From assembly GCA_029006135.1 (NCBI GenBank), contig JAQXGE010000051.1, forward strand, positions 1 to 53,528: a stretch of 53,528 bases of DNA, given 5' to 3'. The notes under the pieces were generated by a model. It saw only the letters and a list, made by a program, of their open reading frames with translations. It did not search any database and had not been told where the DNA came from. A program made the position numbers and the translations under genes. Below, piece after piece: positions 1 to 53,528 of this stretch. How positions within the stretch are numbered: the first letter of the stretch is position 1; the number at the start of each line of letters is the position of its first letter. Origin of the DNA: Oscillospiraceae bacterium. Lineage in GTDB: Bacteria > Bacillota > Clostridia > Oscillospirales > Ruminococcaceae.

Positions 1-1065
1 GACGGCAAGTCCAACACCGAGATGCTGCCCTACGCCTGCGCGGCGGTGGCATTCAGCGGCCTGCTGTACCTGCTGGTCAGCCTGCTGATCTCCACCTTCG
101 GCATCCGCCGCATCATGAAGTTCTTCCCCCCGGTGGTCACCGGTCCCATCATCATCGCCATCGGCCTGATTCTGGCTCCCTCCGCCATTGCCAACTGCGC
201 CACCAACTGGCTGCTGGCCATCGTGGCGCTGGCCACCGTGGTGGTGTGCAACATCTGGGGCAAGGGCATGGTCAAGATCCTGCCCATCCTGCTGGGCGTG
301 CTGGTTTCCTACGCGGTGGCGCTGGTCACCGGTGCGGTGGACTTCGCTGCCATCGGCGGCGCCGCCTGGTTCGGTCTGCCCCTGCACAAGGAGGCCATGG
401 GCCTGTTCGCCATTGACGGCAGCCCCGCCTTCATCAGCGCGCTGTTCACCATTCTGCCCATCGCGCTGGCGACCATGATGGAGCATATCGGTGATATCGC
501 CGCCATCTCCGCCACCACCGGCAAGAACTATATCCGTGATCCGGGCCTGAACAAGACCCTGATGGGTGATGGCCTTGCCACCGCGCTGGCCGGCCTGCTG
601 GGCGGCCCCGCCAACACCACCTATGGCGAGAACACTGGCGTTCTGGCGCTGTCCAAGATCTACGATCCCCTGGTCATCCGCATCGCCGCCCTCTTTGCCT
701 GCATCCTGAGCTTCTGCCCCAAATTTGAGGCAATCATCAACACCATTCCCGCTGCCATCATCGGCGGCATCAGCTTCGTGCTGTACGGCATGATTTCCGC
801 CATCGGCGTGCGCAATGTTGTTGAGAATCAGGTTGACTTCACCAACACCCGCAACCTCATCATTGCGGCGGTGATTCTCGTCTCCGCTCTGGGCTTCAAC
901 TCTGTGGGCGGCATCACCTTCGCCATCGGCGGCGTTTCCATCACGCTGTCCGGTCTGGCCATCGCTGCCATTGCCGGCATTGTTCTCAACGCTATCCTGC
1001 CCGGCAACGACTATGAATTCGACTCCAACGAGAGCAACGGCGAGGGCGCAAGCCTGCGCGTCTGA
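1..1065 (+). CDS. uraA: Uracil/xanthine permease, NCS2 family (5' truncated by window edge)
   Basis: Nucleobase:cation symporter of the NCS2 family, an inner-membrane importer of uracil or a related base. The reading frame is open from base 1, so the start lies outside the window; 354 residues are visible, against about 430-450 for full-length UraA. The visible part is a run of hydrophobic segments. The family motif TTYGENTGVLALSK, around residues 206-219 of the visible part, lies in the conserved substrate/proton region of UraA, and it is preceded by a conserved acidic segment (MMEHIGDIAAIS). Codon use is strongly biased to C-ending codons, like pckA in this window, which suggests good expression. 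The next gene starts 15 bases downstream behind its own AGGAGG site. Uracil specificity is inferred from family resemblance; xanthine cannot be excluded. Confidence 0.9.
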   Translation, partial: DGKSNTEMLPYACAAVAFSGLLYLLVSLLISTFGIRRIMKFFPPVVTGPIIIAIGLILAPSAIANCATNWLLAIVALATVVVCNIWGKGMVKILPILLGVLVSYAVALVTGAVDFAAIGGAAWFGLPLHKEAMGLFAIDGSPAFISALFTILPIALATMMEHIGDIAAISATTGKNYIRDPGLNKTLMGDGLATALAGLLGGPANTTYGENTGVLALSKIYDPLVIRIAALFACILSFCPKFEAIINTIPAAIIGGISFVLYGMISAIGVRNVVENQVDFTNTRNLIIAAVILVSALGFNSVGGITFAIGGVSITLSGLAIAAIAGIVLNAILPGNDYEFDSNESNGEGASLRV

Positions 1066-1079
1066 TAGGAGGCTCCCTC

Positions 1080-1439
1080 ATGCCGGTCACCCTGAAAGCA
1101 GCGGATTTTCTCTCGCTGCGTATGCAGTACAAAAATACGCAGGAAAGCGATGAAATTCCCGCCGTCATCGAACACAATTTCAAAGATGGGCGGATGGTGG
1201 ATCACTACTATGTGGTTCCCGCCCCGAGTCTGCTCGAGGATGAAGCCGTGCAGTCGCTCGGAAAGATTGAGAATATTCTCTTTCTGCAGCAGCCGGACGG
1301 CGCACCGTGGCAGGTCCTTCTCCATGAACCTGCGATGATCCGGGAAGTTGTGTTTGAGATGGAGGAGGCGGAATTCCGCGCTCTGCTCGCACAGAATCAT
1401 GTAATCCTGCCCGGAGAACCCGGTTTCGTCATGCCGTGA
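1080..1439 (+). CDS. Conserved-looking hypothetical protein, 119 aa
   Basis: I do not recognise this family. The gene starts at an ATG 15 bases after the permease stop with a good AGGAGG ribosome binding site, so it is probably co-transcribed with the permease. The product is acidic and soluble-looking, has no signal peptide or membrane segment, and has an even mix of charged and aliphatic residues as expected of a folded alpha/beta domain (for example DHYYVVPAPSLLEDEAVQSL near the middle). No cysteine cluster or nucleotide-binding motif is visible. The opposite strand is also open here but lacks a ribosome binding site, so the plus-strand reading is preferred. No function is proposed. Confidence 0.65.
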   Translation: MPVTLKAADFLSLRMQYKNTQESDEIPAVIEHNFKDGRMVDHYYVVPAPSLLEDEAVQSLGKIENILFLQQPDGAPWQVLLHEPAMIREVVFEMEEAEFRALLAQNHVILPGEPGFVMP

Positions 1440-1516
1440 CAAGCCTGTGCATAGAGTTCACGACAAATATTTCTGTGTTTTCGGCGGAAATTTTAGGTAA
1501 TTTTATTTCTTTGCCC

Positions 1517-1545
1517 TTGCGAAATCAGGAAAAACCGTATATAAT
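1517..1545 (+). promoter_or_regulatory. Sigma-A-type promoter for ireB
   Basis: A -35 box TTGCGA (1517-1522) and a perfect -10 box TATAAT (1540-1545) are separated by 17 bases. They lie 65 bases ahead of the ireB start codon, in an otherwise gene-free stretch. Confidence 0.75.
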
Positions 1546-1610
1546 GGATTACAAATCATAGTGTCCTGTCTGCACTGGACAGGGTAAACCGTAAGAAGGG
1601 GGTTTCTGCC

Positions 1611-1865
1611 ATGGCGATTTCTGAACCGACTGCTGTTTTTTCTATCCACGATGACAAGGATCAGGAGATTAAGCAGGTCGTACAGCTTGTGTACAGTGCA
1701 CTGGAAGAAAAGGGCTATAACCCCGTCAACCAGCTCGTTGGGTATATTCTCTCAGAGGATCCCACCTACATTACTACCTACAAGAATGCCCGCGCGATGA
1801 TTCGCCGCATTGACCGCGATGATCTGCTGCAGGCTCTTGTGCGGGATTATGTGCGCAACGCTTAA
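1611..1865 (+). CDS. ireB: IreB family regulatory phosphoprotein (UPF0297)
   Basis: IreB is a small cytoplasmic protein that in Enterococcus is a substrate of the Ser/Thr kinase IreK and modulates cell-envelope stress and cephalosporin resistance. The 84-residue product has the family's length and its conserved core: an N-terminal segment with candidate phospho-acceptor Thr/Ser residues before HDDKDQEIKQVV, then EEKGYNPVNQLVGYILSEDP and the C-terminal YKNARAMIRRIDRDDLL. It has its own promoter and a strong terminator, so it is a single-gene unit. In many Firmicutes ireB is followed by ruvX and a DUF1292 gene; neither is present here. The identification is by sequence resemblance; the regulatory role is from the family. 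Confidence 0.92.
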   Translation: MAISEPTAVFSIHDDKDQEIKQVVQLVYSALEEKGYNPVNQLVGYILSEDPTYITTYKNARAMIRRIDRDDLLQALVRDYVRNA

Positions 1866-1880
1866 CAGATGAATATCTGA

Positions 1881-1920
1881 AAACCGCCCCGGATTTTTGT
1901 ATTCCGGGGCGGTTTTGTTT
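1881..1920 (+). terminator. Rho-independent terminator after ireB
   Basis: A perfect 13-bp stem (1881-1893 with 1903-1915) carries a 9-base loop and is followed by a T-rich run, TTTTGTTT. It lies 15 bases after the ireB stop. Confidence 0.9.
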
Positions 1921-1967
1921 GTCAGATGATTTTTTACACCGCTAGACAACGTCGGCTGTGTGAAGAA

Positions 1968-1996
1968 TTGCAATTTTCTGTCAAACATGATAGAAT
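1968..1996 (+). promoter_or_regulatory. Promoter for the surface-glycan operon
   Basis: TTGCAA (1968-1973) and TAGAAT (1991-1996) are spaced by 17 bases. A second TATAAT at 2004-2009 could serve as an alternative -10. The leader to the first gene is about 130 bases and holds a small hairpin (2080-2093, five-base stem) followed by T-rich sequence just before the ribosome binding site. That could be a weak attenuator, but I am not sure of it. Confidence 0.6.
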
Positions 1997-2136
1997 GGGT
2001 TTATATAATGTTTGGTGATGCCGCAGGCCTGCAGAACCTGAAAAATTTGCTTCGCATTGGGCTGACATCCTCAAAATACAGCGGAAAACCGCTCTGATTT
2101 CAATTTTTATTTTTTGTACAACAGAAAGGGACCTCT

Positions 2137-3015
2137 ATGGCAGAACAACGCAGCAGCCAGACCCCCGCCGCGCAGGAATGGACAACCGTTATCCGTCCCC
2201 GCACCGGATGGTTTGACATCGACCTCAAGGAGCTTTGGCGCTACCGCGACCTGATCGTGATGTTTGTCAAGCGAAATTTCACCGTCACTTACAAACAGAC
2301 AATCTTAGGACCTCTGTGGATTATCCTCAATCCCCTCATCACGACCGTACTGTTCAACGTGGTGTTCGGCGGCATCGCGGGGCTTTCCACCGATGGCACT
2401 CCCTCCTTCCTGTTTTATATGGCGGGCAACACGGTCTGGACCTTCTTTGCCTCCTGCATCAACAATACTGCCAACACTTTTGTGGCCAACAGCCAAGTGT
2501 TTGGCAAGGTGTATTTTCCCCGCCTGACAACCCCTATCAGCCAGGTGCTGACGAGCCTGATCAATTTTCTCATCCAGTTTGTGATGTTCGCCATCTTCTG
2601 GATTTATTTTGCCGTGACCGGGGCAAACATTCACCTGACCGCCTGGATGTGGGCGGTGCCGCTGGTCATTCTGGAGGTCATACTGCTGGGTCTGGGCGTG
2701 GGCATTATCGTCTCGGCACTGACCACCAAGTACCGCGACCTTGCCATCGCGGTGAGTTTCGGCGTACAGCTCTGGATGTATATCTCCCCGGTGGTTTATC
2801 CCCTGTCGAGCCTGGACGCTTCTCCCCGGCTCAAGGCTCTTATGCGTCTCAATCCCATGACGGCTCCCATTGAGGTGTTCCGCATGGCAACGCTCGGCAC
2901 AGGCACTGTGGAAGTAGGCAACCTGATTTACAGCATGGTCTTTACGCTGGCCGCGCTGGTATTGGGTGTCGTGCTGTTCAGCCGAATTGAAAAGACCTTT
3001 ATGGATACCGTGTAA
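2137..3015 (+). CDS. ABC-2 type polysaccharide export permease (Wzm/TagG-like)
   Basis: Membrane subunit of an ABC exporter that flips a lipid-linked glycan across the cytoplasmic membrane. The 292-residue product has the family layout: a soluble N-terminus, the amphipathic stretch LWRYRDLIVMFVKRNFTVTYKQT that begins the ABC2_membrane domain, and about six hydrophobic segments, with ILGPLWIILNP and the conserved YRDLAIAVSFGVQLWMYISPVVYPLS in the C-terminal half, as in TagG/Wzm/RfbD proteins. Start ATG is preceded by AGAAAGGGA. The ATPase gene begins 15 bases downstream, so the two subunits are translated together. The exported substrate is not known; the rest of the operon points to a glycan capped or modified with a CMP-activated sugar. 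Confidence 0.9.
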   Translation: MAEQRSSQTPAAQEWTTVIRPRTGWFDIDLKELWRYRDLIVMFVKRNFTVTYKQTILGPLWIILNPLITTVLFNVVFGGIAGLSTDGTPSFLFYMAGNTVWTFFASCINNTANTFVANSQVFGKVYFPRLTTPISQVLTSLINFLIQFVMFAIFWIYFAVTGANIHLTAWMWAVPLVILEVILLGLGVGIIVSALTTKYRDLAIAVSFGVQLWMYISPVVYPLSSLDASPRLKALMRLNPMTAPIEVFRMATLGTGTVEVGNLIYSMVFTLAALVLGVVLFSRIEKTFMDTV

Positions 3016-3030
3016 GGGAGGGTGCGTGCA

Positions 3031-4317
3031 ATGGAACAGAAAATGGACGAACGCGTACCCGTCATTGAAGTACGCGGACTGAAAAAGCAATACCGTCTGG
3101 GCCAGATTGGCGGCGGCACTCTCACCCACGACCTGCAAAGCTGGTGGGCGCGGGTGCGCGGCAAGGAGGACCCGAACACCATCATTGGAACCGATGCGCG
3201 GCTCTTTGGCAAGACCTTTATGGCGCTCAACGGCGTGGACCTGACGGTGTACAAGGGCGAAGCCTTAGGCATTATCGGGCGCAACGGTGCAGGCAAATCC
3301 ACCCTGCTCAAGATTCTTTCCCGCATTACTGCCCCCACGGAAGGCGAGATTCGCCTCAAAGGCCGGGTTGCCTCGATGCTCGAAGTTGGCACCGGGTTCA
3401 ACAACGAAATGACCGGACGGGAAAATATCTATATGAACGGGGCCATCCTTGGCATGACCAAGGCAGAAGTAGACTCCAAAATTGATCAGATTATCGAGTT
3501 TTCGGAATGCGGTGACTTTATTGATACTCCCGTCAAGCGGTATTCCAGCGGTATGTTCGTCAAGCTGGCTTTTGCGGTGGCGGCTCATCTGGACAGTGAG
3601 ATTATGGTCATGGACGAGGTCCTGGCCGTGGGCGATATGAAGTTCCAGCAGAAATGTCTGGGCAAGATGAGCGATGTGGCTGGTCAGGAAGGCCGCACCG
3701 TCCTGTACGTCAGCCATAACATGAGCACCATCCGTCAGCTCTGCACCCGCTGTGTTGTGCTTGACAAGGGCCGCGTTATCTTTGACGGCGATGTGGAGCA
3801 GGCCATTGCGGTCTATATGGAAACCACCGACGTGAACGTGGTCCATTACGATTTGGCAGATGTTTCCCGCATGACTTCCAGCGCAGGCAAGCGGCTTCGG
3901 CTTGAAACACTGGACTTTGTGGGCAAGGAATCCAGCGTCTTTGCTGACACCGAGAAAATGCGGGTCCGCATCACCTGGCGGGTGTCTGAGCCGTTTGCGG
4001 GCATCCACCTCAAACTGAACCTGCATTTTCGCGACTCGACACCGGTCGGCATCACCCACCCGGTCAATCTGGGCGCGGCCGAGCCGGGAAAACTCTACAC
4101 AACCGAATTTGAGTTTGACCCCTCTCTGCTCGGTGAGGGACAGTATTTCTTCTATCTGGATGTTTTTGACGGCGCACTGGCGCAGGCCGTTTGTTTGGAT
4201 AAGCCTGTGACCGAGTTTGCATTTGAAGTGACCAATGGTGACCTGACCATGCCGGAATGGGCCGCCGGGTGGGGACGCATCCACTTCCCGCCGGTCAAAG
4301 TGCTGGAGAACGGGTAA
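3031..4317 (+). CDS. ABC polysaccharide export ATPase with C-terminal Wzt-like domain
   Basis: Cytoplasmic ATPase partner of the preceding permease. Residues about 1-250 are the nucleotide-binding domain: Walker A GRNGAGKST (83-91), a signature in which YSSGM (171-175) stands in for LSGGQ as is usual in Wzt/TagH proteins, Walker B IMVMDE (191-196) and the switch His in YVSHN. Residues about 265-428 are an extra beta-rich domain resembling the C-terminal domain of Wzt, which in O-antigen exporters recognises the modified end of the glycan chain. I chose ATG 3031 because AGGGAGG lies at the right distance; the in-frame GTG nine bases earlier would sit directly on that site. The C-terminal domain implies that chain-end modification is read before export, which fits the sugar-activation genes downstream. 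Confidence 0.88.
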   Translation: MEQKMDERVPVIEVRGLKKQYRLGQIGGGTLTHDLQSWWARVRGKEDPNTIIGTDARLFGKTFMALNGVDLTVYKGEALGIIGRNGAGKSTLLKILSRITAPTEGEIRLKGRVASMLEVGTGFNNEMTGRENIYMNGAILGMTKAEVDSKIDQIIEFSECGDFIDTPVKRYSSGMFVKLAFAVAAHLDSEIMVMDEVLAVGDMKFQQKCLGKMSDVAGQEGRTVLYVSHNMSTIRQLCTRCVVLDKGRVIFDGDVEQAIAVYMETTDVNVVHYDLADVSRMTSSAGKRLRLETLDFVGKESSVFADTEKMRVRITWRVSEPFAGIHLKLNLHFRDSTPVGITHPVNLGAAEPGKLYTTEFEFDPSLLGEGQYFFYLDVFDGALAQAVCLDKPVTEFAFEVTNGDLTMPEWAAGWGRIHFPPVKVLENG

Positions 4318-4318
4318 A

Positions 4319-5269
4319 ATGGGCAATATTTATCTGTGTCATACTCCCTACCATGTCCTGATTGCGCTGATTCGGGCAATGCGCAGCCGTCCCATGCCCT
4401 CCCGGCTGGTGCTGAGTGAGAGTGTTCCCGAGGCCTTGTCGCTGCGTGAGCGCCTGCTCGCCGCCTGCCCGGGACTGTGGGAGGACATCACCATTGTCAA
4501 CGAGGAACTTCTGGACGCCCAGAATTCCGAAAGCGCCTTTTACCGCCTGCGTCACCCCGGGCGCAGGCCTTATTTCAGTCTGCCCAAAGAAGGGCGGGTG
4601 TATATCAGCAATGACTGGAGCGCATTGGGGCGGTATTTGCAGCGCGAGCGCCGGGTATACACGCTGTGTGAGGACACCTGCGGCGGCACACTGGACCCTG
4701 ACCAGCATCTGCTCGAAAAACAGCGCGCCGGTGCAAAGGGGCGGTATCTCTATTGGGGTGACAGCCCCTGCTGCCGCACGGTGGAAAGTGAGGATGCCGC
4801 ACAGTGCACTTTGTTTTCTCCGGACAAGGTGGCACAGTTTTCAGCCAAAAAGCTGCTGGCCGAATTGAGCGAGGAAGAAAAGAGTGCTGTGCGCGCCGTA
4901 TTCCTCACTGCACCGCTGCCTGAAAATACTGCCGGAGCCACGCTGCTTCTGCCGCGCAGCTTTGTGCAGGACGGCTTGATGGACCAGGCGGAGCAGGATG
5001 CCATTTTTCGCGCTGTGGCGGAAAAATATACCGCGGGTCCTCTTTTTATCAAGACGCATCCGCGGGATGATACCGATTACGCAGCACTGTTCCCCGGAGC
5101 GGTCATTCTGCCGCGCACTATGCCGAGTGAGGTGCTCAACTTTTGTCTGCCCTTCCGGTTCCGCCGGGCGGTAACCGTACAATCCTGGGTCCTGCGGGGC
5201 TTTACAGCCGCAGAAGAAACCGTCTTTCTTACCCTCGAACAAGCAAAGGAACTGGTGAATCAGAAATGA
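4319..5269 (+). CDS. Glycosyltransferase-52-like protein (sialyltransferase/ulosonate-transferase fold)
   Basis: Probable CMP-sugar-dependent glycosyltransferase. Length (316 aa) and motif order resemble GT52 lipooligosaccharide sialyltransferases and their polysialyltransferase relatives. The N-terminus has the CHTPYHVLIALI strand-loop, a mid-protein TLCEDTCGG (115-123) resembles the EDG motif, KTHPRD (245-250) matches the conserved basic HPR/KPHPRD motif that binds CMP-sugar, and MPSEVL (268-273) fits the late Ser/Glu region. It starts one base after the Wzt stop and its own stop overlaps the next start as ATGA, so it is tightly coupled to the CMP-sugar synthetase. No membrane segment is evident, so it would act on the cytoplasmic face. 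Donor and acceptor are inferred only from motifs and neighbours. Confidence 0.65.
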   Translation: MGNIYLCHTPYHVLIALIRAMRSRPMPSRLVLSESVPEALSLRERLLAACPGLWEDITIVNEELLDAQNSESAFYRLRHPGRRPYFSLPKEGRVYISNDWSALGRYLQRERRVYTLCEDTCGGTLDPDQHLLEKQRAGAKGRYLYWGDSPCCRTVESEDAAQCTLFSPDKVAQFSAKKLLAELSEEEKSAVRAVFLTAPLPENTAGATLLLPRSFVQDGLMDQAEQDAIFRAVAEKYTAGPLFIKTHPRDDTDYAALFPGAVILPRTMPSEVLNFCLPFRFRRAVTVQSWVLRGFTAAEETVFLTLEQAKELVNQK

Positions 5270-5997
5270 AAATTCTTGGTGTGATTCCTGCCCGCTACGC
5301 AAGTTCCCGGATGCCGGGCAAGCCGATTGCGGATATTCTTGGCAAACCCATGATCTGGTGGGTCTACAGGGAAGCAAAAAAAAGCTCCCGTCTTTCCGAT
5401 GTGGTCATTGCCACCGATGACGACCGCATTGCGGATGTCTGCGAGAAGTACGGCATGGCCTATGTGATGACCAGCCCTGACCACGATACCCCCACCGGAC
5501 GCATCTGGGAAGTTACCACCAAAATGGATGCTGACCTCTACCTTCAGGTCATGGGGGATGAACCGCTCATCAGCGCGGACGCCTTTGACCTGATTTTGCC
5601 TGAGACGCTGCCCGATGACCCTTACTATGTGGCGGTGTTGACCAACCGGATGGAGCATCCTGCCGACGTGATTGACTTTTCCAATCAAAAGGTCGTCACC
5701 AACGCGGCGCGGGAAATCCTGATGATCTCCCGTTCCCCCATCCCCTACCCCAAAGCCACGCTGGATTTTGAGTATGAAAAAGTGACCGGCATCCAGCTCT
5801 ATTCCAAACAGGCCCTGGCGTTTTACCATGACACGCCGAAATCCCTGCTGGAAAAGGCGGAGGAGAACGATATGATGCGCTTTGTGGAAAATGGCCACAA
5901 AGTTCACGCCATCCTCAGCCCTTACAAGACCGTCAGCGTGGATACGCCGAAGGATCTTGCGCTGGTGAGTGAAATTCTGCGCGAGCGCGGTGAATAA
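5266..5997 (+). CDS. kdsB: CMP-ulosonate cytidylyltransferase, KdsB-like
   Basis: Transfers CMP from CTP to a 2-keto-3-deoxy sugar acid, giving the CMP-sugar used by a transferase. The 243-residue product has the KdsB layout: IPARYASSRMPGKPIADILGKPMI (residues 7-30, nucleotide-binding loop), IATDDDRI (48-55), and the metal-binding MGDEPLI (96-102). It departs from typical KdsB at two conserved points: HDTPTGRIWEV instead of the usual SGT(D/E)R region, and LQVMGDEP instead of NVQGDEP. The natural sugar may therefore not be Kdo. The start ATG overlaps the previous stop by four bases. Kdo is a Gram-negative hallmark, yet nothing else here suggests an outer membrane. The cytidylyltransferase fold is secure; the substrate is open. 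Confidence 0.8.
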   Translation: MKILGVIPARYASSRMPGKPIADILGKPMIWWVYREAKKSSRLSDVVIATDDDRIADVCEKYGMAYVMTSPDHDTPTGRIWEVTTKMDADLYLQVMGDEPLISADAFDLILPETLPDDPYYVAVLTNRMEHPADVIDFSNQKVVTNAAREILMISRSPIPYPKATLDFEYEKVTGIQLYSKQALAFYHDTPKSLLEKAEENDMMRFVENGHKVHAILSPYKTVSVDTPKDLALVSEILRERGE

Positions 5998-6036
5998 GAC
6001 CGTCCGCGCACCAAGATGAAAGGAACGCAAACGGCT

Positions 6037-7608
6037 ATGGCCAACGTAAAGCTATTGGACTGCACCCTGCGGGACGGCGGTTATGTCAATGACTGGCGGT
6101 GGGGATTCTCCACGGCGCGGGATATTATTGACACGCTGACCCGGGCGGGAACTGACATTGTAGAAGTCGGTTTTCTCCGCAACACCGAGAAATATTCTCC
6201 CGATGTGACGGTATGCAACACCATCGAGGAGCTGAATCGCCTGCTGCCCGCAAACACCGGACACACGATGTACAGCGGCATGGCTATGCGCTCCAACTAT
6301 GACATTGCCAAGCTCTCCCCCTATGACGGCACCGGCATTGAGATGATCCGCATCACCGCCCATGACTATGACATACGCGAGGGCATGGACTTTGCCCGTG
6401 AGGTCAAGGCCCGCGGGTACAAACTCTCGATCAACCCCATCAACATCATGGGATACTCTGACCGGGATCTTTTGTGGATTTTGGATGAAGTCAATGCCAT
6501 CATGCCTTACCAGTTTTCCATCGTGGACACCTTCGGCAGTATGCGGCGCCGGGATCTTCAGCGCATTGTCAATCTGGTTGACCACAACCTTGCGCCTGAG
6601 ATTCGGGTGGGGCTGCATCTGCATGAAAATATGTCGATGAGTTTCTGCCTGGCGCAGGAGTTTTTGGATATGCATCTCAACCGGGACACCACGGTGGATG
6701 CCAGTCTGATGGGCATGGGGCGGATTCCCGGCAACCTGCCCGTTGAACTTGTCGCGGATTATATGAACGAAAATTTGGGCACCCACTACGATATTGATGA
6801 ACTGATGGATGCCATTCAGGACCACATTGCTCCTCTCAAAGGCGAAACGGCCTGGGGATATACGCCCGCCTATTTCCTGAGCGCACGGTACAATCTGCAC
6901 CGTGATTACGCGGAGCATTATCTGAACAAAGGTGATTTGACCAACCGGGACATCAACCATATTCTTGCCGTTTTTGACCGCAGCAAGGCGACTGCCTATG
7001 ACCCTGCCTATGCGGACCGGCTTTACCGGGAGTATCAGAACCGCGCCATTGACGATGCAAAAGCGCTGGAAACCCTGCGCGGTGCCTTTGGCGGCAAAAC
7101 GGTTCTGGTTCTGGCCCCGGGCGCTTCTCTGGGCAGCGAAGCGGGGCAGAAAACCGTGCTGGAAGCCGGAGCGGACTGTGTGGTTTCGGCCAATTTCTGC
7201 CCATCGTTCTGCGTGCCGGACTATGCCTTCTTCACCAACAGCAAACGCTATGAAAAGATTGACCCGGCCGCTCTGCCCTGCCCTGTCATCCTGACTTCCA
7301 ACCTGCGTCCCACCCCGGACAATGCGCTGGCGGTGGGATACGACCGTCTGAGCGGTCCCAATGCGCAGGACAGCACCTTAGGGGGCAACAGCGTACTCAT
7401 GCTGCTGCGCCTGCTGCGTCTGTGCGGAGCCGCAAAAGTCCTGCTGGCCGGTGCGGACGGCTACCGTCCCGATGCGCCCGCCTACGCGGATGACCGCCTG
7501 CACCCCCACACCCAGCGGGGCGCGGCCTACAATGCCGCAATGGCCGGTGCAATCCGCGCGTGCGGGCTGGAAGTACAGTTCCTGACCGCCAGCGAATATG
7601 CGCAGTGA
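6037..7608 (+). CDS. DRE-TIM (HMGL-like) aldolase fused to a C-terminal Rossmann-like domain
   Basis: N-terminal residues about 4-310 form an HMGL/4-hydroxy-2-oxovalerate-type aldolase: CTLRDGGY (9-16) supplies the catalytic Arg and a metal-ligand Asp, HLHEN (194-198) the HxH metal ligands, and GMGRIPGN (226-233) the late glycine-rich loop. This family makes or breaks C-C bonds with pyruvate or acetyl-CoA as nucleophile. Residues about 352-523 form a second domain (VLVLAPGASLG, DYAFFTNSKRY, KVLLAGADGY) resembling DUF115/GT42-like Rossmann folds, making the protein much longer than a normal aldolase. I prefer ATG 6037, behind AAAGGAA, over ATG 6016, which has no ribosome binding site. Position between a CMP-sugar synthetase and a KdsC-like phosphatase suggests synthesis of a 2-keto-3-deoxy sugar acid from pyruvate and a sugar aldehyde; this is inference. 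Confidence 0.75.
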   Translation: MANVKLLDCTLRDGGYVNDWRWGFSTARDIIDTLTRAGTDIVEVGFLRNTEKYSPDVTVCNTIEELNRLLPANTGHTMYSGMAMRSNYDIAKLSPYDGTGIEMIRITAHDYDIREGMDFAREVKARGYKLSINPINIMGYSDRDLLWILDEVNAIMPYQFSIVDTFGSMRRRDLQRIVNLVDHNLAPEIRVGLHLHENMSMSFCLAQEFLDMHLNRDTTVDASLMGMGRIPGNLPVELVADYMNENLGTHYDIDELMDAIQDHIAPLKGETAWGYTPAYFLSARYNLHRDYAEHYLNKGDLTNRDINHILAVFDRSKATAYDPAYADRLYREYQNRAIDDAKALETLRGAFGGKTVLVLAPGASLGSEAGQKTVLEAGADCVVSANFCPSFCVPDYAFFTNSKRYEKIDPAALPCPVILTSNLRPTPDNALAVGYDRLSGPNAQDSTLGGNSVLMLLRLLRLCGAAKVLLAGADGYRPDAPAYADDRLHPHTQRGAAYNAAMAGAIRACGLEVQFLTASEYAQ

Positions 7609-7625
7609 GCGGAAAGGAAACTGGC

Positions 7626-8138
7626 ATGATTGAACTTCTGGTCCTGGATGTGGACGGAACCATGACGGACGGCGGCGTTTACTATGACGCGGCCGGGAAT
7701 GAACTGAAGAAATTTGCCATCAAGGACGGAGCCGGCATCGTGCTGGCACGCGCGGCCGGGGTACGGGTGATGATCTGCACCGGCCGGGAGTGCGAGGCAG
7801 TGCGCCGCCGGGCTGCCGATTTGCATATTGATTATCTGTACCAGAATGTAGCGGACAAGGCCTCCTTCCTTCGCAGCTTTATGGAGGAGCATCGCCTGTG
7901 CCGGGCTCAGGTTGCCTACTGCGGCGATGACCTCAATGACCTGGCCGCCATGGCGCTGTGCGGATTTGTGGCCTGCCCGGCCGATGCGTCCGCTGCCGTG
8001 CAGCGCAAAGCGGATTTTGTGTGTGCACGGCGGGGCGGAGAAGGTGCCGTGCGGGATGCCGTTGAGGAGATACTGTCCCGGGACGGACGCTTTTCTGCCG
8101 CCGCGCTGACGGCTTTCGGCGTTGAGGCCGAACCGTAA
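7626..8138 (+). CDS. kdsC: KdsC-like HAD phosphatase (ulosonate-phosphate phosphatase)
   Basis: Small HAD phosphatase without a cap domain, 170 aa, the size of KdsC, which dephosphorylates Kdo-8-phosphate before CMP activation. Motif I is LVLDVDGTMTDGG (nucleophile Asp8, acid/base Asp10) and the family's GVYYDAAGNELKKFAIKDGAGI follows; motif II/III region is ICTGRE, and motif IV is GDDLND. The ATG is 17 bases after the aldolase stop and has an AAAGGAA site. Together with the aldolase and KdsB-like enzyme it completes the usual order condense, dephosphorylate, activate. The relatives NeuB-pathway phosphatases and MazG-linked phosphatases are possible, but the gene context favours a Kdo-type sugar. 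Confidence 0.82.
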   Translation: MIELLVLDVDGTMTDGGVYYDAAGNELKKFAIKDGAGIVLARAAGVRVMICTGRECEAVRRRAADLHIDYLYQNVADKASFLRSFMEEHRLCRAQVAYCGDDLNDLAAMALCGFVACPADASAAVQRKADFVCARRGGEGAVRDAVEEILSRDGRFSAAALTAFGVEAEP

Positions 8139-8165
8139 TCCGACTGAGAAACCGGAGGGACCCTT

Positions 8166-10784
8166 ATGACCCAGAAACATCATCCTGCCCCCGCAAAGAA
8201 GCCCCGCGAGCTGCTCACGGCCCTGTGTGTGGCTGGGGCCTGTTTTGCGGTGCTCCTGCTGGTCTGGCTGACCGTTGTGCGTCCCAACGCAGACAAAAGC
8301 CTTTCGGAGCGGGTATGCGATGAATACAGCCTTTACACCCTGATTGAGCCGGGCGGCTGCGCGGAGCAGACCTTTACAACGAGCAATGACCTGATTGTGA
8401 TGGGGTTTGTTTTTGGCGTTCAGGGCGGACAGCCCACCGGTGAACTTGAATTGGCGCTCTCGGACGCTGATACCGGCGAGGTGCTGGCCCATTCCACCGG
8501 CGATATGGCAGGCATTCTGCCGGGACAATATGTCGCATTGGGACTTGACCACACCGTTGAAGGTGCGGAGAACCGCCATTACCGCGTGACGCTGACCCCC
8601 CATTACGCCGGGGAGGGGCGCCTGTCCATCGGTCACAGTGACGGTGCGCTTCTGTGGAATGACCAGCTGACCGTCAACGGTGAGAATGTGGCCGGAACTT
8701 TGGCATTGCTCATCACTTATCGGCAAATCGGCGGTTTTTTGAGCCGTTTCTTTTTAGTAATCGGCGGACTGGTTTGTGTCGTTGTTTTCTTTGGCGTCTG
8801 GGCCGCCTTGCGGCGTCAGCTGGCGCTGCATCAGCTGACGTTTGTACTGGTTCTGGCATTCGGGATGCTTTACAGCTTTGTCCTTCCGCCCTATGCGGCT
8901 CCGGACGAAAAATACCATATCAATCAGTCCTTCACGCTGGCCTGCCAGTGGGCTAACCGGCTCAGCGATGACGAATGGAAGATGGGTCACGTTCCCATGG
9001 ACATGACCTACCGCCGTGAGCATGATGCCAATCCGCTTCTGCAGCAGGAGCGTACAACCGTATTTTCCTGGCAGGAGCTGTGCGGCAATCTGCTGACCAC
9101 CACATCGGATAGTTTTGACAGTCATGCGGCGCTTGAGGAACTTCAAACAGACCGCAATCCCACTTTGTATGTAATAAGCGCGGCGGCGGTCTTTGTGAGC
9201 TACCTGCTGCATCTGGGCTTTGTTCCAACCTTAATGCTGGGCCGCACGGCCAATCTGCTGGCTTTTGCTCTGCTGGCGGCCTTTGCGGTCAAGCGCGCTC
9301 CTTTTGGCAAGCGGGTATTTTTTGCCGTTTCTCTGCTGCCCATGACGCTTCATCTGGCCGCTTCTTTCAGCCGGGATTCCCTGCTGCTGGGATTAAGTTT
9401 TGCCTTTACGGCGCTCTGCCTTCAGGCAATTTTCGGTTGCCGGGATGGTCAGGTCCTGCCCGTATCAACCTGGCTGCCGCTGGTCTGCTTCGGCATATTG
9501 CTGGCTCCGGCCAAGCTGGTTTATCTGCCGCTCGCAGCACTGTTCCTTCTCATTCCGGGCAATCGTCTCGGCCGCAGCGCCAACCTCAAAAAAGCCGCCT
9601 ATCTGGCCGCCTGTGTCCTGCTGGCTGTGTGCATCAACAGTTCCCTGCTGAGCAATACCGTTATGGCCTCTGCCCCTGATACGGCCGTTGCCTCCGCGCA
9701 GGCTGCTCCTGCCTCGGTGACAGATGAGCCGAGCCGAACCGTTCACGCGGCTCCTCCTTCCGAACAGACGCAGGCCTCGGAGACCGAGTGCTGGCTTGAT
9801 ACCATTCCGCAGGAATACCGGGAAAATACAGCTTCCGCCTTTGTGCATCGCCTTTACTACTGCTCTGCCGGCATCACGGACATTCCGCTGCGCGAACTGG
9901 AATTCTGGGTTGATGCCCTGCAGGAGGGTGACGTGACCGCCGCCGTGCTGGGACAGAGCTTTTTCTTCAGCCCAGAGGAGTGTGAGAACTCCGCCCTCAC
10001 CGATGAGGAATTTATGCGTGCGGTCTCGCTGGTATATCTCAACCGCGATCTTATGCAGGACGCTCCCGAGATGTGCTGGGACCGTCTGAACAACGGTGAC
10101 CGGAGGCTTTTCTTCAAATCCATCTACGCCTGTGAGGAGGCCGCCGCGCTGCTTGCGCCCTGCCAAATCATTCCGGGCAATGAGGATGACCGCTATCCGC
10201 TTGACCGGGACGTTCTGATTGAGGAGGTCCAGGCGCTTCAGGCATTGAAAAAAGCGCAGAGTCAGCCCAGTGAGGAAGATCTGGTTTGCTACACGCCCGG
10301 CTACATCCTGCGCCATCTGCCCCAAACCATTCTGCTTGTGGTCCGTTCGGTGGTCGAGGACGCCGAGGGCTGGGTGCGCGGGTTAGTGGGCGGAACGCTG
10401 AGTTACAATTCGCTGAACATTTCCTGGATCTGGGTGATGGCGCTCTATCTGCTGCTCTTCCTGGCCGCTGTGCCGGCGAGGGATGTGGAAGCGCCGGGAC
10501 TGCCAACAGGGCGGTATCGCATCTGGTGTGCACTGGCCGCACTGGCCTGCTGTGCCTTGGCACTGGCCGGCTGCCTGGTTTGGACCCCCACCTACTACGA
10601 GACCATCTACGGGTTCCAAGGCCGCTATCTGCTGCCGGTGGTGCCGCTGCTGCTCCTCACCTGCCTGCCCCGCCGTCTGAGCGTGGAGTCCGGCGATGAT
10701 GCGGCAGTCAGCCTTGCCTGCGGACTGTGCCTTGTCAATGCCGGTGTGCTGATCAATGCCATGCTGACGGTGATTGCGCGATGA
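8166..10784 (+). CDS. DUF2142 family polytopic membrane protein (GT-C-like)
   Basis: Large membrane protein of 872 aa. After a basic N-terminus comes a first membrane segment (about residues 18-37), then an extracytoplasmic region of about 160 residues, then many hydrophobic segments. PPYAAPDEKYHINQS after the third segment is the signature of DUF2142, whose Asp-Glu pair just outside the membrane recalls the catalytic acidic residues of GT-C polyprenyl-phosphate-sugar transferases. A second soluble stretch of roughly 200 residues (about 500-700, Glu/Ala/Pro-rich) is followed by C-terminal membrane segments. RBS GGAGGG precedes the ATG. It probably transfers a sugar from a lipid carrier to the glycan outside the membrane, taking donor from the GT2 enzyme of the same operon; activity for DUF2142 is not established to my knowledge. 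Confidence 0.75.
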   Translation: MTQKHHPAPAKKPRELLTALCVAGACFAVLLLVWLTVVRPNADKSLSERVCDEYSLYTLIEPGGCAEQTFTTSNDLIVMGFVFGVQGGQPTGELELALSDADTGEVLAHSTGDMAGILPGQYVALGLDHTVEGAENRHYRVTLTPHYAGEGRLSIGHSDGALLWNDQLTVNGENVAGTLALLITYRQIGGFLSRFFLVIGGLVCVVVFFGVWAALRRQLALHQLTFVLVLAFGMLYSFVLPPYAAPDEKYHINQSFTLACQWANRLSDDEWKMGHVPMDMTYRREHDANPLLQQERTTVFSWQELCGNLLTTTSDSFDSHAALEELQTDRNPTLYVISAAAVFVSYLLHLGFVPTLMLGRTANLLAFALLAAFAVKRAPFGKRVFFAVSLLPMTLHLAASFSRDSLLLGLSFAFTALCLQAIFGCRDGQVLPVSTWLPLVCFGILLAPAKLVYLPLAALFLLIPGNRLGRSANLKKAAYLAACVLLAVCINSSLLSNTVMASAPDTAVASAQAAPASVTDEPSRTVHAAPPSEQTQASETECWLDTIPQEYRENTASAFVHRLYYCSAGITDIPLRELEFWVDALQEGDVTAAVLGQSFFFSPEECENSALTDEEFMRAVSLVYLNRDLMQDAPEMCWDRLNNGDRRLFFKSIYACEEAAALLAPCQIIPGNEDDRYPLDRDVLIEEVQALQALKKAQSQPSEEDLVCYTPGYILRHLPQTILLVVRSVVEDAEGWVRGLVGGTLSYNSLNISWIWVMALYLLLFLAAVPARDVEAPGLPTGRYRIWCALAALACCALALAGCLVWTPTYYETIYGFQGRYLLPVVPLLLLTCLPRRLSVESGDDAAVSLACGLCLVNAGVLINAMLTVIAR

Positions 10785-11926
10785 ATATTTGTTATTTTTC
10801 CGCACAGTACCTGCCCACTGTGGGCGGTGTGGAGCGGTATACTTGGAACCTTGCCAAAAAGACGGCCGCGGCTGGGCACCGGGCCATTGTTGTGACAAGC
10901 GCCTTGCCGGGCCTGCCCGCAAAGGAAACCGACCCGGACGGAATCACGATTCTGCGTCTGCCGGTGTGGCCGGTGATGAATGGGCGATTCCCTGTTCTGC
11001 GGCCTGGCAGGGAATTTTCTGCCCTGAGCCGCGCGCTGTGGGAGGAAAAAATTGACTTCTGCGTGATTCAGACGCGGATGTATGTGCAGAGTGTCTGGGC
11101 CGCAAGGGAATCACATCGGCGGGGCATCCCTGCGCTGGTCATCGACCATTCCACCGGATATATGCCGATGGGCGGCGGTGTGCTCGGCGCAGCGGGGCGG
11201 CTGTATGAACAGCTTGCCTGCCGAATGGTGCGCAGCACCGGCGTGCCTTTTTACGGCGTATCCGCCGCTGCCTGCCGCTGGCTCAAAACCTTTGGCATTA
11301 CTGCTGCCGGCACCATGCCCAACGCCGTGGACCTTGAATCTCTTCATGCTGAAATTCATGCGCCGGATGCTGTCAACTGGCGGGAGCGGCTCAGCCTGGG
11401 CGACAAAAAAATCGTAGCCTTTGCTGGGCGGCTCATCCCCGAAAAAGGGGCTCTGCTGCTGGCGCAGGCAGTGGCCAAACTGCCCAATACGGTGCTTCTG
11501 GCCGCCGGTTCAGGCCCCGATCAGGCCGAACTGGAAGCCTTGGGTGCCATTCCGCTGGGTGCTTTGCCGCATGACCAGGTGGTACAGCTGCTGGCGCAGG
11601 CCGATGTCTACTGCCTGCCCACCCGCTATGCTGAAGGCTTCCCCACAACGCTGCTGGAGGCAGCCGCCTGCGGGTGTCCCATCGTCTGCACCGCGACCGC
11701 CGGGACGGAGGAGCTTCTGCCCGGTCCGGAATACGGCACGGTACTGCCCGGTTCCCCCGCCGATTTGACGGCGGAACAGCTGCGCGCTGCGCTGTCCGAT
11801 GTCCTGAATGACCCTGACGGCGCGCACACACGCGCACAGGCCGCCTACCGCAATCTGTGCGGGCACTTTACATGGGACGCGGTATTTGCTAAAATAATGG
11901 AAATCATAAAAGAAAAAGGCTGCTGA
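10781..11926 (+). CDS. Glycosyltransferase family 4 (GT-B)
   Basis: Cytoplasmic retaining glycosyltransferase using a nucleotide-sugar donor. The N-terminus FSAQYLPTVGGVERYTWNLAK is the typical GT4 glycine-rich acceptor-side motif; IVAFAGRLIPEKGALLLAQA begins the donor domain; and EGFPTTLLEAAACGCPIVCT contains the EX7E donor-binding motif. Length is 381 aa, normal for the family. The ATG overlaps the DUF2142 stop as ATGA, so translation is coupled. The sugar cannot be read from the sequence. Confidence 0.9.
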   Translation: MNICYFSAQYLPTVGGVERYTWNLAKKTAAAGHRAIVVTSALPGLPAKETDPDGITILRLPVWPVMNGRFPVLRPGREFSALSRALWEEKIDFCVIQTRMYVQSVWAARESHRRGIPALVIDHSTGYMPMGGGVLGAAGRLYEQLACRMVRSTGVPFYGVSAAACRWLKTFGITAAGTMPNAVDLESLHAEIHAPDAVNWRERLSLGDKKIVAFAGRLIPEKGALLLAQAVAKLPNTVLLAAGSGPDQAELEALGAIPLGALPHDQVVQLLAQADVYCLPTRYAEGFPTTLLEAAACGCPIVCTATAGTEELLPGPEYGTVLPGSPADLTAEQLRAALSDVLNDPDGAHTRAQAAYRNLCGHFTWDAVFAKIMEIIKEKGC

Positions 11927-11957
11927 GGGCATCTCTCACAAAGCCGGGAGCAATTTA

Positions 11958-12677
11958 ATGTCAAAGCTACTGATTGTCATTCCTGCGTACAATGAGGAGG
12001 AAAGCATCGTCCGGGTCGTGGAGGACCTGATAGAGCGCTTTCCCCAATATGATTATGTGGTTGTCAACGACGGCAGCCGGGATAAGACCGCAGCCGTCTG
12101 CCGTGAGCATGGATTTCATCTCATCGACCTGCCGGTAAACCTTGGTCTGGCGGGTGCCTTCCAGACCGGGCTTCGCTACGCGGCAGAGAATGGATATGAC
12201 TGCGCCATGCAGTTCGATGCCGATGGTCAGCACAAACCAGAGTACATTCCTGCCATGCTGGCCGAACTTGAAGACGGCGCGGATATTGTCATTGGCAGCC
12301 GCTTTCTCACGGTGAAGAAGCCAAAAAGTCTTCGGATGCTGGGCAGCTACATCATCAGTTGGTCCATCCGCCTTACCACAGGGCGCGCCATCTGCGACCC
12401 AACCTCGGGGATGCGGATGTTCAACCGTGCCATGATGGAGGAATTTGCACAGAACCTCAACTACGGGCCGGAGCCGGATACCATTAGTTACCTGATTAAG
12501 AATGGTGCAGTCGTGCGGGAAGTTCAGGTCACAATGGGCGAACGGACAGCGGGGCAGAGTTACCTGACGCTTTGGCGCAGTGCGGAATACATGGTCAAGA
12601 TGTCCATCTCCATTCTGCTGATTCAATGGTTCCGCAAACGCGACACCGAAACGCCTTATCCCGAAAGGAGCCTGTGA
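11958..12677 (+). CDS. Glycosyltransferase family 2, polyprenyl-phosphate sugar synthase-like
   Basis: GT-A enzyme of the DPMS/GtrB type, 239 aa. IPAYNEEESI (9-18) and VVNDGSRDKT are the nucleotide-binding motifs, QFDADGQH contains the metal-binding DXD, and SGMRMFNR is typical of polyprenyl-phosphate-hexose synthases. A hydrophobic segment near the C-terminus (MSISILLIQWF) could anchor it to the membrane. It probably loads a sugar onto undecaprenyl phosphate for use outside the cell by the DUF2142 protein. The next gene starts 3 bases after its stop. Confidence 0.88.
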   Translation: MSKLLIVIPAYNEEESIVRVVEDLIERFPQYDYVVVNDGSRDKTAAVCREHGFHLIDLPVNLGLAGAFQTGLRYAAENGYDCAMQFDADGQHKPEYIPAMLAELEDGADIVIGSRFLTVKKPKSLRMLGSYIISWSIRLTTGRAICDPTSGMRMFNRAMMEEFAQNLNYGPEPDTISYLIKNGAVVREVQVTMGERTAGQSYLTLWRSAEYMVKMSISILLIQWFRKRDTETPYPERSL

Positions 12678-12680
12678 CCC

Positions 12681-13040
12681 ATGCTTGATCAGCCCATTAT
12701 CCGTATCTGCCTGGTTGTGGGCAGTCTGCTCACCGCCTTTTATATTCTGCGCCGCGTCCGTCAGGCAAAAGTTCAGATTGAGGACACGCTGTTCTGGCTG
12801 TTTTTCAGCGCTGTGCTGCTGATTCTTGCCATCTTCCCCGGCATTGCCTACCGTGCGGCTTATCTGCTGGGCTTTCAGAGTCCCATCAACTTTGTGTATA
12901 TTGTTATCATCTTTTTGCTGCTGGCAAAACAGTTTTTCATGTCCATCCGCATCAGCCAGCTTGACAGCAAGGTACGCATTTTGACGGAGCGGGTTGCCCT
13001 CAACGAAGAAAAGGTAGAGCGGGAAAAATTAGATTTGTAA
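12681..13040 (+). CDS. DUF2304 domain membrane protein
   Basis: 119-residue protein with three hydrophobic segments (about 8-24, 36-56 and 69-87) followed by a charged, coiled-coil-like C-terminus (ISQLDSKVRILTERVALNEEK). This is the DUF2304 layout; such genes habitually follow a GT2 polyprenyl-phosphate sugar synthase, as here, with AAAGGAG ahead of the ATG. It is likely an accessory or anchoring subunit of the GT2 enzyme. It is the last gene of the operon; the -35 box of the next promoter overlaps its stop codon. Confidence 0.85.
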   Translation: MLDQPIIRICLVVGSLLTAFYILRRVRQAKVQIEDTLFWLFFSAVLLILAIFPGIAYRAAYLLGFQSPINFVYIVIIFLLLAKQFFMSIRISQLDSKVRILTERVALNEEKVEREKLDL

Positions 13041-13063
13041 TCGTTTCTTCCCTGTGCTATAAT
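13035..13063 (+). promoter_or_regulatory. Promoter for the 98-aa hypothetical gene
   Basis: TTGTAA (13035-13040), 17-base spacer, TATAAT (13058-13063). The -35 hexamer includes the stop codon of the DUF2304 gene, so the promoter is packed against the end of the glycan operon. Confidence 0.7.
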
Positions 13064-13099
13064 GGTATAAGAATCGTTAAGTGAAAGAAGGTTTGACCG

Positions 13100-13396
13100 A
13101 TGGCTTTTACCCCGACCCTGACTTATAAAGGCAAGCCGCTGGTTCGCTGCGGCAAAGATATTTATTACGGCTCGATGAGCGATCCGTATGTGGTGTATCT
13201 CCAGATTTTGACGACCCGCAAAGAAAATGATGTGGATGTGGCCGATAAAGTCCATATCGTACTGCTCTCCACCGATGAGAGCAAGCCCCTGCCGGAGCGC
13301 GTGGTTCGCCAGGCCAACAAATCCGGCGGCCTGTTCAATGCGCTGGAGTTTGGCAACATCATGCTGCGCAGCCAGCTGAAGGAAGCAAAGAAATAA
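13100..13396 (+). CDS. Conserved hypothetical protein, 98 aa
   Basis: Small soluble protein of unknown function. It begins at an ATG behind GAAAGAAGG and has its own promoter and a strong terminator, so it is a single-gene unit. The sequence is well balanced and looks folded: TYKGKPLVRCGKDIYYGSMS suggests an N-terminal beta-hairpin, then LQILTTRKENDVDVADKVHIVLLSTD, and a helical C-terminus. Nothing resembles a known catalytic or DNA-binding motif. I believe similar short proteins occur in Ruminococcaceae, but I cannot name the family. Confidence 0.75.
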   Translation: MAFTPTLTYKGKPLVRCGKDIYYGSMSDPYVVYLQILTTRKENDVDVADKVHIVLLSTDESKPLPERVVRQANKSGGLFNALEFGNIMLRSQLKEAKK

Positions 13397-13470
13397 CTTT
13401 GCTGTATGCAGTCAGGTCTTTCCCTGCCGGGCTGTCTCTTCGCCCGGTGCCTGCTGTAAATGAAAAAATA

Positions 13471-13516
13471 CCGCCCGCCTTTTGCAGAATATGCAAAAGG
13501 CGGGCGGCTGTTGTTT
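13471..13516 (+). terminator. Strong terminator between convergent genes
   Basis: A perfect 16-bp stem (13471-13486 with 13492-13507), five-base loop, then CTGTTGTTT. The A-rich stretch before the left arm could let it also act on the opposite strand for the zinc-ribbon gene. Confidence 0.88.
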
Positions 13517-13560
13517 ATGGAGCCGGAGACAAACCCGGCCTAATCCGTGAAAGACCTGCG

Positions 13561-14010
13561 TCAGTCAATCTTGATTTCGGTCGGCTTGCAGGGGGAGTCC
13601 TCTGCATTTTCGGGTGCAGCATCCTCCTCGGGCAGCAGTTCCACGTCAAAGGAAGCGCCGCAGTTCGGGCAGACAAGGCTGCCGGTCATGAGGGTTTCCT
13701 CATCCACAGCACTCACGACACCGCAGTTGGGGCAGGTCACCTCATACTCGGCCTCGCCATCCTCGTCATCTTCGTCCTCATCGGAGCCGAACAGACCGCT
13801 GACCAAATCATCCAGATTCTCATCCATCTCATCCAGTTCATCGTACACCTGGTCGAGCGCGTCATCATGCTCGGTCACGGTGGCGGCCATCTCCTCAAGC
13901 AGATCCATCATGGCAGAAATAATCTTGCCGTTCTTGCTCGTAGGGTCAAAATCCAGTCCGTTCATCAGGCCGCGGATGTAGGCAGCCTTCGCGTTCAAAT
14001 CCATCGACAT
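13561..14010 (-). CDS. Zinc-ribbon protein with CD1247-like N-terminal domain
   Basis: 149-residue acidic protein. The N-terminus (MDLNAKAAYIRGLMNGLDFD) resembles the CD1247 N-terminal domain of Clostridia. A long Glu/Asp-rich middle follows (helical, then a DEDEDDEDGE tract), and then a zinc ribbon with two CPNCG knuckles (TCPNCG and VCPNCG, 18 residues between knuckles). I took ATG 14010 because AAAGGAGGG lies eight bases upstream; the frame stays open further out, but without a ribosome binding site. It lies downstream of efp behind a terminator. A regulatory or scaffold role is possible; function unknown. Confidence 0.78.
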   Translation of the reverse strand: MSMDLNAKAAYIRGLMNGLDFDPTSKNGKIISAMMDLLEEMAATVTEHDDALDQVYDELDEMDENLDDLVSGLFGSDEDEDDEDGEAEYEVTCPNCGVVSAVDEETLMTGSLVCPNCGASFDVELLPEEDAAPENAEDSPCKPTEIKID

Positions 14011-14052
14011 AGGAAAGTCCCTCCTTTGTTCATTAAAGCTTGGAAAATGATT

Positions 14053-14089
14053 CAAAAAAGCCGGGCGCGGCATTTCTCCACGGCCCGGC
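14053..14089 (-). terminator. Terminator after efp
   Basis: Read on the minus strand, GCCGGGC (14083-14089) pairs with GCCCGGC (14060-14066), followed by six T residues (14054-14059). It sits 17 bases after the efp stop. Confidence 0.8.
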
Positions 14090-14105
14090 AGGGTTCCTGT
14101 TAAAA

Positions 14106-14663
14106 TCAGACGCGCTCCATATACTCGCCGGTGCGGGTATCGATGCGGACCTTGTCGCCCTCGTTGATGAAGAGAGGCACACGAATTTCGGCGCCGGTTT
14201 CAACCTTGGCGGGCTTGAGAGTGTTGGTGGCAGTGTTGCCCTTGAAGCCAGGCTCAGTCTCGGTGATCTCCAGCTCGATGAAGTTGGGGATTTCAACGCT
14301 GAACACCTTGCCTTTGTAGGAGAGCAGCTTGCAGATCTCGTTCTCCTTGCAGAACTTGAAGTTATCGGGCACATCGGCGGCGGCAACGGGGATATCATCG
14401 TAAGTCTCGTTGTCCATGAAATGGTACAGGTCGCCATCCTCGTAGGAGTAGGTCACCTCACGGCGCTCAATGAAGGCCTGGGGGAACTTGGCGGTGGGGT
14501 TGTAGCTGGTTTCGGTGACAGCACCGGTAATAACATTCTTGGTCTTGGTGCGCACAAAAGCAGCGCCCTTGCCGGGCTTGACGTGCTGGAACTCAACGAC
14601 CTGAAGAACCTGGCCGTCCTGTTCAAAAGTCACACCGTTGCGAAATTCGCCTGCAGAGATCAT
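14106..14663 (-). CDS. efp: Translation elongation factor P
   Basis: EF-P relieves ribosome stalling at proline runs. The 185-residue product has the normal three-domain length, and starts [17 protein letters not shown]. The loop [13 protein letters not shown] carries the conserved Lys (K32) at the tip of domain I that is modified or contacts the P-site tRNA. The C-terminus ends with [10 protein letters not shown], the EF-P signature. A promoter and a TTGGAGGAAT ribosome binding site are visible upstream, and a terminator downstream. No modification genes (for example ymfI) are in the window. Confidence 0.97.
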
Positions 14664-14716
14664 ATAGGGATTCCTCCAATATTGTTCAAAGATTTAGTAA
14701 ATCCATGCCTGTAAAT

Positions 14717-14745
14717 ATTTTACCCGAAATGTCCTCTCAATGCAA
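14717..14745 (-). promoter_or_regulatory. Promoter for efp
   Basis: On the minus strand, TTGCAT (14740-14745) and TAAAAT (14717-14722) are separated by 17 bases, about 55 bases before the efp start. Confidence 0.7.
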
Positions 14746-14794
14746 GGGGTTTGGACGCAGTTCGGGGGATATTTCCCGCATTTTTTGCGTTTTT

Positions 14795-15661
14795 TTACTC
14801 ATTTGCATAAAGTTTTGCGAGAATAGCGGCATCTTCCGCCTGCGTTCCGGCCGACTCACAGATGATGGTGGGCGCAAGATTCCGGCTGCGCAGAAGTGCC
14901 ATCAGCGGTGCGGGCGGCGGACCAAAGTCCGGGTCCGCAAAGGTGAGATGGCACTTTTCCCCGCCTTTCGTGTAGGCAATGCGGGAGAAATGTGCGTGGA
15001 AATGTACCGCGCGGTCATCGGGCAATGCGGCGGCAATCTTATCAAGAATGGACGCATAGTCCGCCCCGGCGCTTTGCTCATCGGCAAGGATTGCCCCCTG
15101 TTCCCGGGCATACAGATGGCCGAAGTCAATGCAGGGGGTGATGCGCGCATCCACGCTGCACAGGGCCAGAACCTCATCAAGGTTGCCGAGCTGGTTCACC
15201 TTGCCCATTGTCTCGGGGCAGAGGATGCAGTCCCCGTACCCGGCGGCATCCACTGCCTCCACGGCGCGGCGCATGGTATCCAGCGCCTTTTCAAGCGCTG
15301 CTTCACGGCTTTGCTTTCCGCAGCTGCCGGCATGGAAGATGACCCTGCGCCCGCCCAGTGCTTTGACGAGTGCGCAGCTTTGGAGCAGGTAGTCGATACT
15401 GTGCAGCCGCTTGTCCTCCTCCATACTGCTCATGCTGATGTAATAAGGGGCATGAACGGAGAGCGTGATATCTTTTGCGGCAAAAGCGGCGCCGAGCGCC
15501 TGCGCTTTATCCTGCGCAAGCCGCACACCGCGCCCGCACTGATACTCAAAAGCGGTCAATCCGAAGGATGCGGTATACGCGGCCATTGCAGCCGGGTCAA
15601 ACTTTTTGACCGTATAGCTGTCCGACAATCCGGCCGGGCCAAAACGCGGGGCATCATTCAT
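14795..15661 (-). CDS. Endonuclease IV-like TIM-barrel protein (AP endonuclease family 2)
   Basis: 288-residue protein of the Nfo/xylose-isomerase-like barrel superfamily, which cleaves abasic-site DNA using three Zn ions. Metal-ligand motifs are present in the expected order: HAPYYI, FHAGS, CPETMGK, DFGHLYA, HAHFS and ICESA. The start ATG 15661 overlaps the end of the upstream YqeG-type gene by eight bases, which is why I use it rather than any earlier start. No clear terminator follows. Proteins of this type in Clostridia are annotated as deoxyribonuclease IV; a sugar-isomerase role is a weaker alternative. Confidence 0.82.
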   Translation of the reverse strand: MNDAPRFGPAGLSDSYTVKKFDPAAMAAYTASFGLTAFEYQCGRGVRLAQDKAQALGAAFAAKDITLSVHAPYYISMSSMEEDKRLHSIDYLLQSCALVKALGGRRVIFHAGSCGKQSREAALEKALDTMRRAVEAVDAAGYGDCILCPETMGKVNQLGNLDEVLALCSVDARITPCIDFGHLYAREQGAILADEQSAGADYASILDKIAAALPDDRAVHFHAHFSRIAYTKGGEKCHLTFADPDFGPPPAPLMALLRSRNLAPTIICESAGTQAEDAAILAKLYANE

Positions 15662-16160
15662 AGAGTGTTCCGCCTTTCTTATAATAGCGTTCAATCCAGC
15701 GCGGCTCAAAGCGGCGCTTGAACTGTACCCCCCGCTGGTGATCCGCGCCCCGGGGCATCGTGTAAAGGCAGGGAATCCGGTACAATCCGGCCGCCAGGCG
15801 ATCGGTAAAAATCTGATCCCCAACCATGGCCATCTGCCGGCGGGGCACGCCGAGGCGGCGGCGCGCAACGGCAAGGCCGACCGGCAGCGGCTTGGCCGCA
15901 AGCGGAACCCAGGCCAGCCCAATTCGTTCGGCAAAGGGACGCACCCTCTTGGCGGTATTGTTGGAGACAATCGTCAAGGTGATGCCCGCAGCGCGCATGG
16001 TATCAAGCCAATCGCGGACGGACGGATCAAGTTCCTGACTGCCGTCCCCTGTCAATGTGTTGTCCACATCCAGAACCAGTGCGGTAATCCCGTGGGCACG
16101 GAGGAATTCGGGAGTAATATGCTCAATGGAGCGGAAGATATAATCAGGAGTTAAGAGCAT
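15654..16160 (-). CDS. YqeG family HAD-IIIA phosphatase
   Basis: 168-residue HAD phosphatase without large cap. Motif I is ALVLDVDNTLTG (two catalytic Asp), motif II TIVSNNT, Lys in KPLPVGL and motif IV MVGDQIFTD, matching YqeG of Firmicutes, related to phosphatidylglycerophosphate phosphatases. ATG 16160 is preferred over a TTG 24 bases upstream because the AAAGGA site lies between them. It is coupled to the endonuclease IV-like gene by an overlap. Confidence 0.85.
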   Translation of the reverse strand: MLLTPDYIFRSIEHITPEFLRAHGITALVLDVDNTLTGDGSQELDPSVRDWLDTMRAAGITLTIVSNNTAKRVRPFAERIGLAWVPLAAKPLPVGLAVARRRLGVPRRQMAMVGDQIFTDRLAAGLYRIPCLYTMPRGADHQRGVQFKRRFEPRWIERYYKKGGTLYE

Positions 16161-16198
16161 GGGGACACCTGTTCCTTTTTTCAAAAAACGGAAATGTG

Positions 16199-16240
16199 CA
16201 TAAAACAGAAAGAACAGGTTCGCGGCTGCGAACCTGTTCT
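16199..16240 (-). terminator. Terminator after rpsU
   Basis: A perfect 13-bp stem (16211-16223 with 16228-16240) with a four-base loop; on the minus strand it is followed by TTTCTGTTTTA. It separates rpsU from the YqeG-type gene. Confidence 0.85.
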
Positions 16241-16304
16241 GCCGTTCCTGTTGGTAAACACGGTTATCGAAAACGGCGGCATTGCCGCTGCGATGGTTCC
16301 GGGA

Positions 16305-16481
16305 TTACTTGTACTTGCGCTTGCGGGCGGCTTCGGACTTCTTCTTGCGGCGCACGGACGGCTTCTCATAAGCCTCGCGCTTACGCACTTCAGCAAGGAC
16401 ACCACTGCGGGCAGTGCTGCGCTTGAAACGGCGCAGGGCGCTCTCAAGGGATTCGCCCTCTTTGACACGGATCTCCGACAT
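16305..16481 (-). CDS. rpsU: 30S ribosomal protein S21
   Basis: 58-residue, very basic protein with the S21 signature: [20 protein letters not shown] at the start, [20 protein letters not shown] at the end. S21 helps base-pairing of 16S rRNA with the Shine-Dalgarno site during initiation. The ATG at 16481 is preceded by AAGGGAGGG; an in-frame start 14 codons earlier would contain that site and is rejected. The gene has its own promoter and terminator. Confidence 0.96.
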
Positions 16482-16549
16482 CTTTTTCCCTCCCTTGGTC
16501 TGAGACAGGAGTTTGCCGGTCAATAATTATCAATCAACCAGTATTTGAA

Positions 16550-16579
16550 ATTATACTATACTTCACCTGTCTCTGTCAA
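16550..16579 (-). promoter_or_regulatory. Promoter for rpsU
   Basis: On the minus strand TTGACA (16574-16579), an 18-base spacer and TATAAT (16550-16555), both consensus hexamers, as expected for a highly expressed ribosomal protein gene. Confidence 0.82.
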
Positions 16580-16647
16580 CCGCGATTTTTGACATTAGAG
16601 GGAAGTTTCCAAAATTTCATAAAATTTTAAGTTTTTTCCGTTCCGCA

Positions 16648-17412
16648 TTAAATCAGACTGACTAGCCAGAGCCCCCCATAAATCACCGGCTGATGAATCA
16701 TATAGATCGGAAGCGTATGGCTTCCCAGTGCGCACAGAGGACGAAGCAGAGCCGGCGGCGTTCCCGCATAGCGGCGCAGAGCGGGGAGGAACTTTTTCCC
16801 AAAGAAATATCCCGTCCAGTAAAGGAACAGCCAGGGAATAAGCGGGAAATAATCCGCGGAAGAGAAAACGCTCAAATCCGGGAATCCCAGTATATACCAG
16901 TTGCGGGCATAGAGTGCGGCGGGCAGTTCAGCAAGGCGCAGGCTCTCAAAGCCCAGCGCACCATAGGGAACTTGATTGGTCAGGAAAAAGAGCAGTGCGC
17001 TCAGCGCCATCCCTGCCCCGGCAGGAATTTTTTCGAGCAGCGAGCGCAGCAGGCAGGTAATCAGCACCGCACTGCCCAGAAGATGCAGTACGCCGAACCA
17101 GATGGATTCCTCCGGCATGACCGTCACGGTGACAAGGGTCAGCACCGCTGCACAGGCAGAAACAAGAAGGCCGTTTTTCAGCGGTCGGCGGGAGAGTGAG
17201 AAGCTAAGACCCGACAGAAGAATAAAGCTCCAGCAGATATACTGCTGCCAGGCGTGGCATCCCGGGGACCAGATGGAATACCAGCTGCTCTCGTGCCCGA
17301 ACAGATACACCCAGTCATACATGGCATGGTAGGCAAGCATATTGAGCAAAGCCAGACCGCGCAGAGCATCCAGCTGCCACAGTCGGGCGCGGGGCGCAGA
17401 AGATTGACGCAA
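16648..17412 (-). CDS. DUF1624/HGSNAT-like membrane acyltransferase-family protein
   Basis: 254-residue polytopic membrane protein of the DUF1624 group, related to the catalytic part of heparan-alpha-glucosaminide N-acetyltransferase. The N-terminus RLWQLDALRGLALLNMLAYH matches the conserved D-x-x-RG-x-A motif and His of the family; six to seven hydrophobic segments follow and the end is GSHTLPIYMIHQPV, also conserved. No ATG is available; TTG 17412 has an AAGGGGGG site at proper distance, so I use it, though TTG 17433 is possible. Its substrate is unknown. It stands alone between rpsU and a divergent HAD gene. Confidence 0.78.
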   Translation of the reverse strand: MRQSSAPRARLWQLDALRGLALLNMLAYHAMYDWVYLFGHESSWYSIWSPGCHAWQQYICWSFILLSGLSFSLSRRPLKNGLLVSACAAVLTLVTVTVMPEESIWFGVLHLLGSAVLITCLLRSLLEKIPAGAGMALSALLFFLTNQVPYGALGFESLRLAELPAALYARNWYILGFPDLSVFSSADYFPLIPWLFLYWTGYFFGKKFLPALRRYAGTPPALLRPLCALGSHTLPIYMIHQPVIYGGLWLVSLI

Positions 17413-17486
17413 GGACAGTCCCCCCTTCTTCAAATGAACTGGCCCCAGTTTACCACACTTTTACAAGGGTTTGCAACTCGGCAATA

Positions 17487-17515
17487 TTGCAAACTGCCGA
17501 ATTTTGCGGTAAAAT
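17487..17515 (+). promoter_or_regulatory. Promoter for the Cof-type phosphatase gene
   Basis: TTGCAA (17487-17492), 17-base spacer, TAAAAT (17510-17515). Around it lie inverted TCGGCA and TGCCGA elements, one upstream of the -35 and one in the spacer, that could be an operator; this part is speculative. Confidence 0.62.
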
Positions 17516-17550
17516 TCCTGTGGAAGATGTGAATTGACGGAGGAGATTTT

Positions 17551-18384
17551 ATGTCAGATATTCGCCTGATTGCACTGGACCTGGACGGCACCGTGCTGAA
17601 TGACCAAAAGCAGATTACGCCGCGCACGCTGAATGCCATCCGGGAAGCCATCCAGGCCGGGGTGGATGTCATCCCCGCCACGGGGCGCACGGCAAGCGGC
17701 GTTCCCGAGGAATTTTTGAAGATTCCCGGTGTACGCTATGCCCTGACCTCCAACGGGGCCAGCGTTGTGGAGCTGAGTTCCGGGCGGCATCTTGCCGAAC
17801 TGGCGTTCACGCCCGAAATGGCGCAGGCCGTTTACGGCCGCGTGGCGCACACTGGCGGCTCCATGGCGATTTTTGTGGACGGGCGTCCCTATACCGATGT
17901 TTACGGTATGAACGAGGGTCTGTCGCTCTACCCGCCTGCCATGCATCCGTATCTGCGCTCCACCCGCGTCATGGTGGAGGATATGCCCGCCTTTTTCCGC
18001 GCACATCCCCATGAAGTGGAAAAGTTCAGCATCATGTACCCGGACACCGCTTCCCGCGATGCCGCATGGCAGGCCGTCGAAAAAGACTGCGATGTGGAGA
18101 TTACTTCAAGCATCCCCAACAATCTTGAGATCAATGCGCGCGGCGTGACAAAAGGGCGCGGGCTTCTGGTTCTTGCGGAAACCCTGGGGCTCAGCCGCAG
18201 TCAGGTGATGGCCTGCGGTGATTCCGGCAACGACCTGACCATGATACAAAACGCCGGGCTTGGCGTAGCCATGGCCAACGCGACGCCGGAAGTTCTGGCC
18301 GCAGCGGATTTTGTGACAGCTTCCAACAACGAGGACGGCGTGGCAAAAGCCATCGAGCGGTTTGTTCTGGGACGGGCTGACTGA
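17551..18384 (+). CDS. Cof-type HAD-IIB phosphatase
   Basis: Sugar-phosphate or nucleotide-phosphate hydrolase, 277 aa, cytoplasmic. Motif I LIALDLDGTVLND, motif II PATGRT, the cap domain between about residues 85 and 190, the EI(N)ARGVTKGRGL region that ends in the conserved Lys, and motif IV ACGDSGNDLTMI are all as in YidA/Cof proteins. RBS GGAGGAG precedes the ATG. The physiological substrate cannot be told from sequence. Confidence 0.92.
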   Translation: MSDIRLIALDLDGTVLNDQKQITPRTLNAIREAIQAGVDVIPATGRTASGVPEEFLKIPGVRYALTSNGASVVELSSGRHLAELAFTPEMAQAVYGRVAHTGGSMAIFVDGRPYTDVYGMNEGLSLYPPAMHPYLRSTRVMVEDMPAFFRAHPHEVEKFSIMYPDTASRDAAWQAVEKDCDVEITSSIPNNLEINARGVTKGRGLLVLAETLGLSRSQVMACGDSGNDLTMIQNAGLGVAMANATPEVLAAADFVTASNNEDGVAKAIERFVLGRAD

Positions 18385-18520
18385 ACAGCAGAGGCAGAAA
18401 TAGATTTATTTTTTCCGCAGCGGAAAAAGGGCTTGTCAAAAAGCCCTTTCCCGCATACAATATTTTTGAAGTATCGCGTTTTCGCGGCCAGTGGCCGCTG
18501 TTAAGGGAGGTTATTTGTCA

Positions 18521-19768
18521 ATGGGATGGGGCGTCAATGTTTTAGTAGGTCAGTCGGGCGGTCCGACTGCGGTCATCAACTCCAGCCTGGCGGGCGTGTT
18601 TGAGTCGGCCCGCGCGCTCGGAGTCGACCATGTTTACGGCATGGAGTACGGCATTGAAGGTCTGCTTCAGGGGAAAATCGTGGACCTCAATCAATATCTG
18701 GACGATAAGATGGAGATTGAGCTGCTCAAGCGCACGCCCTCGAGTTATCTGGGCAGCTGCCGGTTCAAGCTGCCCGACCCGGGTACTGACGAGCGGCCGT
18801 TCCTGCGCCTGTTTGAATTGTTTGAGAAGTACAGCATCGGCGCCGTTTTCTATATCGGCGGCAATGACTCGATGGATACCATTGCCAAGCTGGCCGCATA
18901 CGGTGCAGCAAAGGGTAGCAGCATCCGATTCATCGGTGTTCCCAAGACGATTGACAATGACCTGATGTTTACCGACCACACGCCGGGCTACGGCAGTGCG
19001 GCCAAATATATTGCCACTATATTAAAGGAAGTCATCTGCGATTCCAGCGTGTATGATATCCGCAGCGTTACGGTTGCCGAGATTATGGGCCGCCACACCG
19101 GATGGCTGGCCGGCGCCGCAAGCCTTGCTGCCGGGCCGGACAGCCCGGGACCGGATATTATTCTGCTGCCGGAACGTCCCTTTGATGAGGACGCATTTTT
19201 GCAGCGGGTAGCCGAGCTGGAAAAGACCCGCCACAATGTGATGATTGCCGCAAGTGAGGGTGTCAAGAATCGGGACGGCGTGTTCCTCTGCGACCTTGTC
19301 AGCACGGCCGGCCAGCTGGACGCATTCGGCCATAAGGCTATTCTGTCCGGCACGAGCCGGTACCTGGCTGACCTGATTCGGGTGCGTCTGGGCTGCAAGA
19401 CCCGCGCGATTGAGTTCTCCACCCTGCAGCGGTGTGCTTCCCATCTGGCGAGCCGCACCGATGTGACCGAAGCCTATCAGGCAGGCGGTGCCGCCGTTGA
19501 GGCCGCTTTTGAGGGGCAGACCGGCATGATGGCCGGCATCCGCCGGATTTCCGACCAGCCTTACCGCACTGAAACCGCCATGGTGGACGTTCAGAAAGTT
19601 GCCAATCTTGAGAAAAAGGTGCCGGACAGCTGGATCACTGCGGACGGAATGGGCGTCACTGCGGAGTTTGAGCGCTACGCACGCCCCCTCATTCAGGCTG
19701 AGCTGACCCCCATCTACATTGACGGCGTTCCCCGCCATCTTCACCTCGAGAGCCGGGACGCACAGTAA
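18521..19768 (+). CDS. pfp: 6-phosphofructokinase, pyrophosphate-dependent type
   Basis: Phosphorylates fructose-6-phosphate in glycolysis, probably with pyrophosphate rather than ATP, which makes the step reversible. The 415-residue product has GQSGGPTAVIN at the start, GGNDSM (about 111-116) at the phosphoryl-donor site and PKTIDND, in which Lys replaces the Gly of ATP-dependent enzymes (PGTIDND), a hallmark of PPi-PFK; MGRHTGWLA follows. Longer than ATP-PFK (about 320 aa). ATG 18521 has AAGGGAGG ten bases upstream; an earlier in-frame GTG at 18491 lies inside a hairpin (18485-18499) and is rejected. It is a single gene followed by a terminator. Confidence 0.9.
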   Translation: MGWGVNVLVGQSGGPTAVINSSLAGVFESARALGVDHVYGMEYGIEGLLQGKIVDLNQYLDDKMEIELLKRTPSSYLGSCRFKLPDPGTDERPFLRLFELFEKYSIGAVFYIGGNDSMDTIAKLAAYGAAKGSSIRFIGVPKTIDNDLMFTDHTPGYGSAAKYIATILKEVICDSSVYDIRSVTVAEIMGRHTGWLAGAASLAAGPDSPGPDIILLPERPFDEDAFLQRVAELEKTRHNVMIAASEGVKNRDGVFLCDLVSTAGQLDAFGHKAILSGTSRYLADLIRVRLGCKTRAIEFSTLQRCASHLASRTDVTEAYQAGGAAVEAAFEGQTGMMAGIRRISDQPYRTETAMVDVQKVANLEKKVPDSWITADGMGVTAEFERYARPLIQAELTPIYIDGVPRHLHLESRDAQ

Positions 19769-19789
19769 ATTATTCTAATATAAAATATG

Positions 19790-19835
19790 CCGGGCACGGT
19801 TCCTTTTTTTGGGGAACGTGCCCGGTACATTTTAT
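19790..19835 (+). terminator. Terminator after pfp, probably bidirectional
   Basis: 13-bp stem with one bulged G (19790-19803 with 19813-19825), loop of T residues, then TACATTTTAT. It separates two convergent genes, pfp and the nitroreductase, and the A-rich left flank would give a T-run on the other strand. Confidence 0.82.
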
Positions 19836-19856
19836 ATTGGGGTTATATTGCAGAGG

Positions 19857-20390
19857 TTACTTCACATAGAAAATGCGGTTTTCCTTGCGGGGTGCGGCGG
19901 GCTTTTTGCCATCCGGTGCGGCGTAGCCGAGAATACAGTTGCCGACACCCCGGAGATTTTCAGCATTGGGGATGCCCCACTCCTTCAGCAGTGCTTTCCC
20001 CTCCTGTGTGTCAAACATTTCTTTGGCGCGGTGAATCCAGCAGGCGGAAAGACCAACGCTCTCGGCGGCATTGAGCATATTGCCCATCGTCAGGCTGCCG
20101 TCCTCCACCCAGGTAGAAGCGGTGGCATCCGCCAGCACTACGGCCACGCAGGGAGCGCCGTAGAATGGGTCGTTGTCGGAACCCATGACCGCCGCGTTCA
20201 TGGCGCTGAGCTTTTTGACGGTTTCAGGGTCCTGCACCACCACAATGATAGTGCTCTGACGGCCCATGCCTGTCGGCGCCCAAAGTCCGGCATTGACAAC
20301 TGCTTCCAGCGCTTCGGGATCAGGCATACGTTTTTCGTAGCTGCGGCAGCTGCGGCGGCTGCGCAAAGTTTCAAGCACTTGGTTTTCCAT
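19857..20390 (-). CDS. Nitroreductase family flavoprotein
   Basis: FMN-dependent NAD(P)H oxidoreductase of the nitroreductase fold, 177 aa. SRRSCRSYEKRMP near the N-terminus binds the FMN phosphate, WAPTGMGRQ is the second FMN-binding loop, and GLSACWIHRAKEMF and the late GVGNCILGYA are family features. ATG 20390 with AAAGGA upstream is preferred to a TTG two codons earlier. The natural electron acceptor is unknown. It is convergent with pfp and not in an operon. Confidence 0.9.
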   Translation of the reverse strand: MENQVLETLRSRRSCRSYEKRMPDPEALEAVVNAGLWAPTGMGRQSTIIVVVQDPETVKKLSAMNAAVMGSDNDPFYGAPCVAVVLADATASTWVEDGSLTMGNMLNAAESVGLSACWIHRAKEMFDTQEGKALLKEWGIPNAENLRGVGNCILGYAAPDGKKPAAPRKENRIFYVK

Positions 20391-20534
20391 AGACAATCTA
20401 TCCTTTCTTTAATGCCCCTTTCAAGGCACGATGATACAAAATGGAGCGGATTCATTAATGTTTTTGTCATATCTATTTGGTGCAAACTGCTAAAACAGCC
20501 CGACAAAAATTTGTCAAATTCTTCGTTTCAGCCA

Positions 20535-20563
20535 TTGCCTTTTGGACGCGATTCCGCTATACT
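20535..20563 (+). promoter_or_regulatory. Promoter for pckA
   Basis: TTGCCT (20535-20540), 17-base spacer, TATACT (20558-20563), about 57 bases before the pckA start. Confidence 0.65.
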
Positions 20564-20619
20564 TATTACAGTTCCATTATAAATGATTTTACAATGGCAT
20601 ACAAGGAGGTATTTTTCCC

Positions 20620-22209
20620 ATGGAGACCTATGGAATTGAAAAACTCGGTATCATCGGCCCCAAGGCCGTGTACCGCAATCTGACCCCTGCTCAGCTGACC
20701 GAGGCTGCTCTGCGCCGCGGTGAAGGCACCCTGAGCAACACCGGTGCTCTGGTTGTTACCACCGGCAAATATACCGGCCGCTCCCCTAACGACAAGTTCA
20801 TCGTGGACACTGAAGGCGTCCACAATGAGATTGCTTGGGGCAAGGTCAACCGCCCCATCAGCCGTGAGAAGTTCAACGCCATCAAGGAGAAGGTTGCCGC
20901 TTACCTGCAGGGCCGCGAAATCTTCATCTTCGACGGCATGGCCGGCGCTGATCCCAAGTACACCAAGAAGTTCCGCATCGTGAACGAGCTGGCCAGCCAG
21001 AACCTGTTCATCCATGACCTGCTCATCCGTCCCACCGCAGAGGAGCTGGCCAACTACGGCGAGCCTGACTACACCATGCTGGTCGCTCCCGGCTTCAAGT
21101 GCGATCCCGCCGTTGACGGCGTGAACAGCGAAGCTGCCATCATGATCGACTACGAAGCTCACATGATCGTCATCTGCGGCAGCCAGTACAGCGGCGAGAT
21201 CAAGAAGAGCGTCTTCTCCACCATGAACTACGTCATGACCAAGGAGAACGTCCTGCCCATGCACTGCTCCGCCAACATGGACCCCGTCACCGGCGAGACC
21301 GCTGTCTTCTTCGGTCTGTCCGGCACCGGCAAGACCACCCTGTCCGCTGACCCCGCCCGTCAGCTCATCGGCGACGACGAGCACGGCTGGAGCCCCGACG
21401 GTGTGTTCAACTTCGAGGGCGGCTGCTACGCCAAGTGCATCAACCTCTCTGCCGAGAACGAGCCTGACATCTACAATGCCATCAAGTTCGGCTCCCTGGT
21501 CGAGAACGTTGTGATGGATCCCGAGACCCGCGAGTTCGACTTCAATGACGGTTCTCTGACCGAGAACACCCGCGTGGGCTACCCCATCGACTACATCAAC
21601 AACGCTGCTGTGCCCAGCCGCGGCGGCATCCCCAAGGTTGTTATCTTCCTGACCGCCGATGCGTTCGGCGTTCTGCCTCCGATCAGCCGTCTGAGCCGTG
21701 AAGCTGCCATGTATCACTTCGTGACCGGCTTCACCTCCAAGCTGGCTGGCACCGAGCGCGGCGTCACCGAGCCGCAGCCCACCTTCTCCACCCTGTTCGG
21801 CGAGCCCTTCATGCCGATGGATCCCGCTGTTTACGCTGAGATGCTCGGCGAGAAGCTGGACAAGTACGGCACCAAGGTTTACCTGGTCAACACTGGCTGG
21901 GCCGGCGGTTCCGCTGCTTCCGGCGCAAAGCGCATGAAGCTGAGCTACACCCGCGCCATGGTCACCGCCGCTCTGAACGGCAGCTTCGACAACATCGAGT
22001 TCAAGCATCATGACGTGTTCAACGTTGACTATCCCACCGAGTGCCCCAACGTTCCCGCTGAGAAGCTGGATGCCCGCGGTATGTGGGAGGACAAGGCTGC
22101 TTACGACGAGCAGGCCAACAAGCTGGCTCAGATGTTTGCTGACAACTTCGCCAAGAAGTACCCCAATATGCCCAAGGAGATCGCCGAGGCTGGCCCGAAG
22201 CCCCTCTGA
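20620..22209 (+). CDS. pckA: Phosphoenolpyruvate carboxykinase (ATP)
   Basis: Interconverts oxaloacetate and phosphoenolpyruvate with ATP/ADP. In anaerobic gut bacteria it often runs in the carboxylating direction and conserves energy. 529 aa, normal length. GRSPNDKF near residue 49 binds substrate, GLSGTGKTTLSADP is the P-loop (kinase-1a), DDEHGW the metal-binding kinase-2 motif, and TRVGYPIDYINNA and AKRMKLSYTRAM are conserved active-site segments. Codon use is almost purely C/G-ending with favoured codons, typical of a very highly expressed gene. RBS ACAAGGAGGT. Single gene with own promoter and terminator. Confidence 0.97.
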   Translation: METYGIEKLGIIGPKAVYRNLTPAQLTEAALRRGEGTLSNTGALVVTTGKYTGRSPNDKFIVDTEGVHNEIAWGKVNRPISREKFNAIKEKVAAYLQGREIFIFDGMAGADPKYTKKFRIVNELASQNLFIHDLLIRPTAEELANYGEPDYTMLVAPGFKCDPAVDGVNSEAAIMIDYEAHMIVICGSQYSGEIKKSVFSTMNYVMTKENVLPMHCSANMDPVTGETAVFFGLSGTGKTTLSADPARQLIGDDEHGWSPDGVFNFEGGCYAKCINLSAENEPDIYNAIKFGSLVENVVMDPETREFDFNDGSLTENTRVGYPIDYINNAAVPSRGGIPKVVIFLTADAFGVLPPISRLSREAAMYHFVTGFTSKLAGTERGVTEPQPTFSTLFGEPFMPMDPAVYAEMLGEKLDKYGTKVYLVNTGWAGGSAASGAKRMKLSYTRAMVTAALNGSFDNIEFKHHDVFNVDYPTECPNVPAEKLDARGMWEDKAAYDEQANKLAQMFADNFAKKYPNMPKEIAEAGPKPL

Positions 22210-22237
22210 TTTGATCTCAGCCTGAGCTGAAATAACT

Positions 22238-22275
22238 GCCGCCCGCCGGATTGTTCCGGCGGGCGGCTTTTTGCT
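22238..22275 (+). terminator. Terminator after pckA
   Basis: Perfect 13-bp stem (22238-22250 with 22255-22267), four-base loop, followed by TTTTTGCTG. Confidence 0.9.
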
Positions 22276-22299
22276 GTTATAAAGTTTTGCGCTTGTGTT

Positions 22300-24228
22300 T
22301 TACACATTCCGTTCGGCGCGCAGGATTGTCACGCTGACGGGGGCAAGGGTAACGCACCCAGTCTGTACCGGGCCAAAGGCTTCTGTTCCGGCGTTGGTCC
22401 CATCGCACAGCAGGCGCCAGGAGCCGCTTGGCAGGGCGGCTGTCTGCGGAACTGGTTCCGGGTTATAGTAGACAGCTAAACGTCCCGGCAGCGCGTCTGT
22501 GGGGCGCTCAGGCACAAATCCGATGAGATTGCCCTCCAGTGGAAGGCGGCAGGGCCGCGCGCCGTCCGTGCCGGAGAGTTCCGGGTAGGCACGGCGGATG
22601 GCAAGCAGTCCGCGGTAGTAGCGGACCAAATCCTCCTGTGCGCCAGCGCGGGACCAATCCAGCGCGTTGAGTTCGGCAGGGCCGCGGTAGGTATTGGGCG
22701 CGCCATTTTTGGTGCGGGCAAACTCCTCACCGGAAAGCATGAACGGCAGGCCCTGGCAGGTCAGGTAGATTCCCGCCGCCATGCGGTTCTGAGCAAGGAG
22801 GTCTGCCTCCGGTTCGGCAAAGTTTTTGGTGTGTCCCGCAGTGCATTTGAGCTTATCCCAGAGCGTGTAATCGTCATGGGCGGAGACATACTGCACGATC
22901 TGACGCGGGTTTTGCGGGCGGAACCCCCCTGCACCGTCCTGCCAGGCGGAGATTGCGTGGAGCAAATCACGCGCGCACCCGGGCCGCCCATTCACATAGC
23001 CGGGAGCCGCACTGTCAAAGACACTGCCCTTGATGGCGTCCCGCGTGGAATCACAGAAAAAGCCAATACGCGGGTGCAGCCGGTCCGCCGCCTGCTTGTT
23101 GGCGGGAACAGCGCGGCGCGGCATCCGGGTTGTCCCGCCCTGCCACGGCTCACCGTAGAGCAGGATATCTTTTCCTCCGGGCAGTTTGTCCAGCGCGGCG
23201 CGCACGGCGTTCATCGTATCCACATCCGTGAGTGCCATCAGGTCAAAGCGGAAACCGTCCACATGGTATTCCTTGGCCCAGTAGACGCAGGAATCTACGA
23301 TGTAGCGCCGCACCATTGTGCGCTCAGTGGCAAAGTCATTGCCGCAGCCGGAACCGTTGGTGAGGGTTCCGTCCGGCCACCGGCGCAGCCAGTAGCCGGG
23401 AACGATGCGTTCCATCCAGTTGTCGGCATGATAGGTGTGGTTGTACACAACGTCCATGACCACGCCCAGTCCCGCGCGGTGGATGGCCGCAATCATCGCG
23501 CGGCACTCCCGCACGCGGACCTCGCCGTGGTAGGGGTCGGTGGCGTAGGCGCCTTCCGGAACGTTGTAGTTCAGTGGGTCGTAGCCCCAGTTGTAGCCGC
23601 CGGTGCGCTGGTCAACCGTGGCAAACTCAAAAATCGGCTGGAGCTGCACATGGGTCACGCCGAGATTTTTGAGGTAGTTCAGGCAGGTCGGGTGAATGCC
23701 GTCCCCGTCAAGGGTGGTATTATCCATCGTAAAGGCGAGGAATTTACCGCGCAGATTTTCCGGCACACCGCTGTGCGGGTCGGCGGAAAAATCCGAGACG
23801 TGCGCCTCCCAGACCGACTGCGCGTGGGGCGGCAGTTCGGGGCGGCGGTCGTTCTCCCAGCCGTCGGGCACGGCAGAATCAAGGTCCAGCACCATGCTGC
23901 GTTCCCCGTTGATGCCCGCCGAGCGCGCATACGGGTCGGCGGCGCTGTCGGTATGGCCGTCCGGGAAGGTCAGTTCATAGCGGTAATACTGCCCCGCAAG
24001 GTTGCCGGGCAATACGGTCAGCCAGGTTCCATGAGCATCTTTCTGCATGGGGGTCAGCCCCAAATCCGCCGCGCCGGGTTCCTCGTCCGAGCCTGTCGTG
24101 TAGCGGTGCAGCGTGACCGAACTGGCGGTGGGTGCCCAGACCCGGAAAGCCGTGCGTTCCGGCGTCCAGTTTGCGCCAAGGTCGTGCCGCGGGTAAGTCG
24201 GCAATGCCGCTGCCTGTGTTTCATTCAT
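22300..24228 (-). CDS. pulA: Type I pullulanase / glycogen-debranching GH13
   Basis: Hydrolyses alpha-1,6 branches of pullulan, glycogen or limit dextrins. 642 aa without signal peptide, so it acts in the cytoplasm. The N-terminus (FRVWAPTASSVTLHRY) is a CBM48-like domain; YNWGYDPLNYNVPEG is the type I pullulanase signature; VMDVVYNHT is GH13 region I; DGFRFDLMAL carries the nucleophile Asp; LLYGEPW the acid/base Glu; and VSAHDDYTLWDK the transition-state His-Asp. ATG 24228 follows GGGGAGGG. A good promoter lies upstream and it is convergent with pckA. It is not part of the mannan operon, which ends upstream of it behind a hairpin. Confidence 0.93.
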   Translation of the reverse strand: MNETQAAALPTYPRHDLGANWTPERTAFRVWAPTASSVTLHRYTTGSDEEPGAADLGLTPMQKDAHGTWLTVLPGNLAGQYYRYELTFPDGHTDSAADPYARSAGINGERSMVLDLDSAVPDGWENDRRPELPPHAQSVWEAHVSDFSADPHSGVPENLRGKFLAFTMDNTTLDGDGIHPTCLNYLKNLGVTHVQLQPIFEFATVDQRTGGYNWGYDPLNYNVPEGAYATDPYHGEVRVRECRAMIAAIHRAGLGVVMDVVYNHTYHADNWMERIVPGYWLRRWPDGTLTNGSGCGNDFATERTMVRRYIVDSCVYWAKEYHVDGFRFDLMALTDVDTMNAVRAALDKLPGGKDILLYGEPWQGGTTRMPRRAVPANKQAADRLHPRIGFFCDSTRDAIKGSVFDSAAPGYVNGRPGCARDLLHAISAWQDGAGGFRPQNPRQIVQYVSAHDDYTLWDKLKCTAGHTKNFAEPEADLLAQNRMAAGIYLTCQGLPFMLSGEEFARTKNGAPNTYRGPAELNALDWSRAGAQEDLVRYYRGLLAIRRAYPELSGTDGARPCRLPLEGNLIGFVPERPTDALPGRLAVYYNPEPVPQTAALPSGSWRLLCDGTNAGTEAFGPVQTGCVTLAPVSVTILRAERNV

Positions 24229-24286
24229 CGGTGATCTTCCCTCCCCTGCGCCGGTGCAAAGCCCTGCCCGGCGCGTATCTGGCATT

Positions 24287-24315
24287 ATTTTATCAGGTGT
24301 TCAACATTTCCGCAA
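24287..24315 (-). promoter_or_regulatory. Promoter for pulA
   Basis: On the minus strand TTGCGG (24310-24315), 17-base spacer and TAAAAT (24287-24292), about 60 bases ahead of the pulA start. Confidence 0.62.
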
Positions 24316-24330
24316 GGGCTGATAAAAGGC

Positions 24331-24376
24331 AGCGGGCTGCCTGTATGGATACAGACAGCCCGCTTGGCATTTTTTA
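24331..24376 (-). terminator. Hairpin terminator at the end of the mannan operon
   Basis: Left arm 24331-24346 pairs with 24349-24364 through nine and six base pairs with one mismatch. T residues follow on both strands (CCTTTTA on minus, CATTTTTT on plus). It lies about 70 bases after the alpha-galactosidase stop and before the pulA promoter. Confidence 0.65.
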
Positions 24377-24436
24377 GGGATTCAGCTTTCCTCGTTCCCC
24401 CGCTTCGCATTCAGATGAGCGAAGGAAGTCCGGTTC

Positions 24437-26593
24437 TCAGCTATGAGAACTGCGTTTCAGATAACAGATATAGCCGGGCAGTGTGCTGTGAAGGTTGGGC
24501 AGCGGCAGGCCGTGGGCGCGAAGGGCCTCACCATCCTGCACACAGCGGGAAGTTTCTGCGCCGGTTTGGCGGATTTCCGCCTCATAGCAGCCCTGTGCAG
24601 CAAAGGGCAGCGGCAGACTGCGGCCATCCAGCACGGCACCGACCGCAAAGACGATTGCCTGTGAGGAATCCGGCGCAGCAATAGCCCATGCAGAGCCAAA
24701 GCCGTCCGGCGGGCAGAGGCGGTAGAGCGTACCGCTGCGAATCAGCGCACCATGTTCCTGATAGAACGCCGACCATTCACGCAGTTCTGCGCGCTGGTCC
24801 TGCGAATAGGCGGTCAAATCCAGCTCATACCCGAAGGTTCCGGACAACGCTGCCGCCATCCGCGCCTGTGGGTCCGAAACGTGGCCGGTGACGTGGTTGG
24901 GCACGGCGGAATAGTGCGCACCCATTGTGCATGGCGGATAAAACAGCGATGTTCCGTATTGAATTGTCAGACGGGAAAGGGCATCGGTGTTGTCGCTTGT
25001 CCAGATCTGCGGGCTGTAATAAAGCATTCCGCAGTCAAACCTTGCGCCGCCGCCCGCACAGTTTTCAAGCAGCAAGTCGGGGTAGCGGTCAATCAGGCGC
25101 TGCTGGAGGTCATACACCCCCAGCACATAGCGGTGGTACACTTCACCCTGACGGGCAGCGGGCAGTGCGGCGCTGTATACATTGGCCAGCGAGCGGTTCA
25201 TATCCCATTTAAGGTAGCGGATCGGGCAGGAATCCAGCAGCGCCGTCAGCTGCTGCCAAATGCCTTCCCGCACATCATCGCGGGAAAAATCCAGTGTGTA
25301 CTGGTGGCGGATGGGCAGCGTGGCGCGGCCGGGGATCTGAAGTGCCCAGTCAGAGTGTGCGCGGAACAGCTCACTGTCGGGGCTGATGGCTTCCGGTTCC
25401 ACCCAGATGCCGAAATCCAGCCCCAAATCGTTGATTTTACGGCACAATCCGTCCACGCCGCCGGGCAGTTTGGCGGTATCGGCCGCCCAGTCGCCAAGGG
25501 AAGTCGTATCATCATTGCGGCCTTTGAACCAGCCGTCATCCAGCACAAAGAGGTCCACGCCGCTCTGTTTGGCGGCACGGGCAAGCGCGAGGAGTTTTTC
25601 CTCATCAAAAGTAAAATAGCACGCCTCCCAGCTGTTGATAAGGACAGGGCGTTTAAGCGACATATCGCGGTATTTGCCGCGGATCAGATGTTCGCGGATG
25701 GCTGTGTGGAAGCAGCGGCTCATGCCGCCAAGTCCCGAATTGCTGTACACGAGTGCAGCTTCCGGCGTGGTGAAGGATTCGCCGGGCGCAAGAATCCAGG
25801 CAAAATGGTACGGTTCAATGCCGGCGGCAAACCGCACCCCGGCATTGCTCTGTTCGGCCTGGATGCGGAAGTTGCCGCTGTACACCAGCGCCATGCCCCA
25901 GCACTCGCCGGAGGTTTCGGTTGCATCCGGAGTGCAGAGCAGCGCGGCGGGATTGTGGAAATGATTCGGGATGCCGCACACACTGCCCACGCTCTGCACA
26001 CCGGGGCGCAGCGGGGTGCGGTGCGGCGTACGCTCGTATGCCCAGTCCCCGTCCAAAGTCAGGAAATCCAGGTCTTTGCGCGGCAGGTCAAGCGAAAAGG
26101 ACGGTACCCCGCGCAGTGTGAGCGGCGCAGAGCCGGTATTTTGAATGACTGCCGCGCGGGTAATCAGGTCGCAGTCCGCAATCACGCCGTACAAAAGCTG
26201 CACGGTCAGACCTGCGGCATCGGTCAGCGTGATGCTGAGGGTTTCCCCCTGTGGGTCCTGCGCCCAAAAAGCCGGCAGACCGGGCAGAGAATACTTGCCG
26301 GGGCGGACCTCTGCGCTCTCAAAGCAGAGATCGGCAGCTATCGTTCCGTCCGCAAACTCCGGCTCAAAAAACGGGGCACGGTGATCGCCAAGACCGGGAG
26401 CGGGCCATTCCTGCGGCAGCAGGTTGGGCCAGCAGCCGGGGTCCTTGTGCGGCGGCAGGACGACGGCAGACGCATCGGTGCGCGGACCATAGTAGAGGTG
26501 CAGGAGATGTCCCTGCTCATCCACGGCCATCTGGTAGGTTGTGTGGGCCGTATGCAGGGCGAAAAAGTGCCCGCTGGGTTCACAGACAATCAT
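24437..26593 (-). CDS. Alpha-galactosidase, GH36
   Basis: Removes alpha-1,6-galactose from galactomannan oligosaccharides or raffinose-type sugars. 718 aa, no signal peptide, so cytoplasmic. Typical GH36 order: N-terminal beta-sandwich, then FVLDDGWFKGRNDDT, then YLKWDMNRS with the nucleophile Asp, then WTSDNTDALSR with the acid/base Asp, then a C-terminal beta domain. RBS AGAAGGAGA ahead of ATG 26593. It is the last gene of a ten-gene minus-strand operon whose other members handle beta-mannooligosaccharides, so its most likely job is debranching imported galactomannooligosaccharides. Confidence 0.93.
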   Translation of the reverse strand: MIVCEPSGHFFALHTAHTTYQMAVDEQGHLLHLYYGPRTDASAVVLPPHKDPGCWPNLLPQEWPAPGLGDHRAPFFEPEFADGTIAADLCFESAEVRPGKYSLPGLPAFWAQDPQGETLSITLTDAAGLTVQLLYGVIADCDLITRAAVIQNTGSAPLTLRGVPSFSLDLPRKDLDFLTLDGDWAYERTPHRTPLRPGVQSVGSVCGIPNHFHNPAALLCTPDATETSGECWGMALVYSGNFRIQAEQSNAGVRFAAGIEPYHFAWILAPGESFTTPEAALVYSNSGLGGMSRCFHTAIREHLIRGKYRDMSLKRPVLINSWEACYFTFDEEKLLALARAAKQSGVDLFVLDDGWFKGRNDDTTSLGDWAADTAKLPGGVDGLCRKINDLGLDFGIWVEPEAISPDSELFRAHSDWALQIPGRATLPIRHQYTLDFSRDDVREGIWQQLTALLDSCPIRYLKWDMNRSLANVYSAALPAARQGEVYHRYVLGVYDLQQRLIDRYPDLLLENCAGGGARFDCGMLYYSPQIWTSDNTDALSRLTIQYGTSLFYPPCTMGAHYSAVPNHVTGHVSDPQARMAAALSGTFGYELDLTAYSQDQRAELREWSAFYQEHGALIRSGTLYRLCPPDGFGSAWAIAAPDSSQAIVFAVGAVLDGRSLPLPFAAQGCYEAEIRQTGAETSRCVQDGEALRAHGLPLPNLHSTLPGYICYLKRSSHS

Positions 26594-26645
26594 GGTTCTG
26601 TCTCCTTCTGGTAGAATTTGGAACGCAGAATGAGGGGGGGTATCG

Positions 26646-27551
26646 TCATACGCGGGTTTCCAACGCATTGCAGCTGCCGTCCACACGGTATACACCGCTT
26701 GCCGCCGGGATGAAATAGCTTGCGCCGGGGGCGAGCGGGAAGGAATCGCCGCCCACAGTCAGGGTTCCCTGCCCGGAGGTAATGAGCAGGTGAACAAAGC
26801 TGGTCTCATCCGCCGTGCCCGCAAAGGGCGCGGTGCGGGAATCGGTGGTAAAGTAATCGCACTGTCCGAGGTGACTGCCAAAATCCTGCTTGACAGGCTT
26901 TTCCAGCCGGGTGACCTTGAGTGCCTGGTCAATGTGCAGCGCGCGCGGTTTGCCGTCCGCGCCGATGCGGCCGTAGTCGTAGACGCGGTAGGTCACATTG
27001 GAGTTCTGCTGAATCTCCGCAATGACGATGCCCTTGCAGATGGCGTGCAGCGTGCCGGAGGGGATGAAAAACACATTGCCCTTTTTGACCGGTACAGCGT
27101 TGAGGACTTCCGGCAGGGTGTTATTCCGGATGCGCTCGGCAAATTCTTCTTCGGTGATAGGTTCACGGAAGCCATAATACAGGAAGGCATCCGGCTCGGC
27201 CTCAAGCACAACCCACATCTCGGTCTTGCCGTACTGTCCCTCATGTTCAAGGGCGTAGGCATCGGACGGATGAACCTGAATGGAAAGATTGTCCTTTGCG
27301 TCAATCAGCTTGACAAGGACGGGGAAATTTTCAAATTTTTTGCAGCGGGTGCCGGCAGCTTCGGGGTGTGCGGCAAGGTAATCGGGCAGTGTGGTGCCGT
27401 CCGGCAGCACGCTCGGCCCATCAGGATGGCAGGAAAGCACCCAGGCTTCGGCCAATGGTTCAAGATTGCTCTTGACGCCGTATTCTGTGCGAAGTTTATT
27501 TCCGCCCCAGAGGTAATCCTTGCAGGCGGGAGTCAATGGAAAGGCAGACAT
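26646..27551 (-). CDS. manA: Mannose-6-phosphate isomerase, class I (type I PMI)
   Basis: Zn-dependent cupin enzyme converting mannose-6-phosphate to fructose-6-phosphate. 301 aa, like the short Firmicute ManA. CKDYLWGGNKL at the start, KLIDAKDNLSIQVHPSD (metal-binding Gln and His), GKTEMWVVLEAEP (metal-binding Glu) and FFIPSGTLHAICKGIVIAEIQQNSNVTYRVYDY (metal-binding His and the catalytic region) are all present. It sits inside the mannan operon, 13 bases after the YesL-like gene, so it is the last step taking mannose-1-phosphate (via the mutase at 39212) into glycolysis. Confidence 0.95.
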   Translation of the reverse strand: MSAFPLTPACKDYLWGGNKLRTEYGVKSNLEPLAEAWVLSCHPDGPSVLPDGTTLPDYLAAHPEAAGTRCKKFENFPVLVKLIDAKDNLSIQVHPSDAYALEHEGQYGKTEMWVVLEAEPDAFLYYGFREPITEEEFAERIRNNTLPEVLNAVPVKKGNVFFIPSGTLHAICKGIVIAEIQQNSNVTYRVYDYGRIGADGKPRALHIDQALKVTRLEKPVKQDFGSHLGQCDYFTTDSRTAPFAGTADETSFVHLLITSGQGTLTVGGDSFPLAPGASYFIPAASGVYRVDGSCNALETRV

Positions 27552-27563
27552 ACGCTCACCTCA

Positions 27564-28208
27564 TCATCTTTTTTCGATTTTTGCAAAGGCCGGGCGCAGC
27601 GCATACGCAAACGCCGTGATGGCCGCACCGCCCAAAATCAGCAGGCAGGGCGGAAGCAAATAATAGTAAAGCGGTTCAACAAAAATGCGCAGCAGCGGCA
27701 AGGCCAGCACCAGCACAAGCCAGATTAGAGTTGCCTTGATGTTGGCTGCGCAGAGCAGAACACCGTCCTTCAGAAGCGGGACCACCTTTGAATAGGTAAA
27801 CCGGCCGAGCAGCGCAAAGGCGCCGCCGAAGGCGCAGACCCATACAAGGCCCAATATGGCGGAAAGGGCAATCAGTGCCCCGCCGAGCGAACCGGAGTTG
27901 GCAGTGCCAATCTGGTAATCTGCCGCAATCACCAGTGCCGACAGTGCGAGCACCAGCCAGACGCGGGTCGCAATGGCCCAGTCACGCCGGAACGCAGTCA
28001 AGTAATCATGGATGACGCGGTAATCCAGCTCATCGTCCTTGGAAGCGGCCGCCATTTTCCCTGCGACTGAAAAAGCCGCCGAAGTGGAGGCGCCGATGGT
28101 AACGATTGGCAGGCAGCCGATCAGCCAGCACAGGTTGAGCAGGAAGACATCCCCCACAAAGCCCATGAAGATAAAGAAAGGAGACTGCGGCAGATTGTTG
28201 TTTTTCAT
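27564..28208 (-). CDS. YesL-like DUF624 membrane protein
   Basis: 214-residue protein with about five hydrophobic segments. The N-terminus FFIFMGFVGDVFLLNLCWLIGCLPIVTIGASTSA is the DUF624/YesL signature. Such genes very often sit beside carbohydrate ABC transporters in Firmicutes, as here. Its start overlaps the stop of the CE17-like esterase as ATGA. A role as accessory subunit or regulator of sugar uptake is commonly supposed but not established. Confidence 0.85.
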   Translation of the reverse strand: MKNNNLPQSPFFIFMGFVGDVFLLNLCWLIGCLPIVTIGASTSAAFSVAGKMAAASKDDELDYRVIHDYLTAFRRDWAIATRVWLVLALSALVIAADYQIGTANSGSLGGALIALSAILGLVWVCAFGGAFALLGRFTYSKVVPLLKDGVLLCAANIKATLIWLVLVLALPLLRIFVEPLYYYLLPPCLLILGGAAITAFAYALRPAFAKIEKR

Positions 28209-29749
28209 TGGTTTTGATTCCTCTCCGGTATAAGTAAAAACGGTTCAGCGGGCAGTGCCGTGCCGCCGAACAGATCGGCAGGGCCAAAATCCGCCCACGC
28301 ATAGCGTACAGCGGCAGGCTCAGAGACCTGCGGGGTGGATAGGCAGACGGTGTCCGGTGCGGTGAGTTCGGCGTGTGCCTCATAGAACACCCCGTCTGTT
28401 CCGCAGATTTCAAACCCGCGGCCCGGCGCACGAAGGACCAGCGCATTGCCGCAGTCGGCAAAATGTACCTGCACCTGTGCACTCTCACGCACGGCGTACT
28501 CCGCACGAGGCGAAACGCCGGTGACCGGCTTATGATAGACCGTTTGCAGACTAAGCAGCCCCAAACGGGTACCGGGGGTTTGCTTATCGGTCGGGTGGAT
28601 GTTATCCGGCTCCCCGCAGTCCATCAAAACAGCCAGTGCAGCGTTGGGTTCTGTATGTGCCACAGCGCTCTGTGCGGCGCGCAGCACCGGCCAGCTGCCG
28701 GGAACGGCACCGCCAAACCGCGGCAGCTGCACGAGCAGGAACGGGAGCTGTCCGGCTGTGTCCCCCCAGTCGGCACGCCAGCGGCGGACAAGATGGCTCA
28801 GCAGAACACGGTAGTCCTGCGCCCATTCCTCATCCTGTTCCCCCTGGTAGTACCAGAAGCCGCGCACTGCGTAAGGACAGACCCTGCGCAGCATTGCTTC
28901 ATACAGATTGCCCGGGTGCTGATAACTTGTACGCCCGGCCGGAGGCGGCCATGGATAGGCACCGCATTCACGGTCAATCACGGCCTGACTCACATTCGGA
29001 TCGGCAGTGCGCACCGCGGCGGCACGGACATTCCACTCATCCACCTTCTGCTGATAGGCGGCGTTTTCGCGCTCAAAATCCGCATCGGTCTTATCCCCCA
29101 CGCGGGCTTTATACCAGGCAAGACGGCGCTGTCCTTCCGGGAAAGTTTCCAGTTCCGCACAGGGCATCCAGCAATGGGCGTACGTTCCGCCCCAATAACA
29201 GCATATTACCCCGATATGGGTTCCCGGCAATGCCTGCGCAAGAGTTCGCGCGGCATAGTAGGCCACGGCGGAGATGGTCGCGGCGGTTTCGGGCAGTACG
29301 GTCTGCCAACGGGCTTCGGCTCTGTCGGCCTGTTCCGATGTGGTAACTTTGGGCACCGCATAAAAATGCAGGAAGGGATTGGCGCACGCCGCCACCGCTG
29401 CCGCGCCGTTTTGGCTGTTTTGCAGTTCCAGCTCCATGTTGCTCTGCCCGCCGGCCAGCCAAACTTCCCCTATCCAAACCCCTGTAAAACACAGACACTG
29501 CGCATCCCCGCGCAGTGTCATCGTGCATGGCCCGCCCGCCGGCTGTGCCGGCAGGGTAAGGTGCCACTGCCCGTCCGCCGCCGTTACAGTCTGAGCGGTG
29601 ACGGCGGCGCGGCCGGGGATGTTCAGTTCACAGTATACGGCTGTACCGGGTTCGCCCGTACCCCATACAGGGAGAGGGGCGCCCTGCTGCAGGACCATTC
29701 CGCTGCTGAACACCTGCGCGGCGTTCAGGCATCCTTCACTGTTCCGCAT
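28205..29749 (-). CDS. CE17-like SGNH mannan O-acetylesterase (sialate O-acetylesterase-like)
   Basis: By homology alone this would be called sialate O-acetylesterase. SGNH motifs are clear: [14 protein letters not shown] with nucleophile Ser103, [10 protein letters not shown] (oxyanion Gly), [12 protein letters not shown], and the catalytic dyad in [15 protein letters not shown]. 514 aa with N-terminal beta-domain and a C-terminal beta-rich region that could bind carbohydrate. There is no signal peptide. In beta-mannan loci of Roseburia and Faecalibacterium the same position is held by CE17 enzymes that remove 3-O- and 6-O-acetyl groups from mannooligosaccharides, and no sialic-acid genes are nearby. 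ATG 29749 overlaps the preceding gene by 14 bases. The CE17 assignment is by context and resemblance. Confidence 0.72.
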
Positions 29750-30926
29750 GGCGAAGCAGCTCCATATTGCGGTCAATCAGCGCGCAGCGCTGGGCTACGC
29801 AGTCACGGCTGCGCAGTGGGTCAGCGAGCGTGTTGAAAGCAAAGTCCAGCAGCTTATCTACCGTGGTGGAAGCCACATGGAGGCGGGTATCACTTGCGGC
29901 ATAATAAATATACACCTCACCGTTCTCCCGCGCAATAGCTCCGTTCGTAAAGACCACGTTGGACACATCACCCACACGCTCCCAATCGCGCGGCGCAATG
30001 AGGAATCCGGACGGCTCAGCAATCACCTTCCACGGTTCGTTCAAATCCGTCACGAAAACATAAACGACATACCGCAGTCCGGCAGCCGTGTTGCGCACGC
30101 CGTGCGCAATGTGCAGCCAGCCCTTTTCGGTCCAAATCGGGGTCGCGCCCTCACCGTTTTTGGCTTCGGTGATGGTATGGTAGCGCCGGGGCGATGTGAT
30201 GATTTCCTCATCAATGACGGGATGGGTAATGTCATCACACAGTCCGAACCCGATGCCGCCGCCCGAGCCGGTCTCGATAAAGTCATCCATCGGACGGGTA
30301 TAGAAGGCATATTTGCCATTGACGAACTTCGGCAGCAGATCCACATTGCGCTGCTGCGGGCTGCGCAGTGTGACGAGGTTGGGAAGGCGCTCCCAGGTTT
30401 TGAGGTCCTTTGTGCGCACAATGCCCGCAGCGGCCACAGCAGCCGAGAGGTCAGGGTTCGTTTTGTCCTTGCTCTCCGAGCAGAACACGCCGTAAATCCA
30501 GCCATCTTCATGCTTGGTCAGCCGCATATCATAGACGTTTGTCTCCTCAGGGCAGGTGTCGGGCAGTTCAACAGGCTTTTCCCAGAAGCGGAATCCATCC
30601 ACCGGGGAATCGCTTTCCGCCACGGCGAAAAAGCTCTTGCGGTCATTGCCCTCCACGCGGGCAACCAGATAGTATTTTCCGTTCAGTTCAATGGCACCGG
30701 CATTGAACACCGCATTGACGCCAAGGCGTTCCATAAAATACGGGTTGGTCGCGGCGTTCAGGTCATAGCGCCATTCCAGCGGGATATGCTCGCGGGTCAG
30801 CACGGGGTTTTCCCACCGGTCATAGATGCCGTTATAAAAGTCTGTTTTTTTGTTTTTGCGGGCAAGCAGTTCTTCCTGGCGTTTTTTCTGGCGCAGGTAT
30901 TCGGGATGCAGTTCAAACGTTGACAT
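29736..30926 (-). CDS. 4-O-beta-D-mannosyl-D-glucose phosphorylase, GH130 subfamily 1
   Basis: Phosphorolyses Man-beta-1,4-Glc to mannose-1-phosphate and glucose, saving ATP. 396 aa, five-bladed propeller family. [20 protein letters not shown] near the N-terminus and [17 protein letters not shown], whose Asp is the likely general acid, are GH130_1 features, as is [24 protein letters not shown]. Cytoplasmic, no signal peptide. It overlaps both neighbours by 14 bases: the epimerase that makes its substrate from mannobiose and the CE17-like esterase. This overlap implies translational coupling. Confidence 0.92.
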
Positions 30927-32088
30927 CGGGATCCCTCCTGATCAGTTCAAAGCAGAGTCTGCCGTTATGATACGGGCATTTCCACGGTTCCACAATGGGT
31001 TTTTGGATTGGATTTCCGGCGGCATCTGTACACCAGAACCATTCGCTTCCGGGGCGTTTATCCACCATCTTTGACTCGATGTAGTGCCAGATGTCGGCAG
31101 CGGCGGCGGCATATTTTTCATCGCCGGACTTTTCAAACTCGTTGACAAAGCCCAGCACTGCCTCGGCCTGTACCCACCAAACACGGGTCGTGTTATCCAC
31201 ACCGCGCTCACACTCATTGAGCAGCGAGTGATCGCGGTAGGCGTGGCGGTAGACGGACTGTGCAAGGTCGCTGTCAATGGATTCGATGCGTGCAATCAGC
31301 GCGTCATCGTCCAAAAGACGGCAGCCCCAGTCGATGAGCCAGCTCGACTCAATATCATGGCCGTAGCTGTACAGATCAATAATGGAGTTGTAATGCTCAT
31401 CAAAGAACACAAGCTGGCGGTGCAGTTCCGGGCTGTACACTTTTTCGGAGTAAATCGTGAGGATTCGGCGCATTGCCGTGCCGACAGCAGGCAGCTTTGC
31501 CGCCTGATAAAGTCCCGAGTATCCTTCAAATACGTGAAGCAGCGTGTTCATTGTCTTAGCGGCAAGAACACCGTTTTCGCTCAGCTTTTCGTTGCTCTCA
31601 GGCTTCCAGTCCACCGTAAAGGCTTCAAGATAGCCCTCCTCATCGGTGCAGTGTGCTTCAATGACCTTGAACAGTTCCACGGCGTGCGCAAGCGCCTGCA
31701 CATTGCCGGACATCCGGTAGTAAGCCGAAAGCGCATAGATGGCAAACGCCTGGTTGTAGGTGTGTTTGGTTGTGTCGAGCGGCTTTCCGTCATAGGTCAC
31801 GCTCCAGTAAACACCGCCGTTTTTCTTGTCAAGGCAGTGTTCCTCCAGGAAGTCATACGCGTGGTCAGCGGCAGCACGCACATCAGCGCGGCCTGTGAGC
31901 ATTGCGGCCTCCGAGAAGAACCACAGAATACGGCTGTTGAGGATACACCCCTTCTCTGCCTGCTTGTGCAGTGTCAGGTCATAGTCCAGAAGACCGTAAA
32001 ATCCGCCGTATTCATCATCGCGCAGCTTCAGCCAGAACGGCAGTATCGTCTCGTCGAGCATTGTGCGGGCGGCTTCGGACAGTTTCAT
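30913..32088 (-). CDS. Cellobiose/mannobiose 2-epimerase (AGE superfamily)
   Basis: Epimerises the reducing-end residue of beta-1,4-disaccharides, here most likely Man-Man to Man-Glc for the adjacent GH130_1 enzyme. 391 aa alpha/alpha-barrel. Diagnostic segments are the [14 protein letters not shown] motif and the C-terminal [14 protein letters not shown], both with catalytic His, and [18 protein letters not shown] in the middle. No signal peptide. The same epimerase plus GH130_1 pair is known from Ruminococcus albus and Bacteroides fragilis mannan metabolism. Confidence 0.92.
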
Positions 32089-32165
32089 AACATTCTCCTT
32101 TCCCGCCGGATCGGGCGCGGGCGAGGGTATTTTTCCTAACCCCCGTTTCGGATTTTGTCTGGGAT

Positions 32166-33188
32166 TTACCGGCGGCCAACCTCGCGGTCACTCTCATCGG
32201 TCTCATCGTGGGCAAGAATGTAGCTGACCACCTCATCGGCGGTGGTGAAAGCCAGACCTACATAGCTGTCCGCACAGCCGTAGTAGACGGCAATACGGCC
32301 CGTCTCGGAATCCTGAAGGGTGGCACACGGGAAGCAGACATTCGGCACAAAGCCGCGCTCCTCATACCATTCCTCAGGCGTCAGCAGGAAAGTATTGCAG
32401 CGATGCAGCACACGGCTGGGTTCATCCTTATCAAGAATTGCGCCGCCGATGGAATACACCAGGCCGTTGCAGGTGCCGGTGACGCCGTGGTAGAACAGCA
32501 GCCAGCCCTCACTCGTCTCAATGGGCGCAGCGCCGCCGCCAATCTTGACATTTTCCCACCAGTTTGAGTTCTTTTTGCCCATCACATGGCGGTGATGACC
32601 CCAGTATTCCATATCAGGGCTTTCGCTGATGTAGATGTCGCCGAACGGTGTATGTCCGGAATCCGACGGGCGGGAGAGCAGCATGAATTTGCCGTTCACC
32701 TTGCGGGGGAACAAAACCGCATTGCGGTTGAAAGGCAGGAACGGGTTTTCAATGCGGGTAAAAGTCTTGAAGTCAGTGGTTTTGGCCATACCGATGGCCG
32801 CACCGTAGGCATCCTGGCACCAGATGATATAATAGGTATCCTCCACCTTGACAAGGCGGGGGTCATAGGCGTAGATGGGCATGAACGGCTGGCCGTTCTC
32901 GTCCACAAACTGAATCTTATCCTTATCAAAGGTCCAATGGATGCCGTCCTGGCTGTGTCCAAGGTAGATAAAAGGCACGCCGTTGGTCTGTTCACCGCGG
33001 AATACGCCGATGAACGCGCCCTCATAAGGCACGACCGCCGAGTTAAAGATGCGCGCCACACCGGGAAGCGGGTTGCGGGCAATGATGGGGTTTTCGGTGT
33101 AGCGCCACAGAGGCAGAGTCTGGTCTGCCGGACGTTCCTGCCAGGGAATATTGGGGAGTGCATCGCAGAGCAGCTGTACATTAGCCAT
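32166..33188 (-). CDS. Beta-1,4-mannooligosaccharide phosphorylase, GH130 subfamily 2
   Basis: Releases mannose-1-phosphate from the non-reducing end of mannooligosaccharides. 340 aa. IFNSAVVPYEGAFIGVFRGE near the start, YAYDPRLVKVEDTYYIIWCQD with the probable general-acid Asp, FLPFNRNAVLFPRKVNGKFM, and KIGGGAAPIETSEGWLLFYHG are characteristic of GH130_2. The enzyme differs clearly from the GH130_1 product two genes away, so the operon has one phosphorylase for chains and one for the epimerised disaccharide. It is preceded by a hairpin separating it from the transporter genes. Confidence 0.92.
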   Translation of the reverse strand: MANVQLLCDALPNIPWQERPADQTLPLWRYTENPIIARNPLPGVARIFNSAVVPYEGAFIGVFRGEQTNGVPFIYLGHSQDGIHWTFDKDKIQFVDENGQPFMPIYAYDPRLVKVEDTYYIIWCQDAYGAAIGMAKTTDFKTFTRIENPFLPFNRNAVLFPRKVNGKFMLLSRPSDSGHTPFGDIYISESPDMEYWGHHRHVMGKKNSNWWENVKIGGGAAPIETSEGWLLFYHGVTGTCNGLVYSIGGAILDKDEPSRVLHRCNTFLLTPEEWYEERGFVPNVCFPCATLQDSETGRIAVYYGCADSYVGLAFTTADEVVSYILAHDETDESDREVGRR

Positions 33189-33218
33189 AGCAGTTGATTC
33201 CTCTCATTCAAAAATAGG

Positions 33219-33257
33219 AAGGCGGCTGCGTCCCGCTCCGCGGAGCGCAGCCGCCTT
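33219..33257 (-). terminator. Intra-operon hairpin between transporter and enzyme genes
   Basis: A 12-bp perfect stem (33219-33230 with 33246-33257) closed by an internal smaller hairpin; on the minus strand it is followed by CCTATTTTTG. It probably acts as a partial terminator or mRNA-stabilising structure, giving lower or different expression of the enzyme genes. Confidence 0.6.
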
Positions 33258-33294
33258 CATTTTACTTATTGTTCAGGCTGAAAACCTATTGGGC

Positions 33295-34149
33295 TCAGCC
33301 CTTGACCGCACCGGCAGCCATGCCGCTGTAAATCTGGTCCTGGCAGAGCAGGAAAACAATCAGTGCGGGGATAATCGTGATGATAACACCGGCACAGATG
33401 TAGTTATACTGACTGCCCATAGGTCCAGTAAAGACATACAGCGAGGTGGAAACCACCTGGTACTTGGTCTTATCCTGCAAATACAGGTTGGCCATGTAGT
33501 ATTCGTTGTAGGTGGAAACACCTTTCAGAATTGCGCTTGTGACAATGGCGGGCTTGAGCAGCGGCAGCAGGATGCGGAAATACACCCCGAAGTAGCTGCA
33601 TCCGTCGAGAATCGCGCTCTCATCTAAGCTGACGGGCAGATTTTCAAAGAATTGCAGGAAGATGTAGATGGTGATAACATCTGTGCCCATCATCAGGATG
33701 ATGTAGCCGGGCATCGAGTTGACAAGATGCAGTGCCGTCATAATCTGGTACACGGTGACCTGCGTGGCAATGCCGGGGATCAGCGTGGCAATCATGAACA
33801 GGTTGCGGATCAGCCCGTTGCCGGGGAACTGGAAGCGGTTGAGGACGTAGGCAAGCATGGAAGAAATCAGAACCGAGCCGGCAAGCACGCAAATCAGAAT
33901 GGTAAAGCTGTTCAGGAATGCGTGGCCCATATCCGCCTTCTGCCAGGCGGTGATGAAGTTGTCAAAATAGAGCCAGCTTTCAGGCGGGGTCATAACGGTA
34001 GTGGAGGCATATTCCTCGTTGGTCTTGAACGCCGTAATGACGCAGGAGACAATGGGAACCAGCGCGACAAAAGCCGCAAAAATCAGCAGCGTATATTTGG
34101 CAACGCTGACAAGCGCCTGACGCACCTTGATGGCTTTAATGTCATTCAT
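33295..34149 (-). CDS. Carbohydrate ABC transporter permease, MalG type
   Basis: Inner-membrane subunit of a CUT1 sugar importer, 284 aa, six hydrophobic segments. The EAA-type cytoplasmic loop that docks the ATPase reads LDESAILDGCSYFGVYFRIL followed by LPLLKP. It starts 12 bases after its partner permease. No ATPase gene is in the locus, so a shared MsmK-type ATPase encoded elsewhere must energise it, as is common in Firmicutes CUT1 systems. Substrate: beta-mannooligosaccharides, inferred from context. Confidence 0.92.
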   Translation of the reverse strand: MNDIKAIKVRQALVSVAKYTLLIFAAFVALVPIVSCVITAFKTNEEYASTTVMTPPESWLYFDNFITAWQKADMGHAFLNSFTILICVLAGSVLISSMLAYVLNRFQFPGNGLIRNLFMIATLIPGIATQVTVYQIMTALHLVNSMPGYIILMMGTDVITIYIFLQFFENLPVSLDESAILDGCSYFGVYFRILLPLLKPAIVTSAILKGVSTYNEYYMANLYLQDKTKYQVVSTSLYVFTGPMGSQYNYICAGVIITIIPALIVFLLCQDQIYSGMAAGAVKG

Positions 34150-34161
34150 GGTAGGACCCCC

Positions 34162-35172
34162 TTAGTCTTTGCCCGCCGGGCTTGCGCTCATCGCCTTGGC
34201 GGCGGTGTTCTGCTCAGTGGTAACCGTCAGTTTGACGGGTTTGTTTTCCGCATCTTCCAGTTTCTTCTGCACGAATTTCTGGATTGCGGTGACAATCAGG
34301 ATCAGACCCAGCAGCACAACAGCCATTGCGGAGGCAAGGCCAACCTTCTGGTCGGTGTGTGCGAGTTTATCCATAACAACGAAGTAGGTGGAAGTGCCGA
34401 AGCCGCCGCCCGTGACAACGTACGGCATCTCGAAGGCGGACAGAGCGCCGGAAACCGAGATGATGAGGTTCAGCACAACAATGGTGCGGATGGAGGGCAG
34501 GATAATGTCCTTGAACTTATGCCAGGCGTTCGCGCCGTCAATCTCGGCTGCCTCATAAAGAGTGGAGTCCACCGAGGCAATGGCGCCGATAAACATGACG
34601 ATGTTCTGGCCGACATATTTCCATACCGAGCAGGCCACCAGTACAATGTTGTTGATGGATTCATCCTTCAGCCAGTACGGGCAGGATTCCAGCGGGATTC
34701 CGAGGAAGCCGAGCAGGCTGTCCAGAACGAAACCATGTGTGAAGAAGAACTTGAAGATAAAGCCGACCGAGATGCCGCAGATCAGGCACGGGAAGTAGTA
34801 CGCAGCGCGGAAGAACTTGCCGCCCTTAACCTTAAAGCTGAGGATGGTGGCGAAGAGCAGCGCCAGCGCCATCTGCACCACCGAGCCGACCATATAGTAA
34901 AGGCTCAGTTTGAGTGCCTGGAAGCAGTCATCACGGGTGAAAACGTCAATGTAGTTCTTAAGTCCGACAAACTCACGCTTGCCGATGTACTTCATTTTGA
35001 AGAAGCTGAACTGCACCATCTTGAAGAATGGCAGATAAGTGAAGGTAAACAGCAGTGCCAGGGGTACCAGCAAAAAGACCAGCGTTACGATGATCTGCTG
35101 ACCGCGCATACTGTGGCACCATTGCTTGAAACTCTTGCGGGGTTTCTTCTCGGAAAGGGTCTGTGTGCTCAT
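34162..35172 (-). CDS. Carbohydrate ABC transporter permease, MalF type
   Basis: Partner membrane subunit, 336 aa, with a basic N-terminus and six hydrophobic segments. The EAA loop is YEAAEIDGANAWHKFKDIIL, the classic form. A charged C-terminal tail (KKLEDAENKPVKLTV) is longer than usual. RBS AAGGAGG; it lies behind a GC-rich hairpin after the binding-protein gene, which would let the binding protein be made in excess. Confidence 0.92.
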   Translation of the reverse strand: MSTQTLSEKKPRKSFKQWCHSMRGQQIIVTLVFLLVPLALLFTFTYLPFFKMVQFSFFKMKYIGKREFVGLKNYIDVFTRDDCFQALKLSLYYMVGSVVQMALALLFATILSFKVKGGKFFRAAYYFPCLICGISVGFIFKFFFTHGFVLDSLLGFLGIPLESCPYWLKDESINNIVLVACSVWKYVGQNIVMFIGAIASVDSTLYEAAEIDGANAWHKFKDIILPSIRTIVVLNLIISVSGALSAFEMPYVVTGGGFGTSTYFVVMDKLAHTDQKVGLASAMAVVLLGLILIVTAIQKFVQKKLEDAENKPVKLTVTTEQNTAAKAMSASPAGKD

Positions 35173-35191
35173 GACAGTACCTCCTTACATC

Positions 35192-35226
35192 AGAAAGAAA
35201 AACGGGGGCGGGAATCCCCGCCCCCG
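35192..35226 (-). terminator. Partial terminator between binding protein and permeases
   Basis: Ten-base-pair stem of G and C only (35203-35212 with 35217-35226), four-base loop, then TTTTTCTTTC on the minus strand, a complete rho-independent signature inside the operon. It fits the usual excess of solute-binding protein over permease. Confidence 0.75.
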
Positions 35227-35250
35227 CCCGTCTTTCTTTCCCGAATTGCT

Positions 35251-36645
35251 TTACTGAGGAGCGTATTCGTCCACAGCTGCGTTCCAGGCTTCGTTCCAGT
35301 CGGCCACGATATCATCGAGGGTTTCGTCCCCGTTAATAGCGGCTTCGACAACGCGCTGAACGTGGGTCTGGTCAGCGTTCAGAGACAGCTCGGATTCCTG
35401 GTTGACGTTGGGCTGCAGGTCGGCAAGCTCAGCCGGTGCGGGCGTGTCCTCAATGAGGTCGATGCCGTCAAATGCAGCCAGAGTCTCGGGGTATTCCTGG
35501 CTCTTGAGAACCGGCACGCCGCCCTGGTCATAGGCGAAGTTGCTGGACTCGCTCAGCCACTTGATGTAGAGCATCGAAGCGATCTTGTTGTCATCGCTGA
35601 TGTTCTTGTTGACGCCGTAGCAGTAGTCGGCGCCGGCGCTGGCGTACTGAGTACCGTTGACGGTGATGGGGAACGGCATATAGCCGATGTCATCGGCGTT
35701 GGGACCGGCATCCTGCATCTGGACGATTGCCCAGCTGCCCAGAACCATGGCGCCAATCTTGCCTTCGTTGATCATGGGTTTGCAGCCTTCCCAGTCGGTC
35801 GTGGTCGGGTCATCCTCGGTCAGACCGCGCTTGACGGCTTCGTACAGGGTGTAGTAAACGGCGTAGGGGCCCATATCATCAGCACCCAGAGCACCCTTCG
35901 CAAAGGGATCCTTGGTCTGAGGCATCGTGATGTTCATCCAGTCACCGTCGCCGGTTGCGCCGCCGCCGATGTAGGCATCCCATGCGCTCATCGTCCAGCC
36001 GGCTGCGTAGTTGGTGTACAGAGGAACGATGGAGGGATCATAATCCTTAATCTTCTGCAGAGCATCCAGGAACTCGTCAGGCGTCTTGGGCAGCTCGGTG
36101 ATGCCGGCAGCCTCAAACACGGCCTTGTTGTAAACAACGCCCTGCGCATTGCCGGTGGAAGGAATGCCGTAGACATCCTGGCCGTATGCACGGTTTGCAG
36201 CAAAGTTGTACTCGTCATTGATTGCATCCAAATCGCAGAGCTTATAGAAGTAATCGCCCAGCTCGGTCAGAGGAATGGTGGTGGGGATCATGCAGATGTC
36301 GCCCCAGTCATTCGAGGTCAGGCGGGTGGTCATATCGTTGGCGTAGTCGGTGATTCCTTCATAGCTGATGGTGATGTTGGGGTAGAGTTTCTGGAACTCG
36401 GCCACATAGCCATCAAAGGTTCCGTCCCCAATCAGGTCGGTACGCTGGCTGATGATCTTAATGTCGGCGGTGAGGTCGGTGTAATCCTCGCCAACCTTCA
36501 GTTCGTTGTATGCGGGCACGCCGGAAGCGGCCTCGCTGCCGTCAGCGGAAGCAGAGGCGGCAGAGGAAGAGCTGCTGCCGCCGCAGCCGGCCAGCAGACT
36601 GGCAGAGAAAGCGGCTGCCAGGGTCAGGGCAATTGCTTTTTTCAT
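35251..36645 (-). CDS. Mannooligosaccharide-binding lipoprotein (extracellular solute-binding protein family 1)
   Basis: Cell-surface receptor of the CUT1 importer, 464 aa. It has a lipoprotein signal: basic MKK, hydrophobic core, lipobox LLAGC with the lipidated Cys at residue 21, then a Ser/Ala-rich linker. The mature part is a family 1 binding protein (KLYPNITISYEGITDYANDM, NDWGDICMIP, GIPSTGNAQGVVYNKAVFEAAGI). First gene of the ten-gene operon with a consensus promoter containing repeat motifs that are candidate LacI-type operators. Specificity for beta-mannan oligosaccharides is inferred from the enzymes downstream. Confidence 0.93.
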   Translation of the reverse strand: MKKAIALTLAAAFSASLLAGCGGSSSSSAASASADGSEAASGVPAYNELKVGEDYTDLTADIKIISQRTDLIGDGTFDGYVAEFQKLYPNITISYEGITDYANDMTTRLTSNDWGDICMIPTTIPLTELGDYFYKLCDLDAINDEYNFAANRAYGQDVYGIPSTGNAQGVVYNKAVFEAAGITELPKTPDEFLDALQKIKDYDPSIVPLYTNYAAGWTMSAWDAYIGGGATGDGDWMNITMPQTKDPFAKGALGADDMGPYAVYYTLYEAVKRGLTEDDPTTTDWEGCKPMINEGKIGAMVLGSWAIVQMQDAGPNADDIGYMPFPITVNGTQYASAGADYCYGVNKNISDDNKIASMLYIKWLSESSNFAYDQGGVPVLKSQEYPETLAAFDGIDLIEDTPAPAELADLQPNVNQESELSLNADQTHVQRVVEAAINGDETLDDIVADWNEAWNAAVDEYAPQ

Positions 36646-36720
36646 GGTGGTTTCCCTCCTGTAGTGTTGTGAACACCCTTACGAAATCTTTTTGGTGCTG
36701 CGCGCTTATCACCTTACGAG

Positions 36721-36766
36721 TTTAGTTTAACATTTAGTTAATAATCCGTCAATAGTTTAAGTAAAA
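36721..36766 (-). promoter_or_regulatory. Candidate LacI-family operator cluster at the mannan promoter
   Basis: Three related AT-rich motifs lie on the minus strand: TTTTACTTAAA (36756-36766, just upstream of -35), ATTAACTAAA (36733-36742, in the spacer) and TTAAACTAAA (36721-36730, over -10). Related sequences occur at the lacI -10 box (TATACTAAATTAA) and in the CE2 leader (TTTACCTAAA on the minus strand at 38056-38065). Their placement fits repression by the neighbouring LacI protein. Simple AT-richness remains an alternative. Confidence 0.5.
36724..36752 (-). promoter_or_regulatory. Promoter of the mannan operon
   Basis: On the minus strand TTGACG (36747-36752), 17-base spacer and TAAACT (36724-36729), about 80 bases upstream of the binding-protein start. 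Confidence 0.8.
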
Positions 36767-36833
36767 CTTTGGCATTTTCATTAAAGAGGAGGTTCCTTTT
36801 TAGGCAAACAGCACAATGTTTTAAGGGTTCTAT

Positions 36834-36869
36834 TGTAAAAAATGCAGGCTAAATTGTTTTTTAGCCTGC
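36834..36869 (-). terminator. Terminator after lacI-family gene
   Basis: Perfect 10-bp stem (36844-36853 with 36860-36869), six-base loop, then ATTTTTTACA on the minus strand. It lies 24 bases after the regulator stop and insulates the mannan promoter. Confidence 0.88.
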
Positions 36870-36893
36870 GTCTATCATCGCTTTTTCTGATTT

Positions 36894-37883
36894 TCAGGTG
36901 GAATCACGCTTGACAAAAGCGCCCGGGACCAGCACGGTCGGCGCGGAAACGCGCTTGTGGTTCATCTGGCGGCGCAGATGGTCGATTGCCGCCGCTGCCA
37001 TTCCCTCAACGTCTACACGGTAACTCGTCAGCTGCGGGGTGCAGATGGTGGAGAACCGGTAGTCATCATATCCGGTCACTGCCACATCCTGCGGGACACG
37101 GTATCCCTCACGCTTGAGCCGCTCAACAAGGTTGAAAGCGACTTCATCACAGTTGCAGACGAACGCTTCCGGCATCTCATCGGGCAGGCTAAATGGAATG
37201 AATCGCCCCTCTTTGTCGCGGTCCTCAAGGCGCCAATCCGTTCGCGGTTCAATGCCGTGGCGCAAAAGCGCTTTGCAGTAGCCAAGATAGCGGTCCATAA
37301 TGGAGCTTGTCGCATTGATGCTGCCCGCAAAGCCGATTTTTTTTCGGCCAGAAGACAGAAGATGTTCGGTCATCGTGTAGCCGCCGGCCATATTGTCGCT
37401 GAGGACGCTGTCCGCAGATAACGTCTCATCGTAAAAATCAAGCAGCAGGAACGGGAGTCCGGACGCCGCAGCCCGGCTGATATAGCGCCGCGAAATTTCA
37501 CCCATAAAGACAATGGCGTCCACCTTGCGGTTGGCGAGAAACGTGGGCATTACACAGTTCTTTTCTGCCTCTGAAGATACAAGTTCGAGCATACAGGAAC
37601 AGCCGACAGCTGTACAGCAGTTGAGAAGTGCACGGTAGAGCGCAGAATAAAAGGCGTTTTCATTAAAGAAGTGGTCTGCGACAAGAATGCCGATGGTCTG
37701 GCCGGGCGCACTTGGCGCATCCGTTCTGCTCTGCATTTCATAGCCCATCTCACGCGCTGTTTCAAGAATTTTTGCGCGCATTTCCTCACTGACGCCTTCC
37801 TTGCCGGAAAGCCCCTTGCTGACTGACACAATACTGATGCCCAGGCGCTGGGCAATATCCGCCATGCGCACGCTTTTTGCCAT
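36894..37883 (-). CDS. LacI family transcriptional regulator of the mannan locus
   Basis: 329 aa. N-terminal helix-turn-helix VRMADIAQRLGISIVSVSKG (about residues 5-24), hinge region ILETAREMGYE, then a periplasmic-binding-protein-like effector domain (IGILVADHFFNENAF through VTGYDDYRFSTICTPQLTSYR). The family represses sugar genes until a sugar ligand binds. The gene lies between the mannan operon and the CE2/mutase genes and has its own consensus promoter. It most probably represses both units in response to a mannooligosaccharide or derivative; the ligand is inferred from context. Confidence 0.93.
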   Translation of the reverse strand: MAKSVRMADIAQRLGISIVSVSKGLSGKEGVSEEMRAKILETAREMGYEMQSRTDAPSAPGQTIGILVADHFFNENAFYSALYRALLNCCTAVGCSCMLELVSSEAEKNCVMPTFLANRKVDAIVFMGEISRRYISRAAASGLPFLLLDFYDETLSADSVLSDNMAGGYTMTEHLLSSGRKKIGFAGSINATSSIMDRYLGYCKALLRHGIEPRTDWRLEDRDKEGRFIPFSLPDEMPEAFVCNCDEVAFNLVERLKREGYRVPQDVAVTGYDDYRFSTICTPQLTSYRVDVEGMAAAAIDHLRRQMNHKRVSAPTVLVPGAFVKRDST

Positions 37884-37921
37884 AGTTGACGCCTCCCTAT
37901 AGGCTGTGTGGTACTTAATTT

Positions 37922-37950
37922 AGTATAACAGCCTTGGTTCAGCACGTCAA
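37922..37950 (-). promoter_or_regulatory. Promoter of the lacI-family gene
   Basis: On the minus strand TTGACG (37945-37950), 17-base spacer, TATACT (37922-37927). The -10 box is embedded in TATACTAAATTAA, which resembles the candidate operators of the mannan promoter, so autoregulation is possible. Confidence 0.8.
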
Positions 37951-37997
37951 TGCTAAGCTAAATTTTTGGGCGATTTGCTTAAATTTTCACTTTTCTC

Positions 37998-38065
37998 TTG
38001 CAACAACGCGCCGAATGTGTTAGTCTGAAGACACAGCATTAAAATTTACTTTCTATTTAGGTAAA
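37998..38065 (+). promoter_or_regulatory. Promoter and downstream operator-like site for the CE2 gene
   Basis: TTGCAA (37998-38003), 17-base spacer and a weaker TAGTCT (38021-38026). Downstream of the expected transcription start lies TTTAGGTAAA (38056-38065), the reverse complement of TTTACCTAAA, close to the TTTTACTTAAA motif of the mannan promoter. A repressor bound there would block elongation. Confidence 0.5.
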
Positions 38066-38080
38066 TGTGAGGTGTTACGC

Positions 38081-39172
38081 TTGGAGGTTTCTCTGTCCGC
38101 CCTGCCGAATCTTTATGTACTTGGGCGCCATTTGCCCGGTCGGCAGCCGCTCACTCTTTTTTACACTGCCTCCGGCTTTGTCTGCCGCTTAACATCCGGC
38201 TCATTGTGGGTGCATCTTCGCGCAGACTATGAGCAGGTCGAGCCGTGGGTCACCGTGGAACTCAACGGTGCGCCCATCAGCCGGTTTGCCGTACCAAAAG
38301 GAGACAGCACGATTTGCCTGTTCCGCGGCCTGACACCCGGCATTCCCAGAACCGTGCGGCTTTTGAAGGATGTGCAGGCCATGCACGATGACCCTGCGCA
38401 CCTTTTGCAGGTTGTGGGGCTTTGCTGTGATGATGACACGGAATTTCTGCCATTGCCTGCGCCGCGTCTGCGCCTTGAATTCGTGGGCGACAGCATCACA
38501 AGCGGCGAGGGGTGCATTGGTGCGCAGTGTGAGGAAGATTGGGTCGGCGCATTTTTCAGTGCCCGCGAACATTATGCACGCATGACGGCCGACTCCTTAG
38601 GCGCAGACTGGCGCATTGTCAGTCAAAGCGGCTGGGGGCTTGTCTCCGGCTGGGATAATGACCCGCATCACTGTATTATGCCTTTTTATGAACAGGTATG
38701 CGGTGTGGCGCAGGGTTCGCGCAACGCTGCGCTGGGCGCGCAGCAGCCCAATGACTTTGCTGCCTGGCCCGCCGATGCCGTTATCATCAATTTAGGAACC
38801 AATGATACCGGCGCGCTGCACAATCCTGCCTGGCGCGACCCGGAATCCGGCACCCTATTCCAGCAAAATGACCTAGCGGCTATCGGCCGCGCTGCTGTCG
38901 GGGCGCTCAAAACGCTGCGGCGCTGCAACCCTGATGCACTGCTGATTTGGGCCTATGGAATGTTAGGGGATGAACTGCGGCCCGTGCTGGAAAGCGCCGT
39001 GGCACAGTATCGGGCGGAAAGCGGGGATGCGCGCGCCGTGTACCTGCCTCTGCCCGCCGCCACATCGCAGACGCTCGGTGCCCGGCAACACCCCGGCGCT
39101 GAATGTCACCGGCAGGCGGCAAAGGTCCTGACCGAATTTTTAACTGAGCAATTCCCATCCCGTTTGATATAA
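38081..39172 (+). CDS. CE2 family acetylesterase (SGNH, intracellular)
   Basis: Deacetylates sugars, here probably imported acetyl-mannooligosaccharides. 363 aa without signal peptide. The N-terminal 110 residues are a beta-rich domain typical of CE2; the SGNH domain follows with EFVGDSITSGEG (nucleophile Ser138), IINLGTNDTGA (Gly/Asn oxyanion) and a late HPGAECHRQAA holding the catalytic His. CE2 enzymes often lack the catalytic Asp. I use TTG 38081 because GAGGTG lies seven bases before it; the in-frame GTG 38072 sits within that site. CE2 and CE17 partners occur together in known beta-mannan loci and cover different acetyl positions. Confidence 0.85.
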   Translation: MEVSLSALPNLYVLGRHLPGRQPLTLFYTASGFVCRLTSGSLWVHLRADYEQVEPWVTVELNGAPISRFAVPKGDSTICLFRGLTPGIPRTVRLLKDVQAMHDDPAHLLQVVGLCCDDDTEFLPLPAPRLRLEFVGDSITSGEGCIGAQCEEDWVGAFFSAREHYARMTADSLGADWRIVSQSGWGLVSGWDNDPHHCIMPFYEQVCGVAQGSRNAALGAQQPNDFAAWPADAVIINLGTNDTGALHNPAWRDPESGTLFQQNDLAAIGRAAVGALKTLRRCNPDALLIWAYGMLGDELRPVLESAVAQYRAESGDARAVYLPLPAATSQTLGARQHPGAECHRQAAKVLTEFLTEQFPSRLI

Positions 39173-39173
39173 T
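39165..39173 (+). promoter_or_regulatory. Possible extended -10 promoter for the phosphohexomutase
   Basis: TGATATAAT (39165-39173) is a consensus extended -10 element overlapping the CE2 stop codon, 38 bases ahead of the mutase start. No clear -35 box accompanies it. The mutase may also be read from the CE2 promoter. Confidence 0.45.
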
Positions 39174-39211
39174 AAGAGAACAAACAAGACCACAGAAAGG
39201 GGAAAATACAA

Positions 39212-40894
39212 ATGGCTTACGAAGAACTTTACAAGCTCTGGCTGTCCCGTGCGGGGGAGGACCCCGACCTTATCACGGAACTGAACGGCATTGCCGGGGA
39301 CGAGAGCGGTATCACAGACCGCTTTTACCGCGACCTTGAGTTCGGCACCGGCGGGCTGCGCGGGGTTATTGGCGCAGGCACCAACCGGATGAACATCTAC
39401 ACCATCCGCCGCGCTACGCAGGGTTTGGCGGACTACCTCAACGCCAGTCCCCTGCCCAAAAAAGTTGCTATTGCGCATGACAGCCGCAACAAGGGCGAGC
39501 TGTTCTGCCGCGAGGCCGCACGGGTACTGGCCGCGAACGGCATCACGGCGTATCTCTACCCCCGGCTGGAGCCGACCCCTGCGCTCTCCTGGGCGACACG
39601 GTATCTGGGATGCGGTGCGGGTATCTGCGTCACGGCCAGCCACAACCCTGCCAAATACAACGGTTACAAGGTCTACGGTGCAGACGGCTGCCAGATTACG
39701 CTGGAGGTTGCCGACAAAGTTCTGTCCGCCATTGAACAGCATGACTATTTTGACAGTCCCAAGCTGATGGATTACGATGAGGCCGCAGCCGCAGGATTGA
39801 TCCAGACCATTGATGACAGATGCCTGAGTGATTTCGTGGATGCCGTGCTGGCACTGCGGCCCGGCAACGATGTGAGCAAACTGAAGCTGGTCTATACCCC
39901 GCTCAACGGCAGCGGTCTTGAGCCTGTCAAAATGCTTTTGAGCCGCATGGGTGTTCCGGCACAGAACGTGACCGTTGTGCCCGAGCAGGAAAAGCCGGAC
40001 GGGAACTTCCCAACCTGCCCCTACCCCAACCCGGAAATCCGCGAGGCAATGCAGACCGGCCTTGAACTTTGCGATAAGGTTCACCCCGACCTGATGATTG
40101 GCACTGATCCTGACTGTGACCGCATGGGCGCCGCAGTGCCGGACGGACAGGGCGGCTACCGGCTTATTACCGGCAACGAGATGGGCGTACTGCTCTTTGA
40201 TTACATCTGCCGTGTCCGGATTGCCAACGGCACCATGCCCAAAGACCCGGTCGCCGTGACCACCATCGTCTCGACCGACATGGCAACGCCAGTCGCAAAG
40301 AAGTATGGTGTCGAACTGCGCCGCACGCTGACGGGCTTCAAGTTTATCGGTGAGCAGATTGGACTTTTGGAAGCTGCCGGGCAAAAAGAGCGCTATATCT
40401 TTGGGTTTGAGGAAAGCTATGGCTATCTTTCGGGCGCTCATGTGCGCGATAAAGATGCCGTCAACGCCGTCATGCTGGCCTGCGAGACCGCCGCTTACTA
40501 TGCCGCAAAGGGCATGAGCCTTCTCGATGCGGTGAATGCACTGTATGAGGAGTTCGGCTATTACCGCAACGCACTGCACAGCTATACCTTTGAGGGGGAG
40601 AGCGGAATGCACACGATGCAGGGCATCATGGAGCACCTGCGTGCGCAGGCGCCCGCCGAGATTGCCGGTTACGCCGTGTGTGGTGTGACCGACTACGAGA
40701 ACGATGATACCGGCCTGCCCAAAGCAAATGTTTTGGAATACCGCCTGCAAAACGGCGCCAAACTGATGGTTCGTCCCTCTGGCACTGAGCCGAAGATTAA
40801 AGTATACCTTTCCGCCGTCGCGCCTTCTGCCGCCGAAGCAGATGCCATCAATGCAGCTCTCGCTGAAGCCGCCAATGGCTGGATGAAGGCATAA
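39212..40894 (+). CDS. Phosphoglucomutase/phosphomannomutase (alpha-D-phosphohexomutase)
   Basis: Interconverts hexose-1- and hexose-6-phosphates. 560 aa, the long PgcA-like class of Firmicutes. FGTGGLRGVIGAGTNRMN is the N-terminal substrate loop, GICVTASHNPAKYNGYKVYG holds the phosphoserine, GTDPDCDRMG the Mg2+ site, GFEESYGYLSG the sugar-binding loop and RPSGTEPKIKVY the phosphate-binding loop. RBS GAAAGGGG. In this setting it turns mannose-1-phosphate from both GH130 phosphorylases into mannose-6-phosphate for ManA; it likely also handles glucose phosphates. Confidence 0.94.
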   Translation: MAYEELYKLWLSRAGEDPDLITELNGIAGDESGITDRFYRDLEFGTGGLRGVIGAGTNRMNIYTIRRATQGLADYLNASPLPKKVAIAHDSRNKGELFCREAARVLAANGITAYLYPRLEPTPALSWATRYLGCGAGICVTASHNPAKYNGYKVYGADGCQITLEVADKVLSAIEQHDYFDSPKLMDYDEAAAAGLIQTIDDRCLSDFVDAVLALRPGNDVSKLKLVYTPLNGSGLEPVKMLLSRMGVPAQNVTVVPEQEKPDGNFPTCPYPNPEIREAMQTGLELCDKVHPDLMIGTDPDCDRMGAAVPDGQGGYRLITGNEMGVLLFDYICRVRIANGTMPKDPVAVTTIVSTDMATPVAKKYGVELRRTLTGFKFIGEQIGLLEAAGQKERYIFGFEESYGYLSGAHVRDKDAVNAVMLACETAAYYAAKGMSLLDAVNALYEEFGYYRNALHSYTFEGESGMHTMQGIMEHLRAQAPAEIAGYAVCGVTDYENDDTGLPKANVLEYRLQNGAKLMVRPSGTEPKIKVYLSAVAPSAAEADAINAALAEAANGWMKA

Positions 40895-40944
40895 CGCCGC
40901 ACGCCATCCGCATTGCTCGGTAAATTTATATCACAGCCAAAAAG

Positions 40945-40964
40945 GCAGACACAGCTGTGTCTGC
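40945..40964. repeat. 20-bp perfect palindrome downstream of the mutase
   Basis: GCAGACACAGCTGTGTCTGC is perfectly self-complementary. On the minus strand it is followed by CTTTTTGGCTG, so it resembles a terminator for minus-strand transcription, yet no minus-strand gene ends just before it. The surrounding 40895-41059 contains no gene I can support. Confidence 0.6.
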
Positions 40965-41059
40965 AGTTCCGACCCAACGTTGTTCAGATAATTGTGGGAG
41001 TGCACACGCTTTATACATTAAAGTCCTGACAAGACAAAACAGAATACTCAAATAAAAAG

Positions 41060-41109
41060 CGCAGGAGCGCATTCACTCAGCGGTGAATACGCTCCTGCGT
41101 GTTTTATTT
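41060..41109. terminator. Bidirectional terminator between the mutase and MerR genes
   Basis: Stem of ten and six base pairs with one mismatch (41060-41076 with 41083-41099), loop TCAGCG. The plus side continues TGTTTTATTTT; the minus side TTTTTATTTG. It serves both convergent genes. Confidence 0.85.
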
Positions 41110-41832
41110 TGCACAGTAAATTGCGATGGCCTTTTGGGCAAAAACTGCCGTACCGGAACCGCCGGCCGCGTCAATATTTGCGGTAAATTCCCCGCCTGCG
41201 CCGTACATCTGCCCAAGCGAATTCAGGATTTCCGGCGTGCAGGTGTAGTAATGTTCCGTGATGTAGCTCTGCAGCCGCTTCACAAGTTCCTGCGCCTGCG
41301 GGGCGGCCGGGTCCTGCTCACGGATTTTGCCAAAATCGGCAAAAATCATCATCAGACCGCTCGCAATGGCATTGTCGGTTTCTTTGGAACGGCCTTTGCT
41401 TTTATCGGAAAATTCTTTGTAGGCTTCGGTTTGGCCCCATTTTTCCTTGGCCTGCTTTGCGTATTCATCAATTTTTTCGGTATCAAACGGTGTAAAGTCC
41501 ATAATGTTTTTTCCTCCCAGCTGTATTCCGCGGGCGAAGGTGATCAAATTATCAAGATGTTCCCTTTTCAGTGTCAGAAGCTGAATCTGCTGTTCCAGTG
41601 CCCGGTCTTTGTCAAAGTCCGGCGAGTCAATGATTGCAGAAATCTCTTTGAGTGAAAACTCCAGTTCACGAAACAGCAGAATCTGCTGTAACCGTTCCAG
41701 ATTTGCCTCATTGTACAGCCGATACCCCGACTCTGTATACTCTGCCGGGTGCAGCAGACCAATCTTGTCATAATATTGCAGGGTGCGTACGCTCACGCCT
41801 GTCAGCTTGCTCACTTCGTTTACGGTCATCAT
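41104..41832 (-). CDS. MerR family regulator with TipAS domain
   Basis: 242 aa. The N-terminal winged helix has the MerR pattern TVNEVSKLTGVSVRTLQYYD and GLLHPAEYTESGYRLY, then a dimerisation coiled coil (EQQIQLLTLKREHLDNLI). The C-terminal half (about 120-242; KEKWGQTEAYKEFSDKSKGR) is a TipAS-type antibiotic-binding domain. ATG 41832 has GGGAGGG at correct spacing. Such proteins activate genes on binding peptide antibiotics or other drugs. Its promoter has the 19-base spacer typical of MerR targets, so it very likely regulates itself. No efflux gene is adjacent. Confidence 0.93.
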   Translation of the reverse strand: MMTVNEVSKLTGVSVRTLQYYDKIGLLHPAEYTESGYRLYNEANLERLQQILLFRELEFSLKEISAIIDSPDFDKDRALEQQIQLLTLKREHLDNLITFARGIQLGGKNIMDFTPFDTEKIDEYAKQAKEKWGQTEAYKEFSDKSKGRSKETDNAIASGLMMIFADFGKIREQDPAAPQAQELVKRLQSYITEHYYTCTPEILNSLGQMYGAGGEFTANIDAAGGSGTAVFAQKAIAIYCAK

Positions 41833-41859
41833 CACTGTGCCCTCCCTTGCGGTACTCTT

Positions 41860-41890
41860 ATGATAAACTATGACGTAACGTAAGAGTCAA
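41860..41890 (-). promoter_or_regulatory. MerR-type autoregulated promoter with 19-bp spacer
   Basis: On the minus strand TTGACT (41885-41890), a 19-base spacer containing CTTACGTTACGTCATAG, and TATCAT (41860-41865). The overlong spacer and the TTACGTTACGT core are typical of TipA/Mta-like MerR operators, where the protein untwists DNA to allow transcription. Confidence 0.8.
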
Positions 41891-41920
41891 GAGGGAAAAT
41901 AAAATTTATGCGGCGCACAA

Positions 41921-41954
41921 AGAAAAAATGCACCCGCCGAAGGGGTGGGTGCAT
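41921..41954 (-). terminator. Terminator after rsgA
   Basis: ATGCACCC (41928-41935) pairs with GGGTGCAT (41947-41954) with a GC-rich inner part; the minus strand continues with TTTTTTCT. It lies about 30 bases after the rsgA stop. Confidence 0.8.
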
Positions 41955-41982
41955 ACGCAGGGCGCCAAGCGGCGGGATGCGG

Positions 41983-43020
41983 TTATCTTTTTTTGCTGCG
42001 CTTGTTGATTTTTGAGATTTCCTTGAATTTCTTCTCTTTGGAGGCAAGGTAGCTCTCGCTGTCGGCGGCGTAGGCGTTTTCCTGCATCAGTTTTTGATAG
42101 GAGGCAAAGCGTTCCGCCGTCAGTTCGCCGCTTTCGAGTGCAGTGCGGACTGCACAGCCCGGCTCGGTTTGATGGGAGCAGTTGGAGAAACGGCACTGCG
42201 CCGCCAGTGCCTCAATATCCCGGAAGGTCTGTTCAACGCCGCCGGTGCTGTCCCACATCCCAAGTTCCCGCATACCGGGGGTATCAATCATCATTCCGCC
42301 GCCGGGCAGGAAAATCAGTTCGCGGTGCGTGGTGGTATGGCGGCCTTTGTCATCGTTGCGCAGGCCGTTGGTGGCAAGGGTGTCCTGCCCGATCAGGCGG
42401 TTGATGAGCGTGGATTTGCCCACGCCGGACGATCCGATGAACGCCACGGTGCGGCCGGGTTTGACATAGGCAAGTACTTTTTCATAGCCGTCCTTTTCCA
42501 TGGCCGTTGTCACAAGGATGTCCACACCAAAGGCAACACTTTCCACCTGGCTCAGCTTTGCGGGGATATCCTCACACAAATCCGATTTAGTCAGCACAAT
42601 CACGGGTGTACTGCCGGAATCCCACGCCACGGAGAGATACCGTTCCAGGCGGCGCAGATTGAAATCATTGTTGAGGGACATACAGAGGAACAGCGTGTCC
42701 ACATTGGCGGCAACGACCTGTTCCTGACGGGCGGAGCCTGCCGCCTTGCGCAGAAAGACGCTGGTTCGGGGCAGCAGATGATGAATCACGGCGATGCCGC
42801 CATCATTCAAATCCGCCATCACATAATCCCCCACCGCCGGATAATCGGAAGGTGAGGCTGCTTCATACTGATATTTGCCGGAAACGACCGCCGGCTGTTC
42901 GCCGCCGGGGGAAATCAGCCGGTACTGGCTTTTTTCCTGCAGAACAATCCGGCAGGCGGTTAGTTCCTCATATTGAGCCGCAAGCGCTTCATAGCGCGGC
43001 GGTATTTGAAAATTTGACAT
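41983..43020 (-). CDS. rsgA: Ribosome small-subunit-dependent GTPase A
   Basis: Circularly permuted GTPase that helps late 30S ribosome maturation. 345 aa. Order of motifs is G4 (LTKSDL), then G1 (GSSGVGKSTLIN), G2/G3 (DTPGMRELGMWD), preceded by an OB-fold N-terminal domain (about 40-90) and followed by a Zn-binding region with CRFSNCSHQTEPGCAV (Cys, Cys, His, Cys). The basic C-terminal tail KEKKFKEISKINKRSKKR is usual. No operon partner is evident. Confidence 0.94.
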   Translation of the reverse strand: MSNFQIPPRYEALAAQYEELTACRIVLQEKSQYRLISPGGEQPAVVSGKYQYEAASPSDYPAVGDYVMADLNDGGIAVIHHLLPRTSVFLRKAAGSARQEQVVAANVDTLFLCMSLNNDFNLRRLERYLSVAWDSGSTPVIVLTKSDLCEDIPAKLSQVESVAFGVDILVTTAMEKDGYEKVLAYVKPGRTVAFIGSSGVGKSTLINRLIGQDTLATNGLRNDDKGRHTTTHRELIFLPGGGMMIDTPGMRELGMWDSTGGVEQTFRDIEALAAQCRFSNCSHQTEPGCAVRTALESGELTAERFASYQKLMQENAYAADSESYLASKEKKFKEISKINKRSKKR

Positions 43021-43126
43021 TTCTGTTTTCCTTTATGCAGCCGAGCGAGGCTTCGGGTGGGGTTTACTGTAGAATGAGTGCGCACATTCCCGCCGTCACT
43101 CCCCTGCCCGGGCTGTTTACTGCCGT

Positions 43127-43387
43127 TCAGCGCACTTTTGTCACGACAGGCTTCCCATCGGGATCCAGCAAAGGCGTCAATCCACCCGCATAGCCCGATT
43201 TCACAAAAAGATAGTTTACGCCGGTTTCTCTGTCCACCAGAACAATTTCCTGGGCCGTTGAGAATGCCGAGCCTTCCCTGTAAACAACATCAAAACGCGA
43301 ATCCAATTTCATCCATTCCTTTCTTATGCAGACCGAATCCAAGTATGGTTTTTCAAGATAAACCATGGCGTCAATTGCACGGTTCAT
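43127..43387 (-). CDS. DUF6440-like small protein
   Basis: 86 aa. The core RFDVVYREGSAFSTAQEIVLVDRETGVNYLFVKSGYAGGLTPLLDPDGKPVV matches what I know of DUF6440: a short beta-rich domain with the TGVNYL and GGLTPLLD signatures. No signal peptide or membrane segment. RBS GAGGAGAG. It lies 23 bases downstream of the TetR gene and so is probably its operon partner. Function is unknown. Confidence 0.75.
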   Translation of the reverse strand: MNRAIDAMVYLEKPYLDSVCIRKEWMKLDSRFDVVYREGSAFSTAQEIVLVDRETGVNYLFVKSGYAGGLTPLLDPDGKPVVTKVR

Positions 43388-43410
43388 CTCTCCTCATTGG
43401 TTTGAATCTG

Positions 43411-44028
43411 TCAGGTTTTGTCGGCTTCTTTGTACGGCACGCCGGGGATGCTGTTCATCCGGCCGCTCTTAATCAGCATCAGCTGCCCTGCAAAAATCTG
43501 ACCGAGGCGGTTTGCAATTTCTTCCTCGGTAAAGTCGCAGACTTTCATTGCGCAGAGTGAGCCGATGCCGTATGTGTAAACCCACATCTGCTCAAAGAGT
43601 GAGGAGGCTTCCTCTTTGGTCACGCCGTAGTCCTTTTCAAGCAGTTCGATGCAGGTTCCCGCCATGGAGCCAAGTTCCCCCATGGTATCGGAGAATTTCT
43701 GCCCTTGCGGGCGTTCCTGCATAAAAAGGAGCTTATACAGTTCCGGCTCGTGGATGGCATAGGACACCATCTTCATGCCGATGCGCTTGAATGCGGGTGT
43801 GTATTCACGGAAGTCACTGACGTATTCCTCAAACTCTTTGAGGGCCAGTTCCCGAGCTGCCCACTTCAAATCCTCCATATTGGTAAAGATGGTAAAAATC
43901 GGGCTGACCGTAGTGCCCAGCCGCTTGCCTACTTCGCGGGCCGTCAAAGCCGACACGCCCTCCTCTTTGATAATGGCAAGCGCGACAGACGCAACTTCCT
44001 CTCTTGTAAATTTCGGTTTCGGGGGCAT
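43411..44028 (-). CDS. TetR/AcrR family transcriptional regulator
   Basis: 205 aa. N-terminal helix-turn-helix: FTREEVASVALAIIKEEGVSALTAREVGKRLGTTVSPIFTIFTNMEDL (about residues 8-55), as in TetR proteins, followed by an all-helical ligand domain. The HTH tail has FTIF where YxHF is common. Strong own promoter (TTGACA-17-TATACT) and nearby repeated GTTCGG elements suggest autoregulation. Target and ligand unknown; the DUF6440 gene follows. Confidence 0.9.
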   Translation of the reverse strand: MPPKPKFTREEVASVALAIIKEEGVSALTAREVGKRLGTTVSPIFTIFTNMEDLKWAARELALKEFEEYVSDFREYTPAFKRIGMKMVSYAIHEPELYKLLFMQERPQGQKFSDTMGELGSMAGTCIELLEKDYGVTKEEASSLFEQMWVYTYGIGSLCAMKVCDFTEEEIANRLGQIFAGQLMLIKSGRMNSIPGVPYKEADKT

Positions 44029-44051
44029 TCAATCCATCCTTTCCGTTTTAT

Positions 44052-44111
44052 GTTCGGATACAACGTTCGGTAACTATGTTATAGTATAATGACTTTTTTC
44101 GTCCCTGTCAA
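44052..44111 (-). promoter_or_regulatory. Promoter and candidate operator of the TetR gene
   Basis: On the minus strand TTGACA (44106-44111), 17-base spacer, TATACT (44083-44088). Between the start point and the gene two copies of GTTCGG with flanking A/T (44052-44058 and 44064-44071) form a direct repeat around an AACGTT centre, a plausible autoregulatory site. Confidence 0.7.
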
Positions 44112-44215
44112 TCCGTCTGTGTTCAAAAAAACCTTTCTTTTCGTGCTTTTCCACCCGGTTTGCTGGTGCTTCTTTGGTGCACGGCAGGGCTTTTTCGCTG
44201 CGGCACCGGGCGCTC

Positions 44216-44248
44216 AAAACAAAAAGCGGGACAGTCAGGCCGTCCCGC
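44216..44248 (-). terminator. Terminator after the NagD-like gene
   Basis: GCGGGAC (44226-44232) pairs with GTCCCGC (44242-44248); on the minus strand it is followed by TTTTTGTTTTG. The 282-base gap 44029-44310 holds this terminator and the TetR promoter and no gene I can support. Confidence 0.8.
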
Positions 44249-44310
44249 CAAATTGTTCCGATATTTTTTTGCGCGAGCAGGTATTTGCTCAGGTTCCGGG
44301 CCGCTGAAGC

Positions 44311-45111
44311 TCACTTCATGCTGCGCGCCATTGTGACAATGTCCCCAACCCCATTCAGGACGATGCTGGGGCGGTAGGCATAGGTCTTTACCGTTTCCTT
44401 CGTAGACACGCCGGAAAGCACCAGCACAGTGGACATACCGCTTTCCAGGCCGGAGATCACATCGGTATCCATGCGGTCGCCCACCATGACCGCGTCACCG
44501 GAATGGCAGTTCAGCAGCCGCAGGCCGGTGCGCATCATCAGCGGGTTGGGCTTACCGCAAAAATAAGCCTTCGTTCCGGTAGCCATCTCGATAGGAGCCA
44601 CCAGCGCACGGCAGCCCGGGGCAATTCCGTTTTCAATGGGGCCGGACACATCGGAGTTAGCGCCGATCAGCTTGGCGCCCTGCAGGACCAGATTGGTTGC
44701 CTTGGTCAGCGTATCCAGCGAGTACGCGCGGCCTTCGCCCACAACCACATAGTCTGGGTTCACATCATTCATCGTGATGCCGGCATCATACAGCGCGTTC
44801 AGAAGCCCTGCTTCGCCGATGACAAAGGCCGAGCAACCGGGGGCCTGCTCTTTCAGGAATGCAGCCGTGGCCAGAGCACTGGTATAGAAATGTTCTTCCG
44901 GCACATCCAGACCCAACCGGGCCAGCTTTTGATTCAATTCACGCGGCGTGTACCCGCTGTTGTTGGTCAGAAACAGATATTCCTTCTTTTCCTCATGGAG
45001 CCACTGAATAAATTCCGCCACGCCGGGCAGGACGATGTTTCCATGATAGATAACGCCGTCCATATCACAAATAAAGCCCGTTTTCTCGTTAAAGTTGATG
45101 GTTTGTTCCAT
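44311..45111 (-). CDS. HAD-IIA phosphatase, NagD/AraL-like
   Basis: 266 aa cytoplasmic phosphatase. Motif I FICDMDGVIYHG, motif II LTNNSG, the C2 cap (about 85-190) with VGEGRAYSL, then FCGKPNPLMM with the motif III Lys, and motif IV VGDRMDTDV. The family dephosphorylates small sugar or nucleotide phosphates. RBS AAGGAGGAA. Single gene with own terminator. Confidence 0.92.
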   Translation of the reverse strand: MEQTINFNEKTGFICDMDGVIYHGNIVLPGVAEFIQWLHEEKKEYLFLTNNSGYTPRELNQKLARLGLDVPEEHFYTSALATAAFLKEQAPGCSAFVIGEAGLLNALYDAGITMNDVNPDYVVVGEGRAYSLDTLTKATNLVLQGAKLIGANSDVSGPIENGIAPGCRALVAPIEMATGTKAYFCGKPNPLMMRTGLRLLNCHSGDAVMVGDRMDTDVISGLESGMSTVLVLSGVSTKETVKTYAYRPSIVLNGVGDIVTMARSMK

Positions 45112-45159
45112 TGGTCCGTTCCTCCTTTGCTTTCAGTATACCAAGCACAGAAGAATCTT

Positions 45160-45231
45160 TCAATCAAGAATGTGTAAAATCCAATCGCAATCAATGGTCA
45201 GCCCATAAGTTTTATAATCTACATAATGCAC
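45160..45231 (-). other. Possible 23-codon small ORF or gene remnant after ybaN
   Basis: On the minus strand a reading frame from GTG 45231 to TGA 45160 encodes a peptide containing VDYKTYGLTIDCDWILH. It begins three bases after the ybaN stop region and in another frame. The YKTYGLTID segment recurs at the right end of the window (53117-53154) with mostly silent or conservative differences, which suggests the two come from a common coding sequence. The ribosome binding site is poor, so this may be only a fragment left by recombination. Confidence 0.3.
45191..45228 (+). repeat. 38-bp imperfect direct repeat, left copy
   Basis: Matches 53117-53154 at 33 of 38 positions in the same orientation (starts TCAATGGTCAGCCC in both). 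The two copies bracket the YbaN-YgbA-ABC-Feo cluster. Confidence 0.7.
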
Positions 45232-45232
45232 G

Positions 45233-45625
45233 TCAAATTTTGCCGCCTTCTTTCAAGGTCTTAACGCCCCAAATAAAATAGAAGATGTGGAAAGCCCACA
45301 CGGCGCCCAGAACAGCGCATCCAATCCAGACATTCTTCATCGCCATCATAGTAAAGCCAACACTCATCAGCAGAGTTACTGTAATCATAATGCGGATTTT
45401 CGTTTTCCAGGTCATGCCCCGGCCTGCAGCATAGTCCTCCAAATTATCTTTATACAGCTTTGTGTTTATAAACCAGGCATATAATTTTTCCGAGCTTTTG
45501 GCAAAGGAAAATGCCGCAAGCATCAGGAACGGGAATGCGGGAATCATGGGCATTGCCGCACCGACTGCACCAAGACCCACGCCAATACAGCCGAGGATAA
45601 GCCAGAGTATCTTTTTCAAATTCAT
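45233..45625 (-). CDS. ybaN: YbaN family (DUF454) membrane protein
   Basis: 130 aa with an N-terminal hydrophobic hairpin, PMIPAFPFLMLAAFSFAKSSEKLYAWFINTKLYKDNLEDYAAGRGMTWKTKI, the DUF454 signature, and two C-terminal membrane segments. It lies in the inner membrane; function is unknown. Its start overlaps the ygbA stop by one base (TAATG), so the two are translated together. In E. coli ybaN lies near priC; in Firmicutes such genes are often close to iron or heme genes, as here. Confidence 0.85.
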   Translation of the reverse strand: MNLKKILWLILGCIGVGLGAVGAAMPMIPAFPFLMLAAFSFAKSSEKLYAWFINTKLYKDNLEDYAAGRGMTWKTKIRIMITVTLLMSVGFTMMAMKNVWIGCAVLGAVWAFHIFYFIWGVKTLKEGGKI

Positions 45626-45963
45626 TATTCTTTCTCCAATCGTTTCTTTTCTTTTTTGCTTTCGATCAAATGGTGAACCGCCATTATCGGGTGATGAAAT
45701 ATCATCCTTGGCCCGGAAAATCTCATAACTGTGCGAATCTTTTCCCTCATATCCGCTTTATAGCAATGCACCTTGCAGTTGGAGCAAAAGGTCTTTGTCT
45801 CCATAAAAGGGCATTTGTCGCTGCGCAGCACAGCATAATCCCGCAGGGCGGCGCAGTCCGGGCATAGCTGCTTTCCACCGTGGTTTTTTCGGCAGTAGAG
45901 TGAGATCATCAGGGAAACCACTTCTTTTTCCCTCTGTTGTTTGTCGCTTCTATTTTTTGGCAT
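45625..45963 (-). CDS. ygbA: YgbA-like, nitrous oxide-stimulated promoter family protein
   Basis: 112 aa cytoplasmic protein with eight Cys/His-rich positions: LYCRKNHGG, CPDCAALRDYA, KCPF, CSNCKVHCY, then VMRFSGPRMIFHHP. This is the YgbA pattern; in enteric bacteria ygbA is controlled by NsrR and aids growth under nitrosative stress. The conserved cysteines suggest a metal or Fe-S site. RBS GAGGAGA sits immediately next to a 16-bp palindrome (45975-45990) shared with the feo genes, implying joint metal control. Confidence 0.85.
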   Translation of the reverse strand: MPKNRSDKQQREKEVVSLMISLYCRKNHGGKQLCPDCAALRDYAVLRSDKCPFMETKTFCSNCKVHCYKADMREKIRTVMRFSGPRMIFHHPIMAVHHLIESKKEKKRLEKE

Positions 45964-45974
45964 ATCGTCTCCTC

Positions 45975-45990
45975 GTTAGTGTTCACTAAC
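45975..45990. promoter_or_regulatory. Metalloregulator-like palindrome upstream of ygbA
   Basis: GTTAGTGTTCACTAAC: seven-base arms with a two-base centre. It differs by one base from the site upstream of feoB (52137-52152). It is adjacent to the ygbA ribosome binding site. No clear -35/-10 pair is visible here, so it may control by roadblock or a weak promoter. Confidence 0.65.
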
Positions 45991-46005
45991 TCGCGTGCTT
46001 TTGTA

Positions 46006-46028
46006 TGGCTGCCCATTACAGGCAGCCA
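46006..46028 (-). terminator. Hairpin between the ABC pair and ygbA
   Basis: Eight-base-pair perfect stem (46006-46013 with 46021-46028), seven-base loop, then ATACAAAAG on the minus strand. The T-tract is missing, so at most a weak terminator or processing site, seven bases after the ABC gene stop. Confidence 0.45.
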
Positions 46029-46034
46029 ATTTAC

Positions 46035-47714
46035 TCAGAGTATCCTTCCGTTTTCTATATGGTAGACACGGTCTGCAATTGCCATGGTGGATTCACGATG
46101 GGAAACAAGAATGATGCTTTTTTTCTGCTTCTGTTCTTTCAGGGCTTTCAGGATGATGCCCTCGTTGATGCTGTCCACATTGCTGGTTGGCTCGTCAAGC
46201 AGAATCAGCTGACTGCCTTTTAGAAAGGCTCTTGCAAGCCCAATACGCTGTTTTTCGCCTGCGGAGAGGTTATCCCCCAAGGCACCGGTGCGTGTCTGAT
46301 AACCATTGGGCAGAGTCATAATAAAATCATGGACAGATGCCATTTTACAGGCATTTTCCAGTTCTTTCTGCGTTGCATCCGGCTTCGCAATGCGAAGGTT
46401 CTCCTCGATGGTCTCATCAAAGAGATAGGTCGTCTGGCTGACCAACGTGACGTTGTCGAGCAGATTGTCGCCATCGATGCTGTCAATGTCAATGCCGTTG
46501 TAGGCGATACTGCCGCTGTCCTTCTGCCAGAAACGGAGCAGGAGCTTTAGGAAAGTGGACTTGCCGCAGCCCGATTTGCCCACGATGCCAATGATTTCTC
46601 CCTTTTCCGCGTACATCTTGATATCCCGGAGAATTTGCGTTTCACCGTCATAGGAGAAAGATAAGCCCTCTACATTCAGCTCTTCAAAGTCAAAAGTTTT
46701 TCCGTTTTTCACGGGTTCTGCCACAGGTTTTTCCGCAAGAAGATTTAACACTCTGTCACCGCTTGCAAATGTCTGTGTCAGATTGCCGGGAAGAGTCGAT
46801 ATCGCGATAACCGGGCCAAAGGAGGAGAACACCGTCACTACGCCGACAATCATATATCCTACCGTCAGTACATCCTTTACCACAAGCAAAACGCCAACGA
46901 TCAGTGCTGCCGCAATAGACAGGGACACGGCAAGTTCGGTAAAGGCTGCGGCTTTGACGGTATCGTGCCTCATCTGTTTTGTTTCTTTCAGAAGAACATC
47001 CGTGCGTTCATTGACTTCCTTTTTCCTTTGCTCACCCGCGTTATTGAGAACAATATCCTTCACGCCTTTGATGCTGTCAAGGAAATATGCGTTGAAAGAC
47101 GCAAATTCCGCACGGTAGCGAACGCCGGACGCTTTCAGTGTTTTAGATGAGAACATGGGGACGACAACGCCAATCATGATGTAGGCAATCAACGCCACAA
47201 GGCTCAGATACCAACTCGACACACAGCCCACAAAAATCAGCACTGCCGCCGATACCAGCACCGCAATACAGATGGGGGAAATGGTGTGGGCATAGAACAC
47301 CTCCAGCGTCTCAATGTCCGAGGTGAGCATAGCAATGATGCTGCCTTTTTCTTTGCTCTCCAGTTTTGCAGGGCAAAGCCGGCGCAGCGCGGCGAAAATC
47401 TTATCACGGAGGACCGCCAAAAGCTTAAAGGCAATATAGTGGTTGCTGTACTGTTCAAAGTAGCGCAGGATGCCCCGCAGGACACCGCAGCCGATGGCAA
47501 GACCGATTATTCCACTGTAAGACAGTGCGATGTGTTCGCCCAATGCTTTGGCAACACCCAGCGCGCCGAACACGGTCACACCCATGGCGGAGAGGAACCC
47601 CAGAGAACCGTTGATAACAGCCAAAATCATCATATAGGCAAGACTGCCGAGCAGCAGAATCAGACTTGCCATAATCTTTGCACCGCTGCGGCGGAGATTG
47701 TTTTGTTTTTTCAT
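46035..47714 (-). CDS. CydC-like ABC exporter half (membrane domain fused to ATPase)
   Basis: 559 aa. N-terminal six-helix ABC exporter domain (residues about 1-320), then ATPase with GKSGCGKSTFL (Walker A), LSAGEKQRIGLARAF (signature) and LILLDEPTSNVD (Walker B), plus VSHR (H-loop). It overlaps the next half-transporter by four bases (ATGA), so the two form a heterodimer like CydDC, which exports thiols in enterics. No cytochrome bd genes are in the window. Its position in a Feo-linked cluster suggests a role in iron, heme or thiol homeostasis. The substrate is unknown. Confidence 0.85.
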   Translation of the reverse strand: MKKQNNLRRSGAKIMASLILLLGSLAYMMILAVINGSLGFLSAMGVTVFGALGVAKALGEHIALSYSGIIGLAIGCGVLRGILRYFEQYSNHYIAFKLLAVLRDKIFAALRRLCPAKLESKEKGSIIAMLTSDIETLEVFYAHTISPICIAVLVSAAVLIFVGCVSSWYLSLVALIAYIMIGVVVPMFSSKTLKASGVRYRAEFASFNAYFLDSIKGVKDIVLNNAGEQRKKEVNERTDVLLKETKQMRHDTVKAAAFTELAVSLSIAAALIVGVLLVVKDVLTVGYMIVGVVTVFSSFGPVIAISTLPGNLTQTFASGDRVLNLLAEKPVAEPVKNGKTFDFEELNVEGLSFSYDGETQILRDIKMYAEKGEIIGIVGKSGCGKSTFLKLLLRFWQKDSGSIAYNGIDIDSIDGDNLLDNVTLVSQTTYLFDETIEENLRIAKPDATQKELENACKMASVHDFIMTLPNGYQTRTGALGDNLSAGEKQRIGLARAFLKGSQLILLDEPTSNVDSINEGIILKALKEQKQKKSIILVSHRESTMAIADRVYHIENGRIL

Positions 47715-49453
47715 TCCGCCGCCTCCTGTACATAGCCTTCTTCCAATTCCTTCTGTGCGGCAAATATTTTTGCGTAACCGCCGTTCCTTTTCATCAGTTC
47801 CTCATGGCTGCCTTGCTCCATCAACTTGCCTGATTCCATAAAATAAATATTGTCGGATGGCACAACATTGGCAAGGCGGTGAGAAATCACAATGACGCTC
47901 CTGGTTTTTGAGAGTTCCTTGATATTTGACATAATAATGGCTTCGCTTTCTATGTCAATGTTGCTGGTGGCTTCATCAAACACATAAATGGATTTATCTG
48001 CCACAAGAGCAACAGCAAGCGCCAATCTCTGCTTCTGTCCGCCGGAAATGTTGGCAGCGTCTTCAGAGATTGCCTTATCCAAACCACCATTTTCCCGGAT
48101 GAAGTCAGCAAGATTGACTTTTTGGAGGGCAGACAGCATTTCCTCATCGGTCACCGCCTCCTTTGCAAGACGGAAATTTTTCCGGACAGAGGTGCTGAAA
48201 ATGTAAGTGCTGCAGCTGACCACCGCCAAGCGGGAATAATAGTTTTCTCTCATCAGGCTTTCAAGGGTTTTACCTCCAACAGTGACACTGCCGCTTTGAG
48301 GGCGGTACGCCCCCAGAAGGATATTGACCACTGTGGATTTGCCGCAGCCGGATTCACCCACAATGGAAGTCATGCCGGTTTCCGGGAAGCGCATGGTGAC
48401 ATTTTTCAGTACATCCCGTTTGCCGTCATAGGAAAAGGTGATATTTTGAAGTTCAATTTCATTTCCGTCCGCTTCTTCATCGCCCCAAACGGGATCAGGG
48501 GTTTCCAGCAAGTTCAAGATCTTTTTTCCGGCACTGGCGCCGTTCATTGCCACATGGAAGGCAGCACCAAAGGCCCGCAGGGGCAGGAAGAAATCCACGG
48601 CCACCAAAATCAGAAACAGCGCCGCAACAGGGTCAAGTCCCCAATTTATAACGGAGAGAATTGCCGCAGCAATGCCAAGTCCTGCACCACCGTAGGCTAC
48701 CAGGTCCATAATGGTAGTCGAAGCCAGCTGCATCACAAGAACCTTCATGGTAATTTTCCGGAAGCTCTCGGCGCTTTCATTCATTTTTTTGTGCTGCGCT
48801 TCATCGGCTTTGAAAATTTTTAGTTCCTTTAGTCCCTGTACACTGTCAAGGAAGGCATCTCCCATAGAAGTGTACTTATCCCAATACTTTTCAAAAATTT
48901 TCTTTGCGTACTTGGATACCGCTATGATGGACACGGGAATCATCGGCACGCAGCAAAGCAAAATGACCGCCACACGCCACTCAATCCATACAGTAACGAA
49001 GAACAAGATAAGCGGCGCTATCATAGCGTAGAAAAACTGAGGGATGTATGTGGAATAGTAAAGGTCAAGCTGTTCTACGCCCTCCATTGAAACCTGTGTC
49101 AGTCCCGCCATGCTCATGCCATCGGTGGAGCGAGCCCCCAGCGCAACGATTTTGTTGTAAATCTTCTCGCGCAGGTCTTTCTTTGCTTTTCGGCCAAGGG
49201 TATCCTTTACATCACCAACAAGGCGCGAGCAGATGTAGCGAATCATAATTCCAGCCAGCATACAAACGGCAGGCCACAGGAAAATGACGGCGCCGCCGCT
49301 GTACTTGTCATAATGAATGGTGAGGCCGATGGCCCAGCAGATACAGGCTGTGATGCCAACATTGGCCAACAGCCCCACCGCCATCAGGGCAACGGCGATG
49401 AAAATGTACTTTTTATTTTCTCCGAGCAATCGGAGGAGGTTTTTATCAATCAT
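47711..49453 (-). CDS. CydD-like ABC exporter half (membrane domain fused to ATPase)
   Basis: 580 aa partner of the preceding gene. Six-helix membrane domain (with DKYSGGAVIFLWPAVCMLAGI and DLVAYGGAGLGIAAAILSVINWG) followed by ATPase: GESGCGKSTVV (Walker A), ISGGQKQRLALAVAL (signature), IYVFDEATSNIDIES (Walker B), ISHR (H-loop). The start ATG 49453 has only a weak ribosome binding site (AGAAAG) and lies 18 bases after a strong terminator that follows the Feo genes, so the ABC pair is probably expressed by read-through or from a promoter I cannot see. Confidence 0.85.
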   Translation of the reverse strand: MIDKNLLRLLGENKKYIFIAVALMAVGLLANVGITACICWAIGLTIHYDKYSGGAVIFLWPAVCMLAGIMIRYICSRLVGDVKDTLGRKAKKDLREKIYNKIVALGARSTDGMSMAGLTQVSMEGVEQLDLYYSTYIPQFFYAMIAPLILFFVTVWIEWRVAVILLCCVPMIPVSIIAVSKYAKKIFEKYWDKYTSMGDAFLDSVQGLKELKIFKADEAQHKKMNESAESFRKITMKVLVMQLASTTIMDLVAYGGAGLGIAAAILSVINWGLDPVAALFLILVAVDFFLPLRAFGAAFHVAMNGASAGKKILNLLETPDPVWGDEEADGNEIELQNITFSYDGKRDVLKNVTMRFPETGMTSIVGESGCGKSTVVNILLGAYRPQSGSVTVGGKTLESLMRENYYSRLAVVSCSTYIFSTSVRKNFRLAKEAVTDEEMLSALQKVNLADFIRENGGLDKAISEDAANISGGQKQRLALAVALVADKSIYVFDEATSNIDIESEAIIMSNIKELSKTRSVIVISHRLANVVPSDNIYFMESGKLMEQGSHEELMKRNGGYAKIFAAQKELEEGYVQEAAE

Positions 49454-49471
49454 TTGCGTTACTTTCTATCT

Positions 49472-49511
49472 CAAAAAATGAGGAGCCGGAAAACGAATTT
49501 TTCGGCTCCTC
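49472..49511 (-). terminator. Terminator between the Feo genes and the ABC pair
   Basis: Nine-base-pair perfect stem (49480-49488 with 49503-49511) with a 14-base loop; on the minus strand ATTTTTTGAG follows. Confidence 0.85.
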
Positions 49512-49519
49512 CTTCGTTT

Positions 49520-49693
49520 TTACAGACCGTGGTGGCAGGAAGTTCCCATTGGGCAGTGCCCGCAATTTCCGCCGCAGGCAGATTTTCCGTTTTTCTTATC
49601 ACGGCGAATGACGAATATAATTGCTGCAACAATCGCAATCAATACCAGCGTGATAATGATCGTTCCGATATTCGCAGAAAGCCAATCAAGCAT
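49520..49693 (-). CDS. FeoB-associated Cys-rich membrane protein
   Basis: 57 aa. One N-terminal membrane helix (about residues 8-30), a basic stop (RRDKKNGK) and then a C-terminal Cys cluster, ACGGNCGHCPMGTSCHHG, with four Cys and three His. This is the pattern of small Cys-rich proteins found directly after feoB in Firmicutes, thought to assist ferrous iron transport, possibly by metal binding. It starts 26 bases after the feoB stop and is followed by a terminator, so it ends the feo operon. Confidence 0.88.
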   Translation of the reverse strand: MLDWLSANIGTIIITLVLIAIVAAIIFVIRRDKKNGKSACGGNCGHCPMGTSCHHGL

Positions 49694-49719
49694 AATTGAT
49701 TTCTCCCATCTATGATTTA

Positions 49720-52119
49720 TTATTTGGATGCCTTGACAGATGTCTTGCGTGTCGCTGCTTCCTTATAAGGGCGGAACAGCATATAGATGATTCCCGCAAG
49801 GAATACCACAGCAAAGATAAGTCCGATGACATTGACATTTCCTGTGAACAGTCCGCCAAACTGATTGATCATCAGAGCAATCACATAGGCAAAGGCGCAC
49901 TGATAGCCGATGGCGAACCATGTCCATTTGGTGTTGTTCATTTCCCGTTTGATGGCACCGATAGCGGCAAAGCAGGGGGCACACAGCAGGTTAAACACCA
50001 GGAAGGAATATCCGGAAACCTTCGTAAACGCTGCACCGATTTCCGGCCATCCGCCGGGATAAAGGATCCCCATGGTTCCCACAATGTTCTCTTTGGCGAT
50101 AAGGCCGGTAATGGAGGCGACAGCCGCTTCCCATGTGCCCCAGCCGAGAGGCTTGAAAATACAGGCAATGGCTCCGCCGATGGCGGCGAGAATCGAGCAG
50201 TCCAGTTCACTCTCGTCCAGCATCCGGAAGGCACCATCCACAAAGCCAAAGTAGGAGACAAACCACACAACGATGGTGGACAGCAGAATGATTGTACCAG
50301 CTTTTTTAATGAAGCTCCATCCGCGTTCCCACATGGAGCGGAGCACATTCTTCAGTGTGGGCCAGTGATAGGCAGGCAGTTCCATCACAAAGGGGGCAGG
50401 CTCGCCGGAGAACATCTTTGTCTTTTTCAGGATAATACCGGAGATTACGATGGCGGCCATGCCGATAAAGTAGGCAGAGGTGGCGACCCACGGGCTGCCG
50501 CCGAAGATTGCACCCGCAATCATGGAGATGAACGGCACCTTTGCGCCGCAGGGGATGAAGGTGGTGGTCATAATTGTCATACGGCGGTCACGCTCATTTT
50601 CAATGGTACGGGATGCCATGATTCCGGGAACACCGCAGCCGGTCCCCACCAGCATGGGGATAAAGCTCTTGCCGGAAAGGCCAAACTTGCGGAAGACACG
50701 GTCCAGGACAAAGGCAATCCGGGACATATACCCGCAGGCCTCCAAAAACGCCAGCATGAGGAACAGCACCAGCATCTGCGGCACAAAGCCCAGAACTGCG
50801 CCAACACCTGCTACAATGCCGTCATTGATGAGGCCGGCCAGCCACGGAGCTGCATTTGCCGTCTCCAAGACATTTCCAACCAGCACAGGAATACCCGGCA
50901 CCCACACGCCGTAATCTGCCGGATCCGGCTCTTCGCCATAGCTGTCCAGCAGGGAGACTGCTGCTTCATAGTCTGCAAGGGCTGCAGTCTCATAGCTGAC
51001 TTCCAGGGTTTCTTCGTCCGTAACGGTATATGTGAAATCACCGGCGGGCGCAGCGCCGTTTTCCTCGATATAGGCGTTGTAGCCGTCCACGATCAGGGAA
51101 GCACCGCTGTATTCCTCAGCAGCCTCGTTATAGGCAGAGGAACCAATGCCCAGCAGGTGCCAGCCGTCTCCGAAGAGACCATCGTTCGCCCAGTCCGTTG
51201 CGGGCGCGCCCACACCAACCATAGCAATCCAATAAACCGCGAACATAATAACGGCGAAAATAGGCAGACCCAGCCACCGGTTGGTGACAACCTTATCGAT
51301 TCTATCCGAAACGGACAGCTTCCCTGCGTTCTTTTTCCTATAACAGCCTTTGATCAGAGATGCGATATAAATATACCGCTCATTTGTGATGATACTCTCG
51401 GCATCATCATCCAATTCTTTTTCAGCTGCCTGGATATCTTCCTCAATGTGAGAAAGAACGGCCTTATCAATGTTAAGCTGGGCAAGTACCTTATCATCCC
51501 GCTCGAAGATTTTGATGGCATACCAGCGCTGCTGCTCCTGGGGCAGATCATGTACGGCTGCCTCTTCAATGTGTGCCAGCGCGTGCTCCACAGGGCCGGA
51601 GAAGGTGTGCATGGGCACGGTTTTCGTGCCTTTGGCTGCGTCTATGGCAGCTTCTGCCGCTTCCATGATGCCATCGCCCCGAAGTGCTGAAATCTCAACC
51701 ACCTTGCAGCCCAGTTCACGGGAAAGTTCCGGAACGTTGATCTTATCGCCGTTCTTTTTCACCACATCCATCATGTTGATAGCAATGACCACCGGAATGC
51801 CCAGCTCAGTCAGCTGTGTGGTCAGATACAGGTTGCGTTCCAGATTGGTACCGTCCACAATGTTCAGGATGGCATCCGGACGCTCCCCGATCAGGTGGTT
51901 TCTCGCAACAACCTCTTCCAGCGTGTAGGGGGAAAGAGAGTAGATACCGGGAAGGTCCGTAATAATGACACCGTCATGTTTTTTGAGCTTGCCTTCCTTC
52001 TTCTCAACCGTCACGCCGGGCCAGTTTCCAACGAACTGGTTGGAACCGGTCAGAGCATTAAACAGTGTTGTTTTACCACTGTTCGGATTTCCCGCAAGGG
52101 CAATTCTTAAATCCATCAT
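49720..52119 (-). CDS. feoB: Ferrous iron transporter B
   Basis: GTP-controlled Fe2+ uptake permease in the cytoplasmic membrane, 799 aa. The N-terminal G domain has G1 GNPNSGKT (10-17), G3 DLPG (55-58), G4 NMMD (115-118) and G5 SALRG; a helical GDI-like part follows to about 270. The membrane part begins near 283 and has the two Gate/FeoB_C regions (VLFLMLAFLEACGYMSRIAFVLDRVF, VGTGCGVPGIMASR, FIPCGAKVPFISM). Between the first membrane segment and the core there is a long, acidic, probably external insert (about 322-415; for example TVTDEETLEVSYETAALADYE). RBS GAGGAG. Preceded by a 16-bp palindrome shared with feoA and ygbA. Confidence 0.96.
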   Translation of the reverse strand: MMDLRIALAGNPNSGKTTLFNALTGSNQFVGNWPGVTVEKKEGKLKKHDGVIITDLPGIYSLSPYTLEEVVARNHLIGERPDAILNIVDGTNLERNLYLTTQLTELGIPVVIAINMMDVVKKNGDKINVPELSRELGCKVVEISALRGDGIMEAAEAAIDAAKGTKTVPMHTFSGPVEHALAHIEEAAVHDLPQEQQRWYAIKIFERDDKVLAQLNIDKAVLSHIEEDIQAAEKELDDDAESIITNERYIYIASLIKGCYRKKNAGKLSVSDRIDKVVTNRWLGLPIFAVIMFAVYWIAMVGVGAPATDWANDGLFGDGWHLLGIGSSAYNEAAEEYSGASLIVDGYNAYIEENGAAPAGDFTYTVTDEETLEVSYETAALADYEAAVSLLDSYGEEPDPADYGVWVPGIPVLVGNVLETANAAPWLAGLINDGIVAGVGAVLGFVPQMLVLFLMLAFLEACGYMSRIAFVLDRVFRKFGLSGKSFIPMLVGTGCGVPGIMASRTIENERDRRMTIMTTTFIPCGAKVPFISMIAGAIFGGSPWVATSAYFIGMAAIVISGIILKKTKMFSGEPAPFVMELPAYHWPTLKNVLRSMWERGWSFIKKAGTIILLSTIVVWFVSYFGFVDGAFRMLDESELDCSILAAIGGAIACIFKPLGWGTWEAAVASITGLIAKENIVGTMGILYPGGWPEIGAAFTKVSGYSFLVFNLLCAPCFAAIGAIKREMNNTKWTWFAIGYQCAFAYVIALMINQFGGLFTGNVNVIGLIFAVVFLAGIIYMLFRPYKEAATRKTSVKASK

Positions 52120-52136
52120 TCATTCTCCTCTTCTTG

Positions 52137-52152
52137 GTTAGTGTTAACTAAC
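52137..52152. promoter_or_regulatory. Metalloregulator-like palindrome upstream of feoB
   Basis: GTTAGTGTTAACTAAC, in a slightly longer palindrome (52136-52153). It matches the ygbA site at 15 of 16 bases. It lies 17 bases before the feoB start, between feoA and feoB. Confidence 0.65.
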
Positions 52153-52198
52153 CATTTGCTTTAAAAAACAGGAGCTGCTTGCCCCTTCGGTTCTTATT

Positions 52199-52420
52199 TT
52201 ATTCAACTTCAATCATTTCCGCATCCGCCTTCCGGATGGATAACTCATACCCACGGACTGTAACTTCAACCGGGTCGCCCAGAGGGGCCACCTTGCGAAC
52301 ATAGACTTCTGTGCCTCGTGTGACTCCCATGTCCATAATGCGGCGCTTGACTGCGCCCTCACCGTGGAGTTTGACAACCTTTGCGCTTTCGCCAACCTTA
52401 ACTTCTTTAAGTGTTTTCAT
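52199..52420 (-). CDS. feoA: FeoA family protein
   Basis: 73-residue SH3-like cytoplasmic protein required for FeoB function. GEGAVKRRIMDMGVTRGTEVYV is the FeoA signature and GYELSIRKADAEMIEV ends the fold. RBS TAGGAGGAAG. It is one of two feoA genes in tandem ahead of feoB. Confidence 0.94.
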   Translation of the reverse strand: MKTLKEVKVGESAKVVKLHGEGAVKRRIMDMGVTRGTEVYVRKVAPLGDPVEVTVRGYELSIRKADAEMIEVE

Positions 52421-52484
52421 CGTTTTCTTCCTCCTATCGCTGTTTTGTTCTATCTTAAAATCGCCTGCGCTTGCAGTTCTAAAA

Positions 52485-52697
52485 TCAAATCATGATTTTC
52501 TGCGCCATTTCCCGACTGATTGCAACTCGTGTTTCTTTCACATTGACAATGACGTTTCCTGCCATGGAAGTAACAACCGTCACATTTCCGCCGGCAACAA
52601 ATCCGAGATTTTCAAGATGCTTTTTTACCTCAGGATTTCCGCCAACTTTTTTGATTGTGTTTTCTTCACCGACAGCAGCGAATGTTAATGGCATCAT
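52485..52697 (-). CDS. feoA: FeoA family protein (first of two)
   Basis: 70-residue FeoA-fold protein, more divergent than its neighbour: VGEENTIKKVGGNPEVKKHLENLGFVAGGNVTVV and GNVIVNVKETRVAISREMAQKIMI. It is the first gene of the feo operon, behind a consensus promoter overlapped by two palindromic operator-like sites. Tandem feoA genes are frequent in Clostridia; the two proteins probably have different roles with FeoB. Confidence 0.93.
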   Translation of the reverse strand: MMPLTFAAVGEENTIKKVGGNPEVKKHLENLGFVAGGNVTVVTSMAGNVIVNVKETRVAISREMAQKIMI

Positions 52698-52755
52698 ATT
52701 TCATCCTTCCTCACTTACAGGGAATCAAATTCGCATATATGAATTCCCATTCAGC

Positions 52756-52771
52756 GTTAGCCTTCGCTAAC
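52756..52771. promoter_or_regulatory. Metalloregulator-like palindrome downstream of the feoA start site
   Basis: GTTAGCCTTCGCTAAC, six-base-pair arms (GTTAGC/GCTAAC). Same half-sites and N6 spacing as the other sites in this cluster. It begins 25 bases from the start of the promoter site at 52781. Confidence 0.65.
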
Positions 52772-52778
52772 CACGCAT

Positions 52779-52807
52779 ATATTAGCATAAACTAACTTGT
52801 CTGTCAA
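52779..52807 (-). promoter_or_regulatory. Regulated promoter of the feo operon
   Basis: On the minus strand TTGACA (52802-52807), 17-base spacer, TAATAT (52779-52784). The element ATTAGCATAAACTAAC (52781-52796), a fourth copy of the GTTAG-N6-CTAAC pattern with one mismatch, covers the -10 box and spacer, the classic place for repressor binding when iron is plentiful. Confidence 0.75.
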
Positions 52808-53098
52808 CATTTTTTTCAATTCAATCTCTCTTTTCTTTGGAGCTCAGAGAGCTGCGCGGCATAGTTCGGATGTGCTAATTGTGCCTTTGTGCGCTATTTC
52901 TATCAGTGAGTTAGCATACGGCAAACCTGCTATTTCCCTGCTTTTGTGATACGCTTATGGAAAATACTCTCAATCAAAAGGAGCACTTTGAATGAACTTC
53001 CCAAAACCAAAATATTTCCGATTTTGGGAAATAGGATGCTCCGTGTTATTTCTTCCCAGTCTTCCGTGCTTTTCTGCGTTTCAGACACACGCAATATA

Positions 53099-53132
53099 CA
53101 AAACGGGCTGACCATATCAATGGTCAGCCCGT
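53099..53132 (-). terminator. Hairpin terminator in the right-end region
   Basis: Perfect 12-bp stem (53103-53114 with 53121-53132), six-base loop; on the minus strand it is followed by TTTTGT. It stands just after the stop of the possible small ORF at 53138, and its right arm is part of the 38-bp repeat. Confidence 0.65.
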
Positions 53133-53154
53133 AGGTTTTATAAGCTATATGATG
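53117..53154 (+). repeat. 38-bp imperfect direct repeat, right copy
   Basis: Matches 45191-45228 at 33 of 38 positions, same orientation. Here the repeat includes one arm of the terminator hairpin; the left copy has lost or never had the other arm. Confidence 0.7.
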
Positions 53155-53335
53155 TGATTTGCGTCAGAACCTGTTCTTCCGCCTGCATCTTTAACAGTTT
53201 CATGCGGCGCCGCCTATTCTTGATGGGATTCTGCCGCATAAATCTTGACATTGTTTGGCGTAAGCGTGGCGTAAGTGCGTAAGCGCCGCTCCTCAAAATT
53301 GCAATATATGGTGGATTTTGTAAAACATCATCCAC
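53138..53335 (-). CDS. Possible small basic protein or gene remnant, 65 aa
   Basis: Very basic C-terminal half (QNPIKNRRRRMKLLKMQAEE). No clear ribosome binding site ahead of the ATG. The only support is the terminator-like hairpin directly after the stop and reasonable residue composition. It could be the tail of a degraded gene of a mobile element. No family is recognised. Confidence 0.25.
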   Translation of the reverse strand: MDDVLQNPPYIAILRSGAYALTPRLRQTMSRFMRQNPIKNRRRRMKLLKMQAEEQVLTQITSYSL

Positions 53336-53528
53336 TATACATTGTGTCTATCAATCAAGAGGCTTCATTGTCGGGATTCTAAGTTGGCATCCTTAGATGT
53401 CTCTATAAGGTTATAAAACCCTTACTTTATAGGATGTTCTACTTAGTCATTTGGTGTAACCCTCAATAGCTCTTGCAAAACTCTCAACAAAGTTGGTGTA
53501 AAAGTGGTGTAGTGGCTGGTGTAGTAAA

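Follow-up and report, generated by a model that had tools for sequence, protein, structure and literature searches.

CMP-nonulosonate pathways (NeuB/NeuA, legionaminate, and KDN) activate a 2-keto-3-deoxy acid with CTP, and the CMP-Kdo pathway consists of KdsD, KdsA, KdsC, and KdsB, with KdsD being the known source of arabinose 5-phosphate. To our knowledge, the described CMP-ulosonates (Kdo, sialic, legionaminic, and pseudaminic acids and KDN) all begin with a PEP-dependent synthase. The window, which is the whole 53,528-nucleotide stretch of DNA analyzed here, is Gemmiger-like, and from its genes and those of related genomes it would appear that Gemmiger-group gut bacteria build a rare acidic surface sugar by means of a pyruvate aldolase, at the point where relatives employ the Kdo enzymes KdsA and KdsD.

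The operon order Wzm-Wzt-GT52-KdsB-aldolase-KdsC-DUF2142 is unbroken and is kept in relatives (Table 1). The locus is also found on a contig of Gemmiger gallinarum DSM 109015. The original prediction placed four neighboring genes for a GT52-like transferase, a KdsB-like cytidylyltransferase, an aldolase, and a KdsC-like phosphatase at 4319..8138, and all four are intact there. The ATGA overlap described for the first two is also present, with the GT52 stop TGA at 5267-5269 and the KdsB ATG at 5266-5268; the KdsB start at 5266 gives a protein of 243 aa. Among the ten proteins of the operon, Pfam scans likewise show no NeuB/KdsA-type synthase. The GT52 orthologs in genomes G042, G591, and G054 score 16-19 against PF07922, less than the gathering cut-off, while the window protein exceeds it.

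Table 1. Features of the glycan operon in the window, with the evidence for each assignment.
Feature	Position	Strand	Evidence
Wzm-like ABC-2 permease of glycan exporter	2137..3015	+	PF01061 67 bits; order same in relatives
Wzt/TagH-like ATPase with C-terminal domain	3022..4317	+	PF00005 80 bits; Wzt_C 24.1 bits, below cut-off of 30.4
GT52/polysialyltransferase-like transferase, candidate CMP-ulosonate user	4319..5269	+	PF07922 29.3 bits (cut-off 26.1); PF07388 18.9, below cut-off
KdsB-like cytidylyltransferase, 243 aa	5266..5997	+	PF02348 134.8 bits; Met96 aligned with E. coli Gln98; Arg156 retained
Two-domain aldolase, HMGL-like/DRE-TIM plus C-terminal domain without Pfam family	6016..7608	+	PF00682; adjacency survey
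KdsC-like HAD phosphatase	7626..8138	+	TIGR01670 138 bits (cut-off 107)
DUF2142 membrane protein	8166..10784	+	PF09913 124 bits; kept at locus in relatives
GT4 glycosyltransferase	10775..11926	+	PF00534 86.5 bits
GT2 glycosyltransferase	11958..12677	+	PF00535 104 bits
DUF2304 protein	12681..13040	+	PF10066 99 bits
98-aa open frame	13100..13396	+	resembles by eye a 102-aa frame at the equivalent place in G042
Strong terminator-like hairpin	13470..13508	both strands listed	pattern scan alone

Within the genus of the window, KdsB and a two-domain aldolase are both present in 28 of 35 genomes and both missing from the remaining 7. In 27 of the 28, the two genes share a strand and are separated by no more than about 0.25 kb; in G010 they are 1.3 kb apart. 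The wider survey covered a family sample of 217 genomes from 126 genera; genes in GC-rich loci were called by homology, with raw hit lists used in addition. KdsB occurs in 28 of the 217: 26 have an adjacent two-domain aldolase and no KdsA, and the other 2 have adjacent KdsA and KdsD and no aldolase, so that no KdsB genome has both and none has neither. The matched segments of KdsB and aldolase are at most 185 bp apart in the 26 loci (median 31), and the co-occurrence of the two proteins gives a Fisher p of 8e-24, a value that ignores relatedness. This distribution (aldolase and not KdsA in 26/28), together with a cassette swap in one genus, bears out the claim that a DRE-TIM aldolase stands in place of KdsA, and it strongly supports the core of the first description, namely that the aldolase would replace KdsA in function.

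The swap is found in genus g9, where a 2.2-kb KdsB'-aldolase cassette occupies the slot that holds 2.4 kb of KdsB-KdsA-KdsD in relatives, between flanks common to both forms (transporter 94-95%, transferase 78%, and phosphatase 89% identical). Alignment of G591, which has KdsB'-aldolase, with G042, which has KdsB-KdsA-KdsD, shows 83% DNA likeness until some 165-190 nt into KdsB, no blastn match at E 1e-10 in the stretch that follows, and likeness resuming at the KdsC start at 82%. No such break is seen between the KdsA-type genomes G042 and G665, whose alignment is continuous over 12.6 kb. Protein identities between G591 and G042 are 95% for Wzm, 94% for Wzt, 78% for GT52, 89% for KdsC, 84% for DUF2142, 92% for GT4, and 99% for GT2, versus 39% for KdsB.

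A kdsA or neuB gene elsewhere in the genome had been named in the original prediction as evidence that would speak against it. For KdsA, none was found over the cut-off in the window's own genome, which is 84% complete (best 116 bits versus 314). One true NeuB is present, in a separate LegC-NeuB-NeuC-cytidylyltransferase cluster. This genome also encodes two PF00793 proteins that score far under the KdsA cut-off and are taken as DAHP synthases. KdsA was likewise not found over the cut-off in 13 other aldolase-type genomes, two of which are single-contig. The best KdsD/KpsF match in the window's own genome is 29.5 bits (cut-off 203.7), and none of 33 aldolase-type genomes has a KdsD above the cut-off, whereas both genomes with KdsB-KdsA do; among 14 control genomes, the KdsA and KdsD models exceed their cut-offs in 4 and 3, respectively, with E. 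coli among the positives. NeuB (>200 bits) occurs in 30/33 genomes with KdsB and the two-domain aldolase and was not found at that score in G025 (85% complete), G039, and G044. NeuB is thus common yet not needed, and with its separate cluster also speaking against it, we judge NeuB unlikely as the supplier of KdsB.

The aldolase was described as being of the HMGL/4-hydroxy-2-oxovalerate type, and this assignment holds in that PF00682 matches residues 11-266 with 62.2 bits (gathering cut-off 29) and the best curated models are 4-hydroxy-2-oxovalerate aldolases, though at scores far below their cut-offs (67/229 bits; TIGR03217, 61/286 bits). Homologs begin at the second ATG (6037), which is probably the true start. 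Arg19, Asp20, His201, His203, and Asn240 are invariant in all 39 KdsB-linked aldolases, a conserved DmpG-like signature for which metal-dependent pyruvate aldolase activity is predicted. At the position of the DmpG catalytic base, which we take to be a His, 38 of the 39 have Tyr. A second domain, absent from the first description, covers residues about 358-530. This C-terminal domain has no family match in the window protein, including to MptE-like PF01973 at its gathering cut-off; PF01973 matches 1/11 members of the domain (E 0.022), and profile matches to SteA-like chain 9hmz (E 0.059) and MptE chain 8sd5 (E 0.14) give only hints of a GT42/MptE relative. The KdsB-linked aldolases do not form one clade, since the label changes 7 times in a 42-row tree that has several long branches. 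In the family sample, 9 two-domain aldolases occur without KdsB, of which 4 lie next to a ThDP enzyme or within one gene of it, 3 adjoin another cytidylyltransferase, and 2 are at contig edges. The aldolase family is thus not tied to CMP-sugars, and this counts against the explanation that we favor below. Two other observations count in its favor: in genus g405 the aldolases of G653 and G575 are 91.5% identical and are paired with KdsB in the former and with a NeuA-like cytidylyltransferase in the latter, and a Leisingera plasmid carries the gene set aldolase-KdsB-HAD.

KdsB of the window exceeds the cut-off of NCBIfam NF003952 (217.6 bits versus 193) and is below those of NF009905 (230 versus 255) and TIGR00466 kdsB (124 versus 155). 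It had been noted to deviate at two conserved motifs, which is right, and one deviation lies at E. coli Gln98, a residue reported in PMC2901514 to hydrogen-bond the sugar. This position is Met in 22, Asn in 8, and Gln in 9 of 39 aldolase-linked KdsB, and the last of these counts rules out Gln98 as a divider between KdsA-linked and all aldolase-linked KdsB. A single clade for KdsB of aldolase loci is ruled out by the tree, which has several long branches; these proteins fall into several lineages, and the nearest relatives of KdsB in G591 are not those of its aldolase.

The TIGR01670 match of the phosphatase leads us to predict KdsC-type activity. Its top NCBIfam match is the KDN-9-phosphatase model NF058599, below cut-off (153.6 versus 180), and the closest solved chain by sequence is 3e81, also a KDN-9-phosphatase. 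Glu56/Lys67 is presumably the specificity pair of KDN-9-phosphate phosphatase, while the locus phosphatases have Arg56, as in E. coli KdsC, and Asp or Glu at position 67 in 28/28 cases (26 aldolase-type and 2 KdsA-type). KDN as the product is unsupported, given a label below cut-off and differences at both specificity positions. Six of 26 aldolase-type loci are without a phosphatase or kinase match to the reference set.

We consider it probable, at roughly 60%, that this locus encodes a CMP-ulosonate pathway in which a pyruvate-dependent aldolase has taken over the C-C bond step from PEP-dependent KdsA and its helper KdsD. This enzyme would join pyruvate to an aldose, with an aldose phosphate being the most likely acceptor, and the product would be a 2-keto-3-deoxy sugar acid phosphate, from which the KdsC-like phosphatase would take off the phosphate before the KdsB-like enzyme forms the CMP-sugar. 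The GT52-like enzyme, from the overlapping gene, may then move the sugar onto a glycan that Wzm/Wzt would export. The missing KdsD and the Met in KdsB in place of the sugar-binding Gln98 suggest that the sugar of the Gemmiger clade is probably Kdo-like but not Kdo. Besides the aldolases without KdsB, the points that weigh against this explanation are the Tyr at the position of the DmpG base, the six loci that have no phosphatase or kinase match, the frequency of NeuB, and the mixed lineages of the KdsB partners. Among the matches listed from the open-licence literature, no description of the aldolase-KdsB-KdsC set was found. More tentatively, and with the odds somewhat against it, the two-domain aldolase may found a general PEP-independent CMP-ulosonate route, in which one synthase family could be combined with different cytidylyltransferases (KdsB- or NeuA-like) and likewise with different phosphatases or kinases. 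Such a route might yield several 2-keto-3-deoxy acids (KdsB Gln/Met/Asn98), among them an undescribed ulosonic acid in Gemmiger that is exported on a surface glycan of a monoderm, with a C-terminal domain that binds nucleotide or CMP-sugar.

An unlikely but substantial alternative is that the sugar is Kdo itself, with the aldolase simply replacing KdsA and making it from pyruvate and arabinose (5-phosphate). The close identity of the phosphatase between the KdsA and aldolase forms of the locus, its KdsC-like Arg56, and the retention of Gln98 in a minority of aldolase-linked KdsB would all fit with this, but these genomes lack KdsD, most of their KdsB proteins have Met or Asn in place of Gln98, and in G591 KdsB was exchanged along with the aldolase.

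We find it improbable that KdsB and KdsC are fed otherwise, by NeuB, DAHP synthase, or uptake, and that the aldolase contributes to the same glycan at an unrelated step. KdsA exclusion and the cassette swap argue against this, as do the placement of NeuB and its absence from three genomes, despite the frequency of NeuB, the two likely DAHP synthases, and the ThDP enzymes adjoining aldolase relatives. DAHP-synthase-like proteins are present in KdsA-type G042 too and therefore cannot explain the swap. PF00682 includes synthases as well as lyases, so its match to the aldolase leaves some room for acyl-CoA condensation (citramalate, for example) or retro-aldol breakdown; we give such other chemistry very little weight, since the nearest curated models are aldolases, scores against isopropylmalate, citramalate, and homocitrate synthase models are at most 22 bits (at most 20 for isopropylmalate synthase and 22 for homocitrate synthase, with cut-offs >400), and the operon context speaks against it.

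If the pyruvate aldolase route is correct, gut Firmicutes would have one more class of sugar on their surface, and PEP-free synthesis of CMP-sugars could draw on an aldolase/cytidylyltransferase pair. A pyruvate aldolase replacing the committed step, with a clean swap in close relatives, would also provide a ready test of surface-sugar change by one cassette.

With DmpG/MhpE and the Bacteroides putative aldolase 3dxi, the window aldolase has in common the HMGL-like barrel and the Arg-Asp and His-x-His signature. In contrast to DmpG/MhpE, it has an extra C-terminal domain, falls far below the DmpG cut-offs, has Tyr for the base His, and is encoded in an operon with no acetaldehyde dehydrogenase among its ten genes. 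Compared with CMP-nonulosonate pathways, the likeness lies in the predicted activation of a 2-keto-3-deoxy acid with CTP and in the phosphatase, closest in sequence to a KDN-9-phosphatase chain, whereas the locus is without NeuB and the phosphatase has Arg and not Glu at position 56. The CMP-Kdo pathway shares KdsC- and KdsB-like last steps with the locus, and the genus g9 form holds the full KdsA/KdsB/KdsC/KdsD set, while the aldolase-type locus has a two-domain aldolase in the KdsA/KdsD slot and a KdsB altered at Gln98.

The relation between the 2 candidate synthases was examined in 217 genomes drawn evenly from the family (126 genera), with KdsB called by NF003952 at E ≤1e-30 and KdsA by TIGR01362 over cut-off. 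KdsB was found in 28 genomes (more divergent KdsB may be missed), KdsA in 3, and the two-domain aldolase, an HMGL-like barrel followed by a C-terminal domain, in 35. The aldolase adjoins KdsB in 26 of the 28 KdsB genomes, which have no KdsA; in the others, G042 and G665, KdsA adjoins KdsB and there is no aldolase match at E 1e-20, so that none of the 28 has both KdsA and aldolase and none has neither. In G655, the remaining genome with KdsA, the neighbours of this gene are KdsC and a NeuA-like cytidylyltransferase candidate, matched by phmmer but by no Pfam family. KdsD was over cut-off in G042 and G665 and in 0 of 33 genomes with the aldolase beside KdsB (14 + 19). Neither KdsA nor KdsD was over cut-off in the 2 of these aldolase-type genomes that are single contigs, many others being incomplete; of 14 control genomes, 4, among them E. 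coli, scored over cut-off with the KdsA model and 3 with the KdsD model.

G042, G665, and G591 are congeneric, and all carry Wzm-Wzt-GT52-KdsB-...-KdsC-DUF2142. Between KdsB and KdsC lies KdsA-KdsD in G042 (called by NCBIfam) and G665 (by phmmer), with TIGR models used in addition, and the aldolase in G591. The DNA of G591 and G042 is 83% identical over 3.4 kb upstream, ending approximately 165-190 nt inside KdsB, and 82% identical over 2.1 kb downstream, starting at KdsC, with no blastn match between these blocks (E 1e-10, one strand). G042 and G665 align over the whole region (82% over 12.6 kb). Protein identities between G591 and G042 are 95% for Wzm, 94% for Wzt, 78% for GT52, 89% for KdsC, 84% for DUF2142, 92% for GT4, and 99% for GT2, versus 39% for KdsB. 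Since the flanks are shared and the middle is unmatched, KdsB'-aldolase (2.2 kb) and KdsB-KdsA-KdsD (2.4 kb) are alternative cassettes at this place. This swap is the strongest argument for the original prediction that the aldolase would do the work of the synthase by joining pyruvate to an aldose (phosphate), and it also argues that the product would resemble Kdo-8-phosphate enough for a nearly identical phosphatase to act on it. GT52 departs from the pattern of the genus, being less similar between G591 and G042 than between G042 and G665 (83%), while Wzm, Wzt, KdsC, DUF2142, GT4, and GT2 are all more similar in the former pair. Its difference is greatest in the last alignment columns, which may mark where the exchange ended or reflect a switch of donor. 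In G042 (L053) and G665 (L092), both from the family of the window (Ruminococcaceae), the full set of KdsA, KdsD, KdsC, and KdsB lies within a glycan locus that has Wzm/Wzt.

Conservation of the pair was followed in 100 related genomes, 35 of them in the genus (own genome counted). KdsB and the two-domain aldolase are both present in 28 of the 35, at identities of at least 79% and 68%, and both absent from 7. The two genes share a strand and are separated by no more than approximately 0.25 kb in 27 of the 28; the gap is 1.3 kb in G010, with another open frame within, and G030 has an additional pair 0.7 kb apart. KdsC is present in 17 of 19 Gemmiger loci listed (some share a genome), the exceptions being G010 and a locus cut by a contig end. 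The pair also occurs in 5 other genera of the 100 relatives (G039, G044, G046, G054, and G059). True KdsB is found in 35 genomes of this sample, including G042 with KdsA instead of aldolase and G097, from another family, with neither beside it and no match to either in the 20 kb read. In the tree, the G097 gene (L054:9557-10303) clusters with canonical KdsB sequences. Across 398 genomes drawn evenly from the phylum, the two-domain form was found in G111 and G457 besides the own genome (E ≤1e-25), with no KdsB match within the 20 kb read of G457. Full-length copies are also found on 3 Leisingera plasmids; on the one read, the next genes after the aldolase are one annotated 3-deoxy-manno-octulosonate cytidylyltransferase and one for a HAD hydrolase. 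The aldolase unit is patchy in distribution.

KdsB and aldolase distances correlate at r 0.92 over 39 loci and 0.85 over 23 non-redundant loci, a level that none of 2000 permutations reached in either set; shared descent alone inflates such a value. Strict co-inheritance is disfavoured, because the G591 aldolase groups with G046/G518 and its KdsB with the G044 type. Two genomes of a second genus, G653 and G575, carry aldolases with 91.5% identity over 528 residues. The neighbouring gene is KdsB in G653 and encodes a NeuA-like CTP_transf_3 protein in G575 (22.6% identity between the two). The constant partner is a CMP-transferase rather than KdsB specifically.

Some observations count against the aldolase as the synthase. 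NeuB is present in 30 of 33 genomes with KdsB and aldolase. Other pathways are also served by the aldolase family: 4 of 9 two-domain aldolases without KdsB have a ThDP enzyme as neighbour or one gene away. In the own genome, NeuB is encoded on contig 75 (L036:6821-14044) together with a LegC-type aminotransferase, NeuC, and a CTP_transf_3 protein, close to a DAHP-synthase-like gene; NeuB exceeds 200 bits in 33 of 35 genus genomes searched. One- or two-domain aldolase relatives adjoin or lie near ThDP enzymes in 6 surface-glycan loci (L048, L082, L094, L098, L100, and L101), which may represent a further pathway based on a pyruvate aldol, and a single-domain aldolase and ThDP enzyme lie within a PEP-mutase phosphonate-like cluster, as judged by eye (L049:8381-15011). 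A distant relative in a Gemmiger locus (L047) is an 802-aa frame in which a HAD phosphatase is fused to the aldolase and C-terminal domain; L047:4847-15689 also contains KdsC, a single-domain aldolase, 2 frames of a ThDP enzyme, and 4 frames matching a NeuA-like cytidylyltransferase.

As for which sugar is made, the KdsB position of E. coli Gln98, reported to hydrogen-bond the sugar (PMC2901514), carries Met in 22 of the 39 aldolase-linked KdsB, including all 14 Gemmiger sequences aligned, Gln in 9, and Asn in 8. Gln is kept in both KdsA-linked KdsB and in KpsU, and Arg156 is conserved throughout the 42 aligned rows. Because KdsD was not found, arabinose 5-phosphate would not be expected as a substrate, and KDN is not favoured because phosphatase position 56 is Arg in 28 of 28 locus phosphatases, as in E. 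coli KdsC. Together these features favour, for Gemmiger, a predicted Kdo-like acid other than Kdo, of whatever chain length. Searched with a set of reference proteins, the 26 aldolase-type loci showed KdsC (16), a HAD-IA phosphatase (3), a PfkB kinase (1), or no match to these references (6). A kinase adjoins the aldolase in G111, from another family of the phylum, and has a relative in G596; its nearest NCBIfam models, all under cut-off (547 of 700, 234 of 440), are 2-keto-3-deoxy-sugar-acid kinases, again pointing to such acids. An L-ribulose-5-phosphate 4-epimerase-like gene is found in 6 loci, 2 called by NF006047 over cut-off and 4 by phmmer (G054, G059, G574, G601, G652, and G670).

Gemmiger are monoderm Clostridia. 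The window corresponds to contig 51 in a genome of 2.0 Mb (87 contigs, 84% complete). The GT52-like, KdsB-like, aldolase, and KdsC-like genes are all intact in it.

Extent of the gene run in the window
Feature	Position	Strand	Remark
Ten-gene run	Wzm (2137) to DUF2304 (13040)	+	gaps ≤31 bp at chosen starts
98-aa frame	13100-13396	+	may be part of the run

The aldolase occurs on 10 named contigs (8 Gemmiger, 1 Subdoligranulum, 1 Faecalibacterium), by which the window is Gemmiger-like. Among the matches listed in the open-licence literature there was no description of an aldolase-KdsB-KdsC set. The barrel of the aldolase (PF00682) spans residues 11-266, and the Pfam scan of the window protein gave no match for the C-terminal domain of approximately 170 residues. 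All 39 KdsB-linked aldolases share Arg19-Asp20, His201-x-His203, and Asn240. In alignments, these positions match residues of the Bacteroides protein 3dxi and of DmpG (1nvm); in DmpG they are metal and pyruvate residues.
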